Positions 1-64,000 of a stretch of 64,000 nucleotides of DNA are shown in pieces. The translations under genes and the position numbers were made by a program. Every line of letters starts with the position of its first letter. The stretch's first letter is position 1. The notes under the pieces are model-generated. The model saw only the letters and a list, made by a program, of their open reading frames with translations, was not told the origin of the DNA and searched no databases. The stretch covers positions 18,586 through 82,585 of the forward strand of contig JAFGDT010000058.1 of NCBI GenBank assembly GCA_016931965.1. The letters run 5' to 3'. Source of the stretch: a bacterium (GTDB lineage Bacteria; Zhuqueibacterota; QNDG01; DSAB01).

Positions 1-881
1 TTGTTATCGAAAACCGAAACAGCAGCCCGGAGTCGGCCTACAGCGATACCATACAGGTGACCATGGCTCAGTATCACCCGAGATCGCGGCCGTGGACACT
101 GAATCTGCTCGAAGAAATGGATCTGAACAGGTCCTTTCAGATTTATCGGGAGCGTTTCGCCGATGCCAGTGATTTTACGTTTATTTTTGTAGGCAATATT
201 GATCTTGAAATGATCAAACCTTTTATCCTGACCTACATTGGGGGATTGCCGTCAATGGGAAGAGACGAAATGTGGCGGGACGTGGGTGTAGAGCCACCCA
301 AAGGTATCATTCATAAAACGGTCAGAAGAGGCATTGAACCGAAAGCCAGTGTCAGAATCATTTTCACCGGTCCCTATGAGTGGAAGCGGCAAAACAACTA
401 TGATATCGGTTCGATGTCCAGCCTGCTGCGCATCAAGCTGCGGGAATCGTTAAGAGAAGATCTGGGCGGTACCTATGGGGTTGGTGTGGGGTCTTCCACA
501 TCACATTTTCCGAAAGAAGAGTACACACTCTCGATTTCATTTGGATGTTCACCTGAAAGGGTGGGTGAATTGATTGAGACCGTTTTTATTGAGATTGACA
601 GTCTGAAAACGGTTGGTCCACGGGAAGTCGATGTCAACAAAGTCAGGGAAGCCCAGACCAGGCAGTATGAACTTGATCTCAAAGACAATGTTTTCTGGCA
701 GAATGCACTGTACACGACCGCTTATCATGGCAGCAGCCCCCTTAATATTTTGGATTACATGGATTATGTCAACAATCTGTCGGCTGAATCGATTCAGAAT
801 GCTGCAAAAAAATATTTTGATATGAATAATTATGTTCAGTTTGTTTTGCTTCCCGAAGGGACAGAGAAGACCCAGAAGTAG
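1..881 (+). CDS. M16-family zinc protease-like protein, C-terminal part (5' truncated by window edge)
   Basis: Frame is open from base 3 upstream of the listed GTG (VIENRNSSPESAYSDTIQVTMAQYHPR...); M16 C-terminal style 'FVGNIDLEMIKPFILTYIGGLPS', 'LRESLREDLGGTYGVGV'. Confidence 0.85.
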   Translation, partial: VIENRNSSPESAYSDTIQVTMAQYHPRSRPWTLNLLEEMDLNRSFQIYRERFADASDFTFIFVGNIDLEMIKPFILTYIGGLPSMGRDEMWRDVGVEPPKGIIHKTVRRGIEPKASVRIIFTGPYEWKRQNNYDIGSMSSLLRIKLRESLREDLGGTYGVGVGSSTSHFPKEEYTLSISFGCSPERVGELIETVFIEIDSLKTVGPREVDVNKVREAQTRQYELDLKDNVFWQNALYTTAYHGSSPLNILDYMDYVNNLSAESIQNAAKKYFDMNNYVQFVLLPEGTEKTQK

Positions 882-929
882 CCCGAGGGGTTATCTGTGT
901 AGGCGTTTAGAATATTATTGGAGACAGAG

Positions 930-2294
930 ATGTCCAAACCGGTTATGATTAGTGTTTCTGGTATTCGGGGAATCGTGGGAGAGGGGCTGACGCCCCAGTT
1001 GATTGTCCGCTTTTCGGCTGGTGTCGGCAGCACTTACGGAAGAGGCAAGGTGATGGTCGGCCGGGATTCAAGGGAGAGTGGTGAAATGGTCAAGGCAGCA
1101 GTTTTTTCAGGCCTCATGTCGGTCGGTTGCCATCCTGTCGATTTGGGCGTCTGTCCCACGCCCACCGTTCAAATGGCAGTCCAGCAATCGGATGCTCTGG
1201 GGGGGATTGTGATCACTGCAAGTCACAATCCTGTAGAGTGGAATGCCCTGAAGCTGTTGGGTCCGGATGGTCTTTTTCTGAATCAGGAAGAGGGCAACCG
1301 GGTCAAACAGATTGTTGAAGAAGAGACATTTCCGTTTGTTGTCTGGAATCAGATCGGTCGTGTGTCCACATACGCACATGCGATTGATGATCATATCGGT
1401 GCCATCCTGGAGCTGCCCTATCTCGATGTTCCCAAGATCCGTCAGCGTCGTTTTCAAGTCGCTTTTGATTGTGTAAACGGTGCCGGAGGGACAATATTGC
1501 CCAAGCTTCTCAATACACTGGGTTGTGTAACCTATCCGTTCAACGAAGAACCTACCGGGCGTTTCGCCCACACGCCCGAGCCTGTTTCGGCGAATCTCAA
1601 GGATCTCTGTCGATGTGTGGTCGGCAGCAAAGCCGATATCGGTTTTGCCGTTGATCCCGATGTGGACCGTCTGGCCATCGTGGCGGAAAACGGGGAGCCG
1701 TTGGGCGAAGAGTATACAGTTACCCTTTGTACAAAATTTATCCTACAGAAGAAAAAGGGAAAGGTCGTTGTGAACATGTCCACCACGCGGGCTGTGGAAG
1801 ACGTTACTGTCCAGGCTGGGGGGGAACTGATCCGAACCCCTGTCGGTGAAATCCATGTGGCTGAAAAAATGAGAGAAGCCCATGCCGTGATAGGTGGCGA
1901 GGGGAATGGTGGTGTGATCCTGCCCGAGATGCACCTCGGAAGGGACGCACCTGTAGCCATTGCGCTGACGCTTCAATATCTCTTAGAATACGGCAAACCG
2001 GTCTCTATGATCTGGAAATCGCTTCCCCGGTATGTGATGACAAAGAAAAAGATCGACATCGGTACATCCGATCCGGATCAGATCATCCGGTCTATGGAAA
2101 CAAAATACCGAAGCGAGAAAACCAATCTTGCAGACGGCCTGAAAATTGACCGGGCCGATTCCTGGATTCATGTCCGTAAATCCAACACGGAACCGATTAT
2201 TCGGGTCATCACTGAAGCCAGAACAAAAGAGGATTCCGAAAAACTCTGTGAGGTATTCATCCAAGAAATCAAACAATTTACAGGTAAGGCATAG
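930..2294 (+). CDS. glmM: Phosphoglucosamine mutase / phosphomannomutase family
   Basis: TASHNPVEWNALKL catalytic loop, DPDVDRLAIV metal loop, GEGNGGVI, RKSNTEPIIRV phosphate loop; ATG at 930 preferred over TTG at 918. Confidence 0.85.
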   Translation: MSKPVMISVSGIRGIVGEGLTPQLIVRFSAGVGSTYGRGKVMVGRDSRESGEMVKAAVFSGLMSVGCHPVDLGVCPTPTVQMAVQQSDALGGIVITASHNPVEWNALKLLGPDGLFLNQEEGNRVKQIVEEETFPFVVWNQIGRVSTYAHAIDDHIGAILELPYLDVPKIRQRRFQVAFDCVNGAGGTILPKLLNTLGCVTYPFNEEPTGRFAHTPEPVSANLKDLCRCVVGSKADIGFAVDPDVDRLAIVAENGEPLGEEYTVTLCTKFILQKKKGKVVVNMSTTRAVEDVTVQAGGELIRTPVGEIHVAEKMREAHAVIGGEGNGGVILPEMHLGRDAPVAIALTLQYLLEYGKPVSMIWKSLPRYVMTKKKIDIGTSDPDQIIRSMETKYRSEKTNLADGLKIDRADSWIHVRKSNTEPIIRVITEARTKEDSEKLCEVFIQEIKQFTGKA

Positions 2295-2413
2295 AACTTT
2301 TAAGGCGTCTATTTTCCACTTGACTTTTATGATGGCGATGTGTACAATAAACAGAATGATCGTTAACCTTTTATAAAAATTGAAAGAAATTTCAAAATTT
2401 GGGGAGTTTTATT

Positions 2414-3583
2414 ATGAATACGCGTAAATGGTCTTTCATGTTAGGTTTTTTAATTGTCGGATCTTTTCTGTTATCCGATATCAGCCTATCGCAGATCACC
2501 ATCACCTGGCCGAATCCTTTTCCGATTGGCCGTACCACTGAAACGAAGATTGATACAGTCATTTCAGTTGCATCATTGAATCTGGGTGTGTCAGGCGGGC
2601 CGCAGACCTGGAATTTCAATGAAACATTGGATGCCTGGGATGTTAACTTTGGAATTATGGATGTTGCGGGATCACCTTACGAATCAACATTTGGAGATGC
2701 GCAGTGGATCGATCACAACTGGACGTATATTCCTGAATTTTTGGACCCACCCACAATTGGAGAAATGTTCTCGTACCGTTATCTTGAAGGAAATTGGATC
2801 AAAGAACAGGGTATGGGAACAACGGCTACACTGATAGGAGGGTCACCATTTGTTTATCCTTCACCGAGTCAAGTTTATCCAAATCCTCTTGAATACGATT
2901 CGCCGACATGGACTGAAGAAAGGTATTTTGAACCGAAATTTATCAACCTCATTAACGGAACGATAGAGGACAGCAGTATTGTGAGCGTTGATGCCTGGGG
3001 TGAATTAACCATACCGGCAGGGACATATCAGTGTCTGCGCTTAAAACGTCATGAGTTCAGAGAGATTCATATTCCTCCAATAGCTTTTATACTTCCTCAG
3101 GGCCGTGATGAGTATCTTGAAACGTATACTTATGTGTGGCTGACCCACGATTTTGAAACGGTGTTGTCTGTTACTGCGGATGCTTCCTTGGGGGAGGATT
3201 TTACAGAAGCCCTGTATGTGATTCTGGCTACCAATGTTTCAGGCATTGGGTGTGATCCGACATGTGATCCGAATGCTTCTGTCCCCTCGGCATTTGTATT
3301 GGGTCAGAATTATCCCAATCCATTTAATCCTGTAACTTATATACAGTATGCATTGCCAGAACCGGCCAGAGTCGAGTTAAGAATATTCAACCTTCTTGGT
3401 CAGGAAATCGCCCTCATCGAATCCGGAATTAAAAATGCGGGTGTACAGGAGACTGTGTGGAATGGAAAAGATCTCCATAACAACGACGTTCCGGGAGGTG
3501 TCTATTTCTATCAATTGAAAGCGGTTCCCCTGAGTGGCCATCAGACCCTTGTTCAGACCCGAAAAATGGTGATGATGAAATAG
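2414..3583 (+). CDS. Secreted protein with C-terminal T9SS type A sorting/FlgD-like domain
   Basis: N-terminal signal peptide; C-terminal 'FVLGQNYPNPFNPVTYIQYALPEPARVELRIFNLLGQEI...GGVYFYQLKA'. Confidence 0.85.
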   Translation: MNTRKWSFMLGFLIVGSFLLSDISLSQITITWPNPFPIGRTTETKIDTVISVASLNLGVSGGPQTWNFNETLDAWDVNFGIMDVAGSPYESTFGDAQWIDHNWTYIPEFLDPPTIGEMFSYRYLEGNWIKEQGMGTTATLIGGSPFVYPSPSQVYPNPLEYDSPTWTEERYFEPKFINLINGTIEDSSIVSVDAWGELTIPAGTYQCLRLKRHEFREIHIPPIAFILPQGRDEYLETYTYVWLTHDFETVLSVTADASLGEDFTEALYVILATNVSGIGCDPTCDPNASVPSAFVLGQNYPNPFNPVTYIQYALPEPARVELRIFNLLGQEIALIESGIKNAGVQETVWNGKDLHNNDVPGGVYFYQLKAVPLSGHQTLVQTRKMVMMK

Positions 3584-3641
3584 ATGGATTGATCTGAGGA
3601 TTTATCTACAAACATAGAAATTCCTGAACTGATACAAGAAA

Positions 3642-3679
3642 AGGCTGGTCCTTCATTTGGGGGGACCGGCCTATTTTTT
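3642..3679 (+). terminator. Rho-independent terminator
   Basis: aggctggtcc-N11-ggaccggcct stem (one G-U) followed by attttttc. Confidence 0.75.
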
Positions 3680-3766
3680 CGAGCAACTCGATACGGTTTT
3701 ATCCGTAAAAAAATATCTGCTATTCAGATTTTTAAATTAAATTGGAATGATTTTCAGCCGATCTTC

Positions 3767-4447
3767 ATGAATCATAAAGGGACTTATTATATCTTTGCCA
3801 TTCTGTTGGTTTTTTCAAGCTTAGGATTCTCCAACGGGAAAAAATATGGGTTTGAGAACATCGGAGTTGAAGAGGGTGTTCTGATATTTGATTTTGAGTT
3901 ATTTGATCTATTCAGCGAGGACATTATCAGAGGGCTGAGAAAAGGGATGACGGCAGCTATTGAATATCAAGTGCAACTCTGGGAAGAGCGGAGGCACTGG
4001 TTTGATCGGGTGGTCGCCGAAAAATCAATACGGATGAAGGTGGGTTATGACAGCTGGGAGCAATCATTTATTCTGACACGTCCGGAAGAGGGGCCAGTTT
4101 TGCTGAGTGAAAGTCATATCCAGGATCGGTGTTCCCGATTGGATGGTTTTCATTTGGTCGATCTGAATCAATTGAAAGCCAAGGGTCGATATACCCTTGT
4201 TGTGAAAATGATCTTACAGCCTCTTTCCGTGGACAATTATGAAGAAATTAAAAGATGGCTGGCCGGCGAGGTTCAGGAACTCAATCCCAGGAATCTGAAA
4301 TCAACAGAATCCCCTGATGAAAAAGCCGGCGACTGGTTGTTGGGACTTGTCCTTAACTTGACCGGTTTCGGAGATCGGGCGATCACTGCCGAGAGTCCGG
4401 CTTTTCATATAGAAAACGGCTCTGTTGTTTTAGAGGAAGAGGAATAG
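3767..4447 (+). CDS. DUF4390-like secreted/hypothetical protein
   Basis: Signal peptide, 'FSEDIIRGLRKGMTAAIEYQVQLWEERRHWFDRVV' resembles DUF4390 family. Confidence 0.55.
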   Translation: MNHKGTYYIFAILLVFSSLGFSNGKKYGFENIGVEEGVLIFDFELFDLFSEDIIRGLRKGMTAAIEYQVQLWEERRHWFDRVVAEKSIRMKVGYDSWEQSFILTRPEEGPVLLSESHIQDRCSRLDGFHLVDLNQLKAKGRYTLVVKMILQPLSVDNYEEIKRWLAGEVQELNPRNLKSTESPDEKAGDWLLGLVLNLTGFGDRAITAESPAFHIENGSVVLEEEE

Positions 4448-4451
4448 AATT

Positions 4452-5387
4452 TTGAAGCGACTGGCCGTCATCGATATTGGAACCCATTCCATCCTTTATC
4501 TTCTGGTGGAAATCAATCCCAAAAACGGCGTGTTTGTTATCGATCAAATCGTTCGAGCCGTTCGCTTGGGTCGGGGTGTTGAGGACAGTGGAATGATTCA
4601 AGATGACCCACTTAAAAAAGCCGTTCACGTACTCAAGGATTTTGTTCGTCAAGCTTTTGATCAACATGTCGATCAGGTCATTGCCGTGGGTACACACGTT
4701 TTTCGGGCGGCCAAAAATCGGGAGCAGGTCCGCGAAGCAATACGAAAAAAGACAGGTCTTAACATTGAAGTGCTTTCCGACCGAGAAGAGGCGCGATGGA
4801 GTTATTTAGGAGCGGTTTACGGGAGGGAGTTGGATCGATCCGTCCTTGTTGTGGATATCGGTGGAGGCAGCACAGAATTCATATTTGGAGAAGGGAACCA
4901 AATTGAAGATCTTGTCAGTATAAATCTTGGTGCTGTCAATCTCACAGAGAGATGCATCCATCATGATCCTCCGCTGAAAGAGGAAATGAATGCACTTACA
5001 GAGGTCGTTTATGCGATGTTGCCCAAAAGCATCTACACCTTTTATCAAAAGGGAAAGCAATTGATCGCAACAGGGGGGACAGTCACCACATTAGGGGCGC
5101 TTCAACTCCGATCGGACCGATATGATCCCAATCGTGTCAATGGTTATGTGATGTCTCTGGAAGATCTTGAGGATTCAATGGATCAACTTCTCTCTGTTCC
5201 GATTTCGGAGAGGAAGCGGTTACTCAGGTTCGATCCCGCGCGTTCGGATATCATTTTAGCGGGATCGATGATTTTGAAAACGATTTTGTTAGCGGGAAAA
5301 TTCAAAGAGGTGATGATCAGCGATCAGGGATTGCGCTTGGGGATTGCTCTGAGAGCATTCAAATTGGATTCACTTCATCATCAATAG
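4452..5387 (+). CDS. Ppx/GppA phosphatase family protein
   Basis: IDIGTHSILYLLVE, VVDIGGGSTEFIF, ATGGTVTTLGAL motifs; TTG start with upstream agaggaagagg. Confidence 0.85.
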   Translation: MKRLAVIDIGTHSILYLLVEINPKNGVFVIDQIVRAVRLGRGVEDSGMIQDDPLKKAVHVLKDFVRQAFDQHVDQVIAVGTHVFRAAKNREQVREAIRKKTGLNIEVLSDREEARWSYLGAVYGRELDRSVLVVDIGGGSTEFIFGEGNQIEDLVSINLGAVNLTERCIHHDPPLKEEMNALTEVVYAMLPKSIYTFYQKGKQLIATGGTVTTLGALQLRSDRYDPNRVNGYVMSLEDLEDSMDQLLSVPISERKRLLRFDPARSDIILAGSMILKTILLAGKFKEVMISDQGLRLGIALRAFKLDSLHHQ

Positions 5388-5399
5388 ACAGGAGCCATT

Positions 5400-7307
5400 A
5401 TGAAAAGGATATTTCAAATGAAGATGTTATCTTTTTTGTTTTCGACATTTTTGATCTGCTTATTTTTAATCATCGAAGAAGAGGCTGTCACTGTTGCGGT
5501 GCAAAGAGATGATTCCTCCCAGATGGTTTACTATGGTGAACCGGTGTTTATTCAAATCGATCCTTCCAAATTGAACTATATTGAATCCCCTCAAGATATC
5601 AGTCAATTGCAACTTTTCGTCTATGCCCATCTTCTCGATACACCAGAAATGATCGATATGAAAAAAAGGAATGGGATTTGGGAGGCGGTTTACACTTTGA
5701 CGGATACAAGTGTTAAAATGCTGATGTTCACTGTTCAGGTTGAAGTTTCTGAAAAACAGTCTATAATTGGTTCTCAGAATGTGTTTCAGGATATGCTCGT
5801 CTACGATGAAGCCAACAGACCTGTTCAGGGGGCACATCAGGCCAGGGCGCTTTCCTATACGGGTCTGGGAGGATTAAGGAACGAAGATCTGGATCTGGCC
5901 GTCCAGGAAATTGAAAAGGAACTTGAACTTTATCCCGACAATCTCTCAGCCCGGAATCTGTTCTATACACTCCTGCTCAAGGCGAACAATTACTCCAGTC
6001 GTATCCGAAATCAGATTAAAAGAGAAATTGATGAAATGCTTTATCGGAATCCGACAGACGAAAATACCATGAATTTTGCTATCGGCGGTTACCGACTTAT
6101 CGGCGAAATGGATGTAGCCCAAAAGGTGGAGGATGATCTCATTGAACAAAATCCAAAAGGAAATCAAGCCTCCGTCAAAACTTTTGATGAAATCATGCAA
6201 ATTGAAAATACCGAAGACCGAGCCCAACGGTTGGATGGTTTTTTAGTTGCGTTTCCGGAATCTCCATTGATGGAACTGGCCCTATCCAATCTCGCCTCCG
6301 CAGTTATAGAGCTGGATGATTTGGCGCGATTAACCGATATCGGCGATCGACTGCTCTATGCGTCAACCACACCGACCGCTGCGAGTGGTTTGGCCGGCAT
6401 AGCCGGTGTTTTATCTGAAAAACAAATCGAACTGAACCGGGCTTCAGCCTATATCGACAGAGCACTGACACTCATTCGTTCATCGACACTCTCGATGGAA
6501 CCGCCTCCTGAGATGACGGAGAAAGAATGGGAGGAAAGAATACATTTGACCGAAGCGCGTTACCGAGATATTTTAGGCTGGATTCATTTCCAGCAGGGGA
6601 AAATCGAAAGCAGCATCACGGAACTGAGAAAGGCTGCGGAGGAAACCTCGCAACCCGGGGTCTATTATCATTTGGCTGAAGCGCTCAATGCATCAGGTAA
6701 TACTGATGAAGCCATTTTATATTATGCCAGAGCCGCCGCTTTTGACGGAGAAATTGCAGACAATGCATACGATAAATTTACGGATCACTGGCTTCAGTTC
6801 AAGCCGGAAACGGAGGATATGGATCTGTTTTATCGTCAACAAAAAGAGTGGATAGATAACCATTACAGAGACAATGTGCTTTCACAAAGGATAAACCGGC
6901 GTGCTCCTGATTTTGAGCTTTCCAGCCTCAGAAATGAGCGGATAAAGTTGTCCGATCAGAAAAGATCCGTTGTCCTACTCTGTTTCTGGGCCACGTGGAG
7001 CACCTCTTCGGAGATGCTGCTTGAAACACTCAAACTGTTATATGAGAATCTGGGGCAAAAGGTCCTTTTTCTCACCATTGCGGTTGATATGGATGAATCG
7101 GATATCCGAGATTATGTCATTGAGCACCGGATTGCGCTTCCCGTACTCTTCAATGATGGAACGGACGAGGATTATCAACTGCAGGGCGTTCCGACGCTCT
7201 TTCTGATTGATCAAAACGGAGAGATTCAATTTGAACACAAAGGATATCGATCCGATATCGAACGTCTGTTGATGATTGAGGCCGAATATCTGTTGGCTTC
7301 AAGATGA
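5400..7307 (+). CDS. TPR-repeat protein with C-terminal TlpA/thioredoxin-like fold lacking CxxC
   Basis: Helical TPR region then 'RAPDFELSSLRNERIKLSDQKRSVVLLCFWATWSTSSEMLLETL...GVPTLFLIDQNGEI'. Confidence 0.8.
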   Translation: MKRIFQMKMLSFLFSTFLICLFLIIEEEAVTVAVQRDDSSQMVYYGEPVFIQIDPSKLNYIESPQDISQLQLFVYAHLLDTPEMIDMKKRNGIWEAVYTLTDTSVKMLMFTVQVEVSEKQSIIGSQNVFQDMLVYDEANRPVQGAHQARALSYTGLGGLRNEDLDLAVQEIEKELELYPDNLSARNLFYTLLLKANNYSSRIRNQIKREIDEMLYRNPTDENTMNFAIGGYRLIGEMDVAQKVEDDLIEQNPKGNQASVKTFDEIMQIENTEDRAQRLDGFLVAFPESPLMELALSNLASAVIELDDLARLTDIGDRLLYASTTPTAASGLAGIAGVLSEKQIELNRASAYIDRALTLIRSSTLSMEPPPEMTEKEWEERIHLTEARYRDILGWIHFQQGKIESSITELRKAAEETSQPGVYYHLAEALNASGNTDEAILYYARAAAFDGEIADNAYDKFTDHWLQFKPETEDMDLFYRQQKEWIDNHYRDNVLSQRINRRAPDFELSSLRNERIKLSDQKRSVVLLCFWATWSTSSEMLLETLKLLYENLGQKVLFLTIAVDMDESDIRDYVIEHRIALPVLFNDGTDEDYQLQGVPTLFLIDQNGEIQFEHKGYRSDIERLLMIEAEYLLASR

Positions 7308-8179
7308 GAATTTTATATACATCCGATCTTCATGGGCGGACAGATTTATATCAGGAAATCATCATTCTCTCCATACAGCAAAAAATCAATGCCGTGGTAT
7401 TGGGTGGAGATCTTTTCCCGAAGCAAGGGCGATTCATAGACAGTTTGGAAATTCAAATGCAATTTATTGAAGATCTGTTTTGTCCATTCTTGATTGAATT
7501 GAAAGATCGAACAGGGGCTTCGATTTACTGCATCTTGGGAAATGACGACTGGGCAGCCACACTTCCCCTTTTGCATCGGTTTGAATCGGATCGTCTTGTT
7601 CATCTTCTTGATCACCAGGTTTTTCAATTGTCGGATGGGTGGAGCATCACCGGTTACCCCTATGTGCCACCTACGCCTTTTTCGCCGAAAGATTTTGAAA
7701 AGCGGGACTTGAAAAATGATTCACCCATTCATACGACGGATTTTCCTGCTGTAAGCAGATCGGGATTGATTGAAAAAATCGATGAGGTTGTTTATTTTTC
7801 TCGACAGAGTTCGATAGAGGAAGACATGATTCTTTTGCCCCGAATCCCGAATCATCAAAAAGCCGTTTATGTGATACACGCCCCTCCTTATGATACCGCT
7901 TTGGATCGTTTGGGGAAAGGGCGGTCTATAGGGAGCAAAGCCATCCGTCATTTTATTAACAAAGAACAGCCGTCAATTACTCTCCACGGGCATATTCACG
8001 AATCACCCATGGTTTCAGGATTTTACTGGCAAAAAATCGGAGAGACCCTTTCTATCAATCCCGGTCAGATGGGTTCTCGTCTATCAGCAGTGATATTGGA
8101 TTCTATGCAACCCATGGAAACGCTTTCCCATACACGCTACGGAAACGTTCAATCCCATCGAGCAATCAATTCAGATTGA
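7304..8179 (+). CDS. Calcineurin-like metallophosphoesterase
   Basis: [27 protein letters not shown] metal motifs. Confidence 0.85.
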
Positions 8180-8205
8180 AATCAAATCATCATGGAGGAA
8201 CGATT

Positions 8206-8622
8206 ATGAGCCCTATTACACGTTTCGGTATTTCTATGGATAGCAAACTTTTAAATCGATTCGATAAACTTATATCCGAACAGGGTTACTCGAATCGGTC
8301 GGAAGCATTCCGAGACCTGGTCAGAGATCGTCTTGTGAAGGAAGAGTGGGAAAGTGAAGAATTGGAAACGGTCGGTACCATTACGATTATCTATGATCAT
8401 CATAAACGGGAACTTGCCGAAACGATCATCGATCATCAACATCATCGGTATGATTCCATCATTTCGACCCTGCATGTTCACCTGGATGTTCACAACTGTC
8501 TGGAGGTGCTTGCTGTCAAAGGAAAAGCGAAAGATATTAAAAAGATCGCAGACGAATTGATCAGCACCAAAGGAGTCAAACACGGTAAGCTGGTGATGAC
8601 CTCAACAGGAGAAAATCTATAA
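8206..8622 (+). CDS. nikR: NikR-family nickel-responsive transcriptional regulator
   Basis: RHH N-terminus '[38 protein letters not shown]' plus ACT-like C-terminus with '[24 protein letters not shown]'; ATG 8206 follows ggaggaacg. Confidence 0.9.
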
Positions 8623-8643
8623 AAGTGGGATTTTATGGGCGGT

Positions 8644-9351
8644 TTATTTTTTAAATTGAATGGTTAATCCTTTTTGATTGATTGTATCAAGCAATGCATA
8701 AATAAATAGAATCACACCGGACATCTCCAGTGTTTCTTCAACCGTCACAATCATGGTGTAATTAAAATTGAGAGGGCCGAATGTATTTCTATACAAGATT
8801 GTAATCAGTTCGATTCCAATAACTCCTGAAAAACAGATGAGAGCTGCCAGGAAAAATAAATGTTTTGTTCTTTTAGGTAATTGTAGAAAAAATCGAAAAT
8901 TATTTAGAACCAAGATAATGCTGAAAATGGTTCCGGGAACAATCCAGGTGGAAAAGAAAAATTTCCTCCATCCCACCAATTCTTTCCAACCAAATATATT
9001 ACGTATGGCCATGTTCAGCCTTTCGTGTAAACAGATCGCTTCGTCAATTGAGAAAAATAAGAATAGAGCAGCTAAAAAGATCCAATGTCTTCTGAAATGA
9101 TCCTCTCCTTTTTCCTCTGAAAATGCAATTAAACCTAATAAAAAAGCCGCCATTCCAAGAAGAAATGAGGAAAAATAGGTCGGTATATTGTATTCATCCT
9201 CAAGATAAAACATGGGTGGAAGACCCAGGGATCTGGGATGATCGATTATAAAAACGGAAAACTGTCCTGCGATACTGGCAATGATTAGCAGGAGTTCAAT
9301 CCCTATGAGAATTTGTACAATTCTTGTCGGAGGGATGGTTACGGTTTTCAA
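8644..9351 (-). CDS. Hypothetical multi-pass membrane protein
   Basis: Several hydrophobic segments; full-length ORF. Confidence 0.65.
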   Translation of the reverse strand: MKTVTIPPTRIVQILIGIELLLIIASIAGQFSVFIIDHPRSLGLPPMFYLEDEYNIPTYFSSFLLGMAAFLLGLIAFSEEKGEDHFRRHWIFLAALFLFFSIDEAICLHERLNMAIRNIFGWKELVGWRKFFFSTWIVPGTIFSIILVLNNFRFFLQLPKRTKHLFFLAALICFSGVIGIELITILYRNTFGPLNFNYTMIVTVEETLEMSGVILFIYALLDTINQKGLTIQFKK

Positions 9352-9532
9352 TTGTCATTTTCCTTATTCTTAAATAACTCGGATGCTGTTCAATTGGAGC
9401 GTACTATTTTTTATGGTCACCTGCGATTATGTTTTTGTTGATTTTTTTTGCTTCATCCATGTGAAAGAGTATAATGAACTGATCCTACAATTACGAAAAA
9501 AAATTCTTGTGGATTTTTTATCTCGACATCAT

Positions 9533-10786
9533 TTATTTTACAACAATAAGAATGCTATCCAGTTTTCCGGTACTTCCTGTAATGGGCATCATGGAAATTG
9601 TTTTTTTCCGTATCTGCATTTTGTTTAACTTCAGACTGGTTTCCGACTTGCCTTTCTCATCGATATGCTCCAATAGATCTGCCAAGGGTTGCCATAATGG
9701 AGACACTGTTTTTATGAATTTACCGATGATATTTTCTCTGAGTGAAAAAATGTTTTTTGCCTTATCATTCAAGTACAAAATTTGGTGTTCAGGTGAGAGT
9801 ATGATCACACCTTCATTGATCTCTTCCAATACACGATGAAAATTCCTTTGAATCTCATTGATTTTTACTGTTTTTAATTTATTGAAAAGTTGGAGCTGAT
9901 GGATTGCTTTTTCAAATGAGCGGGAAAGATCTCCCACTTCGTCCTTGGCTTTTAGGTTGGGCAAACTGAACTCCGATTCACCTCTGCTGATCGCTTCGAG
10001 TGCTTTTGAAATTCTTTTGTAGGGGAGAAAAATTTTTAAAGGAAGGTAAATGATCATATAAACGAGTATGATGATGGTGATCAACAGAATCATCAATGTA
10101 TTCCTCTGTGCAATCACACCGTATTGTATTCCGGCCTCACTGTTTTCTGATAGCGTTTCCTTTGCCCCCGTTGTCATTTCCTGAGCCAATGCGAGAATGT
10201 GATCGGCATTTTCTTTTAATTCGGAAAACAATCTCACTTTATCGGCTGACAAATTTGTGGAAACCCCGAGAAGCAATACATTGATATCGGAGGTCAACTC
10301 GGGCAAGTCCTCCATACTGAGTCTGCGTTCCTGAACAAGCTGACGCAACTCTTCCTGATAGTTGAATACCTGCTGTTGAAGCCTGTTCAAAGTACGTGGA
10401 TCTTCCTGAAACGTCTTGATGAGCGTTTCGATATTTTGACTATATCGATCTAAGTAGGTATCGATGGAATCCAACTGCTGTGCATAGAGAGAGGTTATTG
10501 TTCGTGCGTGGTCTACAAGTGTTTGAATTTCTTCAATAATTTTTCTTGTCCGGTCGATATAGACTGAGTCAGAGTAGATGATAAAATTCTTTTCTTCCCT
10601 TCTGGCATCCAGTATGTCAATTGAAATGGTTTCACCCAATTCTATTATTTTTGCATCTGTGAAGGCAACCTGATCCAACTTTTTGACCATTCGATTCATA
10701 TAAATGAGTATGAGAAAAGAAGTGCCCAGGGAGATCAATGCGATCCCGATAAGGGTAAGGCGTATTTTGGATTTGCCTGACAGCAT
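9533..10786 (-). CDS. Membrane sensor protein with HAMP and PAS regions, no recognisable output domain
   Basis: N-terminal TM, periplasmic helical region, second TM, HAMP-like 'PLKIFLPYKRISKALEAISRGESEFSLPNLKAKDEVGDLSRSFEKAIHQL', PAS-like 'VLEEINEGVIILSPEHQILYLNDKAKNIFSL'; ends shortly after. Confidence 0.8.
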   Translation of the reverse strand: MLSGKSKIRLTLIGIALISLGTSFLILIYMNRMVKKLDQVAFTDAKIIELGETISIDILDARREEKNFIIYSDSVYIDRTRKIIEEIQTLVDHARTITSLYAQQLDSIDTYLDRYSQNIETLIKTFQEDPRTLNRLQQQVFNYQEELRQLVQERRLSMEDLPELTSDINVLLLGVSTNLSADKVRLFSELKENADHILALAQEMTTGAKETLSENSEAGIQYGVIAQRNTLMILLITIIILVYMIIYLPLKIFLPYKRISKALEAISRGESEFSLPNLKAKDEVGDLSRSFEKAIHQLQLFNKLKTVKINEIQRNFHRVLEEINEGVIILSPEHQILYLNDKAKNIFSLRENIIGKFIKTVSPLWQPLADLLEHIDEKGKSETSLKLNKMQIRKKTISMMPITGSTGKLDSILIVVK

Positions 10787-11482
10787 TTACTTTACCTCTT
10801 TTGCGAAAGTCATTTTTTCAATATCGGCTTCGGATCCGACAATGACGAGAATATCGCCCTCTTCGATTTTGTCATCCGGTCCAGGAAGATCATTCATTTC
10901 AACGATTTGCGATACTTTACCTTCATCATCAATTTTGGTTATTTTCTTTTGGATTGCAATGATGTTGACACCGAATTGGTTGCGTATGTTGAGTTCTTTC
11001 AACGTTTTCCCGACGAATCCCTTTTGCGCCTCTATTTCAACCAGGTTGTGATCCGTAGACAGTGTAATCTTTTCATGAATGCCGGGTGCCAATAATTTTT
11101 TTGCTACCTCCTCCCCCATTTTTTCCTCAATGATAATTACCTGATCCGCTCCAACAAGTTTGAGAACGCGGGCATAAAGCGAATTGGCCGCCCTTGCGAT
11201 GATCGGATAGATACCCATGCTTTTCAAGATGACGGTGGTCAATATCGCTTCTTCCTGTGAATCACCCAGTGCCAATACCGCGGCATCCACATTCTCAATG
11301 TGGGCGGCTTTCATCGCGGTCTCGTCTGTAGAGTCCAGTATGAGAGAGACGGTGGTGATATCTTTCACAGACTCTACTTTTTCCTTGTCTTGGTCGATGG
11401 CAATGACTTCAGCACCGAATTTTGTCAGTGTTTGAATGACTTTCATTCCGAATGTACCGAGACCGATAACGACATACTGCAT
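10787..11482 (-). CDS. trkA: TrkA/KtrA-family potassium channel NAD-binding regulatory subunit
   Basis: RCK-N 'YVVIGLGTFGMKVIQTLTKFGAEVIAID' and RCK-C domains. Confidence 0.88.
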   Translation of the reverse strand: MQYVVIGLGTFGMKVIQTLTKFGAEVIAIDQDKEKVESVKDITTVSLILDSTDETAMKAAHIENVDAAVLALGDSQEEAILTTVILKSMGIYPIIARAANSLYARVLKLVGADQVIIIEEKMGEEVAKKLLAPGIHEKITLSTDHNLVEIEAQKGFVGKTLKELNIRNQFGVNIIAIQKKITKIDDEGKVSQIVEMNDLPGPDDKIEEGDILVIVGSEADIEKMTFAKEVK

Positions 11483-11493
11483 AGCGCCTCCTG

Positions 11494-13242
11494 TTATCCA
11501 ATAAGGATTCTCGTTTCAGGATATTCAATCTTTTCTTTCATGATTTCCTTGGTTAAGGCCAGACCCATGGTCAAGGGGCCGATTCTCCCGATGTACATCA
11601 GTAAGGTGATTAAGAGTTTCCCCTGAACCGTCAATTCTGGAGTGATCCCTGTAGAGAGCCCCACCGTTCCAAATGCAGATATGGTCTCAAATAATAATGA
11701 AAGGTAGGGTTTGTCCTCAGTAAAGAGAAGCAGGAGAAAAATAACCAAGACCAATATCAGAGCGCTGACGAGTAAGGCCAGGGCTTTGATGATGCCCGCT
11801 GCAGGGATTGTTTTTCTGTCCGCTTTAACGGATCCCTCTCCTTTGAAAACACTTCTTACCGAAAGCAGAAGAACAGCGAAGGTCGTTGTTTTAATTCCCC
11901 CGCCGGTCGATCCCGGTGAAGCACCGATGAACATGAAGAAAATCATGATCGTAAGTGTCACATTCGTCAACGATTCGATAGGCAAGGTATTGAAACCGGC
12001 TGTTCGTGTCGTGACCGATTGAAAAAGGGATGCCCATAACTTAGCTGGAATGGAGTATTTGAGGAGAATACCGTCAAACTCGAAAAAGAAAACCGCCAAG
12101 AATCCAATTCCGATAAGAAAAAATGATGTGATGAGCACTGTTTTTGTATGGGTTGAAAGCGCCCTTTTTGACCGTGTTGGTAAATGGGCAATCTCATGAA
12201 TGGTAATAAAACCGATTCCTCCCACGATAATTAAAAACATCATGATGATGTTGGTGATGGGATCGGATACGAACCGAGAAAGCGAATCGGAAAAGAGGGA
12301 AAAGCCAGCATTGCAGAATGCGGATATAGAATGGAAAATACTCAGATAGATGCATTTTAATGGATCATTGAAAACAAAAATCCATCGTGCAAATAACAAG
12401 AGGATTCCAAGACATTCGATAATCAAGGTCATTTTAAAAATATAGAATATCATATTGTAGATATTGCGTTCCTCCTCGAACATTTCTTGTACGATTCTTC
12501 TCTGTCCAAAACTGAAACGTCCAACAATCAAAGCCAAAAAGGCTGAGTAGGTCATGATACCCAAACCCCCGAGCTGAATGAGAACCAGAATCACGATTTG
12601 GCCGAAAGAGCTGAAATAGTTGGGCGTGTCCTGTACAATCAATCCTGTGACACAGGTGGCGGATGTCGAAGTAAACAATGCATCCACAAAACTGGCACCA
12701 TTCCCATCAGCAGTGGCCGATGGAAACGTCAATAGAATGGTTCCAACAAGGATGGTTCCCACAAAACTGATCGCAACAATTTGTGCCGTATTCAATCTGA
12801 CATTGTGAAGGAGATTTGAGAATTTTCGCGTTCGGGTAAATGTTTTTATGAAAATGATGAGATAGCGGATCATGATCAGGCCTGCCCCGCTTCGTAAAGA
12901 GATCAATCTGAGTATGAGCGGTGCAAAAACCAGAATATCGAGCCAGTTATCTTTAAAATATAAACTTTTTGGATAGGTATAGTAAAACATCAAACCGGCA
13001 TCCAAAAGAAAACAGAGAAAGACCGTATAATCGAGAATTGATGAAAAAGTGATGAGGAATCCGGGAAGTTGCCATCGAAGACCCGATTCTAGAACAAGAA
13101 ACAGAATGGCCAGCAATGCAAGAAGATAGATCCATTTTCGCAAGCGCATAATCCACGAAGGGATCTCTTTCCCCGTTTTAATTACCCGGGCTTTTTTCCC
13201 GTGTATGATCTGCTTCAATATGATTTTTGGTTTTAGTGGCAT
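11494..13242 (-). CDS. trkH: TrkH/KtrB-family potassium transporter subunit
   Basis: Selectivity loops 'FTSTSATCVTGLIV', 'CNAGFSLF', 'TTRTAGFNTL', 'FGTVGLSTGI'; adjacent to trkA. Confidence 0.88.
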   Translation of the reverse strand: MPLKPKIILKQIIHGKKARVIKTGKEIPSWIMRLRKWIYLLALLAILFLVLESGLRWQLPGFLITFSSILDYTVFLCFLLDAGLMFYYTYPKSLYFKDNWLDILVFAPLILRLISLRSGAGLIMIRYLIIFIKTFTRTRKFSNLLHNVRLNTAQIVAISFVGTILVGTILLTFPSATADGNGASFVDALFTSTSATCVTGLIVQDTPNYFSSFGQIVILVLIQLGGLGIMTYSAFLALIVGRFSFGQRRIVQEMFEEERNIYNMIFYIFKMTLIIECLGILLLFARWIFVFNDPLKCIYLSIFHSISAFCNAGFSLFSDSLSRFVSDPITNIIMMFLIIVGGIGFITIHEIAHLPTRSKRALSTHTKTVLITSFFLIGIGFLAVFFFEFDGILLKYSIPAKLWASLFQSVTTRTAGFNTLPIESLTNVTLTIMIFFMFIGASPGSTGGGIKTTTFAVLLLSVRSVFKGEGSVKADRKTIPAAGIIKALALLVSALILVLVIFLLLLFTEDKPYLSLLFETISAFGTVGLSTGITPELTVQGKLLITLLMYIGRIGPLTMGLALTKEIMKEKIEYPETRILIG

Positions 13243-13363
13243 GATTTCATGAATATTTTATCACTGTGGTGTCCCACTATCTTTGGCATCAAATTATAGA
13301 ATGGATATCACAAAAGGATCATTTCATCATTTGAATTGGTTGGTTTGCATCATTTTTCAGCGG

Positions 13364-15685
13364 TCATTTTTCCAAACTTACCTGGATCGCCTTCTCTGGT
13401 TTAACCGCTTGTTTTGGAATCATGTCTTTATAGATCATTCGATACATCAGATGAAGAGCGGCCAGCCATGTTAAGGTTGATTCAGCTCCCTGGTTCATAT
13501 TGACGCCGCCTCTCTGGATTCCATCATAGCAACCCCCTGTTCTGAAATCGTAGAGATATTCATGGATGTCGTTTTTGCCCAGAAACCAGGCAAAAGCCCG
13601 ATCCAATTCCTTTCGCCATCGGTTTTCATTGTCTATCTGACAAGCTTGAGCACAGGCTTCCATGATGGACAAAATTTCAACGGGCTGCTGATCGTACTGT
13701 GGCTTGACCCCTCCTTTTCTATACCAGCCGTTGTTCCCAATCAGAGAAAGGTGCTTATTATCGGGAGATGTCTGGATCTTGATGATCCAATCCAGGGATT
13801 CCAATCCGTGTTTTATCATTTTTTCATCATTCATATATTCGCCTGCAGCAATCAGTGCCTGAGACATCCTCGCGTTGGCATAGGTCACAATATTTTCAAA
13901 CCAGAGCCAATCTCCATCACAATTATGAAGATATAGGTTTAATAGCCTTTCCCCCAGATCAACCACAACACTCCTTGTTTCAGTGTCACCTCCGAAACGG
14001 GTGAGATAATATAAAGAACCCAGTATTGTGTATGACCATGCCCTTGGAGAGTTGAAATGAAGAGAGGATTTCAAACTTTGTTTAAACAATTGGTTTGCCA
14101 GACTTAAAACAGCATCGCTGGGTGCTGCCCAAATGGTATAACCCAAGCTCCAGAGCACCCGCCCGTGACTGTCTTCCGAACCCACTTCGTCCAACCATTT
14201 CCGGCTGTATGACATGAAATTGTGGAATCGCTGGATGTTCGGATTCAGAGCATGGTTGATGAAGGCTAAATAAGTATGAAGTAGTTTCAATACGTGTTCT
14301 TCCTGAAACATTTCATAATGCATGGCCGTGACCATCAAAGCACGCGCATTGTCATCAGTTGAATAACCATCTCCTCGACTGGGTGTGCGATATACAGCAT
14401 GCTGAATAATGCCTGTATCATCTGTCAGGAGCTGCAAATGTTTTAGTTTGATCTCGGGAAGAACCGGTTGACCGATAGTCTCCTGACGTTTCTGTTTGAT
14501 AATTTTTCTTCTTCCATATTCGGTCACGGATTTTTCAAAAACAGTATCATACCGGTTGGCCACCTCCTGCCAAATCATTCGTCGTCCAAATTGATATGCA
14601 TCTTTACGCATCCTGTTACATTTCGACTCGTTGGTAAGTAATTCCATTATTTTTTCAGTCAATTCCTGACTGTTTTGAAAGGGTACGAGTATCCCCCGGT
14701 TCTCTTTGAGAAGTTCTTCAGCATACCAATAGGGTGTCGAAATGATGGCCTTTCCACATGCCAGAGCATATGCCAGAGTACCCGAAGAAATTTGTTCTCG
14801 GCCAAGATACGGTGTGATATAAATATCTGTGGCGACCAAAAACTGGATTAGCCGCTCCAGTGAAACAAATCGGTTGTGAAAAACAACGTTGTTTTGAAGA
14901 CCGAGTTCTTCAACCCGGCGTTCCAGGGAAATACGGTATTTCTCGCCATAGTGCCGTTTGACATTAGGGTGTGTGGTTCCTAAAACCATATAGAGCACAT
15001 CGGGAAAATCCTTCACGACCCGGGGCAGAGCATCAATGACATATTCGATGCCCTTATTGGGATTGAGGAGCCCAAAAGTAAGCAACACCCGACGGTCTTC
15101 TGCTTGGAAATTGTCCTTATAATATGATGTATCGAGAAAAGGCACATCAGGTGCGCCATGCGGTATCATAATCATGTTTTTCTTAGAAATTTGATAGACA
15201 CGTGTCAGTATTTCAATTGCTTTTTCGGCCAATACAATGACAATATTCGAACGAGTAACAATCTCTTGTAAAGTCTCTTTTTGACTTTCTGAAGGTTCGT
15301 TTAAAACGGTGTGGAGTGTGGTCACAACAGGTTTTTCCAGCTTATCCAGAAGGTATAGGATGTGATTTCCATCGTTGCCGCCAAAAATACCATACTCATG
15401 CTGAAGGCTGACCACATCCACAGGAGAGAGATTCAAGAATTCTGCCGCCTCCCGATAATCACTTTTATACTGGTCTCGAATGACAAAATTCACTTCTGCA
15501 GGATAATCGTACCCCTCAGGAATATCATTCATTGCAATGACCTGGAAGTGGTTTTCCCTGTTTGTGCCAGTTTCCGAGAGATGTTCCAAGCTCTGAATAA
15601 GGTCATTCGTATATGTACCGATCCCACATTTCCGTGGTGGATAAGTCGAGATGAATGCAGCACTTAATGTATTTATTTTTTTCAT
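13364..15685 (-). CDS. GT4-type glycosyltransferase with a large C-terminal alpha-helical domain
   Basis: N-terminal GT-B features 'YPPRKCGIGTYTNDL', 'FGLLNPNKGIEYVIDALP', 'EQISSGTLAYALACGKAIIST'; C-terminal 'HAVYRTPSRGDGYSTDDNARALM' helical region; start at MKKINTLS preferred. Confidence 0.85.
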   Translation of the reverse strand: MKKINTLSAAFISTYPPRKCGIGTYTNDLIQSLEHLSETGTNRENHFQVIAMNDIPEGYDYPAEVNFVIRDQYKSDYREAAEFLNLSPVDVVSLQHEYGIFGGNDGNHILYLLDKLEKPVVTTLHTVLNEPSESQKETLQEIVTRSNIVIVLAEKAIEILTRVYQISKKNMIMIPHGAPDVPFLDTSYYKDNFQAEDRRVLLTFGLLNPNKGIEYVIDALPRVVKDFPDVLYMVLGTTHPNVKRHYGEKYRISLERRVEELGLQNNVVFHNRFVSLERLIQFLVATDIYITPYLGREQISSGTLAYALACGKAIISTPYWYAEELLKENRGILVPFQNSQELTEKIMELLTNESKCNRMRKDAYQFGRRMIWQEVANRYDTVFEKSVTEYGRRKIIKQKRQETIGQPVLPEIKLKHLQLLTDDTGIIQHAVYRTPSRGDGYSTDDNARALMVTAMHYEMFQEEHVLKLLHTYLAFINHALNPNIQRFHNFMSYSRKWLDEVGSEDSHGRVLWSLGYTIWAAPSDAVLSLANQLFKQSLKSSLHFNSPRAWSYTILGSLYYLTRFGGDTETRSVVVDLGERLLNLYLHNCDGDWLWFENIVTYANARMSQALIAAGEYMNDEKMIKHGLESLDWIIKIQTSPDNKHLSLIGNNGWYRKGGVKPQYDQQPVEILSIMEACAQACQIDNENRWRKELDRAFAWFLGKNDIHEYLYDFRTGGCYDGIQRGGVNMNQGAESTLTWLAALHLMYRMIYKDMIPKQAVKPEKAIQVSLEK

Positions 15686-15687
15686 AA

Positions 15688-16896
15688 TCAACCTTTCACT
15701 TTCTCCTCTTGTTCGAAAAATAAGATTTTTCCTTTTTCCAAACAGATGGTAGCGTAGAGGTACATGGCTGCCGACCATGTCTGCCAATCCTGTCCGGACG
15801 GAGATGCGTTTTGAGCTTTGTGCCATTCATTAAATCCAAAGTCAAGTTCTTGATTTCGTGAATGCCGGACCAACTCTGTCAGTGAATATAATTTTTTTTC
15901 GGCCAGCTGTTTTTGACCGGAAGCCAGTACAGCGACAATGTAAAATGCACAGATAAAGGGCCAAATACCCCCATTATGATATTCACCCGGTCTATTGTAC
16001 ATTTCATATCGAGGCCGCCAGTCCGGATCTGTGGATTGGATAAAGGGGAAAAGACAAGGCGGCAAATCACCTGAGAGCTTTCCTTTTTTACGCAATCCAT
16101 CGCATTCCCTTTCAATCCATTGAACCAGAGATTTGGATCGGGTTGGACTGGCAATGCCAGTCAGAATGGCCAGGCTGTTTCCCAATAGATCAAACCGTTC
16201 ACTTCTGTGTACTTTATAGGACCATATTGCATAATAGGGTTTATGCGGCATCACCAATCCCTCGTGAACGTGGCGGTGCTGGCGCTCGCCCCGCACGACA
16301 AATCGACTCATCAATTCTTTGAGACGAGAGGCCTTTGTATCGTATCCAAAGAGTCGGAGAACCGCATAGTAAATGGTATTGATAAAGAGACCATACCCAA
16401 GAATCCATTGTTCATCGCGCCAATCACTCGTGGGCAGTTGGGACAGGATAATTCGATCGTCGGGACTCTGATAATCCATCCAGATAAGGGCTTTTTGAAC
16501 GGCTTCGTCTAAAAAATGGATTTCTCCGGTTGCTTGACAGAAGAGGGCTGCAGCCAAAAGGAAAAGCGGTGTCGTGTCGCTGGCGCCCCGATCTTCTGGA
16601 TCATGAACAAGCGAAGGAATATGACCATGCTCGGACTGATTTTTTGCCACGGTAATCAGGACCTGTCTCAACGTGCCGATAAGCTTTTCATTCCCTGAGG
16701 CCAAGATGCCGAGTGAGGCAATCATCCAATCCCGCGTATAGGGTTCGGGGTATCCCCAACCGGCTGTTCGTGGCAATCCCTGGTAGGGACCGCGACAATT
16801 ATGAAGAAGCACATTCAAAGCGGCTGTTTTTGCCTCTTCAATTGGGACGTACCCGTTTTTCTTCAATTTAATTGATATCCAATCGTTTGGAAACAA
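15688..16896 (-). CDS. Glycoside hydrolase-like (alpha/alpha)6 protein, amylo-alpha-1,6-glucosidase/GH100-like
   Basis: 'GYPEPYTRDWMIASLGILASGNEKLI', 'YNRPGEYHNGGIWPFICAFY', 'FNEWH...SPSGQDWQTWSAAMYLYA'. Confidence 0.7.
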   Translation of the reverse strand: MFPNDWISIKLKKNGYVPIEEAKTAALNVLLHNCRGPYQGLPRTAGWGYPEPYTRDWMIASLGILASGNEKLIGTLRQVLITVAKNQSEHGHIPSLVHDPEDRGASDTTPLFLLAAALFCQATGEIHFLDEAVQKALIWMDYQSPDDRIILSQLPTSDWRDEQWILGYGLFINTIYYAVLRLFGYDTKASRLKELMSRFVVRGERQHRHVHEGLVMPHKPYYAIWSYKVHRSERFDLLGNSLAILTGIASPTRSKSLVQWIERECDGLRKKGKLSGDLPPCLFPFIQSTDPDWRPRYEMYNRPGEYHNGGIWPFICAFYIVAVLASGQKQLAEKKLYSLTELVRHSRNQELDFGFNEWHKAQNASPSGQDWQTWSAAMYLYATICLEKGKILFFEQEEKVKG

Positions 16897-18010
16897 TATC
16901 TACAAATTTTTGAGCCACAATACGGTAGTCAAAAAGCTCTACAACCCGTTTGCGGCCTGCTTCTCCCATCTTTCGGCGCAGTTCGCTGTCCTGCATCAAT
17001 TTCAGCAGATAGTCGGCAATGTCATAGATACTGGCCCGGTAATCAGCTGTTCGGGGTCTGGGAAAGAGAACTCTGTGTCCATTTTCATATCCCGATTCTT
17101 CTCCAACGATGGCCTCCCGCAGACGGATCTCCTGTGCGACACCAGCCAGGAATGCAGTTTCACTGTGTACCAGGGTATCCAGCATGGCCATGGCTTTGAT
17201 CCCGATAACCGGCTTGCCGCAGCTTCCTGCTTCCACCTGGGGCATCCCGAATCCTTCCAAACGGGAAGGGGCTGCATAGATGTCACAGGCACCGATAAGG
17301 TAGGGCATGAAATTTCTTGAAATGATATTTGTTGTGTAAACCATATTTTTTTCAATGCCCAAATCGGTGGCCAGCTGGAGATCGGACAAATTTTGTGATA
17401 CAGTACGGGGTTGCGGCCACACTTTGCACACATATTTCCAGTCCGGAACTTTGGAGTCGATCAAGCTCATTGCCTGCATGACTTCCTGTGCCCCTTTTGA
17501 GGCTGCGTCTCCCCCTACAGTCAGAATCATGATTTGATCGGGAGCCACACCGAGGGCTTCCCGTACGGCTGTGATTTTCCTGTCTGTCATATCCCGTGGA
17601 CAAAATGCGTCGGTATCGCACCCAACCGGAAGGATCTCAACGATTTCCTTTTTAATGCCATCCCTGATGTATGTGTCTCTTACCCATCTGGAAGTCACCA
17701 GTATAAGAGGAAGATTGTTTAATACATCCGCATAATTGGCGATATACCCATCAGCCACGAGCCAGGGTATGGGCTGAATGCCGTATCGTTGGGGGTGGAG
17801 AATGAGATGGGGTGTGTGTCCCCAGTAACCTACACCCACAACCACATCCGGTTCAAACCAGCGGTAATACCATTCCTTTTCCTGGGCTGATTCAAAATGA
17901 ACGGGGTGTACATCGACACCCAGATGTTTCAATCCCTTGTAGAGCAGATCACCCTGCGTGGCCAAACCGCCTGGTGAAGGCGGATAATCGTACAATACCA
18001 ATACTTTCAT
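16868..18010 (-). CDS. GT4-family glycosyltransferase
   Basis: GT-B features 'LVLYDYPPSPGGLATQGDLLYKGL', 'VGGDAASKGAQEVMQAM', 'APSRLEGFGMPQVEAGSCGKPVIG'. Confidence 0.85.
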   Translation of the reverse strand: MKVLVLYDYPPSPGGLATQGDLLYKGLKHLGVDVHPVHFESAQEKEWYYRWFEPDVVVGVGYWGHTPHLILHPQRYGIQPIPWLVADGYIANYADVLNNLPLILVTSRWVRDTYIRDGIKKEIVEILPVGCDTDAFCPRDMTDRKITAVREALGVAPDQIMILTVGGDAASKGAQEVMQAMSLIDSKVPDWKYVCKVWPQPRTVSQNLSDLQLATDLGIEKNMVYTTNIISRNFMPYLIGACDIYAAPSRLEGFGMPQVEAGSCGKPVIGIKAMAMLDTLVHSETAFLAGVAQEIRLREAIVGEESGYENGHRVLFPRPRTADYRASIYDIADYLLKLMQDSELRRKMGEAGRKRVVELFDYRIVAQKFVDIVSKRLDIN

Positions 18011-18657
18011 AATCTGTCTTCCAATTTTGTTTTTTGTATTTGATGACGATTTTCTCTGTTAAAATGCCAGTAGGCTTCGACTCTCGGTGTTGTTCGAGCC
18101 TCCCAGCTATCCGGTGTAAATCCGTATACTTCGGTAATCAGGCGATATTTTTTCTGCCAGACATCGTCTGGCAGCTCAAACTGTATCGGAGCACCCGCTG
18201 CGGCTTGGGGCAAGTTCGCCCCTTCGTTATCCTGATATGCAAACAGCCAGAGTTCGGCAGCATCAATTTTCCCCTCTTTCCAGAGGGTCTGTACAGCTCT
18301 TGAAGTTTCTTCGTGCCTTCGATGTCGGGTGTATTCGCCTTGGGGGCCGTGAGAGATGAGAAGGTCGTAATGATCCTGGCCTGTCCAAGTCAGTATTTGA
18401 TTTTGGATATCGCTTCCGGAAAGCGGCTCTTGTTCGGGGCCGTCATCAAGGTCGGCCATTTCTCCTTTAGCATTTAACATGGATAGCGCTTTCAAAAATT
18501 TTGGGGCTCGATCCGGATCGGAGGCACGGCACAGTGTATAAATTTTCCATAACCAATCGGGATGCATGATAATCAATCCGCCTGCCCAAAGTGTTTCATC
18601 ATCCGGATGGGCTACGAGAATACATGCTCTATGAAGTATATCCCTTTTATGTTTCAA
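18007..18657 (-). CDS. PIG-L/LmbE-family deacetylase-like protein
   Basis: 'ILVAHPDDETLWAGG' and 'YDLLISHGPQGEYTRHRRHEETSRAV'. Confidence 0.85.
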   Translation of the reverse strand: MKHKRDILHRACILVAHPDDETLWAGGLIIMHPDWLWKIYTLCRASDPDRAPKFLKALSMLNAKGEMADLDDGPEQEPLSGSDIQNQILTWTGQDHYDLLISHGPQGEYTRHRRHEETSRAVQTLWKEGKIDAAELWLFAYQDNEGANLPQAAAGAPIQFELPDDVWQKKYRLITEVYGFTPDSWEARTTPRVEAYWHFNRENRHQIQKTKLEDRL

Positions 18658-18746
18658 TCCGTTCTCTTCATGCTAAAAAAATGCTTTTCTAATATACAAA
18701 TAAAAATGAACAAAAGCCATTGGTAGAATTTTACTTTGTAATTTAG

Positions 18747-18760
18747 ATACAATATTGTAT
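18747..18760. promoter_or_regulatory. Perfect 14-bp palindrome ATACAATATTGTAT in divergent intergenic region; candidate operator
   Basis: Exact self-complementary sequence between PIG-L (-) and GH130-REC (+) starts. Confidence 0.4.
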
Positions 18761-18838
18761 ATTTATCGTCATGCAATTGTCAGAATTCATTTGAGTTGAC
18801 CCATGCACAAATGAGGTGAACAACCAAGAGGGATTTAC

Positions 18839-20689
18839 ATGGCTATTAATGTCAAAAGAATACCGGTTCGTTTTTCTCCTGATCCAAAACGTGTTATCAC
18901 ACATTTTTTTATGCCCGGTGATGAAGAAAGGGCCAGACAAATTATAAAAAAAATACTGGACATGTCCGATGAAGAACACCGTATGATACTCAATCAGACG
19001 TTACGGGATTTCTCTCGTCGTCACCGGAACATCACACGAATTTTTGAAAATAATTTCAATAACGTCCGACACGTTCTCAATAAGACAAATATCGATGCTG
19101 ACACTTTGTCTAAAGAAAAAAAGCTTGTCATTGGCTCCTATTTTACCAAAGAATATTCCATTGAATCGGCAGCTTTTTTTAATCCCTCCATTGTTGAAGA
19201 TCCTTATCAATTGAATCTGTCAAACGGCCAAAAAAGGGTGATCGTTAGTTTTCGTGCCACAGGCGAAGGACACATCTCGTCGATTACTTTTCGGAGTGGC
19301 ATCATTGACAAGGACAACAATCTGGTTTTCAAAACACCCAGTGAGCTGGTTGATGTGCCTGAGATTGTGACCCGTCATGTCTATCAGAAAGCCCTTTTTC
19401 TCCGTAAACTTGATGAGATGCGAATCAAAAAAGATGTTATTAAAATGGTTATGGATCAGCTGAACGAAGAGTTTGTCTATGGAGAACTCCAGGCAGCCAT
19501 AGCCAAGGTCATGAAGCAAGACCTTTCTTTTACAAGTGAAAAAGTTCTCCACGCTATCAACTGGCTTGCCACCTCTCACTATGAAGTCACCTTCTCTATG
19601 GACACAGCACTCTCTGAGCGGGTTCTGTTTCCCGTATCCTATACAGAGAGCAACGGCATTGAAGATGCCCGATTTGTCCGTTTTACAAATGATGGTGAAC
19701 GTATTACTTACTATGCCACTTATACAGCATATAATGGATTCGCTATTCTTCCCAAGCTTATTGAAACCGAGGATTTCTACCATTTTAAAGTTCAGCCAAT
19801 AAACGGAGAATATGCACAGAACAAAGGGATGGCCCTTTTCCCGCGAAAAATTGATGGTCAATATACCATGCTCTCCCGTATCGATGGCATCAACAATTAT
19901 GTGATGTTTTCCGATGAGATCCATCTCTGGCGTCATGCTGAAAAAATACAAGAACCGATGTATCCGTGGGAATTGGTTCAAGTAGGCAATGCAGGATCGC
20001 CTATTGAAACCGATCAAGGATGGCTCGTTATTACCCACGGTGTGGGTGTCATGCGCACCTACTGCCTGGGTGCTGTTCTTCTGGATCTCGATAAACCCAC
20101 ACGGCTCATTGGACGTTTGAAGGAGCCCCTGCTTGTTGCCAATGAGGAAGAGCGTGCGGGTTATGTGCCGAATGTCGTCTATTCCTGTGGTTCCATTGTT
20201 CATAACAATGAGCTGATCATTCCCTATACGATGTCCGACTATGCTTCTGCCTTTGCTGTAGTGTTGCTGGATGAACTGCTCCACGAATTGCGTCCTCGAT
20301 TGTCCCGTAAAAGAAAGCAGAAATCGGTTGGAGATGAACATTCCATACTGTTGGTGGAAGATGATGCCGTGACTCGGGAAACGATCCATCAAATTCTCAT
20401 GAAAGAAGGGTATCAGGTGGAAGTTGCCTCCGACGGTATCGACGCACTGATGCATGTTGCGCAGGAGCATTTCGATTTAATCATCTCCGATATTCGCATG
20501 CCCAACCTGGACGGTTTTCAGTTGTTGGAAAAGATGAATGAAAAAAAGATTCACATTCCGGTTATACTGATTACAGGGTATCATAATCACGAATATCAAT
20601 TGAAGAGTAAAAAACTGGGCGCTGTCGATTATATCAAAAAACCTATTAACAGGAAATTGCTTATAGATAAATTAAAAAAATTGTTTTAA
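18839..20689 (+). CDS. GH130-like beta-mannoside phosphorylase/hydrolase fused to a C-terminal response-regulator receiver domain
   Basis: 'SNGIEDARFVRF', 'GMALFPRKIDGQY', 'VGNAGSPIETDQGWLVITHGVGVMRTYCLGAVLLDL', 'EERAGYVPNVVYSCG' (GH130 style), then 'HSILLVEDDAVTRETIHQILMKEGYQVEVASDGIDALMHVAQEHFDLIISDIRMPNLDGFQLL...ILITGY...DYIKKPI' (REC). Confidence 0.88.
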   Translation: MAINVKRIPVRFSPDPKRVITHFFMPGDEERARQIIKKILDMSDEEHRMILNQTLRDFSRRHRNITRIFENNFNNVRHVLNKTNIDADTLSKEKKLVIGSYFTKEYSIESAAFFNPSIVEDPYQLNLSNGQKRVIVSFRATGEGHISSITFRSGIIDKDNNLVFKTPSELVDVPEIVTRHVYQKALFLRKLDEMRIKKDVIKMVMDQLNEEFVYGELQAAIAKVMKQDLSFTSEKVLHAINWLATSHYEVTFSMDTALSERVLFPVSYTESNGIEDARFVRFTNDGERITYYATYTAYNGFAILPKLIETEDFYHFKVQPINGEYAQNKGMALFPRKIDGQYTMLSRIDGINNYVMFSDEIHLWRHAEKIQEPMYPWELVQVGNAGSPIETDQGWLVITHGVGVMRTYCLGAVLLDLDKPTRLIGRLKEPLLVANEEERAGYVPNVVYSCGSIVHNNELIIPYTMSDYASAFAVVLLDELLHELRPRLSRKRKQKSVGDEHSILLVEDDAVTRETIHQILMKEGYQVEVASDGIDALMHVAQEHFDLIISDIRMPNLDGFQLLEKMNEKKIHIPVILITGYHNHEYQLKSKKLGAVDYIKKPINRKLLIDKLKKLF

Positions 20690-20736
20690 GGTACTCAATA
20701 ATAAAATATATACATTTTAACCATTTATCTTTAATC

Positions 20737-21711
20737 TCACCATCTTGCTCGAAATCCTCTCACATCAACATGAACAAAAGGCCCATGAGATAATGTTCTT
20801 CTGTACCAGCCCAATCCACCAATAAACATTTCATAAAATGGTCTCCCGTACATTTTATCAATAATATCGTAGATAATTTCTGCATCGTGATAATTGATTT
20901 GACCATCTTGATTCAAGTCATCCATCATGCCATCCCGTGGATTTACATCAACAAAGATATCCGCAGCGCCGCCCCACACGTGTCGGCTGTATTTGACATT
21001 GCCGATCAATTTGTTATAATAAGGTGTTCTGTAGCCGCTCATGATGTGCAGGGTTCCACACGCATAGCCTTTCTCATTTATTTTCTCTAAAATCAATTCC
21101 AGTTTCAGTAATAGGCGCTCCCTTAACACAACATATTTTGGATAATCCCCATCCTGTTTACTAACAAATGATTTCAATTGAAAATGAGGAGAGATAAACG
21201 TGTCTTCGTTTTCTTTTGTCACCTCTATGAAACCTTTTGGCGGGCTGTAGATCAGCAATTCATTTAAAAGCGTGGTTGGATATTCACCAATCCGATATCC
21301 ATTCAAGTATTCTCCTTTCAATTCTTTATAGGGAACCATAACGAAGACGTTTAAAATCATTGAATCTTGCATAGCAGATCGAATAATAGTTATCGGATAG
21401 AGGCCTGGGTTTTGAGGTGGTTGAAAACGCCACTCATTTTTATCAAGGGATGTGATGGATCCTCCCGAAAGATATATTTCATATGTATCGGTTTTTTCGT
21501 CACCCACAATCTGGATAGCAATCTGCTCATCAGGAATAATAAAAACACCCATCACTTTATAAGACGGGATTTCATTCTTGAATTGAATTGAATATGAGAC
21601 TTTTTCTGATGAAAATAATTTTACTGGCTCTTGTGCGAATAACTGAAAAAAGCTACCCATATGTATTGTGAATAGTAATCCAATAGTTAGTCTAGATAAA
21701 TGATTTGTCAT
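20737..21711 (-). CDS. Peptidase M15-like/DUF882 (YcbK/MepK-type) murein peptidase with embedded EF-hand/dockerin-like motif
   Basis: 'HIMSGYRTPYYNKLIGNVKYSRHVWGGAADIFVD...DLNQDGQINYHDAEIIYDII...HGPFVHVDVRGFRARW'. Confidence 0.8.
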   Translation of the reverse strand: MTNHLSRLTIGLLFTIHMGSFFQLFAQEPVKLFSSEKVSYSIQFKNEIPSYKVMGVFIIPDEQIAIQIVGDEKTDTYEIYLSGGSITSLDKNEWRFQPPQNPGLYPITIIRSAMQDSMILNVFVMVPYKELKGEYLNGYRIGEYPTTLLNELLIYSPPKGFIEVTKENEDTFISPHFQLKSFVSKQDGDYPKYVVLRERLLLKLELILEKINEKGYACGTLHIMSGYRTPYYNKLIGNVKYSRHVWGGAADIFVDVNPRDGMMDDLNQDGQINYHDAEIIYDIIDKMYGRPFYEMFIGGLGWYRRTLSHGPFVHVDVRGFRARW

Positions 21712-21744
21712 CTTCTGTTCTCTACAAAACTGAATATTCTCGTT

Positions 21745-23436
21745 TTAAAATAAAAACGATCTAACTGGCATTTCATTGAGTGCTTCTTCCAACATTGGAT
21801 CTCGATCATAAATATCTTTTCTGAATTGAATTGATCCGTTTTCTTCCACCCAGGCTGTCCAGTAGAGGAGATGAATGGGTACAGGTTCGGGTAAACTGAT
21901 GGTTTGCTCACTGTTCTTTTGAATTGCCATCAGGATTTTTTCTCGCGTCCAATCTGTTCTATCTTGTAGGAAGTATACAGCCAATTCGATAGGGTTTTCA
22001 ATTCGGATGCAACCCGAACTGAATGTGCGTTCCGTCTTTGCGAAGAGCTCACGGGAAGGTGTATCATGCAGATATACATTAAATTTATTGGGGAACATGA
22101 ATTTGATCTGCCCCAGTGCATTTAACGGACCTGGCTCCTGGCGAAATCGATAGGGGAATTGATCTGATGACAAAGTTGACCAATCAATGGTTGACGGATC
22201 AAACTCGACAGCATCGGATTCCCAGCCCCGGAAGACTTTTATATTTCGTTGATTCAAATACTGGTCATCCTTTTGGATCATGGGTAATAGATCCTGGACA
22301 GCGATATTATGAGGTACGTTCCAGTAGGGATTCAAGACAAGGTAGGTGATGCGGTCACTAAAAACGGGTGTTCGTCTGTAAGGTTTTCCGACAACCGCGT
22401 GCATTGTCATGATTGTTTTTTCATTATCAACTACGTCTAATTCAAAATTTGCGATATTAATCAAAAGGTGTTTTTTACCGAGATCCTGAGGAAGCCACTT
22501 CCACCGTTCCATATTTAATTTGATCTGGTCGATACGTTTCTCGATAGAAATATTCAGTTCAACGAGTGTGACAGCATCCAACTCTCCCGTCTCCTCCAAG
22601 CCATGTCTTTTTTGAAATCGTTTGACGGCTGTTTCAATAGTTTTATCATAAATTTGACTGATATTATGTGGATCATTTTGAAGATCGTTTGTTATGTTCA
22701 GACGGGTGCATAACATCTGAATGCGATTATCCGTATCCCCTTTTTTTAACGCAGGTCCATCAGGAACAGTAGGCCAACCTCCATTTTCTAAAATCTGCAG
22801 ATATTGAGCAAGGGCCGACTTGAGTCTTTGATAACCTTTTTGTGGCGGAAGAAGACTCTCGAGATTCTTTTGAATGGATTTTTGTTCCAAAGTTTTTTCT
22901 AAAAATGGAACCAGGTTGAGGCCCCTTCGGCTTGGTACCCACTGAGGATCGAATGTCTCAGGGTCCACTCGCCCGGATAACAAATGAGAGCTATAAACCA
23001 GAAATGCATCCGTACATAGTAAATCCAGATCAACCAGTCGATCAAAGGAAACGGTTTTCCTCGATTGTTGGAATTGCCTTATCTCTGAAAAGATAGCTGT
23101 GATTTTTTCGATATGATAATCTTTGGGTTTCAAGCCTTCGTAATGGGCTTGCTGAATGGATTCAATCAAATCATCAACTAAAGTCAGAGGGCCTCTGTCA
23201 TCACTCCTTGCAGGACGGTAGGCGCGCTGTTCATAAAAGAGTGGCAACATGGCTTGTGTGTAGATGATCTCATTGCCGATGATAATAGATAAAGGAATGC
23301 CGCCGTTTTCAATACGATTTCTGATGCATTCATCTACCTGATCTGTTAGTTCCTGATTATGGCTGAAGTCAGAATAGATCAGTGTGAGCATGATTAACAT
23401 GCACTTTAAGAATTGACCGTTTCGCTTCAGCTTCAT
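21745..23436 (-). CDS. L,D-transpeptidase YcbB/LdtD-like with peptidoglycan-binding domain
   Basis: 'VYLHDTPSRELFAKTERTFSSGCIRIENPIELAVYFL' YkuD catalytic motif; PG-binding helical region 'FQKRHGLEETGELDAVTLVELN'. Confidence 0.88.
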   Translation of the reverse strand: MKLKRNGQFLKCMLIMLTLIYSDFSHNQELTDQVDECIRNRIENGGIPLSIIIGNEIIYTQAMLPLFYEQRAYRPARSDDRGPLTLVDDLIESIQQAHYEGLKPKDYHIEKITAIFSEIRQFQQSRKTVSFDRLVDLDLLCTDAFLVYSSHLLSGRVDPETFDPQWVPSRRGLNLVPFLEKTLEQKSIQKNLESLLPPQKGYQRLKSALAQYLQILENGGWPTVPDGPALKKGDTDNRIQMLCTRLNITNDLQNDPHNISQIYDKTIETAVKRFQKRHGLEETGELDAVTLVELNISIEKRIDQIKLNMERWKWLPQDLGKKHLLINIANFELDVVDNEKTIMTMHAVVGKPYRRTPVFSDRITYLVLNPYWNVPHNIAVQDLLPMIQKDDQYLNQRNIKVFRGWESDAVEFDPSTIDWSTLSSDQFPYRFRQEPGPLNALGQIKFMFPNKFNVYLHDTPSRELFAKTERTFSSGCIRIENPIELAVYFLQDRTDWTREKILMAIQKNSEQTISLPEPVPIHLLYWTAWVEENGSIQFRKDIYDRDPMLEEALNEMPVRSFLF

Positions 23437-23496
23437 GATATCTTAAACCATATGTTTCAATCGATTCATTATAAAACACAAACCTTTATATCACAG

Positions 23497-24270
23497 CTAT
23501 TGGATCCCACTCAATTTTGCACGGGCAAGATTGGCCTCTTCTGTATCTGGAAACTGTTGGATTACCGCATTTAAATACTGCTGAGCTTCTTCCGGATTAT
23601 TTTGTTGAAGAAGACAATACCCCATTTTTAGAAGAGCCGCGCCCACTTTTTCACCATTCGGGTATTCTGTAATGACTTTTTGGAATTCACGAAAGGCTGT
23701 GTCGTATTCTGCTTTTGCATAAAAGATTTCTCCAATCAAGTACTGAGCACTGTTGGCATGGGCGCTCTCCGGATACTGCCGTAACAATTCCTGAAAACCC
23801 TGGAGCGCCAATGGGTGATTACTCTGTCTTAAATCGAGGATTGCAGAATCATATAACTCCTTGGACGATCCGCTCACACTTTCTTCATTGTTTTCTGTTT
23901 GTAAAGAATCCGGTACAAAGCGGCGAGCCGACTGCTGTTCGACCTCATCAGTAAGCATCATAATCCTGTTTAAGACATCTTCCAGTTTGCTGTCTATGAA
24001 TAGAGACTTTTGATTCAATGCATCGATCTGGGATAACAGGTCAGCCCTCAATCTTTGTACGTTGTCCAGTTCCGTTGCATCCGACCGGCTGAGGCTGCGG
24101 AGTTGTTCTTTGATTTCATTGTTTTCGTCCCGCAGTCTCTCGACCTGTCCACGCAAATAGACCATATCCTCTTTAAACTGAACAATGTCTCCTCTCGAAG
24201 CACAACCCATGATCACGAAAAAAGTCAAGAGAATCCATAATGGAAAATGGGTTTTGGGTATCATTTGCAT
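23497..24270 (-). CDS. cpoB: Tol-Pal system protein CpoB/YbgF-like (coiled coil plus TPR)
   Basis: Coiled coil then 'ELYDSAILDLRQSNHPLALQGFQELLRQYPESAHANSAQYLIGEIFYAKAEYDTAFREFQKVITEYPNGEKVGAALLKMGYCLLQQ'. Confidence 0.88.
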   Translation of the reverse strand: MQMIPKTHFPLWILLTFFVIMGCASRGDIVQFKEDMVYLRGQVERLRDENNEIKEQLRSLSRSDATELDNVQRLRADLLSQIDALNQKSLFIDSKLEDVLNRIMMLTDEVEQQSARRFVPDSLQTENNEESVSGSSKELYDSAILDLRQSNHPLALQGFQELLRQYPESAHANSAQYLIGEIFYAKAEYDTAFREFQKVITEYPNGEKVGAALLKMGYCLLQQNNPEEAQQYLNAVIQQFPDTEEANLARAKLSGIQ

Positions 24271-24282
24271 TTCCTTTTCTGT

Positions 24283-24810
24283 CTAACGGGTGACCACAAA
24301 TACTGCGCGGCGATTTTTTGCCCATGCTTCCGCTGTATGATTTGTATCCAAAGGCCGCTCCTTGCCATAGCTGATAGTGGATATCCGCTGGGAGGCAATT
24401 CCCATGCGGAGCAGATAATCCCTGGCCGCACCCGCTCGTTTCTCACCCAGAGCCAGGTTGTATTCAATGGTACCCCGTTCATCACAGTGACCTTCGATGA
24501 CAATCTTTACTTCGGGATTTGCTTTGAGAACAGTTGCATGTTTTGCCAGAATTTCCATGGCTTCGGGTTTCAAATTATACTTGTCAAAATCGAAGTGGAT
24601 ATTTTCAAAAGATAGTGCGGTTGTTCGCGGTTCCGTACGTGTTTCCGTTTCGACAACCGGCTGTCTCGGTTGTTCTGCAGGTTGTCGTTCTGCCGGTTTT
24701 ACTATTTCTCTTTGTGTTGTATCCTGGGGTTTCATTGTCTGTCTGTTACATCCGGCATACAGGACCAGACCAAAAAATGCAGTCACTAATATACATGTTC
24801 TTGTTTTCAT
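24283..24810 (-). CDS. pal: Peptidoglycan-associated lipoprotein Pal (OmpA domain)
   Basis: Lipobox 'LVLYAGC'; 'IHFDFDKYNLKPEAMEILAKHATVLKANPEVKIVIEGHCDERGTIEYNLALGEKRA'. Confidence 0.92.
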   Translation of the reverse strand: MKTRTCILVTAFFGLVLYAGCNRQTMKPQDTTQREIVKPAERQPAEQPRQPVVETETRTEPRTTALSFENIHFDFDKYNLKPEAMEILAKHATVLKANPEVKIVIEGHCDERGTIEYNLALGEKRAGAARDYLLRMGIASQRISTISYGKERPLDTNHTAEAWAKNRRAVFVVTR

Positions 24811-24986
24811 GTTTGTTCTCCTATGATTCATTGTTCCGATTCTATTCGGGTTTAAGCACACCCCATTTTAAAATAACACTCAGCCCTTCAGACTACGCTC
24901 TTCTCGTAACACTCATCTCTTAGTGGGGAAAAAGAGTCCAATATAGCGCTGGGGGCCCAATCCAATTTTCCGATTGTTCAATCGCC

Positions 24987-26486
24987 TTACTTCTGTAAAA
25001 TCATCCGGATAGTATTACTGTACTTTGCAGTCTGAATTCTGCATAAATACACACCTCCCGCTACCTGCCTGCCCATTTTATCTCGACCGTTCCATATTGT
25101 TGTATAATACCCTGCTTGTTTTTCCTCATTGACAAGTGTGATTATCCTTTCGCCTTTGATGTTAAACACGTCGATTCTTACCTGACTCGATTTTGGGAGT
25201 GCGTACTGTATTAAAGTCTCAGGATTAAATGGATTGGGATAATTCTGCCAAATCTTGAATTTTCCGGGTGTCTCGGATAATCGGTTGTTATTTACACTGG
25301 TGGGATATGGAGAAACCAGTGCTCCATACACATCACCATCAGTAAAAATGATATCATCCTCAGGTGAGATCTCCATCGACACCCTGTTTGCGCCGATCAC
25401 GAAATTGTTGCCATCAAACAGCATCACGCCTCCAATGGGGATTTTGTTTTCGACTGGCGAAAAAATAGTAAACGCATCCTCTAAAGGAATACCAGAAGGA
25501 TTGAAATATCGCCCTTTACAATAAACCTGGTTACTCAGGATGTTGACAAAATTCATATAGGTGATAAGATAATGGCTTCCGTCAAACGATAAATTACAAA
25601 AGTGATTGTTCCCGATATCGGAGACTGTCATTTTTTCCTCAACGATTCCAGCGGGAGTGACAAATCTTCCGTATAAATGCCAGATATCACTGGTTGTATC
25701 CACTTCGTCTTCAAAACAGACAAGATATCTTGTGCCGTCAAAACCAGCTGATACGGGATTATCACTATAATCGGGGCTGCTGTCGATGATGAAATTATTT
25801 CCCACGACAGCCCCTGTTTTGTTGATGAATTGACCGTAAACGAATGGGGAATTGTATCCGCCGCCTCTCCAGACAGCAAGATAATTCGTTCCGTCAAAGG
25901 CGATATCTCCATCGAGATACCCTTCTGAATCACTGATCTGAATAGCATTACCCACCACGCCGATCTTACTGATGAACTTGCCGTAGATGAGCCGCTCATG
26001 ATTGGGTGTAGTCAGCGTATCCTCATAAATAACAAAATACGATACATCACCATAGATAAGTGATCCGAACCCTATCCATCCCCATGAGGCGATGACAAAG
26101 GGAGCTCCTGTCAATGTGCCTGCTGTGGACACAAATTGTCCCCATAATTTCGTATCGAAGTCATTCCAGCAAACCAAATAATTGGCTCCGTCAAATGCTG
26201 CAAGCGCCCCCGGGACGGCTTGTCTGCCCAGAGAAATTCTCTGACCGCTTAGAGTGCCGGATTTCGATACAAACTGAACTGTAAGATTATACTGACCACC
26301 ATTGTCTCCCACAATGGGAATACAATAGTTGATGCCGTCAAATGCTGCGGAAAACGCATAAGTGGTGTCATCCCCGACTGCAATGGGGAATTCCGTGATT
26401 GTTTGAGTATGGGCGAGATGCATTCCAAACAAGAAGACGAAAAGCAAGGGTAAAAAAAATCGCTTATTTGAAATTGAATTGTTCAT
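24987..26486 (-). CDS. Secreted repeat protein with C-terminal T9SS/FlgD-like sorting domain
   Basis: Repeated 'FDGxxYLVxW/F... FVSxxGTLxG' units and C-terminal 'NYPNPFNPETLIQYALPKSSQVRIDVFNIKGERI...GGVYLCRIQT'. Confidence 0.85.
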   Translation of the reverse strand: MNNSISNKRFFLPLLFVFLFGMHLAHTQTITEFPIAVGDDTTYAFSAAFDGINYCIPIVGDNGGQYNLTVQFVSKSGTLSGQRISLGRQAVPGALAAFDGANYLVCWNDFDTKLWGQFVSTAGTLTGAPFVIASWGWIGFGSLIYGDVSYFVIYEDTLTTPNHERLIYGKFISKIGVVGNAIQISDSEGYLDGDIAFDGTNYLAVWRGGGYNSPFVYGQFINKTGAVVGNNFIIDSSPDYSDNPVSAGFDGTRYLVCFEDEVDTTSDIWHLYGRFVTPAGIVEEKMTVSDIGNNHFCNLSFDGSHYLITYMNFVNILSNQVYCKGRYFNPSGIPLEDAFTIFSPVENKIPIGGVMLFDGNNFVIGANRVSMEISPEDDIIFTDGDVYGALVSPYPTSVNNNRLSETPGKFKIWQNYPNPFNPETLIQYALPKSSQVRIDVFNIKGERIITLVNEEKQAGYYTTIWNGRDKMGRQVAGGVYLCRIQTAKYSNTIRMILQK

Positions 26487-26504
26487 TTTTATTTTCCTTT
26501 CTTC

Positions 26505-27803
26505 TTAAAATAATTGTTTAAGATTTAATCTTGGGGACCATCGCGGGCATTCGCATCCATTCCATGGGGTCAGTTTTCGAATTCCTGAACCGTCCGAGTT
26601 GCATATGAATATATTCCAATTTTTTTCCCGATTTGATGCAAATGCAAGCCGCAGACCGTCAGGAGACCACGAAGGATTTTCATAACTCGCCAGGCCGTCT
26701 GTAATCCTCCTTTGATCGGTCCCGTTGACATTTATTGTATATACTTGAAACCCTTTTTCTTCTCTTGAAACAAAGACCAGCACATCACCGTTTGGTGACC
26801 AGGTTGGTGAATCATTGTAGCTACCATAATAGGTCAACCGCATTTGTCTCCGCCCGTCAGCTTCCATCAGGTAAACCTGGGGGCTTCCACTGCGGTCTGA
26901 TGTAAAAGCGATTTCTTCCCCATCCGGCGACCAGGCCGGAGATGTCTCGATGGCGGGATGGTTTGTTAAACGTTTCAAGGTTCCGGTTTGCACATCCATC
27001 ATATAAAGATCGATATTATCATCAATGGAAAGCGAAAGTACGATTTTTAATCCGTCCGGTGACCAGGTTGGTGCACTTTGAAGGCCCTGCACATTAAGCA
27101 TTCTCTTTGATATTCCATTGTCGAAAGAATAAATATTTAAACAGGGTCGTCCTGATTCGTAGCTGATGAAAGCCAGATGTTTTCCATCAGGTGCCCAGCT
27201 TGGCATGAGATTCAAATCGCCCCCCTGTGTCACCGCCTGATATCTCTCTCCATCAAAGTCCATCACCATGACTTCATTTGCATTCCCCCTTTTTCGTGTG
27301 AAGGCAATTTTGGTACAGGCCACACCAGCAATTCCGGTCAGGCAGTAGGTTATTTCATCGGAAACCGCGTGAGCCAAATCGCGGATTTGGGAAATAGAAG
27401 ATGTCCAACTTTTATGTGAGATTAAATGCCGTTCGGGCAACTGATAGAGTTCGTGGATAAATTGGACAATTTGACCCTTTATTTCTATTTTCCCTTCGAG
27501 AAGGCATGAGAGTTCGATTTGTGAGAACGCATTATTATCCATTTTAGCGATATCAACAGTTGATTTTTTAGTGACCTGAAAAAATCCTGAAATCTTCAAA
27601 TCATTGGCAATAATATCGCGCAGCGTTTCTTCAATGCCAGGCAGGTCAGATGAGAATGGAGAAATAAATAAAGTAATCGGTTCGAATCCCTCTGTATGAA
27701 TTTTCATGTACACTTCATCCTGACAAATGCTGACAGATGTGTGAATACACAGAATGAGATAGAAGAACCACCCAATCCATTTTACTATTTTTGTTCTCAC
27801 CAA
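26505..27803 (-). CDS. tolB: Tol-Pal system beta-propeller protein TolB
   Basis: Multiple WSPDG repeats and N-terminal TolB-like domain; in tol cluster. Confidence 0.9.
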   Translation of the reverse strand: MVRTKIVKWIGWFFYLILCIHTSVSICQDEVYMKIHTEGFEPITLFISPFSSDLPGIEETLRDIIANDLKISGFFQVTKKSTVDIAKMDNNAFSQIELSCLLEGKIEIKGQIVQFIHELYQLPERHLISHKSWTSSISQIRDLAHAVSDEITYCLTGIAGVACTKIAFTRKRGNANEVMVMDFDGERYQAVTQGGDLNLMPSWAPDGKHLAFISYESGRPCLNIYSFDNGISKRMLNVQGLQSAPTWSPDGLKIVLSLSIDDNIDLYMMDVQTGTLKRLTNHPAIETSPAWSPDGEEIAFTSDRSGSPQVYLMEADGRRQMRLTYYGSYNDSPTWSPNGDVLVFVSREEKGFQVYTINVNGTDQRRITDGLASYENPSWSPDGLRLAFASNREKNWNIFICNSDGSGIRKLTPWNGCECPRWSPRLNLKQLF

Positions 27804-28423
27804 ACCGCCTCAAATTCAATATGCACTGTCAAGCGATCAGAGGTGTACGCCTCAGGCAAGGAAGGAAGCGGATTGGCAGCATAGACTGCTCTCTGCGCCG
27901 CGATGTCGAACAGAAATCGTCCGGAAGAGCGATCAAGGACAATCTCCTGAATCTCACCATTCCGCATCACGCGGAAGCTCACAACTGCCGAAATCAGTAG
28001 ATTTTCCCCCATATCCTGATAAGGAGGCTCCCAATGCTCCTGAATACGATATCGGAGCATATTGAGATAATAGAGAAAAGGGAAATCATTAACGCTCACT
28101 TTTACCGGATCTGTCATTGCACCTGACTCCGGAGCCAGGGGCCCGGACGGTGATGATTGAAGATTCTCTTCAACAGGTCTGGCTGGCGTGTCTTCCAAAT
28201 TTTTTATCTCCTGAATAACCGGTACGGATTCCTGTACCGCTTCGATTGGTAATGGTGAATTTTCTGATTCAATAAAAGTTGTGACCGGTTTTGTCTGCGC
28301 CTGTACAAGGGTTACATGATAAATATCTTTCATGGGTATTCTCTTCCATTTTGGTTGAATCATAACCATCGCGGCAATCAACATCAGATGCACAGTCAAT
28401 GATATCAGAATCGGTATTTTCAT
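27797..28423 (-). CDS. TolA/TonB-family energy transducer with TonB-like C-terminus
   Basis: N-terminal TM; C-terminal 'VSFRVMRNGEIQEIVLDRSSGRFLFDIAAQRAVYAANPLPSLP'. Confidence 0.82.
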   Translation of the reverse strand: MKIPILISLTVHLMLIAAMVMIQPKWKRIPMKDIYHVTLVQAQTKPVTTFIESENSPLPIEAVQESVPVIQEIKNLEDTPARPVEENLQSSPSGPLAPESGAMTDPVKVSVNDFPFLYYLNMLRYRIQEHWEPPYQDMGENLLISAVVSFRVMRNGEIQEIVLDRSSGRFLFDIAAQRAVYAANPLPSLPEAYTSDRLTVHIEFEAVW

Positions 28424-28818
28424 TGCATCTCTTCAGGCTCAACAACCAGTCCGAGATTTCCAATACCAACGGATTGGATCTGTCCCATCACACGAACCAC
28501 TGAACCGTAGGGAATTTCTTTGTCCGCCTTAAGGACAACAGGTTTCCCACCCTGCGCCTTGTATTTTTGACTGAGGGTTTCGCTGAAACGGTCAACAGAA
28601 ACTTCTTCTTCATCAATAAAAATTTTTTCCTCTTTTGTCAAACTGATGAGAATATAGTCCACATCGTTGAGAAGATCCGCCTGTGTTTTAGGCAAATCGA
28701 TTTCAATTCCGCTCCGGATCAGTGGTGCGGTTATCATAAAAATGATCAGCAGGACCATCGTCACGTCCACCAGGTTCGTGACATTGATTTCCGATAGGGT
28801 TTTTAATTGTCTATTCAT
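28420..28818 (-). CDS. tolR: TolR/ExbD biopolymer transport protein
   Basis: 'INVTNLVDVTMVLLIIFMITAPLIRSGIEIDLPK'. Confidence 0.9.
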   Translation of the reverse strand: MNRQLKTLSEINVTNLVDVTMVLLIIFMITAPLIRSGIEIDLPKTQADLLNDVDYILISLTKEEKIFIDEEEVSVDRFSETLSQKYKAQGGKPVVLKADKEIPYGSVVRVMGQIQSVGIGNLGLVVEPEEMQ

Positions 28819-29525
28819 TGCGTCTTCCGCTCGTTTTGAAGATGAATGGTAAAGTCAACAATAAAATGATCTATTTTTCGATCGTAGTAACGGATTCGGT
28901 TTAAGAAAAAATTATATGCAATCAGAGCCGGTATCGCTACAGTGAGACCTGCAATTGTCGTGACCAGTGCATCGGCGATTCCAGGGCCGACAACCTGTAT
29001 GTTTGCTGCTCCCCTCATGCCCATGCTGAGAAATGAAGTCATGATACCCCAGACAGTACCCAACAAGCCCAGGAAAGGACTCACACTGACGGTTGTGGCC
29101 AAGAGAGGCAGCTGGCTTTCCATTTTAGAAAGCTCATTGTCCGCTGTCGCATGGAGGATCTCATGAATTTCATGATAATCCATTTCATGATTATGCGGAT
29201 GGGCAAGCTTGGTTTGAATTCCGGATGTCATCGTTTTATCTAATTTTGTCGTGTTGCGGTGGGGCAGTAAAAGCCGATAACCGCGTTTCATCACTTCCAT
29301 GAATGGTGTGTATTTTAGTAATCGCACCTGCTTCGTGAAATCGGGCGATCGCAATTCATTTTTATATAATCGAAGGAACCGTTCCGATGCGGTTCTTACT
29401 TTTCTGAAAAAATATAGTTTATTGACAATAATTGCCCACGATACAATTGATAGAAAGAAAAGAATGCTGAGAATTGCCTTGGCAAATAAACTCCCTTGCA
29501 AAATCGATCTTACCCATGCCTGCAT
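28815..29525 (-). CDS. tolQ: TolQ/ExbB proton channel protein
   Basis: 'LGLLGTVWGIMTSFLSMG...GPGIADALVTTIAGLTVAIPALIAYNFF'. Confidence 0.92.
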   Translation of the reverse strand: MQAWVRSILQGSLFAKAILSILFFLSIVSWAIIVNKLYFFRKVRTASERFLRLYKNELRSPDFTKQVRLLKYTPFMEVMKRGYRLLLPHRNTTKLDKTMTSGIQTKLAHPHNHEMDYHEIHEILHATADNELSKMESQLPLLATTVSVSPFLGLLGTVWGIMTSFLSMGMRGAANIQVVGPGIADALVTTIAGLTVAIPALIAYNFFLNRIRYYDRKIDHFIVDFTIHLQNERKTQ

Positions 29526-29542
29526 GATACACTCCTATAACT

Positions 29543-29938
29543 TTATCCTTTTGATACCAATTTTGTATGTCGCTCTTTACTGATGAGCCGTTTCAGACTG
29601 GAAATCATCGCACTGATCTCGAATGGTTTTTGTAAATAGTCATCTGCACCCAGCAAATAGGCATTTCTTTTTGTTAAAATGTTGGAATACGAAGTCATTA
29701 CAATGATGACGATATTGTCATCTATCTGTTTGATTTTGTTCATCAGTTCACGATTATTTTCGTCTGACATTTTCATGTCTATGATAACGATTTTTGGTTT
29801 CTTCTGACGGATCATATTGAGAACGCTCTCGGACCGGTTATATGTTGTGATTGAAAAATCCTGGGCGGATAACACCTTCTCGAAGGCTTTGAGTACACTT
29901 TGATCATCATCAATCACAACGATACCGTCCTTCACCAT
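29543..29938 (-). CDS. Stand-alone response regulator receiver protein
   Basis: CheY fold 'IVVIDDDQSVLKAFEKVL...KIVIIDMKMSDENN...VIVMTSYSN...DDYLQKPF'. Confidence 0.85.
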   Translation of the reverse strand: MVKDGIVVIDDDQSVLKAFEKVLSAQDFSITTYNRSESVLNMIRQKKPKIVIIDMKMSDENNRELMNKIKQIDDNIVIIVMTSYSNILTKRNAYLLGADDYLQKPFEISAMISSLKRLISKERHTKLVSKG

Positions 29939-30025
29939 TTGATCGATCCTTTCATGCGTACCAGATTGAACAATAGATACATTATTTCAATTATTTTCAC
30001 AATATTAATCCTTAGTTTTATCTCA

Positions 30026-31012
30026 TCACAAACGATATATCCTACAGGAGTTGTGATATTTTGTTGTTTTTGAATTCACTTCAATCTTTGAAACAGCCAT
30101 CTTCTTCAGAGGAACCGTTACGTTGAGACCGCAGAGAATACTTATATCGGCTATGTCCTTTTTATCACTTCTGTACTGGATGCCGATATCAAATCCTATC
30201 CAATGTTTCAAATAATATCGCGTACCCAGTGTAACAAGCCATATTTTAGTAATCGTGTTTTTATCAATAAAAGGCTGATTATTTTTCAACTCGGGCGAAC
30301 CAATGTTTGGTATGGGTTCTACTTCCATCATCATCCATGAGTTTTTCCCTGTTCTCAACATCGTACCACCAAAAATTCCATTCACATTTTGATGGTAGTA
30401 ATCTTCTTCAGCGGGCAATACACGATTTCCATTTTTATTGTTCAATCGAATTCGAACGGAATTGATTTTGTATCCAAGACTCAGGTATAATTCAATATTA
30501 TTGTCAAAGAGGACTGTTTTGGATCCTGAAATAAATAGATTCGTCCAGGATTTATCATATCTGTAAACGGTACCATTGAGTTTTTGATCGTCAGACAACC
30601 AACGGAAATTGTGCCGGAGAGCAATGCCAAACATGGGAATCCATTCTGAGTTCTCGCCTAAATAGGGTATTTGCAATTTCAGAGCCGGTGTCAGTGAGGT
30701 AAAGATTTTTTCCTTGTTAATAAAATCATATACTACTTTTTGTGTGTTGATCTGGACTTCTGTATAGGGTGCAATGCCAACAGCTATCCTTCCAAATAGA
30801 TCGCTCCCGAACTTTCCAAAAGATTGTCCACCACCCAAGCTGAATGTACCCAATGGTAATGTCTCTGTTGTCGGTATTGTGAACAGCCGGCAGGGTTCAA
30901 ATGGAGCATTGTCCTGCGATTGGCCCATAATGGGTGTGTGTACACTTATCATAAAAAACATAAATAGAACAATAATGCTCCCCATTTTACTACTGATATA
31001 ACGCTTATACAT
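30026..31012 (-). CDS. Outer-membrane beta-barrel-like hypothetical protein
   Basis: Signal peptide 'MYKRYISSKMGSIIVLFMFFMISVHTPIMGQ', alternating amphipathic strands; start at M14 of ORF preferred. Confidence 0.55.
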   Translation of the reverse strand: MYKRYISSKMGSIIVLFMFFMISVHTPIMGQSQDNAPFEPCRLFTIPTTETLPLGTFSLGGGQSFGKFGSDLFGRIAVGIAPYTEVQINTQKVVYDFINKEKIFTSLTPALKLQIPYLGENSEWIPMFGIALRHNFRWLSDDQKLNGTVYRYDKSWTNLFISGSKTVLFDNNIELYLSLGYKINSVRIRLNNKNGNRVLPAEEDYYHQNVNGIFGGTMLRTGKNSWMMMEVEPIPNIGSPELKNNQPFIDKNTITKIWLVTLGTRYYLKHWIGFDIGIQYRSDKKDIADISILCGLNVTVPLKKMAVSKIEVNSKTTKYHNSCRIYRL

Positions 31013-31121
31013 CTCAATTATCCTTTCTTCCAAAATATGATGCTGTATCACTGATTCTTCGTGTCAAATACCAGGAGTCAGTAAACAGGCTATTGCTTTT
31101 CTTCTGTTGAATGAAGAATAT

Positions 31122-31136
31122 CCAACAACTGTGCCA
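31122..31136 (-). promoter_or_regulatory. Candidate sigma54 -24/-12 promoter (TGGCACAGTTGTTGG)
   Basis: Minus strand TGGCAC-N5-TTGG against consensus TGGCAC-N5-TTGC with GG-N10-G(G) spacing, upstream of the OMP gene and next to a sigma54 activator gene. Confidence 0.5.
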
Positions 31137-31279
31137 AGATATCAATAAAAAAGGGATATGCATAAGATGTTAATTCTATGAAGGATGGGTAGTTTTGAAG
31201 AAATGAAGTAAAAGTGGAAAAGTGATCAATCGTGTTTGCAGATTAAGCAAGTTGTCTATGTTTAATACATACTGATCGT

Positions 31280-32698
31280 TTATAATGAATCTTTTTTAGT
31301 TACAACAGTTGCAATGTCAATGTTATATTTTTGAATCCTGTTTATAAGCATTGTTCGTGAAATGCCAAGGATTTTGGCCGCCTTAACCTGATTTCCCTTT
31401 GTGTGATGCAAAACCTTCTGTATCAGATTGGACTCGGCATCCGACATGATTATATCATGGAGTTTACCCTCGTGCATAGAAATGAGTTTATCTAAGGGAG
31501 TACTATTTCCGACATCTTTCTGATCTTTTGATTCTGTAAGATGGTCTTCTATAGACTCCTCCGAAATGACATTTCCTTTGCAAAGAACGATGGCACTCTT
31601 AATAAAATTTTCCAATTCTCGAATATTTCCCGGCCATGAATGCTGAAAAAGCCAATTTCTTGCCTCAGAAGATGCTGTGATTTTTTCACCACGCAGGGGG
31701 ATACTGTATTTCTTAAGGAAATGCTCAACCAATTCGGGGATATCTTCACGTCGCAACCGAAGTGGAGGGAGTGTCATGGTCACTACTTTTATTCGATAAT
31801 ACAAATCTTCTCGAAACCGGCCTTCAATTATTGCTTTTTCAAGATTTCTGTTTGTTGCAGCAATAACGCGCACTTCCGTATGGAGCGTCTGTTCCCCACC
31901 CAATCGCTCGAAACACCCCTCCTGCAAAACGCGAAGTATTTTTGATTGTGTGGATAATGACATGTCTCCGATTTCATCCAAGAATATCGTACCACCGTGG
32001 GCCTGCTCGAATTTTCCGATTTTACGACGAACGGCACCTGTGAAGGCTCCTTTCTCGTAACCAAAGAGCTCGCTTTCTAAAAGCGTCTCTGGTATTGCGG
32101 CACAATTCACAGCAAGAAATGGTGCTTGCGATCGTTTGCTGTGCTGATAAATTGCCCGTGCAATGAGTTCCTTGCCTGTTCCACTTTCCCCTCTAATGAG
32201 TATATTAACATCACTTTCAGCAACACGGCCTATCATTTTGTATACTTCCTGCATGGCAAGGCTGTTGCCGATGATGCGATCGCCCATTTCATCAGTGGAT
32301 CCGTTTCTTTCAATGATGACATTTGTTTTCATTTGATAACTGCATAAAAGAGCGTCATCGATTAATTTTTTCATAGCGGGGATATCGAAAGGTTTTTGAA
32401 TGTAATCGTAGGCACCGGCTTTTGTGGCTTCAATGGCAAGATCCGTTGTTCCGAATGCCGTAATAATGAGCACAACTGCTTTAGGATCGGAGGTCTTCAT
32501 CTGGCGGAGGACATCCAATCCCATAATATCGGGAAGATGAACATCCAGAATGATCAAATCATAATTTCCCTGTTTGAATTTTTGAAGTGCTTCTGAACCG
32601 TTTTTAGCGGATTCAACCTGGTATTCAGGCTCTTTTAAAAACCGTTCGAAGGAATATCTCACACTTTTTTCGTCATCAACTATAAGTATTTTTCTCAT
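31280..32698 (-). CDS. Sigma54-dependent NtrC-family response regulator
   Basis: REC + AAA+ (GESGTGKE, GAFTGA, 'GGTIFLDEIGDMS') + Fis-type HTH 'NQVKAAKILGISRTMLINRIQKY'. Confidence 0.93.
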   Translation of the reverse strand: MRKILIVDDEKSVRYSFERFLKEPEYQVESAKNGSEALQKFKQGNYDLIILDVHLPDIMGLDVLRQMKTSDPKAVVLIITAFGTTDLAIEATKAGAYDYIQKPFDIPAMKKLIDDALLCSYQMKTNVIIERNGSTDEMGDRIIGNSLAMQEVYKMIGRVAESDVNILIRGESGTGKELIARAIYQHSKRSQAPFLAVNCAAIPETLLESELFGYEKGAFTGAVRRKIGKFEQAHGGTIFLDEIGDMSLSTQSKILRVLQEGCFERLGGEQTLHTEVRVIAATNRNLEKAIIEGRFREDLYYRIKVVTMTLPPLRLRREDIPELVEHFLKKYSIPLRGEKITASSEARNWLFQHSWPGNIRELENFIKSAIVLCKGNVISEESIEDHLTESKDQKDVGNSTPLDKLISMHEGKLHDIIMSDAESNLIQKVLHHTKGNQVKAAKILGISRTMLINRIQKYNIDIATVVTKKDSL

Positions 32699-34191
32699 GC
32701 CATCTCGACTTTTGTTTGTGGTAAAAAAATCGTGAAAATTGCACCCCCTTTTGGATTATTCTTCGCGACAATCCAGCCATGGTGATTCTGAATAATTTGA
32801 TTGGTGATGGAGAGTCCTAAACCCATACCACTCTCTTTTGTAGTAACAAACGGATTGTAAATCGAATCCTTTATCTCATCAGGTATACCATGTCCCGTAT
32901 CTTCGATTGATATTCTAAATACGGTTTCTGCCCGGTTGGGGAGCCGAATGTTGGCGGTTTTGATTGTAAGGCGTCCCCCTTTTTCCATTGATTGAATTGC
33001 ATTGAGGATAATGTTAATCAAAACCATCTTTAATTGTTCCTCATCTCCCCAGATGGTTGTATCATCCCTATCCAACTTTTGAGATAATCGGATGTGATGG
33101 TTTCTTAATTGTGGGTCAAGGAGCGTCATGGTACTTCGGATAAGATTGTTCATTTGAATTGAAGTGAAGTTTGGAATAGGAGGGCGTGCGAAATCAAGAA
33201 AAGCCTGCAATAGTTTTTCAATGCGCATGATTTCCTCAACAATGACCTGAAAGTCTTGTTTCTTTTCAGATTCGTTACCCATTTCTTTTTGCAGGGAAAA
33301 AATAAGCATTTTAATGGCTGTCAATGGATTGCGTATTTCATGGGCCAGACCAGCTGACATCCGTCCTAAGGAAGCCAAATGTTCCGATCGCATCAGCATC
33401 TTTTGACTCTGTTCTAGATCCTGGTTGGTTTGTTTGATCTTCTCGACGAGATCCATAACGAAGTGGTTTAAATTTTCGATTTCAGAAACTTCCGCGACAT
33501 CCACTTTTTCGACAACCGCTTCACCAGTGGCGCTCTTTATCTTTAAAACAAGTTCGGTTATCGGATGGAGTATACTGCGCGCCAGAACCAGTCCCAGAGC
33601 CAATCCGGCAATAACACCGATAATGCCTATTCCTACCATAATCTGGTTGATTGAACTGTTGTCTTTCGATATGGATAGACTGGTTTGGTTCATTAGGATT
33701 TCATTAAGGAGCAAGAGTTCTTCACATTGATTATAAATATCATTAAATGAATCTCGCATGTTATCGATTAATATTTTTTCTGCAAGATCAGGTTGATGTG
33801 ACTGAAATAACCGTTCAACCTCTTCTTTATATTTCAGGTACTCCTGAAAAGTCTCATCGATTTTCTTAAGGATAGTGACTTCCTTTTCGACATGGGTTCG
33901 CTTTTGTGCACTGTCAAGCCAAGTGTAAAATGTGATTTTTTTCTCATCAAAAATATCGAGCCATTGATTGTTTCCATCCAACAGGTAATAACCCATCAAT
34001 CCTTTCATATCCAAAAGGGCAATTTCCAGCTCTTCGGCTGATTTTAAACTGGTAACATTTTCTGCGAGAATACGCGTTGAATTCCGTTGCATCCGATTTG
34101 TATATAGAATTGCCAGAATACTGACAATAATCAGCAATCCACTCATCGCTGAAAAACCGATAAGCATTCTAGGGCGGATTCTAAGTTTCAC
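32695..34191 (-). CDS. Membrane sensor histidine kinase (HAMP-HisKA-HATPase)
   Basis: 'MSAGLAHEIRNPLTAIKM', 'NIILNAIQSM', 'DTGHGIPDEI', 'GMGLGLSI'. Confidence 0.92.
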   Translation of the reverse strand: MKLRIRPRMLIGFSAMSGLLIIVSILAILYTNRMQRNSTRILAENVTSLKSAEELEIALLDMKGLMGYYLLDGNNQWLDIFDEKKITFYTWLDSAQKRTHVEKEVTILKKIDETFQEYLKYKEEVERLFQSHQPDLAEKILIDNMRDSFNDIYNQCEELLLLNEILMNQTSLSISKDNSSINQIMVGIGIIGVIAGLALGLVLARSILHPITELVLKIKSATGEAVVEKVDVAEVSEIENLNHFVMDLVEKIKQTNQDLEQSQKMLMRSEHLASLGRMSAGLAHEIRNPLTAIKMLIFSLQKEMGNESEKKQDFQVIVEEIMRIEKLLQAFLDFARPPIPNFTSIQMNNLIRSTMTLLDPQLRNHHIRLSQKLDRDDTTIWGDEEQLKMVLINIILNAIQSMEKGGRLTIKTANIRLPNRAETVFRISIEDTGHGIPDEIKDSIYNPFVTTKESGMGLGLSITNQIIQNHHGWIVAKNNPKGGAIFTIFLPQTKVEMA

Positions 34192-34505
34192 AGGAAATAC
34201 CTATACGTTCCATAAATAAAGCATGCGTTGTGTAAACTTTTTAATATGCATAAAAAGACACTTGAATGTCAATAGAAAAATGAATCCTAATGTCTTGATT
34301 GGGGATTTCTATTATACAATACATTTATAGTCCTGTGATAGAGATACGGTTCCTAAAAATTAAAAAATTAGAATAAATGATTGACATTTGTTTGATCATC
34401 CATTATTTTTATTTGAACACAACAGAAACGAAAAGGGTGTGATTCAATATTGTGTTTGCCATTGGTGATATCAGTGGAATTCAAAATCATGGAATTTGTT
34501 GAAAA

Positions 34506-34724
34506 ATGACCAGATTATTGTTTCTTTTTGTTATTGTTATTCTTTTATTTGTCGTTATTGAACGTTTTCTCAGATTAATACAGAAGGGCGAATCTATTGA
34601 TATAAAATCAATCAAGAAATCGTTACACCAAAGCGGGAAGTCGATATGGCAGGGAGTTCAATTGTTTGTCATTATCTGGGTGGTCTACCTCATCGTGTCA
34701 CTCTGGTTGAGGAGTCGAAATTGA
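34506..34724 (+). CDS. Small two-TM membrane protein
   Basis: 72 aa ORF with two hydrophobic helices; no strong RBS visible. Confidence 0.45.
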   Translation: MTRLLFLFVIVILLFVVIERFLRLIQKGESIDIKSIKKSLHQSGKSIWQGVQLFVIIWVVYLIVSLWLRSRN

Positions 34725-34918
34725 TGATTTTAACCGAATTTTTGATCAAAGTGTGTAAGTATAGAAAAAATTGATAAATATAAAAAAAGACTTGGTTCTC
34801 AAGAAAAAAGTTTGTACATTAAACCGTTTCGTTGTATTCAACTTTGATTCAAGGAGGGATCTTCCGTCAGAGGATAAGTTGTTTACAGAGGTTTTTGTTT
34901 TAATAAGAAGGAAAGAAT

Positions 34919-35119
34919 ATGGAAAAGGGAACTGTCAAGTGGTTTAATAGAACCAAAGGTTTTGGATTTATCGAACGAGAAGAAGGCGACGATGTATTCG
35001 TCCACTTCAGTGCTATTCAAGGCGAGGGATTCAAAGTGTTAGATGAAGGGGACTCAGTCGAGTTCGAAGTTATAGAAGGTGAAAAAGGACCTCAGGCAGC
35101 AAATGTAAAAAAGCTGTAA
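34919..35119 (+). CDS. Cold shock protein CspA family
   Basis: '[30 protein letters not shown]' with RNP1/RNP2 motifs. Confidence 0.96.
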
Positions 35120-35140
35120 AATAAACCGAAGCCAATTCAA

Positions 35141-35173
35141 CCCCGTTGTTTTCATAACAACGGGGTTTTTTAT
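35141..35173 (+). terminator. Rho-independent terminator of csp gene
   Basis: ccccgttgtt-ttcat-aacaacgggg followed by T6. Confidence 0.9.
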
Positions 35174-35212
35174 TTTCTCATCGAGTAACACCATCTGTCG
35201 CGGGTGAACTGT

Positions 35213-35983
35213 TTAATGTATCGTCTTCTTTACTTTATCTATTTTATAAGCGGATTGTGTTTTTCTTTTTATCATTTCCCCAATGGTCTCTATCCGATCA
35301 TTAAAAGCCGGATGGGATGATAAATAGAATGAAATCGATTTTTCATTTGATTCATTTTTCTTTAATTTTTTGAGGAAGCAAATAGAGCTGTTCGGGTTGT
35401 ATCCTGCCACGATCATCATTTGAACGGCAAAACGGTCTGCTTCTGATTCCTGGTCTTGAGAATAACCACTTCGAAGCATCTTTTGAATTGTCTGTTTGGT
35501 GATACTACCCAGAGCGCTGCTTGTTTTTCCGAGGTTTGACAGAATGTTTAGTGAAGCGTTCATCAATACACGTTTGAAAGCGTGTTTTTTCACGACATGT
35601 GCTATTTCGTGTGCCAGAACGAAAGCGATTTCATCCTGATTCATTTGACAAAGTTCTAACAGCGCTTGTGTACAATAGATAAATCCACCGGGGAGAGCGA
35701 AGGCGTTGAACTCGATATTGGATAAAATTCTAAAATGGAACAGTCGTTTTTTGTCCTTGAGTTTTGCTATCAACCGAAAACCAATGGAATTGACAAAATC
35801 CTGGAGATTTTTATTCGTTTCTTGAGGATACTGCTGATAAATTTCGCCGTCAATCTGTCGGCCAACGATGTATTCTGCCTGTAAGGCCTCTTCTTCGGTA
35901 CCAAAGAGTGATTTATACCACCAGTGTCCCTTCCAGAAGACGTGACCGGCTTTTCGTCCAAGATTGTAAACAAAAGAGGTCAT
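35213..35983 (-). CDS. M48-family metallopeptidase
   Basis: 'VLAHEIAHVVKKHAFKR' HExxH and 'SEADRFAVQMM'. Confidence 0.88.
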   Translation of the reverse strand: MTSFVYNLGRKAGHVFWKGHWWYKSLFGTEEEALQAEYIVGRQIDGEIYQQYPQETNKNLQDFVNSIGFRLIAKLKDKKRLFHFRILSNIEFNAFALPGGFIYCTQALLELCQMNQDEIAFVLAHEIAHVVKKHAFKRVLMNASLNILSNLGKTSSALGSITKQTIQKMLRSGYSQDQESEADRFAVQMMIVAGYNPNSSICFLKKLKKNESNEKSISFYLSSHPAFNDRIETIGEMIKRKTQSAYKIDKVKKTIH

Positions 35984-36007
35984 TCAGGCATCTATGTTTT
36001 CTTGTGC

Positions 36008-36988
36008 TTATTCGGATTGTTGAGCGATTTTCATTTTCTCATATGAAATCATATCTTGAATTGTATTGTCTAAATTGATTTTCGGTTTGAAACCGATCAA
36101 TTGATGAATGCGATCAATCGAAGGTATCCTTCTCATAATGTCTTCAAATCCTGTTTCATAGGCTTCGTCATAAGAAATATATTTCAACTCGGAATTGGAG
36201 TGTGTTAACCGTTTTATTTTGTGAGCAAGATCTTCAATTGTGATTTCTTCGGTAGAACCGATATTGTAGATATTCCCAATCGCTGCTTCCGTTTGGGTGA
36301 GCTTTATCAATGCGCCAATTGTATCCGATACATGGCAAAAACATCGCTTTTGTTTTCCGGTGCCAAATACGGTTAAAGGTTTTTTCATGAGTGCCTGATT
36401 AATCATCCTCGGAATGACCATTCCATAGCGGCCTGTCTGTCTCGGCCCAACCGTGTTAAAAAATCTTACAATCACAACCGGCAGGTTGTATTTGTGATGA
36501 TAGGCAAGTGCCGAGAATTCATCGATGAGTTTTGAACAGGCATAACTCCATCTGTTTTTGGTGGTCGGACCGAGTATTGAATCATCATCTTCCCTGAATG
36601 GGATTTTTTCACTCTTTCCGTAGACTTCCGAGGTAGAAGCGATAATCGTTTTTTTTCTATAACGATTGGCCGTTTTCAATATAACTTCAGTCCCCAATAC
36701 ATTGGACCGTATCACATTGACAGGATCTCTTACGATGAGGTCCACCCCCACTGCAGCAGCCAGATGAAAGACGTAATCGACATCGCTGATAATTCGGTCT
36801 AATACGGCTTCATTCTCAATGGTATCGAAAACAAAAGTAAAATCTTTATGTTTCACCAGATGTTCTATGTTTTGATAATTTCCTGTTGATAGGTTATCAA
36901 CAGCAATGACACGGTGTTTGTTTTCAATTAATTTTTCACACAGGTGACTTCCAATAAAACCGGCACCGCCTGTTACAAGAATATGCAT
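36008..36988 (-). CDS. NAD-dependent nucleotide-sugar epimerase/dehydratase
   Basis: 'VTGGAGFIGSHLCEKL', YxxxK as 'YACSK', SDR-extended fold. Confidence 0.9.
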   Translation of the reverse strand: MHILVTGGAGFIGSHLCEKLIENKHRVIAVDNLSTGNYQNIEHLVKHKDFTFVFDTIENEAVLDRIISDVDYVFHLAAAVGVDLIVRDPVNVIRSNVLGTEVILKTANRYRKKTIIASTSEVYGKSEKIPFREDDDSILGPTTKNRWSYACSKLIDEFSALAYHHKYNLPVVIVRFFNTVGPRQTGRYGMVIPRMINQALMKKPLTVFGTGKQKRCFCHVSDTIGALIKLTQTEAAIGNIYNIGSTEEITIEDLAHKIKRLTHSNSELKYISYDEAYETGFEDIMRRIPSIDRIHQLIGFKPKINLDNTIQDMISYEKMKIAQQSE

Positions 36989-37158
36989 ACAACCTCCCTG
37001 TAAGTTGAGGGTGTTTTTGATCTCCTTTTTTCTCTTAAAATATAATCATTTCATAAGTAGCATTCAATGTTTTTCTGTAGTTTGACGACATGATTGCTGT
37101 TCATCCAAACAGGGGAAAGTATGGCCCTCATTTGAAAGACAATGTGTATTTGTCGAAA

Positions 37159-37186
37159 AATGTGAATTTAAAATTTATTTCACATT
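37159..37186. promoter_or_regulatory. Inverted repeat AATGTGAA-N12-TTCACATT upstream of tandem-MerR gene
   Basis: Perfect 8-bp arms, immediately upstream of a putative promoter. Confidence 0.5.
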
Positions 37187-37199
37187 CATAAAAAAAGGG

Positions 37200-37228
37200 T
37201 TGACAACGGTCATTTTAATGTTTATCTT
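37200..37228 (+). promoter_or_regulatory. Putative sigma70-type promoter TTGACA-N17-TATCTT
   Basis: Consensus -35 at 37200-37205 with 17-bp spacer to TATCTT at 37223-37228. Confidence 0.5.
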
Positions 37229-37242
37229 ATGCGTATACTGTC

Positions 37243-38001
37243 ATGTTATTAAATAACAAGTGTACGTACAGGAGCACTATGGAAAAGCATCTTTTTATCC
37301 TTGATGAGTTATGTAGTAAAGCCAATGTTTCGAAAAGACTTTTGCAGGAATGGGAGAAGTTCCGTTTGATTGCGCCGGTTGGATTTACGGATGAAAAAAT
37401 TCCTTTATACTCAGAAAGTTCAATCGAGAAGGCACTAAATATCCAAAAATTGCTGGAACTGGGTTATGAGATGAAGGATGTTCAAAAAATAATCAAAAAA
37501 ATAGGCATGCCCCAATCTTCAGATAAACAAGAACCGGACATGCCATCGAATCAATATTTAACGGTTGGTCATCTGGCTGATAAAGTGGGTATCAGTCCGC
37601 GCACAGTTAAACACTGGGAAGATAAGGGTATTATTGAACCCGATATGAGAAGTGAAGGTGGCTTTCGTCTCTATTCTGAGGCTTATGTTTATCTGTGTCA
37701 GTTGATCAAAGATTTGCAGCTTTTTGGGTATAGTCTGGAAGAAATTAAAATCATCTCCAGTTACTTTCGTGATTTTCTTAATATTCAGAAAAATATTCAT
37801 GTCTATAAAAAAACCGAAATAGACATGAAATTGGAATCCATGTTACAAGAGATCCAAGTGCTTTTTGATAAAATGAAGCTCTTTAAGGAAGGGATTCAAA
37901 GATGGGAGGACTTATTGAAAAAGAAAAAGAAAGAGATCCTCAATTTAAAAAACCAGAATCAGAAGAGATCCGACATAAAAAAAGGAAGGAAACGTGAGTA
38001 A
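37243..38001 (+). CDS. Regulator with two tandem MerR-type HTH domains
   Basis: First: 'FILDELCSKANVSKRLLQEWEKFRLIAPVGFTDEKIPLYSESSIEKALNIQKLLELGYEMKDVQKII'; second: 'YLTVGHLADKVGISPRTVKHWEDKGIIEPDMRSEGGFRLYSEAYVYLCQLIKDLQLFGYSLEEIKII'; translation may start at 37279. Confidence 0.85.
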   Translation: MLLNNKCTYRSTMEKHLFILDELCSKANVSKRLLQEWEKFRLIAPVGFTDEKIPLYSESSIEKALNIQKLLELGYEMKDVQKIIKKIGMPQSSDKQEPDMPSNQYLTVGHLADKVGISPRTVKHWEDKGIIEPDMRSEGGFRLYSEAYVYLCQLIKDLQLFGYSLEEIKIISSYFRDFLNIQKNIHVYKKTEIDMKLESMLQEIQVLFDKMKLFKEGIQRWEDLLKKKKKEILNLKNQNQKRSDIKKGRKRE

Positions 38002-39442
38002 AATTATTTTTATCGAACCCAAGTCGCCCAACTTGCATATCTATTCTCAATTCCCATTACCCCGTCTGGGCAGTTTCATTTTGGGGACATTGATGAAAAA
38101 GCGTGGATGGGATGTTGATATTATCGTCGAAGAGCAGAGAGCTGTTGATTTCAATGATGTCAAGTCAGCGGATCTGGTGGGTATCTCGACAATCACCTCA
38201 ACCGCTCCAAGGGCCTATGCCATTGCAAAAAAAGTAAGAGAAATGGGCATCCCGGTTATTCTTGGTGGTCCCCATGTGACCTTTTTACCTGAAGAGGGAT
38301 TGGATTATGCGGATTTTGTCATTCGGGGGGAAGCCGAGCATCCGATCATGATGTTTATAGACGCATGGGAAAATCGAAAAGAATACACCCATGTACCCAA
38401 CCTCTCTTATAAAAAGAATGGAAAGGCGATCCATAATCCGATGGAGTCTTTTATTGCCAATTTAGATGATATTCCTTTTCCCGAACTGGCCTTGCTGCAA
38501 AACAACACCAAGCGTATCGGAGGTCAGACAATTATCCCGATTCAGACCTCGCGCGGCTGTCCCTATAACTGTTCCTTTTGTTCGGTTACGGGGATGTTCG
38601 GCAGAAAGTATCGGTTTCGCTCTCCGGAAAATATCATTGCAGAATTGAAGCAGTATGATGACCGGCGCAATTTCGTTTTCTTTTATGACGACCATTTCAC
38701 GGCCAATCGGCGGCGTGCAAAAATACTGCTTGAAAAAATGATTCAGGAAAAATTCAAATTTAAATGGTCCACGCAGGTACGGGCGGATATCGGCAAAGAT
38801 ATTGAACTGGTTAAGCTCATGAAAAAGGCCGGCTGCTATACACTGTTCATCGGTTTTGAGTCCGTCAATCCGGAGAGCCTGAAGGCGATGAAAAAGCAGC
38901 AGACGATCGACGAAATTGTTAATGCCATCAAAGTCCTTCAAAAGCACCGCATTCACATCCATGGGATGTTTGTCTACGGATTCGACGAGGATGATTGGCA
39001 GACGGTTAAGGAGACCGTCAAGTTTGCCAAAAGAGCAAAATTGAACTCTACACAATTTCTCATTCTCACACCGCTTCCAGGATCCGAGTTTTACAATCAA
39101 ATGTGTACTGAAAAACGAATCCAGTTTCGCGACTGGAATTTATACGATGCCCATCATGTGGTTTTTCGACCGGCTCGATTTTCCCTTTTTGATCTGCAAA
39201 AAGCACAAATTTACAGTCATCAAAAGTTTTATTCCTTGATGGAAACCGTCAAGAAAATATTGAAATGGAAACTGGTGGATGTCGGCTTGGCGCACTATGC
39301 CCGAAGGTTGAATCGATTGTGGAAAAAGAAAAATAAAACCTTTCTCAAGGTTGTGGATTTATTAACGCCAAAAAAGAAGACTATCATCTCCATCGATTAC
39401 CGGGAGAAAATTATTTTGGATGATGAAAGGGTTGTTGTATAA
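37994..39442 (+). CDS. B12-binding domain/radical SAM protein
   Basis: 'TSRGCPYNCSFCSVTG' (CxxxCxxC) after a cobalamin-binding-like N-terminus. Confidence 0.92.
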   Translation: MSKIIFIEPKSPNLHIYSQFPLPRLGSFILGTLMKKRGWDVDIIVEEQRAVDFNDVKSADLVGISTITSTAPRAYAIAKKVREMGIPVILGGPHVTFLPEEGLDYADFVIRGEAEHPIMMFIDAWENRKEYTHVPNLSYKKNGKAIHNPMESFIANLDDIPFPELALLQNNTKRIGGQTIIPIQTSRGCPYNCSFCSVTGMFGRKYRFRSPENIIAELKQYDDRRNFVFFYDDHFTANRRRAKILLEKMIQEKFKFKWSTQVRADIGKDIELVKLMKKAGCYTLFIGFESVNPESLKAMKKQQTIDEIVNAIKVLQKHRIHIHGMFVYGFDEDDWQTVKETVKFAKRAKLNSTQFLILTPLPGSEFYNQMCTEKRIQFRDWNLYDAHHVVFRPARFSLFDLQKAQIYSHQKFYSLMETVKKILKWKLVDVGLAHYARRLNRLWKKKNKTFLKVVDLLTPKKKTIISIDYREKIILDDERVVV

Positions 39443-39566
39443 ATTTGATTGTGGTAGGATTATACTGCAGGGTATTTATTCCGTATGATTCGACGCTTAT
39501 TGGATGCTCATCTAGGAATGTCGCTATTTTATAACCGATTCATTGCAGAGATCAATATAAAGCTGT

Positions 39567-40424
39567 TTATGTATTATCATTGAGCCGATTTTTCAAAATC
39601 GGTAGCAGTGCGGAGTCCAGCAGAAATTGTCCCACACGGCCGAGTTCGTTTTTCCGGTATTTTCGGATCTGGCTGTCCTCGGGCAGAAGGCTTCTGGCCA
39701 TTTCACCTTTTTGTACAATAAATTCCTGATCGGAAAGCGCCTTTGCTTCAGCGAATATATCCAATGCCGTTTGTTTGAAGGCTTCTTTCTCCTCCTGATC
39801 CTGAAAGCCGATGTGTCTTTCTACCAGTTCAATTTGTGAATCGATAAGCATCTCTTTCATGCGTTCGTATCGCATATCCGGCATCATGCGAATTCTCTCC
39901 AACAAACGGACGATCCCTTCGGCGGCAGTTTCAACCGACTGGCCGATTTTGCCCTGATAGGGAGGGATCGTACACGGTTTGTATTGATCAATGACCGTAA
40001 GCTGATTCAATGTCAGTAAATCGGTTACTTCGGATTCAAGTCCAGCGAGTTTTTCACCGAATTCATTTTCGATTTCAAACTGGATTTTTTTCATTTCATG
40101 ATGTTGCTTTTTTAGATCTTCAGGCAATTCTTCTCCTCGCAGAAGAATATCTTTGATCTCCTCCAGAACATCCTGAAAATCACTTTGCCAGCGGTTGATC
40201 TCTTTCTGATAATCCTCTTTGATTTCGTCGGCCCTTTCAATTGCTTGAATCAATGTTTCCGTTTGATCCGTCGTTAAATAGAGTCCGTTGACCAGATTGA
40301 GAAGGACAATATCACGCTGAAGTTCGACGATTGGATCTTCTTTTTCAGCTCCCTGAGTTACAGAAATGAATAAAAAATTAATAAGGAGAACCAACATTTG
40401 CATTCGATTATTTTTTCTCATCAT
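39567..40424 (-). CDS. Secreted helical hypothetical protein
   Basis: Signal peptide and long amphipathic helices. Confidence 0.6.
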   Translation of the reverse strand: MMRKNNRMQMLVLLINFLFISVTQGAEKEDPIVELQRDIVLLNLVNGLYLTTDQTETLIQAIERADEIKEDYQKEINRWQSDFQDVLEEIKDILLRGEELPEDLKKQHHEMKKIQFEIENEFGEKLAGLESEVTDLLTLNQLTVIDQYKPCTIPPYQGKIGQSVETAAEGIVRLLERIRMMPDMRYERMKEMLIDSQIELVERHIGFQDQEEKEAFKQTALDIFAEAKALSDQEFIVQKGEMARSLLPEDSQIRKYRKNELGRVGQFLLDSALLPILKNRLNDNT

Positions 40425-40584
40425 TAAACCTCCCAGAAGGATGAAATTCTTATTTGAAACCTTTCATTTAAATAAACGGAGGATCGACTATTTTATTGTT
40501 GCAATAGCGAGTCGGAAATTGTAAGGTATTAAATTATTTCGGAGGGATAAATCATTTGTTGGTTTCGGCGATGACCGATCAATA

Positions 40585-41415
40585 TCACCCGTTTCCAATA
40601 TTTTTCAGGTCATCCAATGACAGGAGAATAAAACCCTCTTCCCGGGCTGTTTCATATTCTCTCTCATCATTGAAACCCCAGAGAGCCAGGTAGGTGTGGA
40701 CTCCCAGGTTTTTTACAGATTGTAGATGGAGAACTTTATCATCGATAAAGTGCATATTGGAATAAGGGACATGATGGTCTTTATGAAAACGCATAAGATG
40801 CTCCCGCTTGGAGTCGGCAAAATCTTTATCAAGAATATTCTCTGCATCAAAATAATCGAGAAGGTCATAACTTTCGAGTAATATATTGATAGATGATCTG
40901 TCTTTGGAAGTGGCGATACAGAGCGTAAAGCGGTTGGATAAAGCGGGAATCGCTTCCACGACACCTGTGAAGGGAGGAATCAGTTTCGCCCATGCCTGCG
41001 GATCTTTTTTTTGGAGGATGGCTCGGTTCTCGTAAAAGCCCCTATCATAATTTTTCCGTTTTTCTTCCGGTATGGTTATTTTATAATCCGTAAAATGCGA
41101 TTGATTTCTGATTTGATCGAAATCGTCTTTTTCGATCATTTGAAAAACCACAAAATATTCCTCTGCCCGGCTTCCCAACGGCATGGCTTGAAGATATTTT
41201 TGGTATAGATCGGCATGTTTTTTTTCAAACTCAAAGACCCTATCGGGTGTTAACGGATTTGAGATAGGCAGTGAATGATCGGGAACGACCTGGATATAGG
41301 TGTTGACGGCTGTCATAAACGATTCATGAATGGAGTTGGCAATGACACCGTCAAAGTCAAAAACGAGGATTTTGTTAGATTCTTCCATTAGAAATTTTTG
41401 TAAGATCCATTTCAA
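40585..41415 (-). CDS. HAD-superfamily hydrolase
   Basis: 'ILVFDFDGVIANSIHESF', 'CIATSKDRSSI', 'MHFIDDKVLHL'. Confidence 0.85.
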   Translation of the reverse strand: MKWILQKFLMEESNKILVFDFDGVIANSIHESFMTAVNTYIQVVPDHSLPISNPLTPDRVFEFEKKHADLYQKYLQAMPLGSRAEEYFVVFQMIEKDDFDQIRNQSHFTDYKITIPEEKRKNYDRGFYENRAILQKKDPQAWAKLIPPFTGVVEAIPALSNRFTLCIATSKDRSSINILLESYDLLDYFDAENILDKDFADSKREHLMRFHKDHHVPYSNMHFIDDKVLHLQSVKNLGVHTYLALWGFNDEREYETAREEGFILLSLDDLKNIGNG

Positions 41416-41882
41416 TCATTCAGATCATGATAACTTTCCGTACTCATTTTTGCATATTGATCATACGCGCTCAGAATCGATGGGTGCAGACTGTTTTTTT
41501 CTATGAATTGGTTGAAATAGACTTTTCCCTTTTGCCAGCTTTCCTGTTCAAAGGCCGACCTTGCCTTTCCGGTCGGCGTGTTGATATGCTGCCAGAAGAG
41601 TGATTCGGTTCCCGCTTTTTTCATTTGTTCATATTGGATATAATGTCCGATTTCGTGAAACAATAAAAAAAGGGGAATTGAATAATCACGATTGTCTTTT
41701 TGGCAAAAAAGAACAATTGTGCTTCTGTCATTAGGGGGATGGAAATAGGATACGGATTCCTGAAGTTGAATGAGCCGGATTGTCAAATCGGGAAACATAT
41801 CCCAGCAGAGAAAGGCTTTGGCAGCATCCAGAATTGATTTGCCGATGCGAATTTTTTTCTCGGGCGTCGTCTTTTTATTCAT
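41412..41882 (-). CDS. Small zincin-like protein
   Basis: 'PLFLLFHEIGHYIQYEQM' HExxH motif. Confidence 0.6.
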   Translation of the reverse strand: MNKKTTPEKKIRIGKSILDAAKAFLCWDMFPDLTIRLIQLQESVSYFHPPNDRSTIVLFCQKDNRDYSIPLFLLFHEIGHYIQYEQMKKAGTESLFWQHINTPTGKARSAFEQESWQKGKVYFNQFIEKNSLHPSILSAYDQYAKMSTESYHDLND

Positions 41883-42295
41883 CCAGCTTCGATGAAATCG
41901 GCTATGTAGATATAACGGAAATTCTCTCCCTGCGATACACGGATGCCTCCGTAGACGCCGTATGCAATAGCCACGATGGGGAAGATAATCAGTATGGGAA
42001 TGAGTAAAACTCCCACCAATACCAGAGAAAGAATAACGGTGATAATGCCCAGCAGAACCGTGATCAGGTAAACGGCTACCTGATAAAAAAACGCCTGTTT
42101 GCCGTTAAATTCAATGGTTTCAGATTTATCGGGTTTGTTCCGCTCCAGAAGCCAGATGAGAAGAGGTATCGCCATGGCGAAAAAAGGGATGACAAGCGAG
42201 GCCAAAATCGAAAGATGAGCCAGAGTTGATAGAAGGATGGGATCCCTTGACTGTTTTTTTTCTGTTTTTGATACGGTTGTTTTTTGCGTTGCCAT
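41879..42295 (-). CDS. DUF4870-like membrane protein
   Basis: 'LAHLSILASLVIPFFAMAIPLLIWLLERNKPDKSETIEFNGKQAFFYQVAVYLI'; start at MATQKT preferred. Confidence 0.8.
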   Translation of the reverse strand: MATQKTTVSKTEKKQSRDPILLSTLAHLSILASLVIPFFAMAIPLLIWLLERNKPDKSETIEFNGKQAFFYQVAVYLITVLLGIITVILSLVLVGVLLIPILIIFPIVAIAYGVYGGIRVSQGENFRYIYIADFIEAG

Positions 42296-42311
42296 TTTTT
42301 CATGTTCTCCA

Positions 42312-43769
42312 TTATTGTTGTTGTGATAAATTTTCCAGTGTAGCGACAAGCAATTTCCAAAAACGTTCAACGGAACCGATGTGCACTTTTTCATCCGGGG
42401 AGTGGGGATGTTTCAAATCAGGACCGAATGAGATCATATCCATCTCCGGGTACTTTTCTCCAATAATCCCGCACTCCAGACCGGCATGAATCGCTTTGAC
42501 TTCCGGTTTTTTTCCAACCAATTTTTGATAGATCGTTTTCATTGTATTCAAGAGGGGCGATTGGAGATTGGGTGTCCAGGCCGGATACCCTTCCAGATGT
42601 TTTATTTGAGCCCCACCCAATTTCCCGATGGCCTCGATTTTTGTGCGGGCTGCTTCCAAGGCAGAACCCACCGAACTTCTGCTGCTCGTCGATATGGTGA
42701 CCTCATTTTCTTTGGTCCGGATGATGGCCAAATTGTTGGATGTCTCCACCAGGTCAGGAATTTCCTGACTCATGGCCAGGACGCCATGAGGTATGGCAAG
42801 CAAAATGGCCAGCAATAATTCACTGAATTCCGGTTTCATCGGAGGGGTTTTATCTCTACTGGCAGGAGATATATTCAAAGTCATCTCTTTTTCAACAGTC
42901 TTATACTCAAAACGAATTTCTTGAAAGCGATCTTTCACTTTCCTTTTAAACTTATCAACATCCGTTTTCGGGACAACAACCGTGGCAGAGGCTTCTCTTG
43001 GAATGGCATTGTGTTTGTTACCACCTTCCAAATTGATCAAGTTAAATGGGATCTTCAAATTGAAGAGCAATCTGGCCAGGAGTTGTATCGCGTTTCCCCG
43101 ACCGGTATGGATATCAATACCCGAATGCCCGCCACGACATCCTGAGAAGACAACACATAGATGTTCCCCTTCATCAGAAGCCAACCGTTTTATGGGTAGT
43201 GTCAGCTCTGTGTCTCCACCCCCCGCGCATCCAATAAAAAAAGAACCTTCCTCTTCACTGTCAAGGTTCAACAATGTTCTCCCATGAAGAAAATCGGGTT
43301 TGAGATGGCCGGCTCCGGTCAGGCCGCTTTCTTCATCTACTGTAAAGAGAAGCTCAAGGGGACCGTGTCGGAGGTTGCTGTCTTCCAAAACGGCCAGGGC
43401 AGCGGCCATACCAATCCCATTGTCGGCGCCCAACGTGGTGCCGCATGCCGTCACCCATTCCCCTTCAATTTTGACTTGAATGGGATCCTTTGTAAAATCA
43501 TGATCCACGTCGGCGTTCTTTTCACAGACCATGTCGAGGTGACTCTGTATCACAATTGAAATGGCCTTTTCACACCCCATGCTGGCCGGTTTTTGTATCA
43601 CGATATTGCCCACAGTGTCTTGCTTTGAATCGATCCCATTTTTTTCCGCAATTGAAAGGACATATTTGGCCAGCAGAGCTTCCTGTTTTGAACAGTGCGG
43701 GATTTTTCGGATTTCATCAAAATGGTGCCACAAAAGGGCAGGTTTGAGGTTGGTCAGAACAGATCCCAT
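42312..43769 (-). CDS. pepD: Aminoacyl-histidine dipeptidase (M20, PepD)
   Basis: 'VIQSHLDMVCEK', 'TLGADNGIGMAAALAVLED', 'LFTVDEESGLTGA'. Confidence 0.93.
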   Translation of the reverse strand: MGSVLTNLKPALLWHHFDEIRKIPHCSKQEALLAKYVLSIAEKNGIDSKQDTVGNIVIQKPASMGCEKAISIVIQSHLDMVCEKNADVDHDFTKDPIQVKIEGEWVTACGTTLGADNGIGMAAALAVLEDSNLRHGPLELLFTVDEESGLTGAGHLKPDFLHGRTLLNLDSEEEGSFFIGCAGGGDTELTLPIKRLASDEGEHLCVVFSGCRGGHSGIDIHTGRGNAIQLLARLLFNLKIPFNLINLEGGNKHNAIPREASATVVVPKTDVDKFKRKVKDRFQEIRFEYKTVEKEMTLNISPASRDKTPPMKPEFSELLLAILLAIPHGVLAMSQEIPDLVETSNNLAIIRTKENEVTISTSSRSSVGSALEAARTKIEAIGKLGGAQIKHLEGYPAWTPNLQSPLLNTMKTIYQKLVGKKPEVKAIHAGLECGIIGEKYPEMDMISFGPDLKHPHSPDEKVHIGSVERFWKLLVATLENLSQQQ

Positions 43770-43888
43770 GATTTTCTCCCTGATAGATGGGTTGTTTATG
43801 TTGCATTGTTAAATATAAAATAAAAAACAGGAAAGTCAAGAATCACGTTAGATACCATTTTATTTGATGTCATTGATCATCATCAATA

Positions 43889-44761
43889 TCATACTTGTTT
43901 TCGAGGCAGGTTGCCCCACTGCAGTTTCTTGCGGAGCAGATCGAAAAAACAGTAGTCCTTAAAAGTGACCAGATGCACGTTGAAATCTGCTTTTTGAATT
44001 TCAACTGTATAAGGAGATGAGATCCGTACATCTTCCTGTCCATCAACGCTGAGAAGCACTTCTGAATCGTTGGGCTGAATTTGGAGTTTTATCTGACTAG
44101 AAGCCGGTATCACAGTGGGACGATTGGTCAATGAATGCGGACAGATTGGATTCAGGATAATCGATTCAAGAGAAGGCACAACGATGGGTCCCCCTGCAGA
44201 AAGCGAATAGGCAGTGGATCCTGTGGGTGTTGAAACGATAATGCCATCAGATACATAGGTATTAAAATAGTGATTGTTGATCGTTACATCAATGCGTATC
44301 ACACGAATACTGCCCATCCGATTCAAAACAATATCATTCATGGCATAATAATGCTTTTCGGGATGTTCGGAAATGTGTGCACTGAGGACCATTCGTTTTT
44401 CGAGGGTGTAGTCTCTTTTTAAAATCTTTTCCATTTTCGGGAATAGATCTTCAACAGATGTCTCTGTTAAAAAACCCAAGCCTCCCAAATTGATTCCCAT
44501 CAGAGGTTTTTCCGCTTTTCCGATAACACGGGCCGCAGTCAGCATGGTGCCATCGCCTCCCATGGAAATGGTGACATCGCTCATTTCCGGAACGCGGTTC
44601 AGGTCGGCTGCTTCAACGTGGTTGAAATCCATTTGTAAGTAATGGTGCAGTTGTTTGCTGATGACGACATCAATCTGTTTGTCCGCCAGCCAATCCAACA
44701 GAGACTTGAGTGTTTGTTTGATTTGCGGCTTTCGAATATTTGCAATGATGCCGATTTTCAT
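43889..44761 (-). CDS. nadK: NAD kinase
   Basis: 'SMGGDGTMLTAARV', 'NLGGLGFLTE', 'STPTGSTAYSLSAGGP'. Confidence 0.95.
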   Translation of the reverse strand: MKIGIIANIRKPQIKQTLKSLLDWLADKQIDVVISKQLHHYLQMDFNHVEAADLNRVPEMSDVTISMGGDGTMLTAARVIGKAEKPLMGINLGGLGFLTETSVEDLFPKMEKILKRDYTLEKRMVLSAHISEHPEKHYYAMNDIVLNRMGSIRVIRIDVTINNHYFNTYVSDGIIVSTPTGSTAYSLSAGGPIVVPSLESIILNPICPHSLTNRPTVIPASSQIKLQIQPNDSEVLLSVDGQEDVRISSPYTVEIQKADFNVHLVTFKDYCFFDLLRKKLQWGNLPRKQV

Positions 44762-44771
44762 AAGAGAGAAC

Positions 44772-46688
44772 TTAGGATATGGATTGATATGAAATGGATT
44801 TTTTCATTTTATGACCATGCGCCAGGAACGATTGTATTGCCTGACTCAAATGATCCAAATCCAGTTTTACATCGACTAAAAGATCGTGCATGTTCCCGTG
44901 GGGAACAAAACGATCGGGCAAACCGAATCGCCGGAACACAATTCCCTTTCCATCCGATTCTGATATCATTTCAGCTATGCCACTGCCGAATCCCCCGATA
45001 ATGGAGTTGTTCTCCACGGTCACGATGAAACGAAAATTCTGGATCATCTCTTTCACCATCTCGCGATCGATTGGCTTGACAAACCTGGCATTGACCACTT
45101 GGGCTGATATTCCCTCTGCTTCCAATTTTTGACTTAACTCGACAGCGGGCATCACACGGTCTCCTATGGCCAAAATGGCCATATCGTGCCCTTTTTTGAT
45201 GATTTCACTTTTCCCGATAGGGATGTTATCAAAATCCTTTTTTAGACGTAATCCCAGACATTCTCCTCGAGGATACCGGATTGCCACAGGCCCATTTTGA
45301 TATTGAAGCGCTGTCCAAAACATATCGCGCAGTTCAACTTCATCTTTGGGCGCCATCACCACAAGATCTGGAATCAACCTGAGGTAACTGAGATCAAAAC
45401 TGCCGTGATGTGTTGGACCATCTTCGCCGACCAAGCCCCCGCGATCCAACGCAAAGACCAAGGGAATTTTTTGAAGCGCCACATCGTGTATCAATTGATC
45501 AAGGGCTCTTTGAAGAAAAGTCGAATAGATTGCTACAACCGGTTTAAATCCATCCAAGGCCAAACCTGCGGCAAATGTAACGGCATGCTGTTCTGCGATA
45601 CCCACGTCAAAAAACCGCTCAGGGAAGCGTTCTGCAAAATGAATCAAACCTGTACCATCCGCCATGGCCGCCGTAATCCCTACAATCCGTTCATCTTTTT
45701 CAGCCAGTTCGACCATCGTTTTTCCAAATATTTCGGTATAGGTGGGTCTGGTTTTTGACTCTGTATCTCCGGTTTCCCGACAGAAAGAACCCAATCCATG
45801 GAATTTTGTGGCATTTTCTTCTGCGAATTTGTATCCTTTCCCCTTTTTGGATATGACATGGACCAGAACAGGACCTTGAATCTTTTGGATGCTCTTGAGC
45901 ACACGCAATAGTTGGATCAAGTTGTGACCGTCAACGGGACCAAAATATCGAAATCCCAACCGTTCAAACAGTAAACCGGGAACCACCATCGATTTTAATC
46001 CTTCTTCTATGCGACGGACGGTATCCCGAACCATTTTTGAACCTCTTGGCAGTTTTCCAGTGAGTTGCCAGATGTCTTTTTTGATTTTATTATAAAGGGG
46101 AGTTGTAATGACCTGGGTCAAATGTTTTGCCATTGCACCGACATTGGGTGATATGGACATATTGTTATCATTCAGGATCACAATAAAATTGCGTTTTGAT
46201 CCTCCGGCATTATTGAGACCTTCAAAGGCGAGGCCCCCTGTGAGTGCGCCATCTCCGACTACGGCAATGACCTTATGATTTTTGCCCTGGAGATCCCTTG
46301 CAGTGGCCATGCCCAGAGCCGCAGAAATGGCCGTTGATGCATGTCCTGCTCCAAAAGCATCATACTCACTCTCGGCCATCTTCGGAAAGCCGCTGATACC
46401 TCCATATTGCCGAAGGGTATGGAATTGGTCTTTTCTCCCTGTCAGAATTTTATGGATGTAGGATTGATGGCCCACATCCCATACAATTTTATCTTTGGGT
46501 GCATCAAAAACAGTATGAAGAGCCAGTGTAAGTTCGACCACGCCCAAATTTGGGGCGAGATGACCTCCTGTTTTTGATACGACCGAAACGATAAATTCCC
46601 GAATTTCTTCGGTAAGTCTTTTCAGATCGCCCACATCAAGATTTTTGAGGTCTCGAGGGGAATGAATTGTGTCTAATAATTTTTCCAT
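44772..46688 (-). CDS. dxs: 1-deoxy-D-xylulose-5-phosphate synthase
   Basis: 'VVGDGALTGGLAFEGLNNAG', 'DRGGLVGEDGPTHHGSFDLSYLRLIP'. Confidence 0.97.
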   Translation of the reverse strand: MEKLLDTIHSPRDLKNLDVGDLKRLTEEIREFIVSVVSKTGGHLAPNLGVVELTLALHTVFDAPKDKIVWDVGHQSYIHKILTGRKDQFHTLRQYGGISGFPKMAESEYDAFGAGHASTAISAALGMATARDLQGKNHKVIAVVGDGALTGGLAFEGLNNAGGSKRNFIVILNDNNMSISPNVGAMAKHLTQVITTPLYNKIKKDIWQLTGKLPRGSKMVRDTVRRIEEGLKSMVVPGLLFERLGFRYFGPVDGHNLIQLLRVLKSIQKIQGPVLVHVISKKGKGYKFAEENATKFHGLGSFCRETGDTESKTRPTYTEIFGKTMVELAEKDERIVGITAAMADGTGLIHFAERFPERFFDVGIAEQHAVTFAAGLALDGFKPVVAIYSTFLQRALDQLIHDVALQKIPLVFALDRGGLVGEDGPTHHGSFDLSYLRLIPDLVVMAPKDEVELRDMFWTALQYQNGPVAIRYPRGECLGLRLKKDFDNIPIGKSEIIKKGHDMAILAIGDRVMPAVELSQKLEAEGISAQVVNARFVKPIDREMVKEMIQNFRFIVTVENNSIIGGFGSGIAEMISESDGKGIVFRRFGLPDRFVPHGNMHDLLVDVKLDLDHLSQAIQSFLAHGHKMKKSISYQSIS

Positions 46689-46724
46689 ATAATCTGTTAA
46701 ATGAAAAGTTCTTCCTAATTGGGA

Positions 46725-46958
46725 TTACTCCATGAATTCTTCCTGATATGATCCGTCTTCTCTCTTTAATAATTTTTTCATTCTCTTTTCAGCATCATTT
46801 AATTTAGCCATGCAAATATTGATCAAATCCATTCCTTTCTCAAATGCCTTCATGGCTTCTTCCAGTGTAGATTCTCCTTTCTCAAGATGCTCTACGATGG
46901 ATTCCAGTTTTTGGAAAGCATCTTCGAAGGTGAGGCTTTCTTTTTTCGGTTTTGCCAT
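46725..46958 (-). CDS. xseB: Exodeoxyribonuclease VII small subunit
   Basis: 'LTFEDAFQKLESIVEHLEKGESTLEEAMKAFEKGMDL'. Confidence 0.95.
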   Translation of the reverse strand: MAKPKKESLTFEDAFQKLESIVEHLEKGESTLEEAMKAFEKGMDLINICMAKLNDAEKRMKKLLKREDGSYQEEFME

Positions 46959-46967
46959 TTTCCCTAA

Positions 46968-48218
46968 TCACTCCTCGATAACTTCAACCATGCTTCGAAT
47001 CGTACCTTTAGCAAAACGAATACGAATGTTTTCTTTTTCACTGACTTCCGATGAGGTCTTAATTACACGGTTGTCCGAAATACGTGTGGTGATACTGTAC
47101 CCCCTTTGGAGGACTTCTTGGGGACACAGAGCCTGCAGTTTACTTTTCAGCCGGATGATGTCCGATTTTAAACGATCCATTTGATGAAGGAAAATCGTCT
47201 CTTGATTTTTGGATACTTCATCTAACCGTTGCCGATATTCTCTGATACGGTCTATCGGCCATCGGAAACCGTAACTGCGTTTGATCATTTCAATTTTTTC
47301 ACGATTCAGAACAATACGGTCTTCAAGTGCACGATTGAGTGTGTAATTCCAATGGCTCATTGTCTGGAGCAATTCTTCACGGTCTCTGACGACCAGTTCG
47401 GCGGCTGCAGAGGGTGTCGGTGCCCGTACATCGGCGACAAAATCGGCGATAGAAAAGTCAGTTTCGTGGCCTACGGAAGAAACAATGGGAATCGTCGAGT
47501 CGAAAATGGCTCGGGCAACGATTTCTTCATTGAAAGCCCATAGATCTTCCAGTGATCCCCCTCCACGGCCAACGATGAGAACATCCACCTGCTGATAGGC
47601 ATTAAAATCCTTAATCGCTTCGGCAATCTCCTCTGCTGCACCTTCGCCTTGAACGCGAACAGGTCGCAGAATGAGCTGAACAGATGGAAAACGCCGTCTT
47701 GTTACGCTGATAATATCTTGAATAACAGCCCCCGTTGGAGATGTGATAATACCGATTCGTTCAGGGAATGGGGGCAACCGTTTTTTAAATTCCGATCGGA
47801 AAAGCCCTTCTGCTTCCAGTCGTTTTTTCATGGCTTCAAATGCCAGTTGCAGTTCGCCTCTTCCAGCTGAACGGATCAGTATAACATCCAGCTGATATCG
47901 GCCCTGGCGTTCATAAACAGTCACATTTCCCCATACCCTAACTTTCATGCCATCCTCAGGCTGAAAAAGAAGGTTCTGATTTCTTCCCCGCCACATGACG
48001 CAGGATATTTGGGATTCTTGATCTTTCAAAGAAAAATAGAGATGACCCGAAGTATGTCTCTTAAAATTGGATACTTCACCTTCAATCCATATCGGAGGAA
48101 ATGTATCCTCGAGTGTCAGCTTGATTTCACGCGTGATTTCCGAAACCGTATAGATTTTATCTGTAGAAGGGCACACTTCATGCCCCTCATTTCTGGGATA
48201 CGTCGGATCGTCTTTCAT
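46968..48218 (-). CDS. xseA: Exodeoxyribonuclease VII large subunit
   Basis: OB-fold and 'GIITSPTGAVIQDIISVTRRRFP', 'VGRGGGSLEDLWAFNEEIVARAI', 'VGHETDFSIADFVADVRAPTPSAAAEL'. Confidence 0.97.
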   Translation of the reverse strand: MKDDPTYPRNEGHEVCPSTDKIYTVSEITREIKLTLEDTFPPIWIEGEVSNFKRHTSGHLYFSLKDQESQISCVMWRGRNQNLLFQPEDGMKVRVWGNVTVYERQGRYQLDVILIRSAGRGELQLAFEAMKKRLEAEGLFRSEFKKRLPPFPERIGIITSPTGAVIQDIISVTRRRFPSVQLILRPVRVQGEGAAEEIAEAIKDFNAYQQVDVLIVGRGGGSLEDLWAFNEEIVARAIFDSTIPIVSSVGHETDFSIADFVADVRAPTPSAAAELVVRDREELLQTMSHWNYTLNRALEDRIVLNREKIEMIKRSYGFRWPIDRIREYRQRLDEVSKNQETIFLHQMDRLKSDIIRLKSKLQALCPQEVLQRGYSITTRISDNRVIKTSSEVSEKENIRIRFAKGTIRSMVEVIEE

Positions 48219-48310
48219 TGTAGTTTCTTTTTATGGCGATTTTTACGCAATCGCTTTTTACGTTTATGTGTGGCTATTTTATGCCGTTTTTTCTTTTTAC
48301 CACAGGGCAA
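48215..48310 (-). CDS. AURKAIP1/COX24-domain-like 31-aa basic protein (not in ORF track)
   Basis: TTG start preceded by aaaggagga; translation MPCGKKKKRHKIATHKRKKRLRKNRHKKKLQ*, overlapping the xseA ATG by 4 nt (ATGA). Confidence 0.85.
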   Translation of the reverse strand: MPCGKKKKRHKIATHKRKKRLRKNRHKKKLQ

Positions 48311-48328
48311 TATGCATTCCTCCTTTCT

Positions 48329-48697
48329 TTATTCAAGTCGATCCAATTCTGAAAATATGTCTGTTTGGCTTTCCTCTGTTCTGGAAACGAATTTTCCGCT
48401 CTTTTTCATGCCCTCCATAACTGTGTTTTTCAATTGTGGGGAAGGTTTGAAATCGGGTACAATTCGATGAGGGATGATCATCATTTTCCCTGTTCGAGGA
48501 TTGGGCACATGTTTTTCTTTTCTTTCCCGGAGACAAAAAGTGCCAAATCCCCGGATTTCGACTCTTTTCCCGTTTTGTAAGGCATAACTCACTGTCGCTA
48601 AAAATCCATCTATTACTGCAGCGGTTTCCAATTTTGTTAGTCCGGTGCCCTTTGAAATAATATCGACTATATCCGCTTTGGTCATATCGGCCTCCAC
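48329..48697 (-). CDS. HU/IHF-family DNA-binding protein
   Basis: 'MTKADIVDIISKGTGLTKLETAAVIDGFLATVSYALQNGKRVEIRGFGTFCLRERKEKHVPNPRTGKMM'. Confidence 0.95.
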   Translation of the reverse strand: MEADMTKADIVDIISKGTGLTKLETAAVIDGFLATVSYALQNGKRVEIRGFGTFCLRERKEKHVPNPRTGKMMIIPHRIVPDFKPSPQLKNTVMEGMKKSGKFVSRTEESQTDIFSELDRLE

Positions 48698-48716
48698 AAT
48701 CGCAGGGGTAATTTCC

Positions 48717-49598
48717 TTAATAGAGACTGTATTTGAGGGACATCTGATTGACTCCCTGAAGGATTCCCTCTATTTTCTGAAAAAAGAGATCAAAAAGAGC
48801 AAATCGGCTGCGACGCAATTTCACGATTTTCGGTTTGCCCTTGATGCCTCCCAATTGTGCTGTTAAACGAACCGCTTCTTCGTAGTCTCCTAAAAGATCG
48901 ATCAGTCCCTGCTCATAGGCTTGTCTTCCTGTAAAAATGCGTCCATCCGCCAGCTCAAGTACTTTTTCTCTGGGGAGTTTTCTTTCACGCACGACGACGT
49001 CAACAAACTGCTGATAGGCATCGTCCACCCAGTTTTGCAGATGGTTTTTATCGGCTGGAGTCGGGTCACGGAAAGGAGAACCGGTATCTTTAAAACGGCC
49101 GCTCTTAATTACTTCATATTGGATACCCATTTTTTCCATTAAATCTGTCAAGTTAACAAATTCGGCAATGACACCGATACTGCCTGTGGTCGTTCCCGGG
49201 TTGGCCATAATCGTGTCAGCTCCACATGCAACATAGTATCCGCCGGATGCGGCGACACTTTCCATTGAGACAACAACAGGTTTTCCTCCGTCTCTAATTC
49301 TCCTGACGGTTTCATATATTTCCTGGGATGCTGCAACCAGTCCGCCTCCGCTGTTTATATGAAAGAGTATCGCTTTTACCGATTCGTTTTCACCGTACTC
49401 CTGAAATTGTTCCACAATGCTACCCGATTCCGTGATGGTTCCAAACAGCTCGACAACGGCAATTTTATCCCCTCTGGAAGAAATACTGACTCCATCATAG
49501 GGTTTGCTTCCACTTTTTATCGAAGCCAGTATCGCAATCAAAACGATAGTCACTGTAGCAATCCCAAGTCCGATAAGCCACTCTTTTTGTTTTGTCAC
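48717..49598 (-). CDS. sppA: Signal peptide peptidase SppA (S49)
   Basis: 'HINSGGGLVAASQEIYETV', 'SMESVAASGGYYVACGADTIMANPGTTTGSIGVI'. Confidence 0.93.
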   Translation of the reverse strand: MTKQKEWLIGLGIATVTIVLIAILASIKSGSKPYDGVSISSRGDKIAVVELFGTITESGSIVEQFQEYGENESVKAILFHINSGGGLVAASQEIYETVRRIRDGGKPVVVSMESVAASGGYYVACGADTIMANPGTTTGSIGVIAEFVNLTDLMEKMGIQYEVIKSGRFKDTGSPFRDPTPADKNHLQNWVDDAYQQFVDVVVRERKLPREKVLELADGRIFTGRQAYEQGLIDLLGDYEEAVRLTAQLGGIKGKPKIVKLRRSRFALFDLFFQKIEGILQGVNQMSLKYSLY

Positions 49599-49936
49599 TT
49601 CAATCCTCTCAGTTATTGTTGGCTGTGATTAAATATAAGCATAAGTCTATTATAAACAAATTTTATTTAAAAGTCAACCTTAAAACCTCCACTTGGATTG
49701 GCATCCATGAACTGAAAAATCCACCTTGGTCTTTTCATGGGGACCCAAGCGAATGCATCCAACTCCAAAGAGTCTGGTATTGGATCTCAATTGATATTCG
49801 AATGCCCTTTATCGATGTTACATTGGCAAATTATATGATTATTGATATGGTCATCCGAGCGGGAGCGGGTTGGTTGTTCGGGAGGTAGACAAAGGTGGAT
49901 TGATTTTTGATTATGGCTGAGAAATGGGTTGTTTTT

Positions 49937-51316
49937 TCAGTATGTTACTGTTTTTTCAGCGTGATCCAGGAGTGTTTCTTGTTTCATGTTTTTAGGGGTC
50001 TTCGCTGTTGGTATGATGATTCTGATGATCGACTTGTCTTTTTCTTGATGACTGATGTTCATGGTCATTCCCAGTGATTCCACGAATGTTTGACAATATG
50101 AAAATTCTTCTTCAAGCTGATCTGAGGGAAACCGAATGTTTGATTGTACGGCTGGATTGAGGACTTTGCTCATATGCTCTTCAAAAGGAATTGGATGGTT
50201 TGTCCGTATGTCCACACCCACGTTATTGTCCAGTGGTCGGGTCAAAATGTGCATTTCTTTTTGAGCGGATTTATTCATGGCGTTCAAAATACTTTGGAAA
50301 ATGATCTCAAAAATCAAAGATAAATCTTTTCCTTTACAGAATACCATGGGTATTTTTGGATCCAGCGTTGTTCTTGCGATAAATGCATCAGAATCGGTAA
50401 GAAATTCCAGACAATGCAGTTCTTGCATAATCGTATCATTTAGATTCCACTGTGCCGGTGAAGTGCTCAGATCTCTCGCATTTTTCAATGATATCATTTC
50501 CAAACTTTTTTGGGTTTGTTCCCACTCTGTTAATAAATGGGAAAAGTGGTTTAATAATGCTGGGTTGCTGTTTTTCAGGTCGTGTATTTTATGAACTGTA
50601 TTGGATAAAAGACTCAGTACGTGTCTGTTATAACTGCAATGAATCTGTGTGATCTCCGTTAATTTGTTTCTTTGATAATATTCGATATGCTTTGTCATGT
50701 TTTTTATGTTTGATGCTCTCTTTCTTTGAATGTCGCGAGCGATATAAAGAATGAGCCTGTAACTGGAAAACTGAATCCACTTTGCACTGATATCTACAAA
50801 GGCATGACCGCCGTTTTTGTTTTTCCAACATTCTTCATATCTGCAAACACCGTTGTCCAACCAGGCTTTGTGTAATTTGTTTTCTCCGTCTTTTTCCCAT
50901 GCAAGTTGTGAAAGAGACATGTTTTTCAGTTCTTCTTTGCTATATCCTGAAAGTAAACAAGTGGCTTGGTTGAAAAGGAGAAATTTACCCTCCTCAGAAG
51001 TGAGAAAAATGGCATCATTCGCATGTTCCACCAATAAGCGGTATTTCTTTGTAGATGCATTTAATGCATCCTGGATCTTGTCCAAGTTCTTTTCGAGATG
51101 CATTTTTTCATTCTTTAACCTTTCCAGTCGCATCCGTTCTTTTCCGCTTAAAAATCCGATGATCGGTCCCAGCAAAAAAAATAAAATCCAGACGAGTTCC
51201 ACTCCTCCGATACGCAGAAAGATCAATCTTAAATTATATCCGACAATGATTCCCGTAATGGAACCAAGAATAACGTTCTGGGTTACAGCATTGAGTTTTT
51301 CAGTTTGCAGTTTCAT
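49937..51316 (-). CDS. PAS-domain membrane sensor with degenerate histidine-kinase-like C-terminus
   Basis: Two TMs, PAS 'LLVEHANDAIFLTSEEGKFLLFNQATCLLSGYSKEELKNM', N-box-like 'FQSILNAMNKS' but no H-box or G-boxes. Confidence 0.75.
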   Translation of the reverse strand: MKLQTEKLNAVTQNVILGSITGIIVGYNLRLIFLRIGGVELVWILFFLLGPIIGFLSGKERMRLERLKNEKMHLEKNLDKIQDALNASTKKYRLLVEHANDAIFLTSEEGKFLLFNQATCLLSGYSKEELKNMSLSQLAWEKDGENKLHKAWLDNGVCRYEECWKNKNGGHAFVDISAKWIQFSSYRLILYIARDIQRKRASNIKNMTKHIEYYQRNKLTEITQIHCSYNRHVLSLLSNTVHKIHDLKNSNPALLNHFSHLLTEWEQTQKSLEMISLKNARDLSTSPAQWNLNDTIMQELHCLEFLTDSDAFIARTTLDPKIPMVFCKGKDLSLIFEIIFQSILNAMNKSAQKEMHILTRPLDNNVGVDIRTNHPIPFEEHMSKVLNPAVQSNIRFPSDQLEEEFSYCQTFVESLGMTMNISHQEKDKSIIRIIIPTAKTPKNMKQETLLDHAEKTVTY

Positions 51317-51562
51317 CTATCCGCCTGTAACAAAATTTTTTGAAGAATCCTTCCATTATATGTCTGATCGTTTTTTCCTCTTGACAAAAAGATTTTTTAC
51401 CCTTCATTCCTGAAACACCTTATATTGAAAGAGTTTACAGGAGAAGATTGTACAACAATCATGCCATATTTTTTTGCCTTATTGCGATATGATTTCATTT
51501 TCTCCTTGACATTTTGATTTTTTGGTCTTAGAATTAACAATCTTTCAAAATGGAGTTACATT

Positions 51563-54430
51563 TTGATATCCACGTTGTATACGCAGAGAGGGAAAGACGA
51601 TCCTGAGGCTCATATTTTATTGAGACGTCTGCGATCGGAAGGATTTTTACACCTTCGGAATCTTTTCATTGAAAAGGTTTTCAGATTGGAAGGCATTAAC
51701 CAGCAGCAAGCGTTGAAATTGACTCCGCTTTTCTGCCATCCCATCACGGAAAACATTTCCCCCCAATCGGCTCTGCGAAGAGAAAATGGACCTATTCTCG
51801 AAGTCGGATATCAGCGGGCTGTGACTGATCCAGAACTTTTCTCCATATTGAGAAGTGCCCAATCGCTCGGTGTGGAGGGTCTGATTTGGGTTCGAATTGC
51901 TCACCGGTATCAGTTCCAGGGAGTCGACAGGGAGACCGCTGAACAAATCGTGAGCCGTTATTTCTACAATCCGCAGGTTCAAATTGTTATTGCATCCGGA
52001 GAAACATGGGATACCCTGAGACCGCAGGGCGAATCTGGACCGGTTGAAGAAATCATTCTCGAAAGATTAAGCCAGAATGAGCTGCTTCAAATCAGTCAAG
52101 AAAGACGGTTGTTTCTGGATGCTAATCAGATGACGGCGCTTCAACACATTTCCCACCGAATGGGTCGTTCATTGACCGATGCGGAGCTGGAAATGTTTGC
52201 TCAAACCTGGTCAGATCATTGTTTTCATACAACGTGGAAAAGCCTCGGTCTGCTTCAACAATTGTGGGACACCACCAATCAGATTCATCATCCTCTTGTC
52301 ATTTCAGTTTTTGAGGACAATGCAGGTGCCATGACATTTTATGATGAATGGGCGATCACAATCAAGGGCGAAACACATAACTCGCCTTCTGCGATCAGTC
52401 CGTATGGCGGCATCATGACCAAACATGGCGGTGTTATTCGGGATACTCTGGGTTGCGGTCGGGGTGCCTGGCCCATTGGCGGCAGTACGATTATGGGATT
52501 GGGCAATCCTCAGATGAAGTGGACAGATGTGCCCCGGGGTGCTCTGCATCCAAAAACCATTCTTGCGGAGTCGATTCGGGGGACAGCCGATTATAACAAT
52601 CCGATGGGTATTCCGATGATGTTTCCGGTCTACCGATTTCACCACGGGTACACAGGCAAGTGTTTTGCGCTCGGGCATTCTCTGGGCATTGTACCAGAAG
52701 ACCGAGCGCAAAAAGGATCTCCTCAACCGGGTGATTTTGCCGTTTTGATCGGCGGGCTGACCGGCAGAGACGGTCTTCATGGAGCGACAGTGAGTTCCAG
52801 TTCGATGACCAGCAGAACTTCGACCATGGATGCGGCGCATGTTCAGATTGGCCATCCCATTGAAGAACGGAAATTTATGGAAGCCATCCCCGTGTTGAGA
52901 GACCGGGATTGTTTGAGAGCGATCACCGATTTGGGCGCAGCAGGGCTTTCCTCCGCAGCGGGTGAAATGGGTGCCAAAACAGGTGTATGGATCAATCTGG
53001 CCTGGGTTCCACTCAAAACGGAGGGATTGCATCCATGGGAAATCTGGATATCTGAAAGTCAGGAGCGTATGCTGCTCTGTATTCCGAAAGACAAAATAGA
53101 AGAGGCTTTTGAAATATTGGAACATTATGAAGTCCGTGGTGCAATTGTCGGTCAATTTACCAACAGGAAGCGATGTCAGGTTGTTTTTGACAATTTGATA
53201 TCAAACGATCCGAGTCGCTTGACAGATGATCCTGGTTTTTCGGGCGAAAAAGTGGTTGATCTCGATTTCAATGATCTCAGAAAAGGCTGCCCTTATCCTA
53301 AAATTGGGATACAAAAACCTAACAAAAAAGACAAATCATTTCATCCCCCTCCACTGGTAACAAAGGATCAATGGATATCGGCTATTCAATCGGTACTTGG
53401 CCATCTCAACATATGTGATCAATCCCCTGCGGGCAATCAATTTGACAATACGGTTCAGGGGATGGTTGTCCTCGGTCCATACGGGGGAAAAGACAAACGG
53501 ATGCCAAATGATATATGGGCCTGTACACCGATCAGAGGTCAATCCTATGGCGTGGTTGCCTCTGTTGCGTTTAATCCTTTTTATGGAGAAGTTGATCCCG
53601 CCGTTATGGCCAAATTGATGATTGTGGAATCCGTCTCGAATTTGATCGCTGCGTCTGTTGATCAAAACGACATGGTGCTGTGTGACAACTTTTATACACC
53701 GCGGGTTACACCGGAAATTGCCTGGATGCTAAGGGAGATGGTCTCGGCATGTTGCCGCGTTTCAAAAGCGTTGGGGATTCCTTTTATCAGTGGGAAAGAC
53801 AGTTCCAGTGGAACATTCATTGGAGAAGATGGGAGGCGGCTTGACATTCCGCCGACTCTGGCCGTTATGGCAATGGGTCGTATTCCCGATGTGAGCAATC
53901 TGATACCCAAACCATGGCAAAAGCCCGGGAATAAACTCTACCTTGTGGGACCCTTAACCCCACATCTTGGCGGATCGATTTATCTGGATACGCTGGGTGA
54001 AAGAGGAGATCGGCTTCCTGATCCCAGTTTAGATGATTTTAAAACAATGTGGGATCGTCTCAAACCATTGCAAAAGGATCATGTCATTCGGTCCTGTTCC
54101 GTTCTGTCTGAAGGCGGGCTCATCAGGCGGCTTTTTGAAATGGCGCTGGGAAGCGGTTTGGGATGCCGAATCGATCTGTCTGCTTTAGTCAACCCATTGG
54201 GTGTCCAGCAGCCGGAAATCGTCTTGTTTGCCGAGATGATCGGTGCCCAGATCATCGAAGTCGAAGAAGAGGCGTGTCCCTCTGTTGAAAATGCGCTCAA
54301 CGGAATTTGTATAGGCCAGGTAACGGAAGGAACATCCCTTGAAATAAAAATCCCTCAGCAGGTTCTTTGTCTGGAGATGAAAGAACTGATCGCTATCTGG
54401 GAAGCACCGTTCCGTAAGGTTTTGCTATGA
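51563..54430 (+). CDS. purL: Phosphoribosylformylglycinamidine synthase, PurL (with PurS-like N-terminus)
   Basis: 'ALQHISHRMGRSLTDAELEMFAQTWSDHCFHTTWKS', 'GETHNSPSAISPYGG', 'SGKDSSSGTF'; followed by purQ. Confidence 0.93.
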   Translation: MISTLYTQRGKDDPEAHILLRRLRSEGFLHLRNLFIEKVFRLEGINQQQALKLTPLFCHPITENISPQSALRRENGPILEVGYQRAVTDPELFSILRSAQSLGVEGLIWVRIAHRYQFQGVDRETAEQIVSRYFYNPQVQIVIASGETWDTLRPQGESGPVEEIILERLSQNELLQISQERRLFLDANQMTALQHISHRMGRSLTDAELEMFAQTWSDHCFHTTWKSLGLLQQLWDTTNQIHHPLVISVFEDNAGAMTFYDEWAITIKGETHNSPSAISPYGGIMTKHGGVIRDTLGCGRGAWPIGGSTIMGLGNPQMKWTDVPRGALHPKTILAESIRGTADYNNPMGIPMMFPVYRFHHGYTGKCFALGHSLGIVPEDRAQKGSPQPGDFAVLIGGLTGRDGLHGATVSSSSMTSRTSTMDAAHVQIGHPIEERKFMEAIPVLRDRDCLRAITDLGAAGLSSAAGEMGAKTGVWINLAWVPLKTEGLHPWEIWISESQERMLLCIPKDKIEEAFEILEHYEVRGAIVGQFTNRKRCQVVFDNLISNDPSRLTDDPGFSGEKVVDLDFNDLRKGCPYPKIGIQKPNKKDKSFHPPPLVTKDQWISAIQSVLGHLNICDQSPAGNQFDNTVQGMVVLGPYGGKDKRMPNDIWACTPIRGQSYGVVASVAFNPFYGEVDPAVMAKLMIVESVSNLIAASVDQNDMVLCDNFYTPRVTPEIAWMLREMVSACCRVSKALGIPFISGKDSSSGTFIGEDGRRLDIPPTLAVMAMGRIPDVSNLIPKPWQKPGNKLYLVGPLTPHLGGSIYLDTLGERGDRLPDPSLDDFKTMWDRLKPLQKDHVIRSCSVLSEGGLIRRLFEMALGSGLGCRIDLSALVNPLGVQQPEIVLFAEMIGAQIIEVEEEACPSVENALNGICIGQVTEGTSLEIKIPQQVLCLEMKELIAIWEAPFRKVLL

Positions 54431-55161
54431 TGCGCCCCAGAGTCAAAGTCCTTTATGCCCCAGGAGTCAACTGTCATCATGAGACAGTCGATGCTTTTCG
54501 GTTGGCCGGTGCGGAACCCTCCATCTGTAATCTCACGTCCGATGTTCTTTCCGGCAGAGAAAAATTGACTGATTGTGACCTGTTGGCCGTACCGGGCGGC
54601 TTTGCCTTCGGGGATCACGTGGCGGCGGGCCGCATCTTTGCGATCGATCTCATTTACCGGCTGAAAGATCAGCTTCTGAAAATCCTTGAAAAAGAGATCC
54701 CTCTCATTGGTATCTGCAATGGATTTCAGGTTCTCATCAATACAGGATTATTACCCGGGACCAAGCAAGGCATAGGTCAACCGAGTGCCATCCTGGACCG
54801 GAATGCGTCGGCCTTATTCGAGAGCCGGTGGGTAACGCTCCATGTGCAGGATACACACTGTCTCTGGACAAGCGGTCTTTCCGGTCAATCGCTTACTCTT
54901 CCTGTTGCTCATGGGGAAGGGAGACTTCGTCTTTTTGGCCCGTATGATGAAAAACAGACAGTCCTGCGATACGGCTCACCAGATGGAACAGAAGACTATC
55001 CCCAAAATCCCAATGGTTCTCCTGGCGGACGCGCTGGTATATGCGATCCCTCAGGACGGATACTGGGCCTTATGCCGCATCCCGAGCGGGCAATCTATCC
55101 GTGGCTCGGTTCTGAGGATGGATTGAAAATATTCAGGGCGGGTGTGGGTGCGGTGAAATGA
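54427..55161 (+). CDS. purQ: FGAM synthase glutaminase subunit PurQ
   Basis: 'VLYAPGVNCHHETVDAFRLAGAEP', 'IPLIGICNGFQVLINTGLLPG', 'GLMPHPERAIYPW'. Confidence 0.94.
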   Translation: MMRPRVKVLYAPGVNCHHETVDAFRLAGAEPSICNLTSDVLSGREKLTDCDLLAVPGGFAFGDHVAAGRIFAIDLIYRLKDQLLKILEKEIPLIGICNGFQVLINTGLLPGTKQGIGQPSAILDRNASALFESRWVTLHVQDTHCLWTSGLSGQSLTLPVAHGEGRLRLFGPYDEKQTVLRYGSPDGTEDYPQNPNGSPGGRAGICDPSGRILGLMPHPERAIYPWLGSEDGLKIFRAGVGAVK

Positions 55162-55174
55162 TTTTACGGTTAAA

Positions 55175-55210
55175 GCACACCCGGTGTCCTACAGACAACC
55201 GGGGTGTAAG
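55175..55210. repeat. REP-like hairpin repeat, copy A (upstream of RAYT)
   Basis: gcacacccggtgtcctacagacaaccggggtgtaag; near-identical to copy C. Confidence 0.7.
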
Positions 55211-55241
55211 AGTGTAGAATCAGTTAAAGTGGTAAAATAAA

Positions 55242-55814
55242 ATGCCGAGAAGAAGTATCCCCTTATTAAATAATCATTATTATCATATCTTTAATAGAGT
55301 GATTCAAGGACGGAAGTTATTCCATTCGAATGATGACTATATCCATTATCTTACTCTGTTTAAAGAAATCGATTTTTCATTATGCTGTCGTTTAATAGCT
55401 TATTGTCTTATGCCGAATCACTACCACTATCTGGTTCATATCGTTGATCCAAAATTATTCTCAAAGAAGATGATGTTTTTCTTTAATAAGTACTTGAAAT
55501 CTTTGAATACATCAAGGCATGAAAGTGGAAGATATTTTGTCAATCGATTTAAAGCGAAGGTTATTGAAAAAGAACAATATTTGCTAAAGCTTTGTTGCTA
55601 TATTCATTTGAATCCATTAAAAGCGGGACTTGTTCAATCTCTGGAAGACTGGCCGTTTTCGAATTATCTTGATTTTATTGGCCGACGTAATCTCGAATTG
55701 TGGGATAAACGTTTTTTTGAAAAATTTATTGGTTCTCATTCGAATTATCATGGATTTATTCACTCACTTTGGGATAAATCTGAATTAGAACCTTATATTT
55801 TTGATGATGATTGA
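55242..55814 (+). mobile_element. REP-associated tyrosine transposase (RAYT, Y1_Tnp/HUH) CDS
   Basis: 'IPLLNNHYYHIFNRVIQGRKLFHSNDDYIHYLTLF', HUH in 'LMPNHYHYLVH', 'YIHLNPLKAGLVQSLEDWPFSNYLDFIG'. Confidence 0.9.
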
Positions 55815-55829
55815 TTTTCTTTTATGAAC

Positions 55830-55859
55830 CCTGGGTGTTGAGCGAAGCGAAACACCAGG
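55830..55859. repeat. Hairpin downstream of RAYT (cctgggtgtt-gagcgaagcga-aacaccagg), with trailing tgttttt
   Basis: Inverted arms with one bulged G; may be a REP or terminator. Confidence 0.55.
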
Positions 55860-55881
55860 TGTTTTTAAGTTTGATTTTTGA

Positions 55882-55907
55882 GTGTACGCACCCGGTGTTC
55901 GTACATA
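55882..55907. repeat. Partial REP-like copy B (gtgtacgcacccggtgttcgtacata)
   Basis: Shares the cacccggtgt core with copies A and C. Confidence 0.5.
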
Positions 55908-55915
55908 CGCGATCC

Positions 55916-55953
55916 GTACACACCCGGTGTCCTTCGGACAACCGGGGATGTAA
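55916..55953. repeat. REP-like hairpin repeat, copy C
   Basis: gtacacacccggtgtccttcggacaaccggggatgtaa; stem ccggtgtcc-ttc-ggacaaccgg with one bulge. Confidence 0.7.
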
Positions 55954-55967
55954 TAAGTAAAGAATAA

Positions 55968-55997
55968 AAAAGCCTTATCGTCGTAGATAAGGCTTTT
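55968..55997. terminator. Bidirectional rho-independent terminator
   Basis: Perfect 12-bp stem aaaagccttatc-N6-gataaggctttt between convergent RAYT (+) and etfA (-). Confidence 0.85.
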
Positions 55998-56022
55998 CAT
56001 TTTTCTGGATATGATGTTGTCG

Positions 56023-57225
56023 TTATTTTTTCAAAATTTCTTTAAAATGTTCTGTCAAGCTCGGGATGATCTGAAACAGATCGCCGACGAGGCCGTAGTC
56101 GGCCACCTGGAAAATGGGCGCATCGGGATTTTTATTGATGGCGATGATGACGTCTGCGGAGGACATGCCGACAAGATGCTGGATGGCTCCTGAGATGCCG
56201 CAGGCGATATAGATTTTCGGTTTCACGGTTTTTCCCGTTTGTCCAACCTGATGAGAATATTCAATCCAGCCGGCATCAACAGCGGCTCTCGAAGCACCTA
56301 CCGCACCGCCCAGGACCTTGGCCATTTCAGTTATGATTTTGAAATTTTCAGGACCGACCATCCCACGTCCTCCAGAGACGATAATGTCGGCTTCCGTGAG
56401 TTTAACGGTTTCTTCCACATCTTTGATCACTTCCAGAATGGAGGTACGAGAGGCAATATCCGGATCCTTTACTTCGATCTTGATGATTTCGCCTTCTGTT
56501 CTTTCTGGATTTACAGATGCCTCTGTCATCACTTTATGTCGGACGGTGGCCATCTGCGGGCGGAAATTCTCGCACCGGATTGTGGCCATGATGTTGCCCC
56601 CGAATGCCGGACGTGTCTGGAGGAGGTGACCGCTTTCGGGATCGATCTCCAGTCCCGTGCAATCAGCCGTTAAACCCGTTTTCAATTCAACAGCCACCCG
56701 CGGGATCATTGCGCGTCCCAGAGCCGTCGCACCGGCAAGGACAATTTCGGGTTTGTACTGTTTTACGATCTTTGTGATGACTCTTGCATAGGCTTCATCC
56801 ACATACTGGCCCAATTTTGGATGGTCAACCAAATAGACTTTATCCGCACCCCGCTGAAAAAGCGCCTTTGTTTTTTCTGAGACGCCGCTTCCTATCAAGA
56901 CTGCGCAGAGTTCTGTATTGCGCGTTTTGGCCAACCGCTGCCCCACACCGAGCAGTTCATACACAACAGGTTGTATTACACCGTCTCTTTGTTCCGCAAA
57001 CACCCATACACCCTGATAATCGTCAAATCCTTCGATGCGCTTGCGTTCCACCTGAATCACAATCGCATCCACCGGACAGGCATCGACACAGGAGCCGCAC
57101 AAGGTGCATTTGGTGATATCGATTACGGCCAATTTTTCCTGCATGGTGATGGCATTATAGGGACATGTTTTAACACATATTTTGCAACCGATACATTTAT
57201 CTTCTAAAACTTGAATAGCTGACAT
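56023..57225 (-). CDS. etfA: Electron transfer flavoprotein alpha subunit with N-terminal 2x[4Fe-4S] ferredoxin domain
   Basis: '[16 protein letters not shown]', '[16 protein letters not shown]' then EtfA with '[35 protein letters not shown]'. Confidence 0.93.
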
Positions 57226-57256
57226 GAATTCCTTCTCCCTTGTTTGAATGGTGAGT

Positions 57257-58045
57257 TTATTGAAGCAGTTTGTCTTCCTGCAATGCTTCTATGAAACCTT
57301 TGACCACCGCTTCCGTTTCTCCTTCAAAAATTTTCCCCTTGGAGCGCGAAGGCGGTGAAAAAACCTTGTCTACCCATGTAGGGGATCCCTGCAGTCCGAG
57401 TTTTTCCGGATCCACTTCGATATTCTTGACACCCCAAACCGGGACAACGGCTTTTTTGGCCATCATCTTACCTCGGAGAGAGGGCATGCGGGGTTGATTG
57501 ATATCTTTGACAACGGTGACCAGGCAGGGCAGAGAAGATTCCACCACTTCGATACCCTCTTCCACCATCCGTTCCGCAACAATTCGGTCTTTGGTGATCT
57601 CACGGATTTTTTTCACAAAGACGATCTGGGGGATGTCCAGATGGACAGCAATGCCCGGACCGACCTGTGCGGTGTCCCCATCGGTGGCCTGTTTTCCACA
57701 GAGAATCAAATCGAATGCACCGATTTTCCGAATGGCCTGCGCCAGCGTGTATGAGGTGGCCAGTGTGTCCGCCCCGGCGAAAGCGGGATCACTCAGGAGA
57801 ATCCCTTCATCGACGTTGACGGCAATGGCGTCTCTTAAGACCTGTTCTGCCTGTGGAGGTCCCATGCTGAGGGCTGTCACTTTTCCCCCAAGCTTTTCTT
57901 TGATCTGCACCCCTTCTTCAATGGCCCACAGATCGAACGGATTGGTCATGCTATCGACCCCTTCACGAATCAGTGTATTTGTTTTGGGATCGATCTTCAC
58001 TTCAGTGGTTTCGGGTACTTGTTTGATACAGACAATGATGTTCAT
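57257..58045 (-). CDS. etfB: Electron transfer flavoprotein beta subunit
   Basis: 'MNIIVCIKQVPETTEVKIDPKTNTLIREGV', 'LILCGKQATDGDTAQVGPGIAVHLDIPQ'. Confidence 0.95.
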   Translation of the reverse strand: MNIIVCIKQVPETTEVKIDPKTNTLIREGVDSMTNPFDLWAIEEGVQIKEKLGGKVTALSMGPPQAEQVLRDAIAVNVDEGILLSDPAFAGADTLATSYTLAQAIRKIGAFDLILCGKQATDGDTAQVGPGIAVHLDIPQIVFVKKIREITKDRIVAERMVEEGIEVVESSLPCLVTVVKDINQPRMPSLRGKMMAKKAVVPVWGVKNIEVDPEKLGLQGSPTWVDKVFSPPSRSKGKIFEGETEAVVKGFIEALQEDKLLQ

Positions 58046-58073
58046 ATACGACTTCTCCTTTTATTTTGAATGG

Positions 58074-59750
58074 TTATTTTATGTATTGAACGTGCAACAG
58101 CGGAATTGGAGGGCCTGATTCCACAATTTTCTCATCGCTTGTGTTTCCAACATGGATATCCGCTGAAACCCTTCCGTATGTCATGCTCGGCCACCATGAT
58201 GTTTCGACAGTGATTTTGTATAAGCCACTTGGGACTCGTTTTTCATCGTGATCTTTCAGATTCCATGTATAATTGTGTTTGCCCCAGTCGATGCTGGCTC
58301 CGGTCGTGCCATCCGTTTCGAATCGACTGTTGTTTGCCCAGATGGGGAGATTCACCTGTTTCTCCTTGGCAAAACCTGAGAATCCCGACACATAAAGGGT
58401 TTTGACAAATCGACCACTTGCATCTTCAACCCAGACCGCTGTCTGGGGTTCAATTTCATCCTGAAAGCCGAGATGAAAGGTAACCAACACTTTTTCTCCA
58501 TGAATGGAGAGCTGTTCTTTTCCGTGTTCGCGCAGACCGTACTCTTCGTAAACCAGTTGAGCATCTTCGGTTTTTGGATAATTCTGGACCAGCTGCATCC
58601 AGATGGCTGTTCCCTTTTTTCGAAGGCCGAATCCCAGTCCGTACAGCGCCTCTGTTCTGATCGAATCGGGCAGGGATGAATCATTGGCCAGGGATTCAAG
58701 CAGGTCGAGTCCCTGATCGATCTTTTGAACAAAAAAGGGCATGTAGGTGCACATAAGACCGTATTCGAGCTGATATTCGGGATTATGGGGGTCGAGTTCG
58801 AGAAGCCGTTCCATCTGCCGGATCACCTCAAAGGCCAGATTGGTTCTCAGCTCCTGGTCTTCATAAATGCGTTCATCGTATCCGAGTACGGCGTCCTGAC
58901 CGATTGCATTTACAAGAAGCCGTTGCGCTTCAATGCTGTTTGGATCGATCCGAATGGCTTGTTTTAAGGCCTGTTGTGCATCGGCCCAATGTTTCTCTTC
59001 CATATAGGTTTTGCCCAATGCCAAATGGAGCTGGAAATCGCCCTGCGATTTCTCGATCTTCTGTTTTATAACGACGATTTCTGGGCTTTCCTGTTTGGAT
59101 TCCGGTTTTTGAACCTCAGCATTGGCTTTCCCTTGTTTAAGATTCTCAAGTCCTTCCTGAGCAGCCAAACCATTTTCGTTATCGGGGGTGAATTCCAGTA
59201 CTTTTTCCCACGCGGTTCGGGCCTCTTCCAAACGTTCCTGCATTTGGTACCCCTGCCCTAAAAATCGATAAATCACACCGGATACTTCCGGATTGCCGTC
59301 CGGGAATATTTTTTCGAGGAGCGATGCTGCTTTTTCCAGATGAAGGACTCCCTGATCCAATTTTCCAAACAAAGCAGGCACATTCACGCCGTATGCTCCG
59401 TAGTTGAGGTGTGCCTCAAAATGGTCGGGATCGAGCTGAACTGCCTTTTCAAATTCAGCAAATGCTTCGTTCACGCCTTTCATGGCAAGCATCATGTCGT
59501 TTGTTTCTCCGGCCTGCTGTGCCAGGTCGCCCCAGGCCAAACCGAGTTGCAGATGAACGTTTGATTCGTTCGGGTAGATCTCTACCGCTTCGAGTAGCAG
59601 ATCGACCGCTTCCTGAAACTGACGTTTTGTTTTCAAATCTTGCGCTTCCGAAATAAACGTTTCAAAGGATTTTTGCTGGCCATTCAGCATCACCGCAAAT
59701 CCCAGTATGATCAGAATGAATGTCATGCGTTTCATCGGATCTTCCTCCAC
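58074..59750 (-). CDS. TPR-repeat secreted protein with C-terminal DUF2271-like domain
   Basis: Signal peptide, TPR units, C-terminal 'PQTAVWVEDASGRFVKTLYVSGFSGFAKEKQVNLPIWANNS...PSGLYKITVETSWWPSMTYGRVSADIHVG'; start may be internal M at MKRMTF. Confidence 0.75.
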   Translation of the reverse strand: MEEDPMKRMTFILIILGFAVMLNGQQKSFETFISEAQDLKTKRQFQEAVDLLLEAVEIYPNESNVHLQLGLAWGDLAQQAGETNDMMLAMKGVNEAFAEFEKAVQLDPDHFEAHLNYGAYGVNVPALFGKLDQGVLHLEKAASLLEKIFPDGNPEVSGVIYRFLGQGYQMQERLEEARTAWEKVLEFTPDNENGLAAQEGLENLKQGKANAEVQKPESKQESPEIVVIKQKIEKSQGDFQLHLALGKTYMEEKHWADAQQALKQAIRIDPNSIEAQRLLVNAIGQDAVLGYDERIYEDQELRTNLAFEVIRQMERLLELDPHNPEYQLEYGLMCTYMPFFVQKIDQGLDLLESLANDSSLPDSIRTEALYGLGFGLRKKGTAIWMQLVQNYPKTEDAQLVYEEYGLREHGKEQLSIHGEKVLVTFHLGFQDEIEPQTAVWVEDASGRFVKTLYVSGFSGFAKEKQVNLPIWANNSRFETDGTTGASIDWGKHNYTWNLKDHDEKRVPSGLYKITVETSWWPSMTYGRVSADIHVGNTSDEKIVESGPPIPLLHVQYIK

Positions 59751-59816
59751 GATTCGTTTTTTGTCATGTTGTTCGCTGATGGGATTAGGATATCATACCT
59801 TGATACGGTATTCAAT

Positions 59817-60476
59817 CTAATTCGTTTCATTTTCGTTGCCCGTTGTGACATTGAATGTGCTCAATATTTCAAGGCCGGCCCGTGCAGCATCGCCGTTTTC
59901 ACTTTCGGGGGCCAGTTCCAACACTTTTTCCCAGGCTTTTTGAGCTTCATCGTATCGTTCCTGCAAGTAATATCCCTGACCCAAATAACGATAAATGGCG
60001 GTAAAGGCTTCCGGTTCCCCGTCAGGAAATTTGATTTCGAGAAGCGATTTTGCCGTTTCCAGATGGGACACCCCCTGATCCAGTTTGCCGAAAAAAACAG
60101 GTACATCGACCCCGTATGCACCAAAATAGAAATGGGCGTTGTAATTGCCCGGAGCCAGTCTGACCGCTTCCTCGAATTCAGCGAAAGCTTTGTTTAATCC
60201 TTCCATCGTCGTCATCATGTCGTTGACCATATCCCCTGTTTGCGAAGTTTGCTGGGCCAGCTCTGCCCAGGTCAATCCAAGATGTAAATGGATGTCCGAA
60301 TCAAAAGGATAGATCGCCACCGCTTCAAGAAGCAGGTTCTTCGCTTCTTCGAACCGGCTTTCCATTCTCAGATTCTCTGATTCGGTGAGATAGGTCTCTA
60401 CGGATTTAACCTGTGCACTCAGGATCATCGCAAATCCCAAAAAGAAGAAAAATATGATTATGGTTTGTTTTATCAA
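59817..60476 (-). CDS. TPR-repeat secreted protein, tandem paralogue of the neighbouring gene's N-terminal half
   Basis: TTG start (LIKQTIIIFFFFLGFAMILSAQ) with upstream ggagg; the ORF-track start overlaps the CPBP gene and is unlikely. Confidence 0.75.
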   Translation of the reverse strand: MIKQTIIIFFFFLGFAMILSAQVKSVETYLTESENLRMESRFEEAKNLLLEAVAIYPFDSDIHLHLGLTWAELAQQTSQTGDMVNDMMTTMEGLNKAFAEFEEAVRLAPGNYNAHFYFGAYGVDVPVFFGKLDQGVSHLETAKSLLEIKFPDGEPEAFTAIYRYLGQGYYLQERYDEAQKAWEKVLELAPESENGDAARAGLEILSTFNVTTGNENETN

Positions 60477-60478
60477 TT

Positions 60479-61261
60479 TTATCCTCCGTTTTTTGTGAAT
60501 CGACAAAAAAGGTACAAACCAAAACCCAAAGAGATCAGACTCGCAGCAATCCACAACGGCGAAACATGGCCATTTAAATAATAGGATGCTTCCAAACGGG
60601 CGCTGTTCACATTGGCCAACAGAATGGACACGCCATTGTTGAGTCCATGAACCACCATCGCCGGGAAAATGCTCCCGCTGCGCAAGGCGAGAAAACCAAG
60701 AAGCAGGCCCGTCATCCATATCGTCATCATCCACCAGGGATTGAAGTGAACAACCGCAAACAAACAGGCGGAGATTACAATCGCCACTGTGGGACGCATG
60801 GTTTGTTCCAGCGAGGTCAGCAGAAATCCCCGAAACAGCAATTCTTCAGAGATGCTGGCAATCAAAACGCCGGCCAGAAGTATGATGATCCATTCCTCCG
60901 TTGTGTTGATCATCAGAAACTTTTCCAACGCACTTGTGACCTCATACGGCATGGGGAAAGCCGACTGGATAAGGGTGTCGACTTCATCGGAGAGAGGGAT
61001 GAATCCCAAACCGATGAGGCTGCTGGCGAGGAGGACGTTGACGCGGACTTTTTTCCATTTCAACAAATCAGAGAAAGAATATTTCCGGACGAGGATGAAA
61101 ATCAGAACAGGCATCGCCATCAATAATTCGAGAAGGAGCAACTCCCATTTCGCCTCCCGCAACTCCCACAGGATGCCGATACCGGTCACCAGCAAAAGCG
61201 TCATGATGATGATCAACAATGCGCTTTGAGCGGTCGGGTAATGGTTTTCTCCACTTTTCAA
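60479..61261 (-). CDS. CPBP-family intramembrane glutamic endopeptidase (CAAX protease-like)
   Basis: 'ASISEELLFRGFLLTSLEQ', 'ACLFAVVHFNPWWM', 'MVVHGLNNG'. Confidence 0.9.
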   Translation of the reverse strand: MKSGENHYPTAQSALLIIIMTLLLVTGIGILWELREAKWELLLLELLMAMPVLIFILVRKYSFSDLLKWKKVRVNVLLASSLIGLGFIPLSDEVDTLIQSAFPMPYEVTSALEKFLMINTTEEWIIILLAGVLIASISEELLFRGFLLTSLEQTMRPTVAIVISACLFAVVHFNPWWMMTIWMTGLLLGFLALRSGSIFPAMVVHGLNNGVSILLANVNSARLEASYYLNGHVSPLWIAASLISLGFGLYLFCRFTKNGG

Positions 61262-62535
61262 CTGGATCCTATCCGTTTTTCAAAGAACGGGATGAGACCA
61301 TCCCAGGAGACAGATTCTTGAACACCACCTTCCATGGTTTTAATCAAAACCTTTTTTTGAGCCATTTCGTTTTCACCCAGGATGATGACAAATTGGATAT
61401 TTCTGCGGTTGGCTTCCCGGAGTTGTGATTTCAAACTGCGGGATCCAAATCCCATGATTGCTTCTATGTTGTGTTTTCTCAGAATGGAAAGAAATTCCAC
61501 GACCTTATTTTTTGCATCATCTCCCTGGAAGGCAAAATAGACATTGGGTCTAACAGGTTCGGGAATTTCAACCTTTTGCTCTTTCAGGGTCAATATGATC
61601 CGTTCCAGGCCGGAGGCAAAACCCACTCCCGGAGTCGGAGGACCGCCAAGCGCTTCAGCAAGGCCGTCGTAGCGGCCTCCTCCGCAGACTGCATTTTGAG
61701 CACCGATTCCCTCCACCCATACTTCGAATACCGTTTTGGTATAGTAATCAAGTCCGCGGACCAAACGGTGGTTTTGCGTATAAGGCCGTTTCAGCCGATC
61801 GAGATATGTTTTCAGGGTTTCAAAGTGAATTTCACATTCCTTACATAAAAAGTGTACAGAAGGGGGGGCTTTTTCAATGGGTGACCGGCAGAGGGGATTT
61901 TTACAATCCAACAATCGTAATGGATTTTTTTTCAGACGTTTTTGACATTCTCTGCAGATTTTGGCCTGAATCGGCTGATAATAATCGATCAGGGCTCTCA
62001 GGTAATTTGGGCGACACATCGGGCAGCCGATGCTGTTGATCTGGAAATGGATTTTCCGAAATCCCAAATCCTCGAAAAGGTGATAGGCGATGGACATGAT
62101 TTCAAAATCGAGAGCGGGATCCTGCTCACCCAGGGCTTCCACGTTAAACTGGCTGTGTTGCCGGAATCTCCCCGCCTGGGGCCTTTCGTAGCGAAACACA
62201 GGTCCAAGAGACCAGATCTTTACGGGGCTGGGCAGATTCGACAGGCCGTGCTGTAAATAGGCACGAACCACTCCCGCTGTAAACTCTGGCCGGAGGGTAA
62301 CCGATGTCCCGCTTTTATCCTTGAATGTGTACATTTCTTTTTCAACAATGTCGGTTCCTTCACCTACCCCTCTCTGGAAAAGGGCTGTTTCTTCAAAAAC
62401 GGGGAGCTCCAGTTTTTCATACCCGTAAAGCTGACCGATTCGATGAATCTTTTTTTCCACGAATTGCCAGTGGGGCTGCTGGTCAGGGAGAATATCTTTA
62501 ATCCCTTTTGGAGATTGAAACAGTCTCTTTGTCAT
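61258..62535 (-). CDS. hisS: Histidyl-tRNA synthetase
   Basis: 'SPKGIKDILPDQQPHWQFVEKKIH', 'GPVFRYERPQAGRFRQHSQFNVEALG', 'VCGGGRYDGLAEALGG'. Confidence 0.97.
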   Translation of the reverse strand: MTKRLFQSPKGIKDILPDQQPHWQFVEKKIHRIGQLYGYEKLELPVFEETALFQRGVGEGTDIVEKEMYTFKDKSGTSVTLRPEFTAGVVRAYLQHGLSNLPSPVKIWSLGPVFRYERPQAGRFRQHSQFNVEALGEQDPALDFEIMSIAYHLFEDLGFRKIHFQINSIGCPMCRPNYLRALIDYYQPIQAKICRECQKRLKKNPLRLLDCKNPLCRSPIEKAPPSVHFLCKECEIHFETLKTYLDRLKRPYTQNHRLVRGLDYYTKTVFEVWVEGIGAQNAVCGGGRYDGLAEALGGPPTPGVGFASGLERIILTLKEQKVEIPEPVRPNVYFAFQGDDAKNKVVEFLSILRKHNIEAIMGFGSRSLKSQLREANRRNIQFVIILGENEMAQKKVLIKTMEGGVQESVSWDGLIPFFEKRIGSS

Positions 62536-62587
62536 TATCTTTCTTCAATATTATATATAACAAGTTGTCGTTTCATTCAAATCCATC

Positions 62588-62926
62588 TTAAATATGGTCC
62601 ATCATGTTGTGTTGAATTTCAATGCATGTTTCGAGCTGATCTTCCGGCACATAGAGCTGCACACCCTCAAGCGGCATGGTGCCGGAAAATTGATAGGCAT
62701 TGCCAATACCGGCAGCCTGGATATAACAGGGGATGTTCTCTTTTTCCAGAGCGCCTTTAACCATTTCGGCGTAGACCCGACCGGGCAGGTTTGGAAGGGG
62801 AACGAAACGTGCGGTTGAAACCGTATCTTCATTTTTTGTCGGCAACTGTGGAACCAATTTCAGGTTGCAGTCAGGACAGACATAAACCTGATCGGTATAT
62901 TCGTATCGGCATTTTGGGCAGAACAT
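62588..62926 (-). CDS. Zinc-ribbon/DUF2007-like protein
   Basis: 'MFCPKCRYEYTDQVYVCPDCNLKLV' plus DUF2007-like 'YAEMVKGALEKENIPCYIQ...LYVPEDQLETCIEI'. Confidence 0.75.
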   Translation of the reverse strand: MFCPKCRYEYTDQVYVCPDCNLKLVPQLPTKNEDTVSTARFVPLPNLPGRVYAEMVKGALEKENIPCYIQAAGIGNAYQFSGTMPLEGVQLYVPEDQLETCIEIQHNMMDHI

Positions 62927-63020
62927 GGTTCCTCCTCAATATAGATAAAACCTATTCAATTTATAAAAATTTATAAAATATGCAAATTTTTTTTCCTTTG
63001 GGAAGAAAAGAATCAAAAGA

Positions 63021-63043
63021 ACCGGCTTTTTTGAAAACCGGTA
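63021..63043 (-). terminator. Candidate terminator-like hairpin
   Basis: Minus strand accggtttt-N-aaaaaagccggt followed by tctttt. Confidence 0.45.
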
Positions 63044-63045
63044 TT

Positions 63046-63453
63046 TTAATTAGGTTCCTGTGAACGATCAATCTTTTCATCCACTCCCTGTACTGAAATT
63101 TTAAAGCATATTATTGTGTGATAGATAAAACGGTTGGCCACGCCCAGTCTATTTTTGAATAGTGAAATGAATAAAAACTGATCATTCAAATTTTTTAGAA
63201 AAGGGTTGACAAAGGCAATATTTTTTATTATTATGAAACTCACTAATACAACACAGTCAAATTGTTCAAGCCCCATGTCCTTTTCAAATGAAATTTGAGA
63301 GGATTCTATTCTGTCGAATAATTCAAAAATAAAGAAAAGCATTAAAAATACATATTGAAAAAAGAACTTGATTTTTAAAATATGGGACTTTATATTTATT
63401 GTAAGGTTGACAAAAGGTTTTTCATTTATTCCAAAAAAGTATTTAAAAAACAT
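63046..63453 (-). CDS. Uncertain AT-rich ORF (hypothetical)
   Basis: 135-codon open frame ending just before a terminator-like hairpin; no clear RBS, low-complexity composition. Confidence 0.3.
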   Translation of the reverse strand: MFFKYFFGINEKPFVNLTINIKSHILKIKFFFQYVFLMLFFIFELFDRIESSQISFEKDMGLEQFDCVVLVSFIIIKNIAFVNPFLKNLNDQFLFISLFKNRLGVANRFIYHTIICFKISVQGVDEKIDRSQEPN

Positions 63454-63872
63454 TTAATTAAAGAAATAACGCTCGCATATATCATTTCAGAGGGGTGGAG
63501 GGGGGAGAGGTCACTTTCAATCATTTGTTTCAAATTATGATTTGTTTGTGTATTGTAGATATCAAGGCGATTTGGGTATGAGTGATAAAATAACGAATGA
63601 TTTTTATAAAATGACTATCCTCAATAATCGGACTATTTTCAACAGATTTAAAGATGCATTGTTTTTAATAGAGTCACTGTGAGCATAATCATATTGAATA
63701 TGAAGAAGTATGCAATGACGAAGATTGAGGAGGTGATGTAAAAACAAGGTTTGTAGAGAACCGTAACTATTCTTCAATAAGGAGGTGATGCGGAACCATA
63801 CTATTCATTGTTGTGAGAGGAACTCGTTTTCAAAGCGGTTTTTGAATTAAACCAAACGTAGGAGGAAGAGAC

Positions 63873-64000
63873 ATGTTAAAACACGTCAAATTTGCGGTTA
63901 TTTTTATCCTCTTATTTTGTCTGGGATTGTCGGTCATGCTGTTTGCCGCCACAACAGGCAAGATATCAGGGAGGGTAACCGATGTCAATAGTGGCAATCC
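63873..64000 (+). CDS. Start of secreted/outer-membrane protein with carboxypeptidase-regulatory-like domain (3' truncated by window edge)
   Basis: RBS ggagga then MLKHVKFAVIFILLFCLGLSVMLFAATTGKISGRVTDVNSGNP... Confidence 0.8.
   Translation, partial: MLKHVKFAVIFILLFCLGLSVMLFAATTGKISGRVTDVNSGN

Follow-up and report, generated by a model that had tools for sequence, protein, structure and literature searches.

A complete receiver domain fused to a long-form GH130 enzyme: a recurrent bacterial architecture and candidate switch on mannose-glycan turnover

In this study, we analyzed a 64,000-nucleotide stretch of bacterial DNA (the window) and found in it a gene that joins a GH130 carbohydrate-active enzyme to a receiver domain. 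The fusion is real and recurrent; it combines known kinds of protein, namely a GH130 enzyme and a response regulator with enzymatic output, and does not found a new category. Our findings support, with a probability of roughly 0.5, a model where the protein is an orphan response regulator whose long-form GH130 output, predicted to act on beta-mannosides, tunes the turnover of an intracellular mannose glycan.

The gene (18839..20689, + strand) is a single open frame of 616 amino acids plus stop, uninterrupted as the earlier note had read it, and occurs once in its own genome. Its ATG is preceded, 6 nt upstream, by AGAGGG, a plausible ribosome-binding site; a scan for promoters and terminators gave no excess over shuffled sequences. 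Both domains score well above the curated Pfam cut-offs: PF04041 (Glyco_hydro_130) matches residues 258-482 (E 2e-30, 106 bits against a gathering cut-off of 26), placing the protein in GH130 by profile, and PF00072 (Response_reg) matches residues 503-612 (E 3e-30, 105 bits against 30.2). In NCBIfam the top GH130 models are mannobiose phosphorylase types, with scores below their equivalog cut-offs. In an AlphaFold (AF2) model the GH130 part is predicted to form a propeller and the receiver to be complete and well folded, with a disordered linker (488-499) between them. From the N-terminus, all on the + strand, a helical extension specific to the long-form subfamily (residues 1-98, 18839..19132; AF2 helices 29-40, 44-58 and 65-81; conserved R7, R18, R61 and H62) is followed by the first propeller strands (99-177, 19133..19369), where N115 and R139 occupy, by alignment and spacing, the -1/+1 sugar-binding positions of GH130 (roles from PMC4599007). 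A helical insert (178-247, 19370..19579), missing in shorter relatives such as those at loci L033-L035, precedes the Pfam core (258-482, 19610..20284), which holds E275-D276 (catalytic Asp at 19664-19666), K329, R347, Q381, H400, R406, Y408 and D467. A variable linker (485-501, 20291..20341; pLDDT below 50 at 488-499) then leads to the receiver (502-616, 20342..20686), with E507/D508, D551 (20489-20491), T579 and K601. The GH130 region had been placed at about residues 1-490: the Pfam match bears this out for 258-482, but residues 1-257 lie outside it, being conserved across the long-form subfamily and carrying the propeller residues N115 and R139 together with subfamily-specific helices. The receiver motifs are complete as claimed, except that the acidic pair is E507-D508 (then D509) and not DD.

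The same fusion was found in 29 genomes besides its own, three in the window's phylum and most others in Bacteroidota, giving a total of at least 30. In the same order, two further genomes carry it, with 65% and 57% identity, and in another family of the phylum it is present at 59% in a fourth genome (G046; locus L124). A scan of GTDB representatives returned at least 80 loci with at least 26 full-length fusions among the matches listed, nearly all labelled Bacteroidota, with hosts such as Maribacter algarum, Polaribacter and a Chitinophaga MAG; these 26, with the window, L027 and L028, make up the 29 fusions aligned below, and L124 is the thirtieth. Most of the long-form GH130 subfamily lacks the receiver: the fusion occurs in 4 of the 24 subfamily-positive genomes among 82 searched in its own phylum, and in 2 of 47 in a draw of 396 Bacteroidota genomes, one of the two being the Maribacter genome chosen as its centre. 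In the plasmid collection, matches were to standalone long-form GH130, except perhaps for the one record above 80% query coverage (Neorhizobium, in two pieces, to query residue 505). At L057, on a contig labelled Verrucomicrobia, the fusion was placed deep within the Bacteroidota group, pointing to lateral transfer or mis-binning. Our literature search, whose coverage left out subscription journals and preprints and in which absence is not proof, returned no paper coupling GH130 with a receiver; the one paper that mentions all the terms treats them separately. The suggestion that this is not a standard architecture stands as far as the papers searched go, but the protein is not a one-off.

That an assembly or frameshift artefact merged two genes is extremely improbable. 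The own genome is a 140-contig draft, which leaves room for such an error, yet at least 29 further assemblies show the identical junction, among them contigs of more than 700 kb from Maribacter algarum and Polaribacter, and the frame has no internal stop. A frameshift or join near position 20330, named in the earlier note as what would undo the reading, is refuted by full-length fusions in independent assemblies at 51-65% identity and by strong purifying selection on both halves.

The enzyme half (residues 1-485) belongs to a long-form GH130 subfamily (about 485 aa, 43-70% identity in the sampled set) that bears the helical N-terminal extension and the helical insert and usually lacks a receiver. 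Across 29 fused and 58 standalone members, N115, R139, E275, D276, K329, R347, H400, Y408 and D467 are invariant, D276, at the catalytic Asp position, in 87 of 87. These correspond, D276 by alignment and the others by spacing from published numbering, to sugar-binding and catalytic residues of BT3780 (PMC4599007), and include, again by spacing, the Lys linked there to beta-1,2 specificity. Among solved structures, the protein comes nearest by sequence and fold to the beta-1,2-mannan phosphorylases Teth514_1788/1789 and Lin0857; Foldseek ranked Teth514_1788 first (GH130 fold match E 7.5e-23), and the matches listed were GH130 chains or receiver chains only, none spanning both domains. Phosphorylases place three basic residues at the phosphate, where hydrolases have a Glu pair (PMC4599007). 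Of this basic set, as placed from sequence and not from a structure, R347 and H400 are kept, and in [KR]xG the basic position is taken by Q381 in 28 of 29 fused and 54 of 58 standalone long-form members. Every other GH130 aligned has K or R there: three paralogues from the same genome, Teth514_1788, Lin0857 and, at related loci, the short GH130 genes. Long-form members carry in addition the invariant residues N384 and R406, the latter an extra conserved basic residue. Neither R347 nor Q381, the positions suggested by spacing from the published numbering of BT3780, is Glu, and by this placement the protein lacks the Glu pair that marks GH130_NC. On its residues, the long form appears to match neither the phosphorylase nor the beta-1,2-mannosidase pattern exactly. 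The earlier assignment of the enzyme to GH130 is right as to profile, fold and catalytic residues, but phosphorylase activity is not fully supported, with Q381 in place of K/R.

Given Q381, phosphorolysis may have been lost, and it is conceivable, though we incline against it, that the long form is a hydrolase or a mannosyl transferase/synthase, with that activity under receiver control. The near-constant glutamine where relatives have K or R, the extra N384 and R406, and a relative in the PDB named a mannoside synthase (Uhgb_MS) speak for such a change; R347, H400 and K329 are nonetheless kept, the top fold and sequence matches are phosphorylases, and there is no counterpart of the beta-1,2-mannosidase Glu pair, which spacing from published residue numbers puts at or close to R347 and Q381 (PMC4599007). 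This alternative is compatible with the model of an orphan regulator, which commits to no chemistry.

The receiver retains its phosphorylation machinery. All 29 aligned fusions keep the acidic pair (E/D-D), D551 as acceptor in the motif SD[IV]xMP, T/S579 and K601, which rules out a degenerate domain; by profile, fold and these residues it is a response-regulator receiver, apparently complete and phosphorylatable, and it is C-terminal in every aligned fusion. Purifying selection is strong on both halves: dN/dS (Nei-Gojobori, three unsaturated pairs) is 0.03-0.08 for the receiver and 0.03-0.04 for GH130. In a tree against a small outgroup sample drawn from the same genomes and loci, 30 fused receivers and one long-branch intruder group apart from 39 others (SH-aLRT 98). 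This grouping and the recurrence of the fusion rule out a recent one-off event. On the GH130 tree the fused state needs four changes; forcing fused members into a single clade did not give the best tree but was not clearly rejected (AU p 0.089). A single ancient fusion, with later losses and/or lateral transfer, would be the simplest history, a tentative reading given the small outgroup sample.

A cognate kinase was sought by sequence motif with Pfam confirmation. No histidine kinase is adjacent to the fusion in the window, and of the 29 fused loci just two have one directly upstream in the same direction, a PAS/PocR histidine kinase at L048 and a PAS/GAF histidine kinase at L075, from two related lineages; beyond these two no conserved adjacent kinase was found. 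Elsewhere the upstream genes are unrelated (for example histone deacetylase/GNAT, PspC, aldehyde ferredoxin oxidoreductase, H+-pyrophosphatase, sulfatase); at L043:7107-8846, the upstream gene itself fuses a histone-deacetylase-like domain to a GNAT acetyltransferase. The window also holds, about 10 kb from the fusion, an NtrC-type response regulator and then a four-helix-bundle histidine kinase (31280-34191, - strand), and a lone receiver at 29543-29938. Control of the fusion by a histidine kinase, proposed in the earlier note, is something we infer.

Upstream of the fusion, on the opposite strand, its divergent neighbor is a PIG-L/LmbE-like deacetylase (18007..18657, - strand), and further upstream are a 380-aa GT4 glycosyltransferase (16868..18010, -), 72-77% identical in eight Bacteroidota loci, and a 402-aa GH100/amylo-alpha-1,6-glucosidase-like protein (15688..16896, -). 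In those eight loci the LmbE/GT4/GH100-like set, at 50-77% identity, stands beside a standalone long GH130. In L027 (genome G004) the GH100-like homologue is only 231 aa (L027:10278-10973), possibly truncated or frameshifted. The next gene (13364..15826, -) encodes a GT4 glycosyltransferase that carries an all-helical domain at its C-terminus (GT4GH). This gene recurs as a genomic partner of long-form GH130: 23 of 29 fused loci contain it, as do 31 of 61 unfused ones. Its model predicts a GT-B glycosyltransferase followed by the all-helical domain, and the top PDB match, the GDP-mannose-using PimB', suggests a mannosyl donor. Where fused loci bear it, GT4GH abuts the fusion directly, mostly tail-to-tail, except in L027 and the window; in the window it is divergent and 3 kb away, so that the pairing there is looser. 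The genome holds a second GT4-plus-helical-domain protein (G000:C114; L037:1-3137), whose gene has a 4-nt overlap with a short GH130 gene, an arrangement recurring in other loci. A GT4 glycosyltransferase fused to a mannose-6-phosphate-isomerase-type cupin lies beside GH130 genes at L030:12650-14002, and at L123 (G000:C42) a further GH130 neighbors a gene that looks, by eye from its sequence, epimerase-like, as in plant-mannan catabolism.

Overall, we suggest that in the cytoplasm the GT4 protein would build a glycan containing mannose, either a reserve or a precursor for the envelope, and that the GH130 part would trim or reversibly phosphorolyse it. A histidine kinase encoded elsewhere would phosphorylate Asp551, shifting the receiver between two states and so altering enzyme activity, oligomeric state or partner binding; the outcome would be a fast post-translational switch on glycan turnover. 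The data show the architecture, its conservation, the selection on it and its gene associations; we infer His-Asp phosphorylation, its consequences for catalysis or assembly, and a mannose glycan as the substrate. The presence of both domains, the intact receiver and GH130 residues, the purifying selection, the grouping of fused receivers, the nearest solved structures, the well-folded receiver of the model, the GT4GH neighbor and the kinases at L048 and L075 suggest such a regulator, whereas the scarcity of adjacent kinases, the flexible linker, Q381, the many receiver-less subfamily members and the looser GT4GH pairing in the window count against it.

The linker bears on how a receiver might act. 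Being variable and disordered, it offers no evident rigid coupling path; if the model is right in this, it argues against a coupling helix and fits control through dimerization or partner docking. One rather unlikely alternative takes docking as the whole function: phosphorylation would govern localization or binding to the neighboring GT4 protein or another complex, with GH130 catalysis unchanged. A flexible, variable linker, the close genomic pairing with GT4GH and a receiver that is C-terminal in every fusion would all suit it, yet standalone GH130 genes pair with GT4GH too, in about half of the unfused loci, so that docking needs no receiver. More doubtful still is that the receiver is a passive hitchhiker, such as a phosphate sink or a stability domain, leaving the enzyme unaffected. 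The subfamily does function without it, and the four changes on the GH130 tree, with the AU result above, allow several gains or losses; a passenger would, however, hardly keep its phosphorylation residues in all 29 fusions under strong purifying selection across distant lineages.

Response regulators act mostly on DNA or second messengers. With intact switch residues in at least 30 genomes, the fusion indicates that bacteria may put mannose-glycan turnover under direct control of signaling kinases. It could, at somewhat less than even odds, represent an undescribed response-regulator class whose phosphorylation acts as a direct switch on a GH130-type enzyme, so that the turnover, or reversible synthesis, of an intracellular mannose glycan made by the neighboring GT4 enzyme would come under immediate two-component control; equally tentatively, such a switch would be akin in logic to the phospho-control of glycogen phosphorylase, but through His-Asp signaling. 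If true, a receiver wired into a carbohydrate-active enzyme ties environmental sensing to glycan metabolism without transcription. The GH130-GT4 pairing in several phyla likewise points to an uncharacterized mannose-glycan pathway.

Among known systems, Teth514_1788, Teth514_1789 and Lin0857 share with the fusion the GH130 five-bladed propeller and the G-[IL]-E-D, NK, FPxK, R, H, Y and D motifs, but are 303-363 residues long, lack the helical extension, the insert and the receiver, and have K/R where the fusion has Q381. The GH130_NC beta-1,2-mannosidases BT3780 and BACOVA_03624 have the same fold, a Glu beside the catalytic Asp and a Lys at the beta-1,2-specificity position (PMC4599007); their Glu227/Glu268 pair is not found in the fusion, which has R347 and Q381 at or near those positions, and the fold match is weaker. 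The invariant catalytic Asp of the family is D142 in BT3780, D104 in Uhgb_MP and D276 in the fusion. Enzymatic response regulators such as the diguanylate cyclase PleD, whose receivers are the top PDB matches to that of the fusion, likewise join a complete receiver to a catalytic domain, but the fusion differs in its carbohydrate-enzyme output, its C-terminal receiver and the lack of an adjacent cognate kinase. Also related are the standalone long-form proteins, some 485 aa in length and carrying the annotation "glycoside hydrolase family 130 protein", for example in Ilyobacter polytropus and Marinilabilia; they are 43-67% identical over residues 1-485 and have the same active-site residues, but no receiver. 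The enzyme thus exists in nature both with and without the receiver, and comparing the two directly can reveal what the receiver does.
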